36,435 bases of DNA from Eubacterium sp. (lineage in GTDB: Bacteria > Bacillota > Clostridia > Lachnospirales > Lachnospiraceae), in contig JAGBNF010000043.1 of assembly GCA_017634555.1 (NCBI GenBank), positions 1-36,435 on the forward strand, written 5' to 3'. Below the pieces are notes generated by a model. It saw only the letters and a list, made by a program, of their open reading frames with translations, had not been told where the DNA came from and searched no databases. The position numbers and the translations under genes were made by a program. This document shows positions 1-36,435 of this stretch, one piece after another (within the stretch, counting starts at the first letter, position 1; the number at the start of each line of letters is the position of its first letter).

Positions 1-195
1 CCGTTTTCGCCGTTCTGACCGTTTTCGCCGTTCTGGCCGTTTTCGCCGTTCTGACCGTTTTCACCGTTCTGGCCGTTCTCGCCATTCTGACCATTTTCAC
101 CGTTCTGGCCGTTTTCGCCGTTCTGACCATTCTCGCCATTCTGACCGTTTTCACCGTTCTGACCGTTTTCACCGTTCTGACCGTTCTGGTTGTTT
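1..195. repeat. In-frame 18-bp tandem repeat coding GQNGEN
   Basis: An 18-bp unit recurs about ten times without a frame change. Variation is almost all at third codon positions (GGT/GGC, AAC/AAT, GAA/GAG). It encodes (GQNGEN)n in the minus-strand gene and reaches the window edge, so the copy number is a minimum. The absence of spacers and the intact coding frame rule out CRISPR. Confidence 0.9.
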
Positions 196-1073
196 TCTCC
201 ATTCTGAGCCTTCTGCTTCTGAGCGGCGGTGTACTTCTCCATCATCTCGGATGCTTCCTGAATGGAAATAGACGCCTGCTCCGGAACCTTCTGGGATATC
301 TCCTCCATTTCCTTCTGCATATCGCCCATCTTGTATCCAAGCTTGCTCTTCGCCTTATCGAGAGCATCCTTATCCTTAACCTTTTTCATTTCCTGCTTTG
401 AGGTTTCGAGTGCCTCCACCATCTTTCCGAGTTCTTCGGCCTCCTCAGGGGATATCTCCATCTCTTGCATTTCCTCAAGCTTCTCTTCTATTTCTTCTAT
501 CTCTTCTTCTATTTCTTCAGCCTCGAGCTTAACAAGATGCTCTTCCTCAGCCTCTTCACGAACCTTTGAAGGAATAAGACTGAAGGCTATACCCGAACCC
601 ACAAGAAGTATCAGTACCAGCATCTCGGTCCAAGGTATCTTCTTTCTGCTTCTCTTTTTATGTTCCGTAACAAGTAGCTTCTCATTTACACGGAGAGTCG
701 CTGCCGCATCCTCGATCTGCATATTTCTTATATCATACGCATTCGACTCATCAGCACCGCCTCTTACTATCTCTTCATAGGCAGTGATCAGCTTCTCCTT
801 CATGCCGAAGCTGTCGAGATATACCGCAGTATCCTCAGGACGTCCCTTATGGAGCAGTCCCCATATAAGTCCGGCAAGTACTGCCACCGATACCGCTATC
901 ACACCGATAAGATCTGCATAATAAAAATGCCGTAATCTGCTTATCAGTTCACAGACCGCAAGCAGTACAGCACCTACGCATGCGAAGCGCAGGACAGTAC
1001 AGAGGATGATCTGTCTGTCCTGACTTCTCCTTATCTTATGTATAAAGTTTTTCAGATATTTTCTGCTATTCAT
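1..1073 (-). CDS. Coiled-coil membrane protein with GQNGEN repeats (3' end outside window)
   Basis: An uninterrupted minus-strand frame starts at ATG 1073 (MNSRKYLKNFIHK) and is still open at the window edge, so the C-terminus is missing. Three hydrophobic segments are visible at about residues 21-43, 53-74 and 150-167. A long Glu/Lys-rich stretch at about 171-280 is probably coiled coil (EEIEEEIEEIEEKLEEMQ). From about residue 293 there is a perfect hexapeptide repeat, GQNGEN, to the edge. The start lies just past the stop of the ABC permease gene, so it is probably the fourth gene of that operon. I do not recognise the family. Similar ABC gene clusters in Clostridia are often followed by membrane proteins and MoxR/DUF58 genes, but that is only an analogy. 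The frame is certain; the function is unknown. Confidence 0.85.
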   Translation of the reverse strand, partial: MNSRKYLKNFIHKIRRSQDRQIILCTVLRFACVGAVLLAVCELISRLRHFYYADLIGVIAVSVAVLAGLIWGLLHKGRPEDTAVYLDSFGMKEKLITAYEEIVRGGADESNAYDIRNMQIEDAAATLRVNEKLLVTEHKKRSRKKIPWTEMLVLILLVGSGIAFSLIPSKVREEAEEEHLVKLEAEEIEEEIEEIEEKLEEMQEMEISPEEAEELGKMVEALETSKQEMKKVKDKDALDKAKSKLGYKMGDMQKEMEEISQKVPEQASISIQEASEMMEKYTAAQKQKAQNGENNQNGQNGENGQNGENGQNGENGQNGENGQNGENGQNGENGQNGENGQNGENGQNGENGQNGEN

Positions 1074-1074
1074 A

Positions 1075-1959
1075 TTACTTAAGCTTTATAACCTTCTCAT
1101 TAAGCGGGTTGATCCTGTTTGCAGCTCTTCTAAGGAAGAAATATGCAAGCGCCAGCTGACAGATAACAGAAAGCACCAGCCATACATTTGTATTTCCGAG
1201 GAAGATCGTATCGAAGACATCTTCGATAATATCCTCCGATGTAAGTCTCATGAAAAAGAATGCAACGAAACTCATTACCGGATTTATCAGCTGCAGGATA
1301 AATGTACTCCTGAGCGCATTTTCCAATACGTTATATCCACTGTTTGCAAACATGATATAAACTACTATCATCGGTACAAAGGAAGCTCCTGCGATAAGGA
1401 AATAAATACCGAAGGAAAGAAGTACCGATGAGATTGTCTTCTTACACTTTGATGAACAATAAACGCCGATGCTTCCGGCAAGTATGGCAAATACAAATGC
1501 GTGGAATATGAACTCAATAAGTACAGCCCATGAAAGACCTCCCACCATAAACGATATTGCCATAAGCGGAATACTGGCAAGGATAAATATCATTATCCTT
1601 ATTACTGCAGACATCATCTTACCGAATACAATTGAGAAATAACTTGTTGTAGTTGTAAGCAGTGTATCAAGCGTTCCCTTTTCTCTTTCTCCCGAAACAG
1701 ATGACGCTGTTATTACCGGAATTGAGATTGAAATGATTCCAAGCTGTGTTATTGCAAGCACAGGGAAGAAAGCTATGAATGACTGGTACATTTCAACACC
1801 GTATGTATATCCTCCCAGCGATCTGAGTGCTGAGAACATAAGGATGAAGACACCGGCCTGTATAGCTACATAACCGAAGAGCTCCCATGCCAGCTTCATG
1901 CTTCTTGATGAAACTCTTAAATCTTTTTTTATGATAGGATTGACCTTAATTTCCTGCAT
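1075..1959 (-). CDS. ABC-2 type transporter permease
   Basis: A 294-residue integral membrane protein with about six hydrophobic segments, of the ABC2 permease fold. A motif typical of these permeases follows the second helix pair (SGEREKGTLDTLLTT). It should pair with the ATPase encoded immediately upstream to form an exporter or a membrane-remodelling ABC complex; the substrate is unknown. The start at 1959 (MQEIKVNPIIKKDL) is chosen because GGAGG sits 8 bases upstream. It overlaps the last codons of the ATPase gene by 14 bases, which indicates translational coupling. The frame stays open a further 219 bases upstream, but there it only mirrors the repeat tail of the ATPase. Confidence in the family is high. 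Confidence 0.9.
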   Translation of the reverse strand: MQEIKVNPIIKKDLRVSSRSMKLAWELFGYVAIQAGVFILMFSALRSLGGYTYGVEMYQSFIAFFPVLAITQLGIISISIPVITASSVSGEREKGTLDTLLTTTTSYFSIVFGKMMSAVIRIMIFILASIPLMAISFMVGGLSWAVLIEFIFHAFVFAILAGSIGVYCSSKCKKTISSVLLSFGIYFLIAGASFVPMIVVYIMFANSGYNVLENALRSTFILQLINPVMSFVAFFFMRLTSEDIIEDVFDTIFLGNTNVWLVLSVICQLALAYFFLRRAANRINPLNEKVIKLK

Positions 1960-3214
1960 TATCGTATCCTCCCATCTGATTTGACTGATCAGGCTGCTGA
2001 TTGAACTGCCCCGGCTGAGCAGACTGACCTGCTCCAAACTGTCCCGGCTGAACAAACTGATTCGGCTGTCCGAACTGTCCCGACTGAGCAAACCGGTTCG
2101 GCTGTCCGAACTGTCCCGACTGAGCAAACTGATTTGGCTGGCCAAACTGACCTGCTCCGAACTGATTTGCCTGGTCATAAGGATTTACAACACCCGGCTG
2201 TATTATCTGTCCCTGCTCTCCGTATGGATTCTGCTGTCCATAAGGATTTGCCTGACCTGCTGAACCACTCTGTCCTACAGTGCCTGCCTGAGCAGCCTTT
2301 CCTGTAGTAATCTCCATAAATATGGACTCAAGTGAATGCTCATCTCTGTGGAAGCCTCCAACAAGAACTCCTCTTACCATCAGCTGTCCTACAAGCATAT
2401 TTGCCTTTTCATCAGTATCTATACCGGTTACTACAATCTCATTTTCCTTAACAGCCTCGATCTTAACATCAGGCTGTTCCTGCATGACTGCAACTGCCGC
2501 ATTAATATCAGACTTAATCTCAATGATAAGTCTTGATGTATCATTTCCTATATTCAGAATATCTGACATAAGACCTGCAGCAACAAGATTACCTCTGTTC
2601 ATGATACCTATACTGTTGCACATTTCAGAGATATCTGCCAAAATGTGTGAGCTTATGAGAATAGTCTTTCCCATGGATCTGAGATTCATGAGAAGCTCCT
2701 TCATCTCAACTCTTGCTCCAGGATCGAGACCTGAAGAAGGCTCATCCATTACCAGCAGCGCCGGATTGTGCAGAAGTGCTCTTGCAACGCAGAGTCTCTG
2801 CTTCATACCTCTTGAAAGTGTATCTACGAAAACATCCTTCTTGTCTCTGAGATTGACCAGATCCAGAAGTCCGTCCGCAACATTACGCGTATCTCTATAG
2901 CTCATTCCATAAAGTGAACCAAAGAATTCCAGATACTCGCTGACCTTAAGGTTATCATATACTCCGAAGAAATCCGGAACATATCCGATATCCTTCTTTA
3001 TATTTCTTCCGTCTTTTATTGACTTATTACCGTCTACGATTACTTCACCCGAAGTAGACTTGAGAAGACCGCAGATAATTCTGATAGTCGTAGTCTTACC
3101 TGCACCGTTCGGACCAACAAATCCGAAGAGATCCCCCTTCGGGATATGAAGATTCAGATTGGAAACTGCCCAGAAGTCACCGTAGCATTTATAAAGATTA
3201 TTAACGTACAGCAT
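1946..3214 (-). CDS. ABC transporter ATP-binding protein with Q/G/N/F-rich repeat tail
   Basis: A 422-residue ATPase. Walker A GPNGAGKT is at 34-41, the signature LSRGMKQ at 133-139, Walker B LLVMDEP at 153-159 and the H-loop His at 190. These mark a complete nucleotide-binding domain of the CcmA/GldA-like group. It is the energy subunit for the permease encoded next. A small regulatory-looking domain covers about 225-305. After it comes an unusual tail of about 115 residues (308-422) built of NPYGQQ and GQFGQPNQFAQS units. ATPases of this group normally end near residue 300, so the tail is an addition. The start has a GGGGGTG ribosome site 5 bases upstream, and the preceding gene ends 14 bases before it. 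Confidence 0.93.
   Translation of the reverse strand: MLYVNNLYKCYGDFWAVSNLNLHIPKGDLFGFVGPNGAGKTTTIRIICGLLKSTSGEVIVDGNKSIKDGRNIKKDIGYVPDFFGVYDNLKVSEYLEFFGSLYGMSYRDTRNVADGLLDLVNLRDKKDVFVDTLSRGMKQRLCVARALLHNPALLVMDEPSSGLDPGARVEMKELLMNLRSMGKTILISSHILADISEMCNSIGIMNRGNLVAAGLMSDILNIGNDTSRLIIEIKSDINAAVAVMQEQPDVKIEAVKENEIVVTGIDTDEKANMLVGQLMVRGVLVGGFHRDEHSLESIFMEITTGKAAQAGTVGQSGSAGQANPYGQQNPYGEQGQIIQPGVVNPYDQANQFGAGQFGQPNQFAQSGQFGQPNRFAQSGQFGQPNQFVQPGQFGAGQSAQPGQFNQQPDQSNQMGGYDNAGN
2025..2132. repeat. 36-bp tandem repeats inside the ABC ATPase gene
   Basis: Units at 2061-2096 and 2097-2132 are nearly identical. A more diverged copy lies at 2025-2060 and partial copies follow after 2132. Each unit is 12 codons and encodes GQFGQPNQFAQS-like sequence on the minus strand. 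The repeat keeps frame, so copy-number change would alter the length of the tail without disrupting the ATPase. Confidence 0.85.
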
Positions 3215-3228
3215 TATTTCACCCCCTG

Positions 3229-5145
3229 TCAGTCCATATATACGCAGGTGTAAGAACTCTCTTCACCGCTCATGTTAATAATGTTATCTGACTTTGTAAC
3301 GCCTATAACTATCGGATGAGATGTGAAATCCTTACCCGTATTTGCAACTGCAGCTGCATGAACTATGGCAAGCGCCGAAAGCTCTGCACTGTAATCATAC
3401 TCCTCGTTCTTATATGCTCTTCTGATATTGTCCCTGAGGAAATTCGACTGAGATGCCGCATTGTTGTCACCGAAAAGCATCCTGTTTCCGATATCAACAT
3501 TTTCTCCGTTCTTTACATCACTCATTACCGTATAACATCCGTTATAGAGTACCATAACATAATCAAGATCCATTCCTGTATTATTAGTCAGGCTCCCCGT
3601 TACATTTTTATTATTGGCACCTATATTCTGAAGTGTAAAATCTCCGATCTTATCATCCTTTCCGAATACAGTGAATGCTACATCATCAAATGTACCGCTC
3701 GGCTGATATGATATATTTACTCCGCTTGCAGAATTGGATACGTACGTATCGCCGTCTCCGTAGTAATAGCCTCCTGCTGTATCGGCAGTATAATATTTCT
3801 CACTAAATCCGATATCCCATCTGTCGGTCTTTGGAGAATAGCCCGAAACATAAGTGACCACATTTGATGAATTTGCTTTTCTGATTGAAATAGACTTCAT
3901 ATTCATCTTTGTTACAGCAACAGAAAGACTGAACAGGAAGATAATAAGTGTAAATACGAGAGCTATTCCCGGAATTACTATCCAGCATTTTTCTCTCTTA
4001 TCAAACTTTTTAAGTATCAGATATAATCCCGGTCCTATCAGGAATATATAAACAATTATGATCGGAACGAGAAATGAAACATTTCCCGTGATTGGTTTAT
4101 CCATATACTCCGCATAGTTGTAATAACCACCCTGGAAAAGAAGCTCTCCTTTATCCATAAGGAAGTTCGTATTGGAATAACCTGCTTCGTATAAAGAAGA
4201 AACAAAATCCGCAAGATCAGACTTTTCAAATCCCTGCAGATTGCTGTCCGCAAGACTGAAGAAAAGTGAAATTACAGCGCCATCTCCGTAATTGAAGCTG
4301 TATCCGCACTGTCCGAAATTGTTATAGATAGTATATCCGTTATAATTAAATGCAAGGCTCTGAGCACTTACATCTATGGATTTATTTCCGCTGTTTGAAA
4401 GTGAAAGAACTGTTGTTCCGTTCGTACCTGTCACATCAGTAAATGAGCTGTCAAAGCCCTTGAGAGAATCAACATTCGTACCCGTTCCAAGGAAGAGAAC
4501 TCCACCCTCTCTTACATATTTCATGATGATATCAATCTCATCCTGTGTAAGAGTTGATGTATCAAAGCCGTCAATGATGACAATCTTCTGGCTGAAAATA
4601 TCATCAGCCAGCGATGATGCCTTAAGTACTGTATGTCTTATAGAAAAATCTCCCGTAGCAATCCAAACCTGCTGTCCACCCAGATCAAGATAGGACAGAG
4701 CATCCGGATTATTTGAAAGAATTCCTACGTTAAAATATGAATTTGCAGATTTAAGAGGGGAATTGAAAACGTTTGAATGAACAGGTTTGTTCTTCTCATC
4801 CTTAATGGCAATGTTCACGTTAAAACTGTAATCTGACGTAACTGTTCTCGGAACTGAAAAATGTACCTGTTTTGTACTTTTTTCCGGAAGAGATACTGCA
4901 GCCACATAGATTAATGAACCGCCGCCATAGTAATTACTGTTACCAACCTGAAGTTCCATCCTTCCGGTAAAGTTCTTACCGGCATTGTATACTTCAATAT
5001 CGATATCATAACAGTTGGTATCTTCGTTTTCTGCAATTGAAATGTTTGTGTCAAAATCGTCATTGCCATCTGCACGAACGTTCTGACATGGAATTAAGAT
5101 ACTGACAATCAAAAGTACAACTGCCAGCCATTTGAACTTATTCAT
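3229..5145 (-). CDS. Exported membrane-anchored protein with GATase-like domain
   Basis: A 638-residue protein. Residues 1-25 are a signal peptide (LLIVSILIPC, then NVRA). About 27-130 looks like a beta-rich extracytoplasmic domain. About 136-320 has the alternating strand/helix pattern of a class I glutamine-amidotransferase-like fold (KIVIIDGFDTSTLT, EGGVLFLGTGT), as in GldG/DUF4350-type proteins. Two transmembrane helices lie at about 357-378 and 388-411, then a 225-residue C-terminal domain. As first gene of the operon, 14 bases before the ABC ATPase, it is probably the accessory component of that ABC system. The start follows a GGGGG ribosome site. The domain call is by fold pattern only, and no catalytic triad can be assigned. 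Confidence 0.8.
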   Translation of the reverse strand: MNKFKWLAVVLLIVSILIPCQNVRADGNDDFDTNISIAENEDTNCYDIDIEVYNAGKNFTGRMELQVGNSNYYGGGSLIYVAAVSLPEKSTKQVHFSVPRTVTSDYSFNVNIAIKDEKNKPVHSNVFNSPLKSANSYFNVGILSNNPDALSYLDLGGQQVWIATGDFSIRHTVLKASSLADDIFSQKIVIIDGFDTSTLTQDEIDIIMKYVREGGVLFLGTGTNVDSLKGFDSSFTDVTGTNGTTVLSLSNSGNKSIDVSAQSLAFNYNGYTIYNNFGQCGYSFNYGDGAVISLFFSLADSNLQGFEKSDLADFVSSLYEAGYSNTNFLMDKGELLFQGGYYNYAEYMDKPITGNVSFLVPIIIVYIFLIGPGLYLILKKFDKREKCWIVIPGIALVFTLIIFLFSLSVAVTKMNMKSISIRKANSSNVVTYVSGYSPKTDRWDIGFSEKYYTADTAGGYYYGDGDTYVSNSASGVNISYQPSGTFDDVAFTVFGKDDKIGDFTLQNIGANNKNVTGSLTNNTGMDLDYVMVLYNGCYTVMSDVKNGENVDIGNRMLFGDNNAASQSNFLRDNIRRAYKNEEYDYSAELSALAIVHAAAVANTGKDFTSHPIVIGVTKSDNIINMSGEESSYTCVYMD

Positions 5146-5169
5146 CTTAGTCCCCCTGATAAATAAAAT

Positions 5170-5198
5170 TTGTATTTTTTTAACCTCTATGTTAAAAT
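5170..5198 (+). promoter_or_regulatory. Candidate sigma-A promoter of rnpB
   Basis: TTGTAT (5170-5175) and TAAAAT (5193-5198) are separated by 17 bases and end about 6 bases before the first paired base of the RNase P RNA. It lies in the 58-bp gap shared with the divergent exported-protein gene starting at 5145. Confidence 0.6.
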
Positions 5199-5203
5199 CT
5201 CGT

Positions 5204-5571
5204 GAAGAGCAGAACAGGTAATCGCGGCTTTCTGTCAGCTTGTCTGACGAAAGGTGAGGAAAGTCCGGGCTTCATAGGGCAGGATGCCGGATAACGTCCG
5301 GTGGAGGTGACTCCAAGGAAAGTGCAGCAGAAAGTATACCGCCACTTTTAGTGGTAAGGGTGAAATGGCGAGGTAAGAGCTCACCGCATGGCTGGTAACA
5401 GACATGGCATTGTAAACCCCATCCGAAGCAAGACCATATTTGAGCTATTGGCTGCCCGTCAGATGCCGTAAGGTGTCAGGTTCATGGTAGGTCGCTTGAG
5501 TTCTGTGGTAACACAGTCCCTAGATAGATGATTACCCAACGACATAACCCGGCTTATCGTTCTGCTCTTTT
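5204..5571 (+). ncRNA. rnpB: RNase P RNA, type A
   Basis: This is the catalytic RNA of RNase P, which cuts the 5' leader from pre-tRNAs with the RnpA protein. The conserved core is readable in order: GAGGAAAGTCCGGGCT near 5257, CAGAAAGTATACCGCC, GGTAAGGGTGAAA, AGAGCTCACCG, GTAAACCCCATCCG, GAAGCAAGACC, TAGATAGATGATTACC and ACATAACCCGGCTTATCG. The ends pair as helix P1 (GAGCAGAAC with GTTCTGCTC). The TTCATAGGGCAGGATGCC segment matches the type A architecture of most bacteria rather than the Bacillus type B. It is the only RNA gene in the window. The exact 5' and 3' ends are inferred from P1. Confidence 0.97.
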
Positions 5572-5586
5572 CTATTTTCTTCACAT

Positions 5587-5607
5587 CCGCATTCGTGCGG
5601 TTTTTTT
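5587..5607 (+). terminator. Intrinsic terminator of rnpB
   Basis: CCGCA-TTCG-TGCGG forms a stem with a UUCG tetraloop and is followed by seven T. It ends 16-36 bases after the P1 helix of rnpB. The T-run overlaps the stop codon of the convergent nucleoside kinase gene. Confidence 0.85.
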
Positions 5608-7303
5608 ATACCTTAAAACAGCCGCCGCCGATAAATTCTCTGAGAAGTGAATTGATCGGAACCATCTGCACATCAATTCCCAGAAAATAATCCAGGAACT
5701 TAAGAAGTCTTTTGGCTTCATAATATTCTTCAGAATCCTGAGGCACGGAAAAAAGCAGTGGTTCAACAAACTGCTTGATGGCACTGAGCTCATATATGAG
5801 CGCAGAGTTGATCATCGCATCCGCTTCTTCCTGGAACGGGAAGATATTCTTCTCTTCTCCCGCACGAACGGAAGGCCACATACTGATGGTCTTTCTTGCA
5901 TCATTCCCTCTTGTTCTCGCATCTCGTACGATTCGTCTCAGAAGTCTTGTATCCGTTGTTGATATACGATTATGCTCGTCTATATTAAGCTGAGTCAGCG
6001 CACTGATATAAATCTTAAAGCACGCATCCTTCGGAAGGCTCTCCGTACTGGCCGGATTGAGCGCATGTATTCCCTCAACCACAAGTACATCCGGGCTGTC
6101 CATTTTCAGATAATTACCATCGAAATTTTTCTTTCCAACCAGAAAATCAAAGGTTGGTATTTCCACAGTCTCGCCCTTCAGAAGTCTTGACATGGAATCA
6201 TTGAAAAGATCGAGGTCCATGGCTCCGAGACATTCGAAATCATAATTACCGTTCTCATCCTTCGGTGTTTCGGATCTTTCCTTAAAGAAATTATCCATTG
6301 CGATAGGATGCGGATGAAGTCCGTGAGCCTGAAGCTGAATGCTCAGTCTGTTTGAGAAGGTGGTCTTACCCGAAGATGAAGGTCCTGCGATAAGAACTAT
6401 CTGCTTTCCGTCTTCTCTTATCTTATCTGCTATCTCAGCTATCTGTTTTTCCATGAGAGCTTCCTGAACCAGCATAAGGTTATTCATTCCGCCCTGGGCA
6501 ATGACACTATTGAGCTTTCCTACATTTGTTATTCCAAGTGCACTTCCCCAGTCCTCAGATTTTCTGAGCACACTATAAAGCTTTCCGGGTGCTTCATAAG
6601 GAGCACACTCAAGAGTCTTTCTGTCAGGAATAACAAGTACCATACCGTCATCATAAGGCACGAGATCATAGCTCTTTATATAGCCTGTTGACGGAAGCAT
6701 ATATCCATAGAAATAATCCGAATAGCCGTTAAGCACATACATATTGGTCTTGGAGGTTCTTCTGTATTTGAAGAGCTCTGCCTTATCAACCATACCTCTG
6801 GCATTAAACTGCGCTATCGCATCTTCTGTATTAACGCTTATCTTTTCTATCTTCATATCGGCTTCGACCATACGGTCCATCTCAGCCTTTATCTTATCTC
6901 TGGTATCAGGAGAAATGATCAGCTTACCGCCATCCAGACGATTGTTTATGACACAGAAAAACCCCTTTCCGAGTGAATACATCACATCAACAAGATATTC
7001 TCCTTCCTTTCTGTCCGAAAGATTATCAATCGCACTCAGCATAAGAAGAACAAGGCTTCTTTTATACATATCGAAACCGATTACCGAATCAAGCGTTATA
7101 AACTCAAGTGTGCAGCCGGAGCTGAGCTTCCTCGTAAGCTCTCTCAACTTACCCGCGGACCGTGCAGCCACATATTTACGGCTGTCTTCCTTATAAACCC
7201 TTTTCGCGATCTCACCTACAGAAATACCTGCAGTCTCGGTAAATACCTTATTACTTCCGTCTTCCAGCTTAACGGTAATATCAATCATCTTTTCCTTTGC
7301 CAT
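5606..7303 (-). CDS. Nucleoside kinase with TGS-like N-terminus (uridine kinase family)
   Basis: A 565-residue protein of the clostridial nucleoside kinase family. The N-terminus (about 5-75) looks like a TGS/ubiquitin-like domain (VKLEDGSNKVF). About 80-290 resembles the second additional domain of threonyl-tRNA synthetase. The C-terminal half is a phosphoribulokinase/uridine kinase P-loop domain with Walker A GPSSSGKTT at 307-315 and PIAMDNFF about 25 residues later. It probably phosphorylates uridine or a related nucleoside in the cytoplasm, but the substrate cannot be read from sequence. The start (MAKEKMIDITV) has a GAGGG site and overlaps the end of trmK by 23 bases, making it the last gene of the dgt-dnaG-rpoD-trmK operon. 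Confidence 0.88.
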   Translation of the reverse strand: MAKEKMIDITVKLEDGSNKVFTETAGISVGEIAKRVYKEDSRKYVAARSAGKLRELTRKLSSGCTLEFITLDSVIGFDMYKRSLVLLMLSAIDNLSDRKEGEYLVDVMYSLGKGFFCVINNRLDGGKLIISPDTRDKIKAEMDRMVEADMKIEKISVNTEDAIAQFNARGMVDKAELFKYRRTSKTNMYVLNGYSDYFYGYMLPSTGYIKSYDLVPYDDGMVLVIPDRKTLECAPYEAPGKLYSVLRKSEDWGSALGITNVGKLNSVIAQGGMNNLMLVQEALMEKQIAEIADKIREDGKQIVLIAGPSSSGKTTFSNRLSIQLQAHGLHPHPIAMDNFFKERSETPKDENGNYDFECLGAMDLDLFNDSMSRLLKGETVEIPTFDFLVGKKNFDGNYLKMDSPDVLVVEGIHALNPASTESLPKDACFKIYISALTQLNIDEHNRISTTDTRLLRRIVRDARTRGNDARKTISMWPSVRAGEEKNIFPFQEEADAMINSALIYELSAIKQFVEPLLFSVPQDSEEYYEAKRLLKFLDYFLGIDVQMVPINSLLREFIGGGCFKV

Positions 7304-8027
7304 AAGCAGTACCCTCTATATAATCTTTGGCTTTTTCAGCCATCCCCAGTTCTCTCTTTATCACCTCAAGCCTTCCGGATGCACTATCTCCCCCGCACTG
7401 CGAAAGGTATGTGATAAGATTTCTTTTTTTATCTATTTCCGAGTTTAAATGATCAAGAAATAACTCTGACGGATGCTTCAGCAGATACTCTCCGTACTCA
7501 TCGAAGATATCCTCAAACGCTGTCTCATCACGCCCTTCGGACTGATTCTTAAATGCATCAATCCTCATTATATTATACAGCTTTCCCTGGTCGGATAATA
7601 TTATTTCTTTATTAATATAATGACCACATTTTCTTAAATAGCGTCTCACTTCATCGATGTCCGACTGTGGTGACAGGACAAGCTCATACCCGGGCGTGAT
7701 GATATCACGTCCCTTCTCAAGAATGGATATGATCAAACCTCCGCCCATTCCCGCAATAACGGCACAATCCGTCTCACCCGCACGGAGCTTCGCGAATCCA
7801 TCCGAAAGTCTGGTCTCAATCTTGTCCGCAAATCCGGCAACCTCGATGTTTTTCGCAGCTATTTCGAGCGGTCCGGCGCCTATATCCATTGCGATCACAT
7901 TTTCCGCAATCCCCTTTTCCATAAGGTAAATTGCAGTATAAGCATGGTCACAGCCGATATCGGCAACCCTTTTTCCGGGTGTGACCATACCTGCGACCGC
8001 GATCATTCTGTCCGATAATCCGGCCAT
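7281..8027 (-). CDS. trmK: tRNA (adenine22-N1)-methyltransferase
   Basis: A 248-residue class I SAM-dependent methyltransferase of the TrmK/YqfN family, which methylates N1 of A22 in tRNA. The SAM-binding motif VADIGCDHAYTAIYL (about 21-35) and MDIGAGPLEIAAKNI (about 47-61) match the family. The later GMGGGLI is the family equivalent of the catalytic loop. The gene sits downstream of rpoD, as in many Firmicutes. Its start is set by a perfect AGGAGGTAA ribosome site ending 5 bases upstream. A long hairpin lies directly before that site. It overlaps the nucleoside kinase start by 23 bases. Confidence 0.93.
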   Translation of the reverse strand: MAGLSDRMIAVAGMVTPGKRVADIGCDHAYTAIYLMEKGIAENVIAMDIGAGPLEIAAKNIEVAGFADKIETRLSDGFAKLRAGETDCAVIAGMGGGLIISILEKGRDIITPGYELVLSPQSDIDEVRRYLRKCGHYINKEIILSDQGKLYNIMRIDAFKNQSEGRDETAFEDIFDEYGEYLLKHPSELFLDHLNSEIDKKRNLITYLSQCGGDSASGRLEVIKRELGMAEKAKDYIEGTAYGKGKDD

Positions 8028-8045
8028 ATTATTACCTCCTGCAAT

Positions 8046-8241
8046 CCACGGGTACTGCCTTCGCTTCGCTCAGGCAATCCCCTGGTGTTTTGCATGTTAA
8101 TCCATGCTCGTTCCTCGCATGTATTGTTTACTTGCCTTCGGCAAGCAAACGCGCTGCTCCGCAGCCGCACACCGTTTCGCTTCTCCGAAGCTCACGGCCA
8201 CGGGTCCCTCCTTCGCTTCGCTCAGGCAATCCCCTGGTGTT
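8046..8241. repeat. Duplicated hairpin cluster between rpoD and trmK
   Basis: A 44-bp sequence occurs directly at 8046-8089 and 8198-8241, identical except for a few bases in the middle. Read as minus-strand RNA, each copy folds on itself: CCAGGGGATTGCCT pairs with the segment ending ACCCGTGG, around a GAGCGAAGCGA loop. Between them are three more hairpins: GTTTACTTGCC/GGCAAGCAAAC (8126-8150), GCTGC-TCC-GCAGC (8153-8165) and GCTTC-TCC-GAAGC (8179-8191). One outer copy overlaps the rpoD stop codon by two bases and the other sits next to the trmK ribosome site. There is no credible gene inside. Confidence 0.8.
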
Positions 8242-9790
8242 ACTCCAAGAACTCCTTCAGCTTACGTGAACGGCTTGGATGTCTCAGCTTTCTGAGAGCC
8301 TTTGCCTCTATCTGTCTGATACGCTCACGTGTTACGTTGAATTCCTTACCTACTTCTTCAAGTGTTCTTGAACGTCCGTCGTCAAGACCGAATCTGAGTC
8401 TGAGAACCTTCTGCTCTCTGTCTGTAAGTGTGCTGAGCACTTCTGAGATCTGCTCCTTAAGGATTGCAGATGCAGCAGCCTCTGAAGGTGCAGGTACTTC
8501 ATCATCCGGAAGGAAATCTCCAAGGTGGCTGTCTTCCTCTTCACCTATAGGTGTTTCAAGAGATACAGGCTCCTGTGATATCTTCTGGATCTCACGTACT
8601 CTGTCAACCGGCATATCCATCTCTTCAGCAATCTCTTCCGGACTCGGCTCTCTTCCGAGCTCCTGAAGAAGCTGTCTTGATACTCTTGTAAGCTTATTAA
8701 TAGTCTCAACCATGTGAACAGGGATACGGATAGTACGTGCCTGATCGGCGATGGCTCTTGTGATAGCCTGTCTGATCCACCATGTTGCATATGTTGAGAA
8801 CTTGAACCCCTTACGATAATCGAACTTCTCTACAGCCTTGATAAGACCCATATTTCCTTCCTGGATCAGATCAAGGAAAAGCATTCCTCTACCTACATAT
8901 CTTTTTGCGATGCTGACAACAAGACGACGGTTTGCTTCAGCAAGCTTCTTCTTAGCTTCCTCATCACCGCTTTCCATCTTAAGGGCAAGCTCGATTTCTT
9001 CGTCTGCCTCAAGAAGAGGGACCTTACCGATTTCCTTAAGGTACATACGAACAGGATCCTCTACGCTGACACCTTCCGGTACAGACATATCGATCTGCTC
9101 AAGATCTATCTCCTCCTCATCCTCAAGGAGAATATCAAGATCATCTATAGGAGGAAGATCATCCTCATCCTCTGTAATAACAAGTACATCTACTCCGTTA
9201 TTCTCGAAGAAATCAAGCGCTCTTGAGAAATAGTACGGAGCCATGAGCTGCTCGCTGCCCTTAAGGTATTCGATAAGCTCATCGTCCTGAATAACATTCT
9301 TTTTCTTTCTTGCGATCTCAAGGATCTCAGCCATCTTCTTATTGAAGAGCTCTTCTGTTTCAGGAGAAACATCTGCGTCCTCTGCTTCCTTGTTTACTTC
9401 CGGTTCAGCATTTTCGGCAGCTGCTGCTTCAGCAAGTAAACGATCAGCTTCCTTGGCAAGCTCAGCAGGAGACATCTCAGCCATCTTAGCTTCCTCTTCA
9501 GCCTTGGCAGCCTTCTTAGCTGCTGCTTTCCTTGCAGTCTTCTTTGCTGCAGCCTTTACTTCTGCAGAAACTTCTGTAACTTCTTCAGCCTTCTTGGCTG
9601 TCTTCTTTGCTGCAGGCTTCTTCTCTGCCTTCTTTGTTTCAGCCTTCTCAACTACAGCCTTTTCAGCTTCTTTCTTTACAGTCTTCTTAACTGTCTTCTT
9701 TTCTGCCTTTTCTTCACCACTAGTCTTCTTCACGTCAGATTTTTCCTCCACTTTCTTTGTGCTTTTCTTGTCAGTACCCTTAGTACTCAT
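8240..9790 (-). CDS. rpoD: Primary RNA polymerase sigma factor RpoD (SigA) with long Lys/Ala-rich N-terminus
   Basis: A 516-residue housekeeping sigma-70. Region 1.1 is about 145-205 and is followed by an acidic linker (206-235). Region 1.2 is at 243-277 ([17 protein letters not shown]). Region 2 is at 285-360, with the core-binding and -10 recognition segment [20 protein letters not shown]. Region 3 is about 361-440. Region 4 is about 445-516, with the [21 protein letters not shown]. Residues 1-125 are an unusual Lys/Ala/Glu-rich extension ([16 protein letters not shown]); clostridial RpoD is usually 350-400 residues. The start has GGGGAGG 8 bases upstream. It lies 18 bases after dnaG, the classic dnaG-rpoD operon. 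The stop codon overlaps a hairpin repeat by two bases. Confidence 0.98.
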
Positions 9791-9808
9791 AATGTTTCCT
9801 CCCCACTC

Positions 9809-11575
9809 TTACCTTCTTACATTGATCATCAGGTTTCTTACCTGATTTTTCTTTCTTGCCAGTTCTATCTGGCTTCCCTTATTGTCCCTTTGTTCCTTCT
9901 CTATGTTGTTGATCTTGACCTTCCTTACTATATCAGTAAGCGCCCTGGACATAGCCTCAGGACCCGTATCAAAATCAAAGCTTCTCGTCATCATTGCGGT
10001 GACTCTTTCCTGAAGATCCGCATCCTCGAAGCCGTTCAGGATAGTTGCGGGATTAACCTCGCCCTTATCTCTGTACATATCGAAAACAGCCCGCGCGACC
10101 TCTCTCGTACCGGTTTCGGTGAAATCATTTTCATCCACTATTCCGTCGAGGGTTTTAAAAAGTTCCGTATCACTGATCATCAGAGACATCAGATATTCTT
10201 CCGCTTCAAGATAAGGATTCTTATCTTTTTTTCTTTCATTTATATATCTCTGTCCTGTATCAGCAGCAGGAGCTTCCTTCATTCCCGAAAGACCGATCTT
10301 CGTAACAAGCTTTTTCAGCTCATTCTGATCGCATCTGTATTTAGCCGCAACGGCTTCAACATAATTAATCCTTTCCGCCGGATCCTCAATGCCGGCCAGA
10401 ATAGCTGCAGCACCATGCATAAATTCGGTCTTCTCATCCGGATTCGACAGATTATACTTCTTATATATCTGGTCGATCTCGAATATCCTTCCCGGTATCG
10501 CATCCCTAATCCTGTCCTCATACGCTTCGGTACCGAGATTCTTAACGAATTCATCCGGATCCTTATATGGTTCAAGCGAGATTACTCTCTGCTTAATATC
10601 GTATTTCCTCAGAATCTCTATTGCTCTCAGAAGAGCCTTTCTTCCCGCATCGTCGTTATCATATGCAAGGAAAACCTCATCTGTGTACCTCTTTATCAGA
10701 TTCGCCTGAGCCTCGGTAAATGCGGTTCCCAGCGAAGCCACCGCATTGTCAAAGCCCGCCTGATGCTGAGCTATAACATCCATATAACCTTCACACAGAA
10801 TAATACCGCGGCGCTTCGATTTTCTCGCAAGGTTCATCGCGAAAAGATTTCTGCTCTTACTGAAAATGTCCGTCTCCTTCGTATTCACATACTTCGGAAG
10901 TCCGTCACCGATAACTCTTCCGCCAAAAGCGATTATCTTATCATTTATATCTGCAATAGGAACCATGACTCTGTTCCAGAAAACATCATGCGGTCCCTTC
11001 TTTTCGTCTATTTCTATAAGTCCGGCATCTCTTATGATCTCATCCTTAAACTCGCGTTTCTTCAGATATTTATAGAGATCATCACTATAGATTTCGGCAT
11101 ATCCGAGTCCGAATTTCTTTATGGTCTCGTCCGTATAGCCTCTTTCCTTATAATACTGATATGCTCTTCCTCCCGCCTCCGTCTTTGTAAGCAAAAAATG
11201 GAAATATGCGGCCGCGATCTTGTTTACTTCATACATCGTAGTCCTTCGATCCGCCTTTGCTCTGTCAGCAGGGGAAAGCTCTCTCTCAGGAAGTGTTATG
11301 CCTGCTCTTTTCGCCAGAAACTGTATAGCTTCGGGAAAGGTCAGATTCTCATACTTCATGATAAATGTATAAACATTTCCTCCGGCTCCGCATCCGAAGC
11401 AATGATACATCTGCTTCTCACGGCTTACCGTAAATGACGGAGTTTTCTCATTATGAAAAGGGCAGCAGCATTTATAGGAATTGCCTGCCTTCTTCAGACC
11501 TGCATACTCGGAAATGACATCAACTATATCATTGCGAACTCTTACTTCTTCAATTATCTCATCCGGATACAGCAA
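9809..11575 (-). CDS. dnaG: DNA primase
   Basis: A 588-residue primase that makes RNA primers at the replication fork with DnaB helicase. The zinc-binding domain ligands are C38, H41, C59 and C62 (CPFHNEKTPSF and YHCFGCGAGGN). The TOPRIM catalytic centre has EGYMDV (E262) and the acidic AYDNDDAG (around D306). The C-terminal third is the helicase-binding region. The start is a TTG at 11573-11575. It is supported by GGGAGG about 8 bases upstream and by the standard family beginning, M-x-Y-P-x-E-x-I-E-E-V. Just upstream an ATG is followed at once by TAA. It lies 21 bases after dgt and 18 before rpoD. Confidence 0.97.
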   Translation of the reverse strand: MLYPDEIIEEVRVRNDIVDVISEYAGLKKAGNSYKCCCPFHNEKTPSFTVSREKQMYHCFGCGAGGNVYTFIMKYENLTFPEAIQFLAKRAGITLPERELSPADRAKADRRTTMYEVNKIAAAYFHFLLTKTEAGGRAYQYYKERGYTDETIKKFGLGYAEIYSDDLYKYLKKREFKDEIIRDAGLIEIDEKKGPHDVFWNRVMVPIADINDKIIAFGGRVIGDGLPKYVNTKETDIFSKSRNLFAMNLARKSKRRGIILCEGYMDVIAQHQAGFDNAVASLGTAFTEAQANLIKRYTDEVFLAYDNDDAGRKALLRAIEILRKYDIKQRVISLEPYKDPDEFVKNLGTEAYEDRIRDAIPGRIFEIDQIYKKYNLSNPDEKTEFMHGAAAILAGIEDPAERINYVEAVAAKYRCDQNELKKLVTKIGLSGMKEAPAADTGQRYINERKKDKNPYLEAEEYLMSLMISDTELFKTLDGIVDENDFTETGTREVARAVFDMYRDKGEVNPATILNGFEDADLQERVTAMMTRSFDFDTGPEAMSRALTDIVRKVKINNIEKEQRDNKGSQIELARKKNQVRNLMINVRR

Positions 11576-11596
11576 ATTACATCCTCCCGATTATGA

Positions 11597-12604
11597 TCAA
11601 ACTATACTCCAACTGCGTGGGATATATAACTCCTGGAATTTCTCAACCGCGAAATTATCCGTCATACCTGCTATATAGTCGCATACAACAGTCACCTTAT
11701 CATCGCCCTCGTCAAGCATGAACTTGAATTCACCCGGCATTTCCTCCGGTCTTTCAAGAAAATATTCATATAAAATCTCAATAATCCTTGCAGCCTTTAC
11801 CTCTTCGGCTTTTACTACAGGATTTGTATACATTGAAGTAAATAGGAATTTCCTCATATCAACAAATGCATTCTTAATCTCATCCGACATATTCACTCTC
11901 GGTGAATCCATGGAATGCTCAACCACATCGCAGATTATGGTATTTATCCTGTCACTGGTACTGTGACCCAGCACGTTTGTACACTCTTTCGGAAGACTTT
12001 CTTCCGATAATACTCCTGCTCTGATACCATCATCTATATCGTGGTTTACATAAGCTATCTTATCAGACACTCTGACAATGTCACCTTCAAGTGTAGAAGG
12101 TGTCAGACTTGTCTTATGATTCAGTATTCCGTCACGAACTTCCCAGGTCAGATTAAGACCCTTTCCGTCCTTTTCTATTCTTTCAACCACACGGACACTC
12201 TGCTCATTATGCGCAAACAGTCTGCCGCTGCAGGAGGTAAGTGTTCTCTCTCCCACATGTCCGAATGGAGTATGTCCTATATCATGGGCAAGCGCTATTG
12301 CTTCTGCCAAGTCTTCATTCGCACTGATTGCCTTTGCAATAGTACGTGCGATCTGAGAAACTTCAAGAGTATGAGTGAGTCTGGTTCTGTAATGATCACC
12401 GTACGGAGCAAGGAAAACCTGTGTTTTATGTTTCATACGTCTGAAGGACTTGGAATGTATGATTCTGTCCCTGTCACGCTGATAGATAGTCCTGATATTG
12501 CTTTCCTCTTCAGGTACATCTCTGCCTCTCGACTCATCGCTTTTAGATGCGAATTTACTGAGTCTTTCATGCTCTTCCTTTTCAAATCTTTCTCTTAAAG
12601 TCAT
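11597..12604 (-). CDS. dgt: dGTP triphosphohydrolase-like HD protein
   Basis: A 335-residue HD-superfamily protein of the dGTPase family, which cuts dNTPs to deoxynucleoside and tripolyphosphate. Motifs include RMKHKTQVF, TRLTHTLEVSQIAR and the metal-binding pair in ALAHDIGHTPFGHVGE (H107, D108). VSDKIAYVNHDIDDG supplies the last conserved Asp. I start at ATG 12604 (MTLRERFEKEEHE) because AGAGGTGG lies directly upstream. The frame extends to an ATG at 12637 that lacks such a site and gives a sequence unlike the family. It is the first gene of the dnaG-rpoD operon, an arrangement common in Clostridia. Activity on dGTP specifically is inferred; some homologues prefer other dNTPs. Confidence 0.92.
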   Translation of the reverse strand: MTLRERFEKEEHERLSKFASKSDESRGRDVPEEESNIRTIYQRDRDRIIHSKSFRRMKHKTQVFLAPYGDHYRTRLTHTLEVSQIARTIAKAISANEDLAEAIALAHDIGHTPFGHVGERTLTSCSGRLFAHNEQSVRVVERIEKDGKGLNLTWEVRDGILNHKTSLTPSTLEGDIVRVSDKIAYVNHDIDDGIRAGVLSEESLPKECTNVLGHSTSDRINTIICDVVEHSMDSPRVNMSDEIKNAFVDMRKFLFTSMYTNPVVKAEEVKAARIIEILYEYFLERPEEMPGEFKFMLDEGDDKVTVVCDYIAGMTDNFAVEKFQELYIPRSWSIV

Positions 12605-12711
12605 ATGCCACCTCTTTCCCCAAAAAAGTGTCTCCATTTTAGTTATTCTACGTTAAGTGGAAAAATACTCTTTTTTTATAAATATTTTGGGTCGACAAAA
12701 TATTTTAAAAT

Positions 12712-12746
12712 AAGCGGAACTACTGCACCCTGCAGCAATTCCGCTT
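12712..12746 (-). terminator. Likely terminator of the lipoprotein gene
   Basis: AAGCGGAA and TTCCGCTT pair as an 8-bp stem around a 19-base loop that can itself pair (CTGCA/TGCAG). The minus-strand tail is AT-rich (ATTTTAAAATATTTT) rather than a clean T-run. It sits about 70 bases after the lipoprotein stop and before dgt. Nothing else gene-like is visible in 12605-12819. Confidence 0.55.
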
Positions 12747-12819
12747 TACATAATGCGAATTATAAGATAAATGTACTTTAGAATCCTTCATCATATCACG
12801 AGATAGATATCAGATATCA

Positions 12820-14469
12820 TCATTCAAATCGAACAAGCTCTCCTGTTACAGCATCAACAATAATATCCGCACTCTGACTGTAGTCATCCGTTGTAACACT
12901 GTATATCCATACAGGAATATACTTACTGTCATTCAATAAATAATACGAAAAATATACTTCATTTATCATTAACAGATTTCTCTCCGACAACCGTTCCGGA
13001 CATGCATCAGAACTCAATGCATTTTTCACAGCATCTTTAATCACACTGATATCAGCCAGATCTGCTTTCTCAACCTGTTCAATATCCAGCATCTGTATAA
13101 TATCCGCGCTAAATATCCCCTTACTTGTAACCTCAACAACACCGGAGTTTACTTCAATGCCGGAATTAAGCTTTCCTATTACACTGTTATTTTCATACGC
13201 TTCCTGAAATGCCGGGTTAAGATACATGGCGTAACCATCTACGGTATACCGAATCCCCCCTTTACTCATCTCATCAGTCGAAATGTATTTTGTAAAATCA
13301 AAAAGTATATTTTCAAGATCCTCGCTGCTCTGAGCATTGCCCGGATCATCCTGATTTGTCAGGATTTCAACACTTCTTGCCATCCAGTCACATATCGCAT
13401 CAACATCTTCATCTTCAAACTCCGGCGAGTAACCTACCACCGTGCGTAAATAATCTGAATCAGAAAAAATCACCATAGATATACCATCTGCATTTGATTC
13501 ACCGTCTGTAGTCAGGCTGTCAACAGATCCAATGAACGGGTCTGCTGTCATGCTATAGACTTTAAATCCATTTCCCAGATCAACCTCCGTATCTTTCATA
13601 TGTAGTTTTCCCGTCAAGAATTCTGTTATCTCGTTTTCGACCTCTTCTTCGCTCAGATCACAATTATTTGGCGTTGTATCTTTTCTTCCATAGAGATCCT
13701 GAGAATTTCTCAACATCACAGTACCGGTTGAAGACTCCCACTCCGGATAATAATCTTTTATATCAACAGGATGAAAAAATGTATATTTTACATTTCTAAC
13801 ATTATCATATGCTAATAGAAGACTAAATCTCTCACCATTATAATTTCCTTCATACATATGAATATGATACTTATCATTATCTGTCCATTTAAATTTTTCA
13901 TTTTCTGAAACGTTTGTGGATTGATAATTTGTCACAAACGATTTTGCAGACAGATCAGGAGCAGCTTTCTCATCCACGGCTCCTTTATCGTACTGTTCAA
14001 AATCAGCCATTAAACTCTTATACTTATTTATCAACGGAATATAGCTTGACCCATCAGAACATGATACAGATTCAAGTTTGGTATAATCCTTTCCGAAAAG
14101 CGCCTCAACAATATTTATTTCTTCTTGTCCAAAATCATCCACTCTAGAACAAGTATAAATCTTCACATCATCATTCAATATAGTCTGCTTACCTCGGATA
14201 GATGTCTTCACATTAAATCTATCCATTTGCAGATTATCATTCCAATCAAGATCAACGCTTACTGAGTATTCATCATCCTCATATATAGAATCGTTTTTTT
14301 CTTCTCTGTCATCGGAATTGTTCACCGATTCTTGTTCAGAATACTCCATTCCTCCATAATCTTCTATCTCATATCCTTCGTCCCCGCCTTTACCGCACCC
14401 GGACATTAACAATCCACTCAGCATCATGATAACTATCGACGTTTTTCTAAGCACCCCTGCATATCTCAT
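12820..14469 (-). CDS. Putative lipoprotein of unknown function
   Basis: A 549-residue exported protein. The N-terminus MRYAGVLRKTSIVIMMLSGL followed by LMSGC is a type II signal peptide, giving a lipid-modified Cys25. The mature part starts with a very acidic linker (about 26-75, with EQESVNNSDDREEKND). After it come two or more mixed alpha/beta domains with no motif I recognise. The C-terminus (about 480-549) is reminiscent of a PepSY-like fold (YIPVWIYSVTTDD, then SADIIVDAVTGELVRFE), but this is a weak impression. It is monocistronic: terminators lie on both sides and neither flanking gene is close. Base composition looks more AT-rich than its neighbours. The ribosome site is weak, so the start could be off by a few codons. 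Confidence 0.75.
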   Translation of the reverse strand: MRYAGVLRKTSIVIMMLSGLLMSGCGKGGDEGYEIEDYGGMEYSEQESVNNSDDREEKNDSIYEDDEYSVSVDLDWNDNLQMDRFNVKTSIRGKQTILNDDVKIYTCSRVDDFGQEEINIVEALFGKDYTKLESVSCSDGSSYIPLINKYKSLMADFEQYDKGAVDEKAAPDLSAKSFVTNYQSTNVSENEKFKWTDNDKYHIHMYEGNYNGERFSLLLAYDNVRNVKYTFFHPVDIKDYYPEWESSTGTVMLRNSQDLYGRKDTTPNNCDLSEEEVENEITEFLTGKLHMKDTEVDLGNGFKVYSMTADPFIGSVDSLTTDGESNADGISMVIFSDSDYLRTVVGYSPEFEDEDVDAICDWMARSVEILTNQDDPGNAQSSEDLENILFDFTKYISTDEMSKGGIRYTVDGYAMYLNPAFQEAYENNSVIGKLNSGIEVNSGVVEVTSKGIFSADIIQMLDIEQVEKADLADISVIKDAVKNALSSDACPERLSERNLLMINEVYFSYYLLNDSKYIPVWIYSVTTDDYSQSADIIVDAVTGELVRFE

Positions 14470-14515
14470 ATAAACACGTATCCAAACCTTTCATATATAA
14501 TAAATCATATTATCC

Positions 14516-14573
14516 GGTCTAATGCATCAATTCAGTCTAATGTATTAGACCTGTTTAATCTAACACATTAGAC
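14516..14573. promoter_or_regulatory. Candidate operator array: tandem TCTAATG palindromes
   Basis: GTCTAATGTATTAGAC (14535-14550) is a perfect inverted repeat with 7-bp arms. ATCTAACACATTAGAC (14558-14573) is a second, imperfect copy 23 bases away. A further half-site, GGTCTAATG, lies at 14516-14524. They fall directly upstream of the lipoprotein gene and overlap its best promoter match. The regulator is unknown. Confidence 0.55.
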
Positions 14574-14592
14574 CTTTCTAGTCAATACGTAT
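14564..14592 (-). promoter_or_regulatory. Candidate promoter of the lipoprotein gene
   Basis: On the minus strand TTGACT and TAGATT are separated by 17 bases. The second palindrome of the candidate operator covers the -10 side. The leader to the start at 14469 would be about 90 bases. A weaker alternative -10 (GATAAT/TATGAT) exists closer to the gene. Confidence 0.4.
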
Positions 14593-14630
14593 CTATATGT
14601 TTTAAATTGTCTCTGACTTCTTTTGGTGAA

Positions 14631-14672
14631 ATAAAAAAGCACATTGCTTTCATATCGTGAAAGCAATGTGCT
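14631..14672 (-). terminator. Intrinsic terminator of the sugar importer operon
   Basis: AGCACATTGCTTTC and GAAAGCAATGTGCT form a perfect 14-bp stem around a 7-base loop. The minus strand continues TTTTTTAT right after the stem. It lies about 30 bases past the stop of the last permease gene. Confidence 0.93.
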
Positions 14673-14702
14673 AAATGTATAAAATTCAGAATTATCTTAC
14701 GA

Positions 14703-15626
14703 TTAACTCTTAACACCACCGAGAGCAACTCCGGCGATGATGTATCTCGAAAGCATGAAGTAAACAACGATAAGCGGAAGAACTGTAAGTGTAAGTCCAA
14801 GGTAAATTGAACCGTACTCAGTCTTGTAAATATCACCTCTAAGAAGAGATACCATGATAGGCATTGTGTACTTTTCCTGCTTTGTGAGAAGTACGAGCGG
14901 TGTGAACAGGTTGTTCCAGCTACCAACGAAGCAGAAGATAGCCTGTGTAGCTATAGCCGGCTTCATAATAGGAAGAACAATTGTATTGAATATACGGAAC
15001 TCCTTAGCTCCGTCGATTCGTGCCGCCTCAACAATTTCCATCGACAACGTCGGATACAGATATTGTCGCATGTAGAATACTATGGCTGGTGCTGCTATAG
15101 CTGGGATAATAAGCATACTGAGCTTATTTGTAAGACCAAGCTTATATACCATCTGATAGAAACCGATCATAGTAACCTGTGCAGGAATCATCATAACTCC
15201 GACGATGAAGCTGAAGAATGCCTTCTTAAGCTTCCAGTCATATGCAACGATTGCATAAGCTGTGAGTGATGAGAAATATACATTCAACAGTGTTGAACCT
15301 GTTGAAATGATAATTGAATTCATAAATCCAACCATTGGCTGGAATGATTTTCCTGTAAGAATCTTAAAGTTGTTCATAAGATACTTAGAAGGAATAAGTG
15401 AAATCGCAGTCTGCTGAATCTCGTTGGTTGATCTTGTCGCATTAACCATCATGATCCAGAACGGGAGAATACTGAGTAATGCAAGAATGATACATACAAC
15501 ATGAATAACTATCTTCATTCCTGTATGTGACTTCTTATTAAACTTTTCCTGTGCATTCTCAAGAGCGATTCTATCATTTTCTATTTCTTCGGCAGTTCTC
15601 TTTAATGGTTCTGTCTTATCAGCCAT
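14703..15626 (-). CDS. Carbohydrate ABC transporter permease (CUT1, MalG-like)
   Basis: A 307-residue inner-membrane permease with six predicted helices, the first at about 38-60. The EAA loop that docks the ATPase is at about 200-220 (EAARIDGAKEFRIFNTIVLP), and the C-terminus AGVALGGVKS is typical of MalG-type subunits. It forms a heterodimeric channel with the permease encoded 3 bases upstream. A GGGAGG site lies about 10 bases before the start. No ATPase gene follows; a strong terminator does. CUT1 systems of this kind usually share one MsmK-type ATPase encoded elsewhere, so the missing subunit is not a sign of decay. The sugar cannot be deduced. Confidence 0.93.
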   Translation of the reverse strand: MADKTEPLKRTAEEIENDRIALENAQEKFNKKSHTGMKIVIHVVCIILALLSILPFWIMMVNATRSTNEIQQTAISLIPSKYLMNNFKILTGKSFQPMVGFMNSIIISTGSTLLNVYFSSLTAYAIVAYDWKLKKAFFSFIVGVMMIPAQVTMIGFYQMVYKLGLTNKLSMLIIPAIAAPAIVFYMRQYLYPTLSMEIVEAARIDGAKEFRIFNTIVLPIMKPAIATQAIFCFVGSWNNLFTPLVLLTKQEKYTMPIMVSLLRGDIYKTEYGSIYLGLTLTVLPLIVVYFMLSRYIIAGVALGGVKS

Positions 15627-15629
15627 CTG

Positions 15630-16625
15630 TTAGAATCCTCCCTTCGCTGCTTTTTTTGCGAGCTTAGCCTGCTGTTTAAGTCTCTTTGCTTCTGCCTTAC
15701 CATATCCGCCAGCATCTCTATCTCTCATGAGAATGAAGAGGAATGATGAACAGATCATGATAACGATGAACATGATCATTGAAGCAGCTGCTGCTCTGTT
15801 GTATAAGTAGCTTCCACTAAATGCCTGCTCATAGATATAAACACTTGTGGTCTTTGTTGCACTATCAGGACCACCGAGCAGGAAGAGCTTAGGGATATCA
15901 AACATGTTGAGACCACCGATCAAACTCGTTACAAGTGTGAAAAGCAAGATTGTTCGAATGTTAGGCAGAGTTACCTTAAAGAAGGTCTGGATCTTATTAG
16001 CTCCATCAACCTCTGCAGCATCGAAAATGTCAGGGCTGATACCCAGAATTCCCGATATAAGAATTAACATTGTATATCCGTACCACATCCAGAACTGGAT
16101 GAATGCCACGAGACCTTTTGCCCATTTCTTACTAAGCGGGAAGTTGAAAGGCTGACCTTGCGGCAGTATTCCTATCTTCATAAGTAAGTCGTTAACTGGG
16201 CTCTTTGGATAATCAAAGAATGATTTGAAAAGTATGGCTATGGTTGCTGCTGTTATGATGTTAGGCATGTAAAGCAGAACCTTGTAGATACCCTGACCTT
16301 TAATATTCCATCTTCTGTCTGTAAACCAAGCTGCAAGGAGCAGTGCAAGCAGAATCTGTGGTACAAAGTTGAGCAGCCATATAATTACAGTATTCTTAAA
16401 AGCAACCTTGAAGGAATTGCTTGTAAGGACAGTCCTGAAGTTTGCAAATGGATCATCCTTAAGAAAATGAATTGCCGGCGGAACAACTCCCTTCAAATCT
16501 GTAAAACCGATTACAGCAGTGTAAACAATTGGATAAAGCTGAAATACAAGGAAGGCCAAGACGAATGGGATGCTGAACAAATATCCGTATTTGCTATATC
16601 TGACAACTCCTTTTTTCTTCTTCAT
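15630..16625 (-). CDS. Carbohydrate ABC transporter permease (CUT1, MalF/LplB-like)
   Basis: A 331-residue membrane protein with six helices, the first at about 14-36 (YLFSIPFVLAFLVFQLYPIV). The EAA loop is at about 203-221 (AAEVDGANKIQTFFKVTLP). The C-terminus is a Lys/Ala-rich cytoplasmic tail (AKRLKQQAKLAKKAAKGGF). It is the first permease of the importer, between the binding protein and the second permease. I start at ATG 16625 (MKKKKGVVRYSKYGY) because GGAGG is 7 bases upstream. The frame runs open to 16706, but that part has no ribosome site and falls on the hairpin between this gene and the binding-protein gene. Confidence 0.93.
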   Translation of the reverse strand: MKKKKGVVRYSKYGYLFSIPFVLAFLVFQLYPIVYTAVIGFTDLKGVVPPAIHFLKDDPFANFRTVLTSNSFKVAFKNTVIIWLLNFVPQILLALLLAAWFTDRRWNIKGQGIYKVLLYMPNIITAATIAILFKSFFDYPKSPVNDLLMKIGILPQGQPFNFPLSKKWAKGLVAFIQFWMWYGYTMLILISGILGISPDIFDAAEVDGANKIQTFFKVTLPNIRTILLFTLVTSLIGGLNMFDIPKLFLLGGPDSATKTTSVYIYEQAFSGSYLYNRAAAASMIMFIVIMICSSFLFILMRDRDAGGYGKAEAKRLKQQAKLAKKAAKGGF

Positions 16626-16690
16626 TATGGAACCTCCGTACATTATTAGTGCTGATGCACCAGAAGTTTTTGTCCCTAATCGTGCAATCA

Positions 16691-16720
16691 GCAGATACCC
16701 CCGCAAGCGGAAGTATCTGC
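16691..16720 (-). promoter_or_regulatory. Stable hairpin between binding-protein and permease genes
   Basis: GCAGATAC and GTATCTGC flank CCGC/GCGG, and the four central bases supply the loop. As minus-strand RNA the remaining positions make U-G pairs, so the stem is almost continuous over 30 bases. No T-run follows, so it is more likely an mRNA-stabilising or attenuating structure than a full terminator. Such hairpins commonly keep binding protein above permease level. Confidence 0.6.
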
Positions 16721-16768
16721 CTTCTTAGCACGCTTGGTACTTTATACTTTATTTAAGTATTTCTAGAA

Positions 16769-18244
16769 TTACTCTGCCTCAATACCGAGCTGATCTGTTA
16801 CATTTGTCTTGAAATCAGCAATAGCTGTATCCTTGTCCTTCTCACCATGAGCATACTGAGAAGCCTGATCCTGCCAAGCTGTGTTGATTGTCTCATCATA
16901 CTGAGTCATTGTCTTACCACTTGCGTAGCTGTTAGCTGGGATGAATGCCTCGAACATGTCCTGTCCGCCGAGGAAGTCAAGCTTACCATCAGAGATACCA
17001 AGAACTGTGTTAGAAGCTACAACGTCCTTTGTTCCGCCTTCGCCGTTAAGTGTTCCGTTTGCCCAGTAATACTGAAGACCTGTCTCTGTGCAGTTAAGAG
17101 TGATCCAATCGATGATCTGTCCAACTGCTTCCTTCTTATCTGAATCCTTGTTAGCTATAAGCCATGTACCACCCCAGAAGAAACCAACTGGAGGCTCACA
17201 AACAGCCCAGTCACCATATGTGCCTTCACCAACCTTCTCGCCACCACAGTTAGGAGCAAGTGTGTAGTTGATGAGCCATGCAGGTCCGAAGAAACCGAAT
17301 ACAGGGTTTGTACCCTCATCCTTCATATCAGCAAACCAAGCATCGCCCCATGCTGATGTATCGTTTGTGTAACCATTCTCAATAAGTGTCTTTGAGTAAT
17401 CCATGTACTGTTCAATCTTTGGATCGATGTGGAGCTTTCCATCCTCTGAAAGCCATCCCTGATCAGCGCTGTGCTTAATAACTGTCCAAAGGTCACCCAT
17501 ACCTGAAAGTACAGATACGCCCTTGCCCTTAAGTGTCTCAGCAGCTTCGAAGAACTTATCGAAGTTTCCTGATCCAGCACCGATGATAGCACCGATTTCC
17601 TTTGGATCATCTGTTCCGAATACGTCCTTAGCGATTGAACGTCTGTAGATGAAGCATCCACCTGTTGACTGATAACCAAGACCAACAAGCTTACCATCAT
17701 TATTTGTTCCGATATCAATTGTGTAAGGAGCAATCTCTGCTGCTGATACTTCAGCATCAACATCGATACCAAGATCTTCGTATGGACAAGCGAATGATGA
17801 CATATCACCCTTTGTATACTTAAGAACGAATGCTTCCTCTGCACAATAGAAGTCAGGAGCGTCAGCGCCACCTGCTGCAAGAGCCTGGTCAAGAGCTGGC
17901 TGGTAAGCACCATCTGTTGTAGCAATGATTGTAGAATTTACTTCGTAAGGGAAGTCAGGGTTAGCTGCAAGGAACTTGTCAACCATTCCCGGAACTTCGT
18001 CTGTAAATGTCCAAAGGTTGATAACTTCCTTTGAACCGCTAGCTGCCTCTGTAGCTGCCTCTGTCTCTGTTTCTGCCTCTGTAGCTGCCTCTGTCTCATC
18101 GCCGCCAGCTGCCTCTGTAGCTGCTTCTGTTGCAGCTTCTGTAGCTGCTGCTGTAGTGCTTGTCTCTCCGCCGCCACATGCTACTGTTGAAAGTCCCATA
18201 GCAAGTGCAAGTGAAAGAGCCATAGCCTTCTTAAACTTCTTCAC
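16769..18244 (-). CDS. Carbohydrate ABC transporter solute-binding lipoprotein (CUT1)
   Basis: A 491-residue extracellular sugar-binding protein. The N-terminus VKKFKKAMALSLALAMGLST-VAC is a lipoprotein signal with lipidated Cys23. A Thr/Glu/Ala-rich linker (about 28-71, TEAATEAETETEAATEA) holds the domain off the membrane. The rest is a type 1 extracellular solute-binding domain (KEVINLWTFTDEVPGMVDKF). The start is GTG 18244: AAGGAGGG lies 7-8 bases before it and inside the longer frame that begins at 18286. The gene is followed by two permeases. It has its own sigma-A promoter and a structured leader of about 195 bases. The ligand is unknown. Confidence 0.93.
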   Translation of the reverse strand: MKKFKKAMALSLALAMGLSTVACGGGETSTTAAATEAATEAATEAAGGDETEAATEAETETEAATEAASGSKEVINLWTFTDEVPGMVDKFLAANPDFPYEVNSTIIATTDGAYQPALDQALAAGGADAPDFYCAEEAFVLKYTKGDMSSFACPYEDLGIDVDAEVSAAEIAPYTIDIGTNNDGKLVGLGYQSTGGCFIYRRSIAKDVFGTDDPKEIGAIIGAGSGNFDKFFEAAETLKGKGVSVLSGMGDLWTVIKHSADQGWLSEDGKLHIDPKIEQYMDYSKTLIENGYTNDTSAWGDAWFADMKDEGTNPVFGFFGPAWLINYTLAPNCGGEKVGEGTYGDWAVCEPPVGFFWGGTWLIANKDSDKKEAVGQIIDWITLNCTETGLQYYWANGTLNGEGGTKDVVASNTVLGISDGKLDFLGGQDMFEAFIPANSYASGKTMTQYDETINTAWQDQASQYAHGEKDKDTAIADFKTNVTDQLGIEAE

Positions 18245-18322
18245 AAAAAAACCCTCCTTTTGGTTAAATGTGTTCTTGCCATCCATGTCTCAAAATTCCA
18301 AATCCCTGAACCTCTCCTTATC

Positions 18323-18438
18323 AGTTGTCCGAAACAACTAACGCCGGTTCTGGACAGATCATCTTCATAATGATCAACTTCCGGCAACTCCGAGATTATA
18401 CTCGGACATCATAATAGTTTGTTGCACCTATCCGCAAC
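18323..18438 (-). promoter_or_regulatory. Structured 5' leader of the binding-protein mRNA
   Basis: In transcript order, four separate hairpins can form: GTTGC/GCAAC (18421-18438), CCGAG-TATAAT-CTCGG (18390-18405), GATCAT/ATGATC (18357-18375) and AGTTGT/ACAACT around TTCGG (18323-18339). They lie between the promoter and the ribosome site. None is followed by a T-run. I cannot match the set to a known riboswitch class. Confidence 0.5.
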
Positions 18439-18446
18439 GTAAGGCC

Positions 18447-18475
18447 ATTATATGTCATTATGAACAATATTGCAA
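18447..18475 (-). promoter_or_regulatory. Sigma-A promoter of the sugar importer operon
   Basis: On the minus strand TTGCAA (18470-18475) and a perfect TATAAT (18447-18452) are separated by exactly 17 bases. This predicts a start near 18440 and a leader of about 195 bases before the GTG start codon. Confidence 0.8.
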
Positions 18476-18523
18476 GCATAATTTGATTTTTGGGCCTTTT
18501 TTTTGTTCAGTTTTTACAAAAGT

Positions 18524-18552
18524 TTTACAAACATCCCCATTTTTGTTAGAAT
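18524..18552 (+). promoter_or_regulatory. Sigma-A promoter of the divergent membrane protein gene
   Basis: TTTACA (18524-18529) and TAGAAT (18547-18552) have a 17-base spacer. The start codon follows at 18606, giving a leader of about 47 bases. It is divergent from the importer promoter, about 50 bases apart. Confidence 0.7.
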
Positions 18553-18605
18553 ACGGTTAAATTCTGTTACTTAAGAATTAATTAATTTTTACGGGGTAAT
18601 TCCAA

Positions 18606-19472
18606 ATGAAATATTCAGAAACTGAGAAAGAAAAGTTAAATGCAGCCATTGATCAACGTGAAAAAAAGGAGCGGATTTCTGAGGATAATCTCAGCAGCGA
18701 CGGAAAGATAATTGAGTCCGATAAAGAATCGGATACCCCATCTTCGAGCGAAAATTTTTTGGAAAATTATACAAAGAATCCATTCAAGCGGATGCAGAAC
18801 GAGCGAAAACGTATGTCAGAAGCAATGAAGGACATGAAAGCCTCCGAAAAGCTGAAGTATTTCTTTGAATATTATAAATGGCACGTGTTCGTAGTTTTTC
18901 TGATCATCTTCTTCATACTCTACATGATCAACTTCATCTATCAGCGCACACTGCCGGTGGCTATGTCTTATGCGATACTCAACAACAACGTCAACGCCGA
19001 TATAAATACCGACATCTTCAAGGATTACGCCTCATACTACGGTATGGACAAGGGCTATAAGACAGAAGCCGTTACAGACATTATTCTTTCAGCACCTGAA
19101 GGATCCGATGATGCCGAGCAGCAGATGGTAAATAATTACAAGTATATGTCCTTTGCAACCTACTGCAGCGAGAACTATTTCGACATAATCATCACAGATA
19201 AGGACGGTATGGATATATGTGCCGAGAAGCAGCACATTTATCCGGCAGATCAGGTCCTCTCTCAGGAAAATCTGGAGAAGTTCCGCTCCATGGGTATCCT
19301 CACCGAATCCAAGGGCGCCGACGGCACTGCAGTTTACGGTATAAACATCAGCTCTGTTCCTGCTATACAGTCTATGAACCTCAGATACAAAACCGTGTAT
19401 CTCTGCTTCCCGGGTGTCAGCGAACAGAACATCGAAAACGCCAACAAGTTCGTTGAGTACCTCTTTAAATAG
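18606..19472 (+). CDS. Single-pass membrane protein of unknown function
   Basis: A 288-residue protein. Residues 1-90 are highly charged and cytoplasmic, with a Ser-rich acidic patch (ESDTPSSSENFLEN) and a basic stretch (FKRMQNERKRMSEAMKDM). One transmembrane helix lies at about 92-112 (WHVFVVFLIIFFILYMINFI). The remainder is an outside domain of about 175 residues with alternating strands and helices (FDIIITDKDGMDICAEK, TVYLCFPGVSEQNIENANKF). I do not recognise the family, though the KYFFEYYKWHVF entry to the helix is a pattern I associate with Lachnospiraceae hypothetical proteins. It is the only plus-strand protein gene here, with its own promoter. The ribosome site (GGGG, 10 bases away) is weak. 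Confidence 0.82.
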   Translation: MKYSETEKEKLNAAIDQREKKERISEDNLSSDGKIIESDKESDTPSSSENFLENYTKNPFKRMQNERKRMSEAMKDMKASEKLKYFFEYYKWHVFVVFLIIFFILYMINFIYQRTLPVAMSYAILNNNVNADINTDIFKDYASYYGMDKGYKTEAVTDIILSAPEGSDDAEQQMVNNYKYMSFATYCSENYFDIIITDKDGMDICAEKQHIYPADQVLSQENLEKFRSMGILTESKGADGTAVYGINISSVPAIQSMNLRYKTVYLCFPGVSEQNIENANKFVEYLFK

Positions 19473-19526
19473 CGCTCAGACAGTCCATGAATTGTCATAT
19501 GGTTCAATAATTGTTTTCTGAGTATA

Positions 19527-19578
19527 TTTTATATATTTGTTTTATATATTTGTTTTATATCTGTGTTTTATATTCACA
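19527..19578. repeat. Four 13-bp AT-rich tandem repeats
   Basis: TTTTATATATTTG occurs exactly twice (19527-19539, 19540-19552), then twice in diverged form (19553-19565, 19566-19578). It lies in the convergent gap after the plus-strand gene and directly before the structured element. A poor inverted repeat at 19474-19521 may end the plus-strand transcript. Confidence 0.7.
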
Positions 19579-19584
19579 AAGAAG

Positions 19585-19717
19585 CCCGCACATATGCCGA
19601 CTGGACCATGTAGGAACGCCGGTTCTTAGTGAGCGGGAACGAAGTGAACCGCGAGCTTAGAATCCGCTGCGTTCCGATATGAGGCGCGAGCCGAGTCCAC
19701 GGAGGCATGTGTGTGGG
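19585..19717. repeat. 133-bp multi-stem palindromic element
   Basis: The two ends pair over 14 bases (CCCGCACATATGCC, 19585-19598, with GGCATGTGTGTGGG, 19704-19717, counting G-U pairs). Inside are nested helices: TGGAC/GTCCA (19602-19606 with 19695-19699), GGAACGC/GCGTTCC (19613-19619 with 19669-19675), CGGTTCTTAG with CTTAGAATCCG (19620-19629 with 19656-19666) and GCGG/CCGC (19633-19652). A side hairpin, GGC-GCGA-GCC (19683-19692), has a GNRA loop. It is GC-rich against AT-rich flanks and lies between convergent genes. It could be a structured RNA in the 3' region of the plus-strand gene or a dispersed palindromic repeat. The strand is undecided. Confidence 0.75.
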
Positions 19718-19730
19718 ATTCTTGTAAACA

Positions 19731-19770
19731 AAAAAATAAACCGAGTCAATCCATAATCGGACTGACTCGG
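19731..19770 (-). terminator. Terminator of the ABC-F operon (possibly bidirectional)
   Basis: CCGAGTCA/TGACTCGG plus TCC/GGA form an 11-bp stem with one mismatch and a 6-base loop. On the minus strand it is followed by TTTATTTTTTT. The plus side has TATTTTATTT, so it could also stop plus-strand transcripts. It lies 8 bases beyond the ABC-F stop codon. Confidence 0.9.
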
Positions 19771-19778
19771 TATTTTAT

Positions 19779-21434
19779 TTACTCCTCGTCTTCGCTGACG
19801 TCTTCAGCGTCAACACTGTTATCGAAGTTCATAACCATTCTCTTACGAGCAAGCTCATCGTTCTCAAGGTACTCATCGTATGTACACTGCTTATCGATAA
19901 GGCCGCTGTCAGTAAGCTCCATGATACGGTTTGCTGTAGTCTGGATAAACTGATGATCCTGACATGCAAACAGCACGATTCCCGGGAACTTCATAAGCGC
20001 ATTATTGAGTGATGTGATTGCCTCCATGTCCAGGTGGTTTGTAGGCTCATCCAGGATAAGACAGTTACAGCCCATAATCTGGAGCTTGGCAAGAAGACAT
20101 CTTACCTTCTCTCCTCCAGAAAGGACCTTAACCTTCTTGATTCCGTCCTCACCTCTGAAGAGCATTCTTCCGAGGAAACCTCTTACGTATGTTGCATCCT
20201 TCTCCTCAGAGAACTGAGTGAGCCAGTCAACGATAACAAGATCGTTGTCGAACTCCTTGGTGTTATCCTTAGGGAAATATCCCTGTGAAGTGGTTACTCC
20301 CCACTTGTAATCACCCTCATCCGGCTCCTCTTCGCCTGCAAGTATCTTGAAAAGCATAGTCGTAGCCTGAGTCTTAGGACCTACGAATGCGATCTTATCT
20401 TCTCTTCCCACTGTGAATGTAATATCATCCAGAAGCTTTACGCCGTCAACTGTCTTTGAAATGTGCTGTACAGTAAGCACCTCATTTCCGATCTCACGGT
20501 TAGGTCTGAACTCGATGAACGGATATTTACGGCTTGATGGCTTGATATCATCCAGCTCGATCTTCTCGAGAGCCTTCTTTCTGGATGTAGCCTGCTTTGA
20601 CTTTGAAGCATTAGCAGAGAAACGTGCGATAAATTCCTTAAGTTCCTTGATCTGCTCTTCCTTCTTCTTGTTTGCTTCCTTTCTCTGGCGCATCATAAGT
20701 GAGCTTGACTCATACCAGAAGTCATAGTTTCCGGCATAGATCTGAATCTTTCCGTAATCAAGATCGGCTGTATGTGTGCAGACCTTGTTCAGGAAGTATC
20801 TGTCATGACTTACTACGATTACGGTATTCTCAAAGTTGATGAGGAACTCCTCAAGCCATCCGATGGCATCGAGATCCAGGTGGTTTGTAGGCTCGTCCAA
20901 AAGAAGGACATCCGGGTTTCCGAAAAGAGCCTGCGCAAGGAGAACCTTGACCTTTACGCTGTCCTCAAGCTCGCTCATCATCTTGTAATGATCTTCAGTT
21001 TCCACTCCGAGACCGTTAAGGAGTGTCTCGGCATCAGCCTCTGCATTCCATCCGTCCATCTCAGCGAACTCTGCCTCAAGCTCTGAAGCTCTTACACCAT
21101 CCTCATCAGTGAAGTCTTCCTTAGCGTAGATAGCATCCTTCTCTGTACGGATTTCATAAAGCCTTTTATTTCCCATAATTACCGTATCAAGTACAGAATA
21201 TGAATCATACTTGAAGTGATCCTGCTCAAGTACGGACATTCTCTCTCCCGGATCCATGGTAACGTCTCCGGTAGTAGACTCCAGCTGTCCTGAAAGGATC
21301 TTCAGAAATGTGGACTTACCTGCACCGTTTGCTCCGATAAGACCGTAGCAGTTTCCCGGCGAAAATGTAATGTTTACATCCTCGAAGGGCGCCTTCTTAC
21401 CAAATCTCAGTGATACGTTGTTTGCACTAATCAT
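19779..21434 (-). CDS. ABC-F family ATPase, YkpA/YbiT type
   Basis: A 551-residue soluble protein with two ABC domains and no membrane segments, of the ribosome-associated ABC-F group. Domain 1 has Walker A GANGAGKS (34-41), Walker B LLLDEPTNHLDLDAIGWLEE and VVSHDRYFL. The linker (about 245-300) is the charged P-site tRNA interaction motif region. In domain 2 the Walker A position reads GPKTQATT (352-359) and lacks the Lys. The signature LSGGEKVRC and LILDEPTNHLD are intact. The degenerate second P-loop also occurs in Bacillus YkpA, so it is a family trait. It likely tunes translation rather than transporting. AGGAGG lies 6-7 bases before the start. It is last in its operon. Confidence 0.92.
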   Translation of the reverse strand: MISANNVSLRFGKKAPFEDVNITFSPGNCYGLIGANGAGKSTFLKILSGQLESTTGDVTMDPGERMSVLEQDHFKYDSYSVLDTVIMGNKRLYEIRTEKDAIYAKEDFTDEDGVRASELEAEFAEMDGWNAEADAETLLNGLGVETEDHYKMMSELEDSVKVKVLLAQALFGNPDVLLLDEPTNHLDLDAIGWLEEFLINFENTVIVVSHDRYFLNKVCTHTADLDYGKIQIYAGNYDFWYESSSLMMRQRKEANKKKEEQIKELKEFIARFSANASKSKQATSRKKALEKIELDDIKPSSRKYPFIEFRPNREIGNEVLTVQHISKTVDGVKLLDDITFTVGREDKIAFVGPKTQATTMLFKILAGEEEPDEGDYKWGVTTSQGYFPKDNTKEFDNDLVIVDWLTQFSEEKDATYVRGFLGRMLFRGEDGIKKVKVLSGGEKVRCLLAKLQIMGCNCLILDEPTNHLDMEAITSLNNALMKFPGIVLFACQDHQFIQTTANRIMELTDSGLIDKQCTYDEYLENDELARKRMVMNFDNSVDAEDVSEDEE

Positions 21435-21444
21435 TTATTTCCTC

Positions 21445-22026
21445 CTAATCTTCCGGAAGCTCATCAATAAGCTTCTCGATAAGTCTTTTTTTCATAAAAA
21501 TATCATAGCCCAGCATGTAGATGAACGCCATCTTGTTAAGATACTCATCCTTATCCTTCGGAAGACGCTTCTCAGCTATCTGTTCAGACTTGATAATGCT
21601 GGCTTCCGCGTTGAAATACTGGAGCTTTTCCATTTCAAAAATGGACTTATATATATTAAACACCTTATCGGAATCGAACTCCGGATCGTTCATCGGCCCG
21701 AGAATTCTCCTGATATCGTTGATAGAGACCACATTTTTCAGATAATAAATATATATGAGCAGAATAAGATGCTTCCTGGAATACCTCTTCTTCTCCGGAG
21801 GCGGAAGCAGCTTGTTCTTCGTATAATTATTTATCATGGTCTTGGTCAGGGTTTTCTCTTCTTCACTTCTCAGGGTGCTTCCGAGATGCTGATCCATAAA
21901 ATGTGTGAGCTGATCCATATACAGCTCTATATTCGGAATTTCTTCCGGAGTTATAAAGTCAAGCCGGATAAGATCCCTTATTGTTTTTTTCAGTTCCAGA
22001 TAATCCTTATCCGTTTTCTCCATCAT
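21445..22026 (-). CDS. DUF1836 family protein
   Basis: A 193-residue soluble protein of the DUF1836 family, whose function is not established. The recognisable part is about 35-125: EIPNIELYMDQLTHFMDQHL, then NNYTKNKLLPPPEKKRYS and LILLIYIYYLKNVVSINDIR. The arrangement suggests a MerR-like or winged helix fold, which is an inference. I start at ATG 22026, or the adjacent ATG 22023, because GAGG precedes them. The frame runs further upstream only within the end of the CNNM/CBS gene, which it overlaps by 20 bases. The ABC-F start is 10 bases downstream. Confidence 0.85.
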   Translation of the reverse strand: MMEKTDKDYLELKKTIRDLIRLDFITPEEIPNIELYMDQLTHFMDQHLGSTLRSEEEKTLTKTMINNYTKNKLLPPPEKKRYSRKHLILLIYIYYLKNVVSINDIRRILGPMNDPEFDSDKVFNIYKSIFEMEKLQYFNAEASIIKSEQIAEKRLPKDKDEYLNKMAFIYMLGYDIFMKKRLIEKLIDELPED

Positions 22027-23320
22027 CCGATTCCTCATCCGGTTCCTTATAATCAGGATCAACCGTTACTATAACTCTCTCAACCCTATTCCTGTTAACG
22101 CTGGTAACCTCAATCTCAGATTCCCTGTAGGTAACCTTGTCACCCTCATCCGGAAGTCTGTCCAGAAGTTCTATAACAAGACCGCCCACCGAATCATAGT
22201 TTTCAGAATCGAGGGTTGTTCCTATAGCATCATTTAAATCATCAAGCTTGATCGATGCATCGACATCATATTTATTCTCGCCGATATTCTTGATCAGCTC
22301 ATCCTCACTGCTGTCGTACTCATCACGGATATCACCTACGATCTCCTCGATCAGATCCTCCATAGTGATAAGACCGGCAGTTGTTCCGTATTCATCAAGA
22401 ACTATACACATAGTTGCCGATGAAGTTTTCATATCGGAAAATATCTGCGCAGTACGCTGGTACTCGTAAATATATACTGGTTTTCTCATTACCTTGTCAA
22501 CAGAGAAATTTTCTTTTCCGTTCTTTTCTCTGAAAATCACCATATCCTTTATATGCAGGATACCGATAATCTTATCCTTTGAATCCTTATAAACAGGAAT
22601 TCTGGAATAGCTGTCCTCTTCAAGGATAGCCATTATCTCATCATAGCCGGTATCAAGATCGATGCAGACCATATCCGCACGAGGGATCATAATATCCTTC
22701 GAAAGTGCATCACCGAAGTCCACAACGTTTGTGATCATCTTCTTCTCTTCAGGTTCAATAACACCCTCTTCCTTACTCACATCAACGACGGCCAGAAGTT
22801 CACTTTCCGTCATCTGGTTAGGATTCTTATCAGGATCTATGCCAATAAGCTTGAAAATAGCTCTGGATATCTTGTTAAGTATCCAGATGATCGGCGTAAG
22901 AACGACCATCAGCACAGAAATCTGTGTTCCGAAGAACATAGAAAGGCCGACATTGTAAAGAGTCGCTACATTCTTCGGAGTAATCTCTCCGAGAACAAGT
23001 ATGATAAGTGTGAGTATTCCGGTAGCAACACCGATCCAGGTATTGCCGAACAGCTCTGTCGCTATGATAGTAGTAAGCGCAGATGCAGAAAGATTCACAA
23101 TATTGTTTCCGATCAGGATCGTGGTGAGAAGCTTCGGCGTATTCTCTCTCATACGAATGACGCGGGCAGCTTTCTTCCCGCGTCGTCCGCCTTCATCCTG
23201 AATGGCTCTAAGTTTATTCAGATTTACGGTTGTCAGCGCAGTTTCCGCCGCGGAAAAGTATCCCGATAAAAAGATCAGGATCACAAGCACTATCAACCGG
23301 ACTATGGAACCGGAATCCAT
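22007..23320 (-). CDS. CNNM/CorC-type membrane protein with CBS domains (hemolysin family)
   Basis: A 437-residue protein. An N-terminal CNNM (DUF21) transmembrane domain covers about 1-190 with the signature SGYFSAAETALTTVN. A CBS domain pair follows at about 205-330 (MIPRADMVCIDLDTGYDEIM and VDKVMRKPVYIYEYQRTAQI). A CorC_HlyC domain ends the protein (about 345-425). The family is linked to Mg2+ export and tolerance; the hemolysin name is historical. An acidic tail (EPDEESDDGENG) closes it. The start has AAGGAG 9 bases upstream and lies 5 bases after yerC, which suggests co-transcription. Confidence 0.93.
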   Translation of the reverse strand: MDSGSIVRLIVLVILIFLSGYFSAAETALTTVNLNKLRAIQDEGGRRGKKAARVIRMRENTPKLLTTILIGNNIVNLSASALTTIIATELFGNTWIGVATGILTLIILVLGEITPKNVATLYNVGLSMFFGTQISVLMVVLTPIIWILNKISRAIFKLIGIDPDKNPNQMTESELLAVVDVSKEEGVIEPEEKKMITNVVDFGDALSKDIMIPRADMVCIDLDTGYDEIMAILEEDSYSRIPVYKDSKDKIIGILHIKDMVIFREKNGKENFSVDKVMRKPVYIYEYQRTAQIFSDMKTSSATMCIVLDEYGTTAGLITMEDLIEEIVGDIRDEYDSSEDELIKNIGENKYDVDASIKLDDLNDAIGTTLDSENYDSVGGLVIELLDRLPDEGDKVTYRESEIEVTSVNRNRVERVIVTVDPDYKEPDEESDDGENG

Positions 23321-23325
23321 CAGAA

Positions 23326-23628
23326 TTACTCCTTATCCTTTTTTATGCCGAGTCTCTCAAATATGAAATCATAGCTGCCGTTTCCATATCCCATGGAACG
23401 GTTGACACGGCTGATCGTCGCTGTAGAAGCGCCGGTTTCTTTTGCAATCTCAATATAAGTCTTTCCCTGATAGAGAAGTCTTGCGACCTTAAGTCTGTCA
23501 GCTATGGAAAGCACTTCGTTTGTTGTACAGATATCTTCGAAGAACTTATAGAACTCCTCCCTTGATTCCAGGGTATCGATCGCATCAAAAAATTCTTCTA
23601 CTGTTTCTGTCCTTATGGTTCTGCCCAT
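23326..23628 (-). CDS. YerC/YecD family TrpR-related regulator
   Basis: A 100-residue helical DNA-binding protein. The sequence fits the YerC/YecD group of the TrpR superfamily: TEEFF-like start, SREEFYKFFEDICT, then NEVLSIADRLKVARLLYQGK and the HTH YIEIAKETGASTATISRVNR. Its effector and targets are unknown; unlike true TrpR it is not next to trp genes. The ATG shares a base with the amylase gene stop (TAATG), so the two are translationally coupled, and GGGGG precedes it. It could regulate this operon, but no operator is evident. Confidence 0.92.
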   Translation of the reverse strand: MGRTIRTETVEEFFDAIDTLESREEFYKFFEDICTTNEVLSIADRLKVARLLYQGKTYIEIAKETGASTATISRVNRSMGYGNGSYDFIFERLGIKKDKE

Positions 23629-25097
23629 TACTTAACCCCCGCTTTCGGCTCTTTATGAACCCATACAGATACTCCGCAGCGGTTTACATAAAACTCGCCA
23701 CAACCATCATCATCAATCTTTATATTATATTTCGCATTTCCCAGAATATCCGAAAAATGTTGTCCTGCAAATTTACGTCCTATATACATTCTCTTTGTTC
23801 CGCCTCTGCCGTCAGACATTATAACGGCAAGTCCGGAATCCTTATGATCTTCGTCGCCCTCTCTGGTCCAGCCTATGCAGTCCGGATCATCGAAGTAATC
23901 ATGCTGTTCGCCGTAAGCCTTTGTCTTTCTCAGCTTCATCAGCTTATCAAGAACATTTTTTCCGCCCTTATACTTATCCTCGGCTATTCCGTAGTAATCT
24001 CCGTAGAATACACAAGGATAACCTTCGCGTCTCAGAAGTATGAGCGCATAAGCAAGCGGCTTAAACCACTCCTCTACGAAGGACTCCATGATCTGTCCCG
24101 GCTGCGAATCATGATTATCCACGAAGGTAACAGCCTTAAGAGGATTTTTGCTTACAAGCGAATTATCAAATATCCTTCTGAGATCATAAGCACCGTGTGC
24201 TTCCGAGCAATGGAAGAAATTATAATGGAGCGGTACGTCAAAAAGAGACGCCTCGGAATTGATCTCGCCGAGATATGATGTAAGCTCTCTTACATCACCG
24301 TTCCAGTACGCGCCTGCGGTAAACAGTTCTCTTCCCGTAAGCTCTCTGACCTTTGTAAGGAATTCTCTGTGGAATCCCGAAGGAATATTCTTTACATCAT
24401 CCAGTCTGAAGCCATCCACATTTGTGGTCTTTATATACCAGACTGCCCATCTGACAAGCTCATCGAAAACTTCCTTGCTACTGAAATCCACATCTGCCCC
24501 CATAAAGTAATCATAAGCATCGTTCTCTGTCTTATTCTTACCCTCTCCGGACGCAGCTTCACCTTCCTTGAACAGTGACTGCTTCAGAGTATTCTGATCC
24601 CAGTCAATTCCCTTAAAGTGCTTCCAGTTCCATACGAAGTCAGAGTATTTGCCCTTTCTTCCCGGAAACGAAAAGCCTGTCCACGCACCGATAACCTTGT
24701 CCTCGCCTATCATCTGATAACGATTGCTCTCATTAAACTCGGCAGCTGTAACGGTCTCCACATAATCCGCTCCCAGCTTACGGTTCAGAACAACGTCAGC
24801 GTACACATTTATCTTATTCTTCTGCAGAGTCTTTATGGCCTTAATGTACTCATCCTTTGTGCCGTACTTGGTACTTACAGACCCCTTCTGATCGAATTCG
24901 CCCAGATCGTAAAGATCATATACCGAATAACCTGAGTCCTCTATACCCTCCGCGCCCTTAAATGCAGGCGGAAGCCATACCGAAGTAACACCTGATGCAG
25001 CAAGGCGCTTAGCCTCTTCTGCAGCCATATTCCATAAAGAACCGTCACTCTTCTGATGCCCCTCAAAGTACTGCATCATCAGTCCGTTATATATCAT
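23628..25097 (-). CDS. GH13 alpha-amylase-like protein lacking the catalytic Glu
   Basis: A 489-residue cytoplasmic protein (no signal peptide) of the GH13_5 alpha-amylase type, with MMQYFEG near the start. Conserved region I reads DVVLNR (101-106; family DVVxNH). Region II is GFRLDDVKNI, with the nucleophile Asp at 233 (family GFRLDAVKHI). Region IV is FVDNHDSQPGQ, with Asp330. Region III reads TAGAYWNGD: Ala263 (codon GCG at 24309-24311) stands where the family has the acid/base Glu (GEYW or AEYW). Hydrolysis is therefore doubtful. ATG 25097 is chosen because GGAGGG is 8 bases upstream; the frame also offers 25115 with a poor site. It is packed between citrate synthase and yerC. Confidence 0.88.
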   Translation of the reverse strand: MIYNGLMMQYFEGHQKSDGSLWNMAAEEAKRLAASGVTSVWLPPAFKGAEGIEDSGYSVYDLYDLGEFDQKGSVSTKYGTKDEYIKAIKTLQKNKINVYADVVLNRKLGADYVETVTAAEFNESNRYQMIGEDKVIGAWTGFSFPGRKGKYSDFVWNWKHFKGIDWDQNTLKQSLFKEGEAASGEGKNKTENDAYDYFMGADVDFSSKEVFDELVRWAVWYIKTTNVDGFRLDDVKNIPSGFHREFLTKVRELTGRELFTAGAYWNGDVRELTSYLGEINSEASLFDVPLHYNFFHCSEAHGAYDLRRIFDNSLVSKNPLKAVTFVDNHDSQPGQIMESFVEEWFKPLAYALILLRREGYPCVFYGDYYGIAEDKYKGGKNVLDKLMKLRKTKAYGEQHDYFDDPDCIGWTREGDEDHKDSGLAVIMSDGRGGTKRMYIGRKFAGQHFSDILGNAKYNIKIDDDGCGEFYVNRCGVSVWVHKEPKAGVK

Positions 25098-25114
25098 ATG
25101 GTAACCCTCCATCA

Positions 25115-26479
25115 TTATCTCTCGGAAAGTGGGATGTATTCAACATCTGCGCCTACCGACTTATATGCAGGTCTTATTATCTTTCCCGCACAGGTAAGCT
25201 CTTCTATCCTGTGAGCACTCCAGCCGACTATTCTTGCTATAGCAAAAAGCGGCGTGATAAACTCATCCGGAATATTTAGCATATTATATGCAAAGCCACT
25301 GTAAAAGTCTATATTCGGACTTACCGGCTTATACATCTTCTTTTCCTGTCTCATAAGGTCCGGTGCAATCCTTGCTACAATGCTGTAAAGTCCTGCTTCC
25401 TTCTCTCTTCCTCTTTCTTTAGCCAGCATAGTGGTATACTTCTCAAGTATCACCGCTCTCGGATCCGACATCGTATATACTGCATGTCCGATACCGTAAA
25501 TGAGTCCTGTCTTATCGAAAGCTTCCTTGCGGAGTATCTTCTGAAGATATGCCGCAATCTCATCCTCATCGGCCCAGTCCTTTACATTATCCTTGATCTC
25601 ATCAAACATCTTGATGACCTTAAGGTTTGCGCCGCCGTGCTTAGGTCCCTTAAGAGAACAAAGCGATGCAGCAACTGATGAATATGTATCGGTTCCCGAT
25701 GAAGTAACTACATGTGTTGTAAATGTAGAATTGTTTCCGCCGCCATGCTCTGCATGAAGAACCAGCGCTATATCAAGTATCTTCGCTTCAAGCGGAGTAA
25801 AGCTTTTATCCTGTCTCAGTATTCTGAGTATATTTTCCGCAGCTGAAAGCTCCGGCTTCGGATTATGTATGTAAAGACCTCTTCTCATAAAGTAATGTCT
25901 GTAGGAGAGGTATGAATATGCTGCTATCATCGGAAGTACCGAAATAAGCATAATGCTCTGTCTGAGAACATTCGGAATCGAAAGATCATCCGGATGCTTA
26001 TCATAAGCATTAAGCGCAAGCACATCACTTGCCATAGCATTCATTACATCCTTGTTCGGTGACTTAAGTATTACGTCCTCGAGGAAATCACTCGGAAGTC
26101 TTCTGTAATATGACAGAAGCTTCTTAAACTTTGCGAGCTCAGCCTCCTCAGGAAGTCTTCCGAAGAGAAGGAGATATACCGTCTCTTCAAAACCGAATCT
26201 GTCATCCTCGGTAAAGCCCTGAACAAGCTTATCGATATCTATACCTCGATACTTGAGCATTCCGGGGATCGGAACAGTCTTTCCGTCCTCAAGCTTAGAT
26301 CCGAATACCGATGAAATCTCGGTAAGACCTGTAAGTACACCACGACCGTTAGGCTCTCTCAATCCGCGCTTAACCTGATAGATATCATAGAGCTCGGGAT
26401 TTATGGAGTTTGTTTCGGAACAAAGCTCAGACAGCTTATGGATTTCTCTTGCTGCTTCGCCCTGACTCAAAAATGACAT
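25115..26479 (-). CDS. gltA: Citrate synthase
   Basis: A 454-residue citrate synthase, condensing oxaloacetate and acetyl-CoA. Landmarks are KYRGIDIDKLVQGF, the first active-site His block ALVLHAEHGGGNNSTF, and SLKGPKHGGANLKV. GIGHAVYTMSDPRA carries the oxaloacetate-binding His, and NIDFYSGF holds the catalytic Asp. The length fits the larger clostridial type. AGGAGG lies 9 bases before the start. With the NADP-isocitrate dehydrogenase at 28058-29269 it would feed 2-oxoglutarate for glutamate synthesis. No aconitase gene is in the window. An amylase-like gene follows after 17 bases. The symbol is by function only; citZ would be equally valid. Confidence 0.95.
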   Translation of the reverse strand: MSFLSQGEAAREIHKLSELCSETNSINPELYDIYQVKRGLREPNGRGVLTGLTEISSVFGSKLEDGKTVPIPGMLKYRGIDIDKLVQGFTEDDRFGFEETVYLLLFGRLPEEAELAKFKKLLSYYRRLPSDFLEDVILKSPNKDVMNAMASDVLALNAYDKHPDDLSIPNVLRQSIMLISVLPMIAAYSYLSYRHYFMRRGLYIHNPKPELSAAENILRILRQDKSFTPLEAKILDIALVLHAEHGGGNNSTFTTHVVTSSGTDTYSSVAASLCSLKGPKHGGANLKVIKMFDEIKDNVKDWADEDEIAAYLQKILRKEAFDKTGLIYGIGHAVYTMSDPRAVILEKYTTMLAKERGREKEAGLYSIVARIAPDLMRQEKKMYKPVSPNIDFYSGFAYNMLNIPDEFITPLFAIARIVGWSAHRIEELTCAGKIIRPAYKSVGADVEYIPLSER

Positions 26480-26492
26480 ATCTCATAACCTC

Positions 26493-27029
26493 CTATCGGT
26501 TGTTCTTTGATGAACCGATTGCATCAATTACCAACATTATCGGCATAGCATATGCACATAAGTATCCCGAAAGGGTAAATGCTGCAGGCTGATTCATAAA
26601 CGCTATAAGTACTTTATAGAAATCGTTCTTGGTATTAAGGAAACCGTTTACTCCGAACATAACCTTTCCGGTATAAAGTGATCTGGCCGCATATACAAAT
26701 ACCAGTATAACAAGAACCACCAATATCGGCTTTGACGGGAAGTATCCCGAAAAAAGCAAAAGCGCTATAACAAAGCATACTATACGCATCAGATATGTGG
26801 CAGCCGACATGATCATGAACTGACCTGCATCCTTCGGTGCGAACACATTTCCTATAACAAAGAATTCAAGTACGAATCCCACTACCGGAATGAATATTGC
26901 CGCAAGGATTCTGCCCGCTCCGATATCGCCTCTTTTTCTTGAAAGAATAAAGCCTACCACTATCACAAGTACATAAGCCGCAATATCAAGAATATATGTG
27001 AAATTTGCGATTGATAATCCGTTACTCAA
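26493..27029 (-). CDS. Multi-pass membrane protein of unknown function
   Basis: A 178-residue, very hydrophobic protein with about five or six transmembrane segments (FTYILDIAAYVLVIVVGFIL, RILAAIFIPVVGFVLEFFVI, YLMRIVCFVIALLLFSGYF, ILVVLVILVFVYAA, LCAYAMPIMLVIDAI). I see no family motif. The start is TTG at 27027-27029, with GGAGGAGG upstream; the nearest ATG is far inside the first helices. It starts 2 bases after the HD-protein stop and ends 13 bases before citrate synthase, so it belongs to that operon. Transport and signalling roles are both possible. Confidence 0.78.
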   Translation of the reverse strand: MSNGLSIANFTYILDIAAYVLVIVVGFILSRKRGDIGAGRILAAIFIPVVGFVLEFFVIGNVFAPKDAGQFMIMSAATYLMRIVCFVIALLLFSGYFPSKPILVVLVILVFVYAARSLYTGKVMFGVNGFLNTKNDFYKVLIAFMNQPAAFTLSGYLCAYAMPIMLVIDAIGSSKNNR

Positions 27030-27031
27030 CG

Positions 27032-27592
27032 TTATTTCCTCCTCCTGCGTTTCGGGGAAATGAATTTCCGAAGCTTCCTTACTTCCATCTCCCGTCCTAT
27101 CACCGAAGTAATACTGTTATACTCTATAAATTTCAATGTCTCAAAGGTCGCACATATCTTATCCGCCATGCAGACATAAAATGCCTCCCTCTCCTTCGGT
27201 ACTCTCGAAATATTCAGCGGGAACATATGACAATATATTATTCTCTGTTCCAATGCCGATATACCGAATTCTCTAATGGCATTCTCCATGGCTTTTCTCG
27301 CATGAGTATAACCATGGACCTTCCTGCCCTTAACCTCCGGATTATGCCAGTCATACATATAGAAGTCATGCAGGAGTCCACCCCTGACAATACTCCTCAT
27401 ATTGACAGGCTTCTTTGACCGAAGGGCAAGATAAACCGCCATATATGTTACGGCAAGAGAATGCTCATATGTGGAAATGACACCATGCTGACAGTATTCC
27501 CTCTCAACCTGGTAGCTCTCCGCATTAATGATATCTCTGCCGTACCGTTTAATTATCTCTATTATTTTTTGGTTTTTACCGATTTCCATCAT
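27032..27592 (-). CDS. HD-domain phosphohydrolase-like protein
   Basis: About 186 residues with a metal-dependent HD domain. Motifs in order are STYEHSLAVTYMAVYLA (first His), GGLLHDFYMYDWH (the HD pair), KVHGYTHARKAMENA and IIYCHMFPL (further metal His residues), and ADKICATFE (the final Asp). The substrate is unknown. The frame can start at a TTG at 27601 directly after the hsp20 stop (TAATTG) or at ATG 27592/27589. I chose the first ATG, but neither has a clear ribosome site, so translation probably depends on coupling to hsp20. The basic C-terminus (SPKRRRRK) could touch nucleic acid. Confidence 0.82.
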   Translation of the reverse strand: MMEIGKNQKIIEIIKRYGRDIINAESYQVEREYCQHGVISTYEHSLAVTYMAVYLALRSKKPVNMRSIVRGGLLHDFYMYDWHNPEVKGRKVHGYTHARKAMENAIREFGISALEQRIIYCHMFPLNISRVPKEREAFYVCMADKICATFETLKFIEYNSITSVIGREMEVRKLRKFISPKRRRRK

Positions 27593-27601
27593 AGGCTGCA
27601 A

Positions 27602-27985
27602 TTACAGAGCGATAACATCCTGTATATCGATAAGCTTTATGCTCTGTCCTTCAACTGCTTTCTCGGATCTTACGATTATTATTGAAAGAATTCCGTCCTT
27701 AAGCTGGGCCGAAACATCCTTCTCATGAACTCCGTCGCCCACAAGAAATGTTCTGCTTATTTCGCCTACCATTCTTTCCCTCATAAGATAACGGGTTTCC
27801 TGGTCGCTGTTTTCAAGCTCTTCCTTCCTCGAAGCGATTATCGTAAGTCTTCCGTTTTCAAGCTTAGCATTGATACTCTCTCTGCTGTATCCCGGGAGTT
27901 CGATCTCGATCAGAATCTGACCGTTTTTCTCTCTCATATCCGCACGCATCATACCCGGCATGTTGTTTTCAAAATCATTTCCCAT
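27602..27985 (-). CDS. Small heat shock protein, Hsp20/alpha-crystallin family
   Basis: A 127-residue ATP-independent holdase chaperone. The alpha-crystallin domain covers about 18-115: GQILIEIELPGYSRESINAK, then LENGRLTIIAS and KDVSAQLKDGILSIII, the last being the conserved A-x-x-x-x-G-V-L-x-I-type strand. The N-terminal arm is short (MGNDFENNMPGMMR), so oligomers may be small. AGAGGTG lies 6 bases before the start. It appears to be the first gene of the nine-gene run ending at ABC-F. No CIRCE or CtsR-type repeat is visible in the 72-base gap before it. Confidence 0.92.
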   Translation of the reverse strand: MGNDFENNMPGMMRADMREKNGQILIEIELPGYSRESINAKLENGRLTIIASRKEELENSDQETRYLMRERMVGEISRTFLVGDGVHEKDVSAQLKDGILSIIIVRSEKAVEGQSIKLIDIQDVIAL

Positions 27986-28057
27986 ATTACACCTCTCTTA
28001 ATCTGCAAAATGTATCCTAAAAATCAACCTGTATTACTCGGTAATGCTGATTGAAGC

Positions 28058-29269
28058 TTATGCAAGCTCCTTGTCAAGGCTCTCTCTGATAGCCTTGATG
28101 AAGTCCTCTGTGTTAAGTGTTGTTACATTCTCAAGCTCTGTGATAAGTGCAAGATCCTTTGTCATCTTTCCGCCCTCGATAGTTCCGAGAGTTGCCTTCT
28201 CAAGAGCTGCTGCAAAGTCGATGAGTGCCTGATTTCCGTCAAGCTCTCCTCTCTTTCTGAGTGCACCTGTCCATGCGAAGATTGTAGCAACCGGATTAGT
28301 TGATGTCTCTTCTCCTGCAAGGTGCTTATAATAATGTCTCTGTACTGTTCCGTGAGCAGCCTCATACTCATAATATCCCTTAGGAGATACAAGTACTGAT
28401 GTCATCATAGCAAGTGAACCGAAAGCTGATGAGAGCATATCACTCATAACATCACCGTCATAGTTCTTGCATGCCCAGATGAATCCACCCTTTGACTTCA
28501 TAACACGTGCAACAGCATCATCAATTAATGTGTAGAAATATGTGATTCCGGCCTCTTCAAACTTTTCCTTATACTCTGCATCGAAGATTTCCTGGAAGAT
28601 ATCCTTGAATGTGTGATCATACTTCTTTGAGATTGTATCCTTAGAAGCAAACCAAAGCTCCTGCTTTGTATCAAGAGCATAGTTGAAGCAGCTTCTTGCA
28701 AAGCTTGCTATAGAATCCTTAAGGTTGTGCATACCCTGAACGATTCCGGGACCCTTGAACTCATGTACAAGTACAGACTCTGTAGTTCCATCCTCCGCTG
28801 TGTAAACAAGCTCAACCTTTCCTGCTCCGGGAATCTTCATCTCGCTTGCCTTATAAACATCACCATAAGCATGACGAGCGATAGTGATAGGCTTCTCCCA
28901 GTTACGTACACAAGGAGTGATTCCCTTAACCTGAATAGGTGCACGGAATACAGTACCGTCAAGGATTGCTCTGATAGTACCGTTCGGGCTCTTCCACATT
29001 TCCTTAAGGTTATACTCTTCTACACGTGCAGCGTTAGGTGTGATAGTTGCACACTTAACAGCAACTCCGTACTTCTCGGTTGCATAGGATGCATCCTTTG
29101 TAACCTGATCGTCTGTTTCATTTCTATGTACTAATCCGAGATCGTAATACTCTGTGTTAAGCTCGATATACGGGCAGAGAAGCTCGTCCTTTATAAGCTT
29201 CCAGAGGATACGTGTCATCTCGTCTCCATCCATCTCTACAAGCGGTGTTGTCATCTTGATCTTTTCCAT
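28058..29269 (-). CDS. icd: NADP-dependent isocitrate dehydrogenase
   Basis: A 403-residue oxidative decarboxylase converting isocitrate to 2-oxoglutarate with NADPH. The start [20 protein letters not shown] and [19 protein letters not shown] (substrate-binding Ser/Asn/Arg segment) match the homodimeric IDH type found in eukaryotes and some anaerobes. [20 protein letters not shown] and [17 protein letters not shown] hold the catalytic Asp residues. [16 protein letters not shown] and [15 protein letters not shown] contact NADP. AGGAGG lies 8 bases before the start. It is separated from citrate synthase by three small genes. The main role is probably glutamate precursor and NADPH supply in a branched TCA pathway. 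Confidence 0.96.
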
Positions 29270-29311
29270 AATTTTTGCCTCCTGTATATATATAAAAAAA
29301 TAATTGTTTTC

Positions 29312-30118
29312 TTATTCAGCTCCGATCGAATCGAGATACGCCATAATGACCTCTGTCTCTCCGTTCTCGGAAAGTGGAGGTGCGATATACTTTGCAGCCG
29401 CCTTTACCTCATCTCTCGCACTTCCGATGGCATAGCTTTCGGATGCCGCTTCCAGCATTCCGATATCATTCAGATTATCTCCGAACACCATCGTCTCCTC
29501 CGGAGTGATACCCAGGATATTCTGAAGCTTCCTCAGGCTGCTTCCCTTATCCGCTCCGTACTTTACTATATCCATCCACATCGTTCCCGCGGATGCAATA
29601 AGGAATTTCTTCTCCCACTTAGGAGTGAACTCCTCGTTTACGGCTTCCTCGCAGTCGCCGATCCTGTATATCGACATCTTCGCTATATCTTCAGTAATAT
29701 AGGTTTCGAAATCTCCGACCACCTTTATGTTGAATTTATAGGAATCCCTGAGCCAGTAGAACATTTCTCCTTCGTCCTCACAATAAGCCCAGTCCTGTCC
29801 GCATATCATAATATCACTTTTCGGAATCTTCTTGGCATCTCTTACCATGCCCCAAAGATCCTTCTTCTCGATAACATTCATCGAGAGCACATTTTTATAG
29901 TCTCTCAGAATGCTTCCGTTATCTGTTATATAATATATATCCTCCGCAACCGGACTGAAGAGTCTGTACATACTTGCAAACTGTCTTCCGCTCGCGCCGA
30001 CAAACTTGATGCCGTTACGGTTCATCCTCTTGATGACATCCATCATTCTCGGATCTATCTTGTCTGTCCCATCCGGAACCAGTGTTCCGTCTATGTCACT
30101 TGCAATAAGCTTGATCAT
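29312..30118 (-). CDS. HAD-superfamily hydrolase, Cof type
   Basis: A 268-residue phosphatase of the Cof/YidA subgroup. Motif I is ASDIDGTLV, with catalytic D8 and D10; motif II is VGASGR at about 36-41; a C2-type cap follows. Motif IV is VFGDNLNDIGML near the C-terminus. The Lys of motif III is probably in YGADKGSSLRKL. These enzymes dephosphorylate sugar phosphates, FMN or pyridoxal phosphate; the substrate cannot be chosen. GAGGG lies 5 bases upstream of the start. It follows birA after 92 bases, which contain GTCGTT/AACGAC and TAACAC/GTGTTA inverted repeats but no clear terminator. Confidence 0.92.
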   Translation of the reverse strand: MIKLIASDIDGTLVPDGTDKIDPRMMDVIKRMNRNGIKFVGASGRQFASMYRLFSPVAEDIYYITDNGSILRDYKNVLSMNVIEKKDLWGMVRDAKKIPKSDIMICGQDWAYCEDEGEMFYWLRDSYKFNIKVVGDFETYITEDIAKMSIYRIGDCEEAVNEEFTPKWEKKFLIASAGTMWMDIVKYGADKGSSLRKLQNILGITPEETMVFGDNLNDIGMLEAASESYAIGSARDEVKAAAKYIAPPLSENGETEVIMAYLDSIGAE

Positions 30119-30210
30119 AATTTCCCTCGTATGTCGTTTTAACGACTATTCATAACGTTTCAATACGATTTAACAGTATAACACACTAAAGTGTTAAATT
30201 CTACATCATG

Positions 30211-31023
30211 TTAAATGTACCCCAGCACTCCGCGTACCGACACCTCTCCGCTGGTAACCTTCGACTGTCGTCCGTACTTATCTTCAACCACCAGGTCACC
30301 CTGCCCGGTAATGCCTCTCGCAATATAAGGATTATCCGGAAAATCCCCGTTCATTGAAGTAAGTATAACTTCTTTATCCAGATTTACCATCAGATCAGAG
30401 TATCTTTTTATCGCATCTCCCGCGGAAAGATCTCTGCATGGAGCTGTCCTTGCCAGCTTCTCTATGATCTTATTTATGATCATTTCCCTCTGTGGCAAAC
30501 TTCCGGTCTCTATATAATAAGATGTTCCCTTATCGGCCAGTTCCTCCGGAAAGCTCTGCTGTCCCGTATTAATGCCGATTCCTATTATGAGGCTGCCGCC
30601 GGTTCCTTCTGTGATAAACTCACATAATATCCCGCATATTTTTCTGCCTCCGACAACTATATCGTTTGGCCATTTGATGCGACAAGGCAGCACATTTCCG
30701 GTTTCAGCGGCATATTCGTTCAGCGCTTCGGCAACCGCAAGTCCCGTAATAAGTGTATTCACGGAAATGTTTTCTATACCGTCACTGATCCCCGCTATAA
30801 GATATGACATCCATATTCCCGTTCCGGATGGTGATGACCAGCTGCGTCCGAGTCTTCCTCTGCCTGCAGTCTGAAGCTCCGATACAAAAAGTGCTGTTCC
30901 CTTATATCCGTCACGCACACATTTCTTCGCCATATCATTGGTTGAGGTTGTTTCTTCTACAGATACTATCTTATCAACCAGACCTTTTTCTGTCAGTGAT
31001 CGGAGTAATACTTCATCTATCAT
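30211..31023 (-). CDS. birA: Biotin--[acetyl-CoA-carboxylase] ligase, without HTH domain
   Basis: A 270-residue biotin protein ligase that makes biotinyl-AMP and attaches biotin to a carrier-protein lysine. The adenylate-binding loop GRGRLGRSWSSPSGTG starts at about residue 54. RIKWPNDIVVGGRKICGIL and IGIGINTG are the other active-site blocks. The C-terminal domain is present. The protein begins almost directly in the catalytic domain, so it lacks the N-terminal winged helix of E. coli BirA and should not repress transcription itself. The ATG overlaps the preceding membrane protein gene by 11 bases and has GGGAGA upstream. Confidence 0.93.
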   Translation of the reverse strand: MIDEVLLRSLTEKGLVDKIVSVEETTSTNDMAKKCVRDGYKGTALFVSELQTAGRGRLGRSWSSPSGTGIWMSYLIAGISDGIENISVNTLITGLAVAEALNEYAAETGNVLPCRIKWPNDIVVGGRKICGILCEFITEGTGGSLIIGIGINTGQQSFPEELADKGTSYYIETGSLPQREMIINKIIEKLARTAPCRDLSAGDAIKRYSDLMVNLDKEVILTSMNGDFPDNPYIARGITGQGDLVVEDKYGRQSKVTSGEVSVRGVLGYI

Positions 31024-31507
31024 CCGTATCTCCCGTACTGCTCATATCCTCGATCGTTACCTTCTCCATCAGGAAGCTGTAAAGTATATCACAGGTTGTC
31101 TTCTTGAGGGTGAAAGGAATTATGATGCTTTCTCCGTTAAGCACCATATGGATAATGCTGTAAACATTTTCATTATCCGGAACTATATGATCCAGCTTCG
31201 ATATCTCCGAATAAAAATGTGTCTGCTCTCCCTTCCTGTTCTTTACGATAAAATCATCCTCATTGAACACAAAGGAAATGTCATACATGCCGTTACTGAA
31301 AGAATATACAAAAAGGTAAATACCGTAAAGGGCAAATATGCCGCAGCATATAAGTCCTACAATATGTCCTTTTCCATAACCCATAAAAAACGGCACGAAG
31401 GGCGAAAGGCACAGAAGTGCCATGACTATACCGAGAATACGATAGGTAATTCTTCGTCTGGCACGCCTTTTTACATTATATCTGTATGTTCTTGGTTCAG
31501 CTTCCAT
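31013..31507 (-). CDS. Small membrane protein of unknown function
   Basis: A 164-residue protein. A strongly basic N-terminus (RYNVKRRARRRITYR) is followed by two transmembrane helices at about 24-41 and 46-68. The C-terminal half is soluble and strand-rich, a PH-like or YcxB-like pattern (ISFVFNEDDFIVKNRKGEQ, FYSEISKLDHIV, YSIIHMVLNGESIIIPF). No function can be assigned. The start has AAGGAG 6 bases upstream. Its stop overlaps birA by 11 bases, so they are probably co-transcribed, and a terminator separates it from purA. Confidence 0.8.
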   Translation of the reverse strand: MEAEPRTYRYNVKRRARRRITYRILGIVMALLCLSPFVPFFMGYGKGHIVGLICCGIFALYGIYLFVYSFSNGMYDISFVFNEDDFIVKNRKGEQTHFYSEISKLDHIVPDNENVYSIIHMVLNGESIIIPFTLKKTTCDILYSFLMEKVTIEDMSSTGDTDDR

Positions 31508-31581
31508 ACCCGCTCCTTAATCGAATACTGTGTAACTTATTATAAAACACAGATCAGCCTTGTCCTGCTTTATAACAAACA

Positions 31582-31613
31582 GCCCGACAACATGGTAATA
31601 ACTGCTGTCGGGC
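31582..31613 (-). terminator. Likely terminator of purA
   Basis: GCCCGACA and TGTCGGGC pair as an 8-bp GC-rich stem with a 16-base loop, beginning 8 bases after the purA stop. The minus-strand tail is TGTTTGTTAT, a modest T-run. Confidence 0.7.
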
Positions 31614-31621
31614 ATTTCTGC

Positions 31622-32905
31622 TTATCCTCTATAAATGATGTCACTTCTTGAAGGACCGTTAGAGATCATTGTGATCGGGAAGCCGATCTGCTTCTCGATA
31701 AACTCGATATACTTACGGCAGTTCTCAGGAAGTTCATCATAATTCTTGATTCCGCGGATATCACACTTCCATCCCGGAAGAACCTCATATACAGGTTTAG
31801 CCTTCTTAAGTTTTGCTGTAGTAGGGAAGTCTGTAGTGATCTCACCGTCGATATCATATCCTACACATACCGGAATCTCATCAAGATATCCAAGAACATC
31901 CAGTACCGAAAATGCTACATCTGTTGCACCCTGAAGTCTGCATCCGTACTTTGAAGCAACACAGTCAAACCATCCCATACGTCTAGGACGTCCGGTTGTT
32001 GCACCGTACTCTCCGCCGTCTCCGCCTCTCTTCCTCAGTTCGTCGGCAACTTTCTCATCAAGGATCTCGGATGTAAACTCTCCTGCACCTACCGCACTTG
32101 AGTAAGCCTTACATACTACTACAATTCTCTTGATCTCATATGGTGGGATGCCTGCTCCGATAGCACCGTAAGCAGCAAGAGTTGAAGATGATGTAACCAT
32201 AGGATAGATACCGTGATCTGTATCCTTAAGTGTTCCGAGCTGTCCCTCAAGGAGAATGTTCTTCCCTTCCTTAAGTGCCTGTGAAAGATATGCTGATACA
32301 TCACATACATAAGGCTCGATAAGACTCTTATACTTCATAAGTGTCTCATATACTCCCTCTACTGTAAGCAGAGGCTTATGATAGAGATGCTCAAGGAGCA
32401 CATTTTTCTGTGCAATAACTCTTTCAATCTTCTTGCAGAGATCATCCTTGTCATCAAAAAGCTCGCTTACCTGGAAGCCGATCTTTGCATACTTATCTGA
32501 ATAGAACGGTGCGATACCTGACTTTGTAGAACCGAATGATGCTCCCTTAAGTCTCTCCTCTTCATACTCGTCGAAAAGAACATGATAAGGCATTACCATC
32601 TGTGCTCTGTCAGATACAAGAAGCTTAGGTGCCGGAACACCGTCTGCTATAACCGAATTATATTCCTTTAAGAGCTTTTCAATATCCAGCGCCACACCAT
32701 TTCCAATGATGTTTACGGTATTATCACTAAAAACTCCTGAAGGAAGTGTATGAAGTGCAAACTTACCATACTTATTTACAATAGTATGTCCTGCATTAGC
32801 ACCGCCCTGAAATCTGATAACGATATCGGAATTCTCGGCGAGCATGTCAGTCATTTTACCCTTTCCTTCATCGCCCCAATTGGCACCTACAATAGCTGTA
32901 ACCAT
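31622..32905 (-). CDS. purA: Adenylosuccinate synthetase
   Basis: A 427-residue enzyme joining IMP and aspartate with GTP, the first committed step to AMP. The GTP/IMP loop GANWGDEGKGK is at 7-17 with the catalytic Asp12. GGANAGHTIV holds the catalytic His40. SSSTLAAYGAIGAGIP, TTGRPRRMGWFD and YGCRLQGATDVAFS follow as expected. I start at ATG 32905 because AAAGGTGG lies directly upstream; a GTG three codons earlier falls within that site. The 111 bases upstream have TATAAT preceded by TTGACA at a spacing of 22, too long for a normal promoter. The leader can form a GATGC/GCATC hairpin. Confidence 0.97.
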   Translation of the reverse strand: MVTAIVGANWGDEGKGKMTDMLAENSDIVIRFQGGANAGHTIVNKYGKFALHTLPSGVFSDNTVNIIGNGVALDIEKLLKEYNSVIADGVPAPKLLVSDRAQMVMPYHVLFDEYEEERLKGASFGSTKSGIAPFYSDKYAKIGFQVSELFDDKDDLCKKIERVIAQKNVLLEHLYHKPLLTVEGVYETLMKYKSLIEPYVCDVSAYLSQALKEGKNILLEGQLGTLKDTDHGIYPMVTSSSTLAAYGAIGAGIPPYEIKRIVVVCKAYSSAVGAGEFTSEILDEKVADELRKRGGDGGEYGATTGRPRRMGWFDCVASKYGCRLQGATDVAFSVLDVLGYLDEIPVCVGYDIDGEITTDFPTTAKLKKAKPVYEVLPGWKCDIRGIKNYDELPENCRKYIEFIEKQIGFPITMISNGPSRSDIIYRG

Positions 32906-33016
32906 ATATACCACCTTTCCCGCTGATGCTCACATAAAGCATCGCCTTAATTATACTGATACTTCTATGATTTAAAATGTCAAAAGCTGTCACGCCTTTG
33001 CCACGATAATCCGTAT

Positions 33017-34870
33017 TTACGCTGCCACCTTCTCAGGGAAGAACTTCTCATACCAGAGAATGAAGCAATAGATAGACCATATCTTCTTCATGTTCTTTGC
33101 TCTGCCGGCCTTATGGTCCTCAAGAAGATTTAAGATGAATTCCTGATTGAAGAATTCTGCGGCAACCTTGCCCTCGAACTTTTCCTTAACCATACCGTAA
33201 TACTTATCCTGTCTGAGCCAGTCGTTAAGCGGTGTGAGGAATCCTGTCTTTCTCATCTTTGATGTCTTCGGAGGAAGATTCTTAGCTGCTGCCAGTCTGA
33301 GACAATACTTTGTTGTCTCCTTTGTGATCCTGTACTTTGCCGGAACCTGAAGCGCACACTTAAGCATTTCCTTGTCAAGGAAAGGAACTCTGAGCTCAAG
33401 TGAGTTAGCCATACTCATTCTGTCAGCCTTTACAAGGATATCCTGAATAAGCCATGTACGGATATCAACGTACTGCATCTTTGATACATCATCTACGTTG
33501 CCTGCTTCGTCAAAGAACTTCTTTGTGTAGAATGCAGGATCCTTTGATGGAATCTTATTCTTAAGGACATTATCTACCTCTGAATGATCATATACATAGT
33601 TGTTTCTTATATATCTTTCCGAAATAGGAAGCTTTCCTCTCATGAGGAAACGTCTTCCATGGAACTTAGGAAGCTTTGATGCAACCGAAGCATTGAAGTT
33701 ACGCAGTCCCTGCGGAAGCTTCATATACTTAGCAAACTCAAGCGGCTCTCTGTAATAATGATATCCGCCGAAAAGCTCATCAGCTCCTTCTCCCGAAAGA
33801 ACAACCTTTACCTGCTCTCTTGCAAGTCTTGCAAGGAAATAAAGAGCTATAGCTGAAGGATTCGGAAGAGGCTCATCCATATAATACTGGATCTGCGGAG
33901 TCTCTGTGAAGTAATCCTCAGCGGTTATCTTATAATCAAAGTTCTGTACGCCTTCATGATCAGCAAATTCCTTTGCGTATGAAAGCTCAGAATACTTCTC
34001 TTCAGCATATCCTACAGAGAAGGTCTTAAGCTCTTCATGCTTAGCCATCTCATGAACAACATAGCTTGAGTCAACACCTGATGAAAGGAAGCATCCAACC
34101 TCAACATCGGCAATCTTATGTGCCTTTGTGGATCCCTTGAAGGTTTCATCAATCAGGTTGCCCCAGTACTCTGCTGTCTTTGAATCATCTATATTGTACT
34201 TAGGAGTGAAATACTCCTTTGTCTCAAACTTTCCATCCTTAAATGTGAAGCTGTATCCCGGCCAGAGCTTGTATACATTCTTGAACATTGTCTGTTCTGT
34301 AGGAATGTACTCAAAGCAGAGATAATCCGGAAGTCTCTCGATATTTAGTTCCTTCTCGAATGCAGGATTAGGCAGGAATGATTTAATCTCCGATCCGAAT
34401 ATAAACTTCTCACCCTTATTAAAATAGAAGAAAGGCTTGATTCCGAAGATATCTCTTGCTCCGAAAAGCTTCTTCTCTACTGAATCCCAGATAACAAATG
34501 CGAACATTCCTCTGAGACGTACAAGAAAGCTGTCGCCCCACTCCTCATATCCGTGAAGAAGTACCTCACTGTCTGTCTCTGTCTTGAAGATATGACCGGC
34601 CTTAAGCAGTTCCTCACGAAGCTCCTGATAATTGTATATCTCTCCGTTGAATACGAGAACCTTTGTTCCGTCCTCATTCAGGATTGGCTGGCTTCCGCCC
34701 TCAAGGTCGATAATTGAAAGTCTTCTGAATCCGAGACTTACATTCTCATCCACATAGTAGTCGTCCTGATCCGGACCTCTGTGAATGATCTTATCTGCCA
34801 TTTCCTTAATTATTCTTCTGTTTTCGTTTATATCCGTGGATACATTGATAAAACCTGCAAATCCGCACAT
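33017..34870 (-). CDS. asnB: Asparagine synthase (glutamine-hydrolysing)
   Basis: A 617-residue two-domain amidotransferase. The N-terminal Ntn glutaminase starts MCGFAGF with the Cys2 nucleophile and has RGPDQDDYY and FNGEIYNYQELREEL. The C-terminal synthetase has the pyrophosphate loop SSGVDSS at about 263-269 and LSGEGADELFGGYHYY. It transfers ammonia from glutamine to an aspartyl-AMP. Free L-aspartate is the default substrate. The neighbouring aspartate racemase and ATP-grasp gene raise the possibility of an AsnH-like role amidating peptidoglycan D-aspartate. AAAGGAC lies about 7 bases before the ATG. It is separated from the racemase gene by 97 bases. Confidence 0.95.
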   Translation of the reverse strand: MCGFAGFINVSTDINENRRIIKEMADKIIHRGPDQDDYYVDENVSLGFRRLSIIDLEGGSQPILNEDGTKVLVFNGEIYNYQELREELLKAGHIFKTETDSEVLLHGYEEWGDSFLVRLRGMFAFVIWDSVEKKLFGARDIFGIKPFFYFNKGEKFIFGSEIKSFLPNPAFEKELNIERLPDYLCFEYIPTEQTMFKNVYKLWPGYSFTFKDGKFETKEYFTPKYNIDDSKTAEYWGNLIDETFKGSTKAHKIADVEVGCFLSSGVDSSYVVHEMAKHEELKTFSVGYAEEKYSELSYAKEFADHEGVQNFDYKITAEDYFTETPQIQYYMDEPLPNPSAIALYFLARLAREQVKVVLSGEGADELFGGYHYYREPLEFAKYMKLPQGLRNFNASVASKLPKFHGRRFLMRGKLPISERYIRNNYVYDHSEVDNVLKNKIPSKDPAFYTKKFFDEAGNVDDVSKMQYVDIRTWLIQDILVKADRMSMANSLELRVPFLDKEMLKCALQVPAKYRITKETTKYCLRLAAAKNLPPKTSKMRKTGFLTPLNDWLRQDKYYGMVKEKFEGKVAAEFFNQEFILNLLEDHKAGRAKNMKKIWSIYCFILWYEKFFPEKVAA

Positions 34871-34946
34871 ATTATTCGTCCTTTATATATTAATGATGAT
34901 ATCTATTCATCTTACTGTTCATGGTAACCATCCGATTGCCATAAAC

Positions 34947-34960
34947 AAGTGCATGCACTT
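34947..34960. terminator. Weak terminator-like palindrome after the racemase gene
   Basis: AAGTGCATGCACTT is a perfect 14-base palindrome 7 bases after the racemase stop. On the minus strand it is followed by GTTTAT. The stem is short and the T-run poor, so partial read-through to asnB is likely if it works at all. Confidence 0.3.
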
Positions 34961-34967
34961 CTTATAT

Positions 34968-35699
34968 TCAGTTCAGTCTGAATTCATCTATTACTGCCTT
35001 GCCGCATTTTTCGATAGATCTGGCAACAAGTATTTCCATAGAATCCTTAATCTCGGGATCGCGCTGCGTAAGTCCATACTCTCTGTTGATTATCGAAAGC
35101 TCCGTACATCCAAGCACTACCACATCTGCACCGCGTCTCTTCAGATTAGATACGATTCTCGAAAAGTCAAAGATGTCTGCTGATTTTCCTGCCTTAACCT
35201 GATCATAGATAATGCTCATCAGCTTCTTCTCATCTTCCTCATCCGGAACCATCAACTCGAGCCCATACTTATCAGTATATTTCTTATATGCTCCGGACTG
35301 AACCGTTCCTTCTGTTGCAAGAAGTCCGATTGCCTTGATTCCGGGAGTACTTTCAACACAGTGGCGCACAGTTTCATCTATTATATTAATGATAGGAACA
35401 GAAACATTTTTCTCGATCTCATCATAGAAGAAATGTGCAGTATTACATGGAATCACGATAAAACTGCAACCGGCACTTTCGAGAAGCTTCGCATCCGATA
35501 TCATCTTCGGAAGCGGGCTTTCGTCAGAAACACCGAGAATAAAATCCGTTCTGTCCGGAATCTCCGTATCATTTAAAATTATCATCGGAATATGTTCCTG
35601 ATCTCGGGAAGCCTCTGTGTATCTTACCACCATATCGGAGAAATACACTGTTGCCTGTGGTCCGAGTCCGCCAAGAACACCGAGTACTTTGTTTGCCAT
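34968..35699 (-). CDS. Aspartate/glutamate racemase family protein
   Basis: A 243-residue PLP-independent racemase of the Asp/Glu/hydantoin family. The start MANKVLGVLGGLGPQATVYF is typical of the aspartate racemase branch. The two catalytic cysteines are in IPCNTAH (C85) and VLGCTELS (C198). It probably interconverts L- and D-aspartate; glutamate is a less likely alternative. ATG 35699 is chosen with GGAG 5-6 bases upstream; a GTG two codons earlier is possible. It starts 20 bases after the ATP-grasp gene, so the two form one unit. D-aspartate from it could be used by that ligase. Confidence 0.92.
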   Translation of the reverse strand: MANKVLGVLGGLGPQATVYFSDMVVRYTEASRDQEHIPMIILNDTEIPDRTDFILGVSDESPLPKMISDAKLLESAGCSFIVIPCNTAHFFYDEIEKNVSVPIINIIDETVRHCVESTPGIKAIGLLATEGTVQSGAYKKYTDKYGLELMVPDEEDEKKLMSIIYDQVKAGKSADIFDFSRIVSNLKRRGADVVVLGCTELSIINREYGLTQRDPEIKDSMEILVARSIEKCGKAVIDEFRLN

Positions 35700-35719
35700 T
35701 TTCACTCCATCTGATATGC

Positions 35720-36435
35720 TTACTTCTTCTTGGATACTGCTATCGACGCACCGTAACGTGCAAACTTTCTTATATAATTATAGAAGTTTGCTCGTGCATA
35801 GTAATTATGCTTTATATTCTTATCTGCTTTATAGAGCAGCGGGTTAACCCACTTGCCTTCCTTCCAGAGCTTGAGTGCAAGATTCTTGAACTCTCCGTCC
35901 GGAACGTACTTCTCTATAACAGACTTTGGAACTACTGTATAAAGATGAGACTTGTTAGCTATCGTATAGTCATCCATCTTTCCGTAAATGTAGTCGTCAA
36001 CGATCCACTTTACATGGTTGAAGCCGCTTCCTGTTACATAGAAGTTACTTCTTCCGAGACGCACATTTATCTCGAAGAACTTATACTTTCCGTCTCTCTC
36101 ATCATATTTGATATCAAAGTTGGCGAATCCAACATAATGAATATGCTCAAGGAACTTTGTAGCTGCTTCAACAAGCTCAGGATTATATTCATTTACTATG
36201 GCAACAGGATTTCCTATTGCTGTAGGTGAAGGATCCTCAAGAAGTGTACGGCCAAGTGCCGCAAAACGTACCTTTGAATTCTGATCACAGTAAACTGTAA
36301 GAACTCTCATATAAGAATCATCACCCGGGATCATATCCTGGATCAGGAACTTATAATTGTATCCTGCCTTCTCGATACGATCCATCATTTTACGAAGCTC
36401 TTCCTCGTTCTCGAATCTGAAGACCTTCTTCTTTC
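35720..36435 (-). CDS. ATP-grasp ligase, 5' end outside window (D-aspartate ligase-like)
   Basis: About 238 C-terminal residues of an ATP-grasp carboxylate-amine ligase. The frame is open to the right edge (KKKVFRFENEEELRKMMDRI), so the N-terminal part is missing. FLIQDMIPGDDSYMRVLTVY and FANFDIKYDERDG lie in the ATP-grasp fold. KFFEINVRLGRSNFYVTGSG gives the metal-binding Glu and Asn followed by substrate-binding residues. The RLGRSNFYVTGSG block resembles D-aspartate ligases of Enterococcus and Lactococcus, from memory of the family. The adjacent aspartate racemase supports D-aspartate as substrate. Other amino-acid ligases remain possible. Confidence 0.8.
   Translation of the reverse strand, partial: KKKVFRFENEEELRKMMDRIEKAGYNYKFLIQDMIPGDDSYMRVLTVYCDQNSKVRFAALGRTLLEDPSPTAIGNPVAIVNEYNPELVEAATKFLEHIHYVGFANFDIKYDERDGKYKFFEINVRLGRSNFYVTGSGFNHVKWIVDDYIYGKMDDYTIANKSHLYTVVPKSVIEKYVPDGEFKNLALKLWKEGKWVNPLLYKADKNIKHNYYARANFYNYIRKFARYGASIAVSKKK

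Follow-up and report, generated by a model that had tools for sequence, protein, structure and literature searches.

The gene and its active site

The window, i.e. the whole stretch of 36,435 nucleotides of Eubacterium sp. DNA that was analysed, carries on its minus strand an amylase-like gene, hereafter the query, which is directly preceded by a citrate synthase gene and followed by yerC/hisR:

25115–26479, minus strand: citrate synthase gene, directly upstream of the amylase (NF010635, 687.9 bits, cut-off 426)
23628–25097, minus strand: putative GH13_5-type pseudoamylase of 489 residues, ATG at 25097, stop codon ending at 23628
25059–25061, minus strand: codon 13, GGG (Gly), Trp in 76 of 88 relatives (codon read and alignment)
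24780–24782, minus strand: codon 106, CGT (Arg), region I His position (codon read directly)
24474–24572, minus strand: residues 176–208, eroded metal/substrate loop (alignment and predicted structure)
24399–24401, minus strand: codon 233, GAT, nucleophile Asp kept (codon read directly)
24387–24389, minus strand: codon 237, AAT (Asn), region II His position (codon read directly)
24309–24311, minus strand: codon 263, GCG (Ala), position of the general acid/base Glu (codon read directly)
24108–24110, minus strand: codon 330, GAT, third Asp kept (codon read directly)
23326–23628, minus strand: yerC/hisR, TrpR-related protein (TIGR02531, 125.4 bits, cut-off 42.2)

The citrate synthase gene overlaps an ATG at 25115 with its end (TAATG), a GGAGG stretch precedes the amylase ATG at 25097, and the amylase stop codon overlaps the ATG of hisR (TAATG). 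A sequence-only reading of this DNA had placed gene and motifs correctly, leaving the strand unstated. Elsewhere in the window, at 1946–2178, an ABC ATPase reading frame ends in a repeat-rich (FGQPNQF-like) part that overlaps the likewise repeat-rich start of the next reading frame, which lies in another frame.

The query frame contains no internal stop over its 489 residues. Its translation matches the NCBIfam alpha-amylase family NF006969 over the full length (653.9 bits, cut-off 382) and exceeds the cut-offs of Pfam PF00128 and PF09154; by descent it is an alpha-amylase of what we take to be subfamily GH13_5. Its best solved relatives are bacterial liquefying amylases such as 2die, with 51% identity over 477 residues in a structural alignment. 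The predicted structure keeps the fold, with the (β/α)8 barrel and domains B and C, and residues 179–198 are modelled at a pLDDT below 50. Fold and length are shared with the liquefying GH13_5 enzymes (2die, 2gjp, B. licheniformis type), whereas the acid/base Glu, two active-site histidines, Trp13 and the loop are changed. Asp233, Ala263 and Asp330 stand where GH13_5 enzymes have the Asp/Glu/Asp triad. The codons confirm the replacement of Glu263 by Ala, of the region I His by Arg and of the region II His by Asn, with Asp233 and Asp330 kept, as the sequence-only reading had it; that list was right as far as it went (E263A, H106R, H237N) but missed W13G and the eroded loop. Further changes are A234D and, in the loop, F178E, K181A, W183S, V187K and N194A. 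The roles of the active-site histidines, Trp13 and the metal-loop residues are presumably those of their counterparts in the B. licheniformis amylase.

Of 144 columns that at least 98% of 63 intact relatives conserve, 11 are changed in the query, and 10 of these changes fall within the 32 columns that belong to the four conserved regions (±4) or to loop 176–208 (hypergeometric p 7.9e-7, an optimistic value since the loop was picked after its changes had been seen). The four conserved regions without the loop hold 4 of the 11 changes (p 0.056). Two rows with an intact triad, L066 and L072, lack Trp13 too, so that its loss is no strict marker of triad loss.

Losses of catalytic residues among relatives

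The sampled genus comprises 61 genomes including that of the query, and 60 of them matched the query. In the sole exception, G036, hisR is cut by the contig edge and the absence of the amylase is probably an assembly gap. The triad could be read in 59 species: one or more of its acids are gone in 12, and two others have lost just a catalytic His. The acid losses are E263A in G000 (the query genome), E263Q in G004 (a single-contig genome, 99% complete), D233A in G056, D233E with E263S in G033, replacement of all three acids by Asn in G011, D330N in G010, G014, G045 and G024, D330E in G002 and G032, and D330G in G022, a fragment (L098) counted among the 59 species and absent from the tree described below. 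Outside the genus, L019 carries D330E, and L109 D233S, E263D and D330E. Judged by the residue, D330E in L088 and L091 is a mild change with which activity may remain. The alanine at position 263 recurs in no other row examined, Glu263 being replaced elsewhere by Q, S, N or D, or other acids being lost; a clade with a common Ala, as envisaged in the sequence-only reading, is thus absent from the rows aligned.

A maximum-likelihood tree of 79 rows was built without the 14 scored columns and without L041 (in two pieces, never aligned), the fragments L098, L101 and L102, and duplicates. On this tree the triad state changes at least nine times, and Glu263 is changed in five lineages including the query; the count itself gives no direction, which we infer to be loss because outgroups, sisters and most rows are intact. 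The placement of the long rows L097, L109 and L100 is less sure. The query pairs with the intact L043 (support 100/96) in a five-row clade whose other rows all keep the triad, and its nearest relative (84% identical) as well as the next two are intact, so that its changes arose on its own branch.

All losses lie within one 72-row clade with a hisR-linked amylase. In a 112-row FastTree tree 37% of the total branch length belongs to this clade, and the chance of all nine events falling inside it is p ~1.2e-4, a value that assumes equal rates and answers a question posed after the pattern was noticed. Outside the clade the triad is kept in 52 sampled amylases, namely 40 unlinked tree rows and 12 fetched later, the latter lying outside both the tree and the yerC check; because the search for rows relied on their resemblance to the query, unlinked losses in strongly diverged amylases may have escaped it.

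The loop varies as well. Residues ~168–193 are largely deleted in five relatives (L046, L092, L094, L099 and L100), and the loop is shortened in L083, L093 and L096. Changes concentrate in the conserved regions plus loop, deletions counting as changes, with p <0.01 in 13 of 16 rows (exceptions L083, L088 and L091), the loop again having been picked after its changes were viewed. In L046 (the same gene as L005 6001–7404) and L094 an active-site His is changed and the loop deleted with all three acids kept; in L018 both histidines are changed and the triad is kept. These three rows are possible natural steps toward loss and, being triad-intact, suggest that loop and histidines would change before the acids.

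Several simple causes were rejected. Decay through broken frames does not apply, as no copy in the 60 matching genus genomes has a real stop or frameshift; the break in G038 is a run of N and the G022 copy is split between contigs. Takeover by a second copy was dismissed because no genus genome has a close one, other matches being 23–34% identical; other GH13 genes occur alike in genomes with intact and with lost triads (9 genomes). Loss of glycogen metabolism was discarded since its enzyme families are widely present: glycogen synthase (PF08323) has a match in all 61 genus genomes, some partial at contig ends, and phosphorylase (PF00343) exceeds its cut-off in 55 of 61, and all 31 near-complete genomes have a match to it.

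Selection after the loss of catalytic residues

In the lost clade L093, L095 and L096 (D330N/N328D/H237D), omega is 0.039, 0.070 and 0.078 at dS 0.49–0.59, compared with 0.024 and 0.035 in two active pairs at like dS; constraint is somewhat weaker than in the active pairs, yet strong. The lost pair L088/L091 has omega 0.035 at dS 1.68, which is near saturation. Other active pairs span 0.005–0.069, with the highest value in the query's own clade, and the query against L043 gives 0.089 at dS ~1.06–1.08. Neighbouring genes show dS of 0.58–1.00 in eight of ten cases (1.66 and 1.77 in the other two) for the same comparison; the amylase dS resembles that of most neighbours, and recombination at the gene was rejected.

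The changes of the query are concentrated in the cleft. Polarised by L044, changes in cleft or loop (69 columns) and elsewhere number 19/18 on the query branch and 3/22 on the L043 branch (p 0.0013); with L045 as outgroup the figures are 18/22 and 1/20 (p 0.00085). Outside the cleft the query and its intact sister have evolved at about the same rate. Of the trios with lost or altered rows, 9 of 16 reach p <0.05 and 7 do not, several sharing rows and some sisters being only approximate; active-only trios do so in 0 of 9. The excess is not significant for L046, L083, L088, L091 and L099, nor for L092 with one of its two sisters. On several other lost branches the changes outside the cleft, too, outnumber those of the sister used (26 vs 8 in L092, 63 vs 27 in L097).

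Loss of catalytic residues, an open frame and purifying selection, the marks of a pseudoenzyme, are thus found together, the post-loss selection having been measured in other lineages because the query branch is a single species. We regard it as moderately probable (roughly 0.6) that the query is a pseudoenzyme, i.e. a cytoplasmic GH13_5 amylase scaffold that no longer hydrolyses and is kept for the scaffold, its cleft being released from selection. This reading draws on at least nine triad changes, cleft-centred loss, open frames, purifying selection in lost groups and the kept fold; absence of hydrolysis and a scaffold role are what these sequence data would imply. Selection against misfolding alone could, however, hold a scaffold for a time.

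This objection leads to the alternative of a lingering decay, in which a dispensable amylase drifts and its frames stay open through time lag and selection against misfolded protein. A dN of 0.088 between query and L043, 2.4–2.8 times (about 2.5 times) the values of corC (0.037) and citrate synthase (0.032), fits such drift, as do the wider acceleration in L097, L100 and L109 and a relative outside the clade, L041 (211–1634), whose amylase is split into two pieces that lie in different frames, either a broken gene or an assembly error. Two neighbours exceed the amylase in dN against L043, the reading frames at 27032 (0.107) and 26493 (0.686), and against the more distant L003 the amylase (0.134) is about level with corC (0.133). 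With 0.25 changes per site, each lineage collects ~15 stops in a crude neutral simulation. We consider lingering decay unlikely in view of an omega that stays well under 1 in the lost pair and the lost trio of species, the lack of truly broken copies among the 60 genus genomes with a match, and the clustering of losses in cleft and loop. Both the suspicion of the sequence-only reading that this is not simple decay and its suggestion of a pseudoenzyme are supported by open frame, selection in lost lineages and kept fold.

For the enzyme to be still active, the part of Glu263 would have to be taken by a substitute acid (e.g. Asp234 next to the nucleophile), by a bound water or by an activated substrate. 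Nucleophile and third Asp are indeed kept in the query and in L092, both of which carry A234D, and activity is reported for BmaN1, an aberrant-triad GH13 amylase with a nucleophile possibly shifted by one residue (PMC5347038). The likeness lies in GH13 amylase-like proteins without triad residues; the difference is that BmaN1 retains the Glu and sits on its own subfamily branch, its group having Glu kept, Lys at the nucleophile position and His as the third residue as against D233, A263 and D330 here. The passages of that paper on BmaN1 describe a group, and beside it a second small one with all three triad residues substituted without regularity (PMC5347038), whereas the query clade shows repeated losses from intact sisters beside hisR. 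Since the query is also changed at Trp13, both histidines and the loop, and other lineages lost different acids without a common substitute, continued activity is very unlikely; the different acid residue proposed from the sequence was not found, with A234D beside the nucleophile as a candidate.

Operon context and possible role

yerC/hisR adjoins the amylase in 67 of 72 clade rows, which is every one that can be checked, the other five offering only ~100 nt of downstream DNA. No yerC was found beside unlinked amylase loci in the DNA searched, a few of these loci having little downstream DNA. YerC is HisR, a histidine-responsive repressor of the TrpR family that binds DNA with histidine in Ruminococcus gnavus (PMC9413887). 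Upstream of the amylase, HisR-like sites that match the published consensus with a score of 11 of 14 or more occur in 24 of the 78 rows whose upstream DNA is available, these rows being related and not independent cases, and in 36 of 4000 random stretches. Such a site is present in 4 of 13 lost rows and absent from the query and its four nearest relatives; the best score upstream of the query gene is 8/14, the background level. HisR-like palindromes precede the amylase–hisR unit in many relatives (e.g. L010, L012, L039, L132, L134 and L141), where the amylase may be under histidine control. The shared operon hints at a possible link of the amylase to the hisR operon. Upstream, the reading frame at 26493–27029 of the window is 32% identical to its counterpart in L021, with no NCBIfam match, the other neighbours being 83–99% identical.

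The frame might also stay open merely through translational coupling to hisR, the protein itself being unneeded. The TAATG overlap in the window and the adjoining yerC wherever checkable in the clade accord with this, but coupling requires no amino-acid conservation, yet omega is 0.04–0.08, and in 58 of 73 loci (duplicates among them) more than 10 nt separate amylase and yerC, which renders such a place-holder highly improbable. A sequencing or assembly error is scarcely credible even in a 72%-complete draft genome, given that a single gene combines four active-site changes with an eroded loop (more than the single-base error already judged insufficient from the sequence), that its neighbours, the 26493–27029 frame apart, agree well with L021, and that other assemblies, among them the single-contig G004, show independent losses.

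Under the preferred pseudoenzyme reading, selection on amylase activity would have been lifted in the lost lineages, selection on the folded scaffold would have continued, and the surfaces of barrel and domain C would serve a non-catalytic role, most likely as a cytoplasmic binding partner or stabilising protein. Glucan binding via the old cleft is unlikely, because Trp13 and the loop are changed, the loop Trp is gone and the loop model is of low confidence; the glycan-binding role considered earlier is weakened as far as the cleft is concerned. It is decidedly unlikely that in the hisR-linked clade the scaffold has an older second function connected with the operon of the histidine repressor, such as that of a partner or sensor acting on HisR, which would be kept by selection while catalysis is repeatedly dropped once glycogen turnover needs no such enzyme.

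Plant ISA2 is an isoamylase subunit without catalytic residues. Like the query it is an amylase-family protein thought to function without catalysis, but it acts with a paralogue, while no second close copy was found in the genomes of the query genus. ISA1 and ISA2 form a complex (PMC12516185). The non-enzymatic GH13 members rBAT and 4F2hc likewise offer a GH13 scaffold acting as a partner protein, as proposed for the query, although they are heavy subunits of amino-acid transporters in subfamilies GH13_34/35 (PMC11239784). Open-licence literature on GH13 and amylase pseudoenzymes gave no report of a GH13_5 pseudoamylase among the matches listed.

In these Lachnospiraceae, starch or glycogen hydrolysis is overstated where the gene is annotated as alpha-amylase. 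One bacterial gene has apparently turned into a pseudoenzyme at least nine times, and intact sister species allow a direct comparison of the steps and of the retained function. That several related species lost the cutting residues independently suggests that the protein is retained for a non-cutting job.
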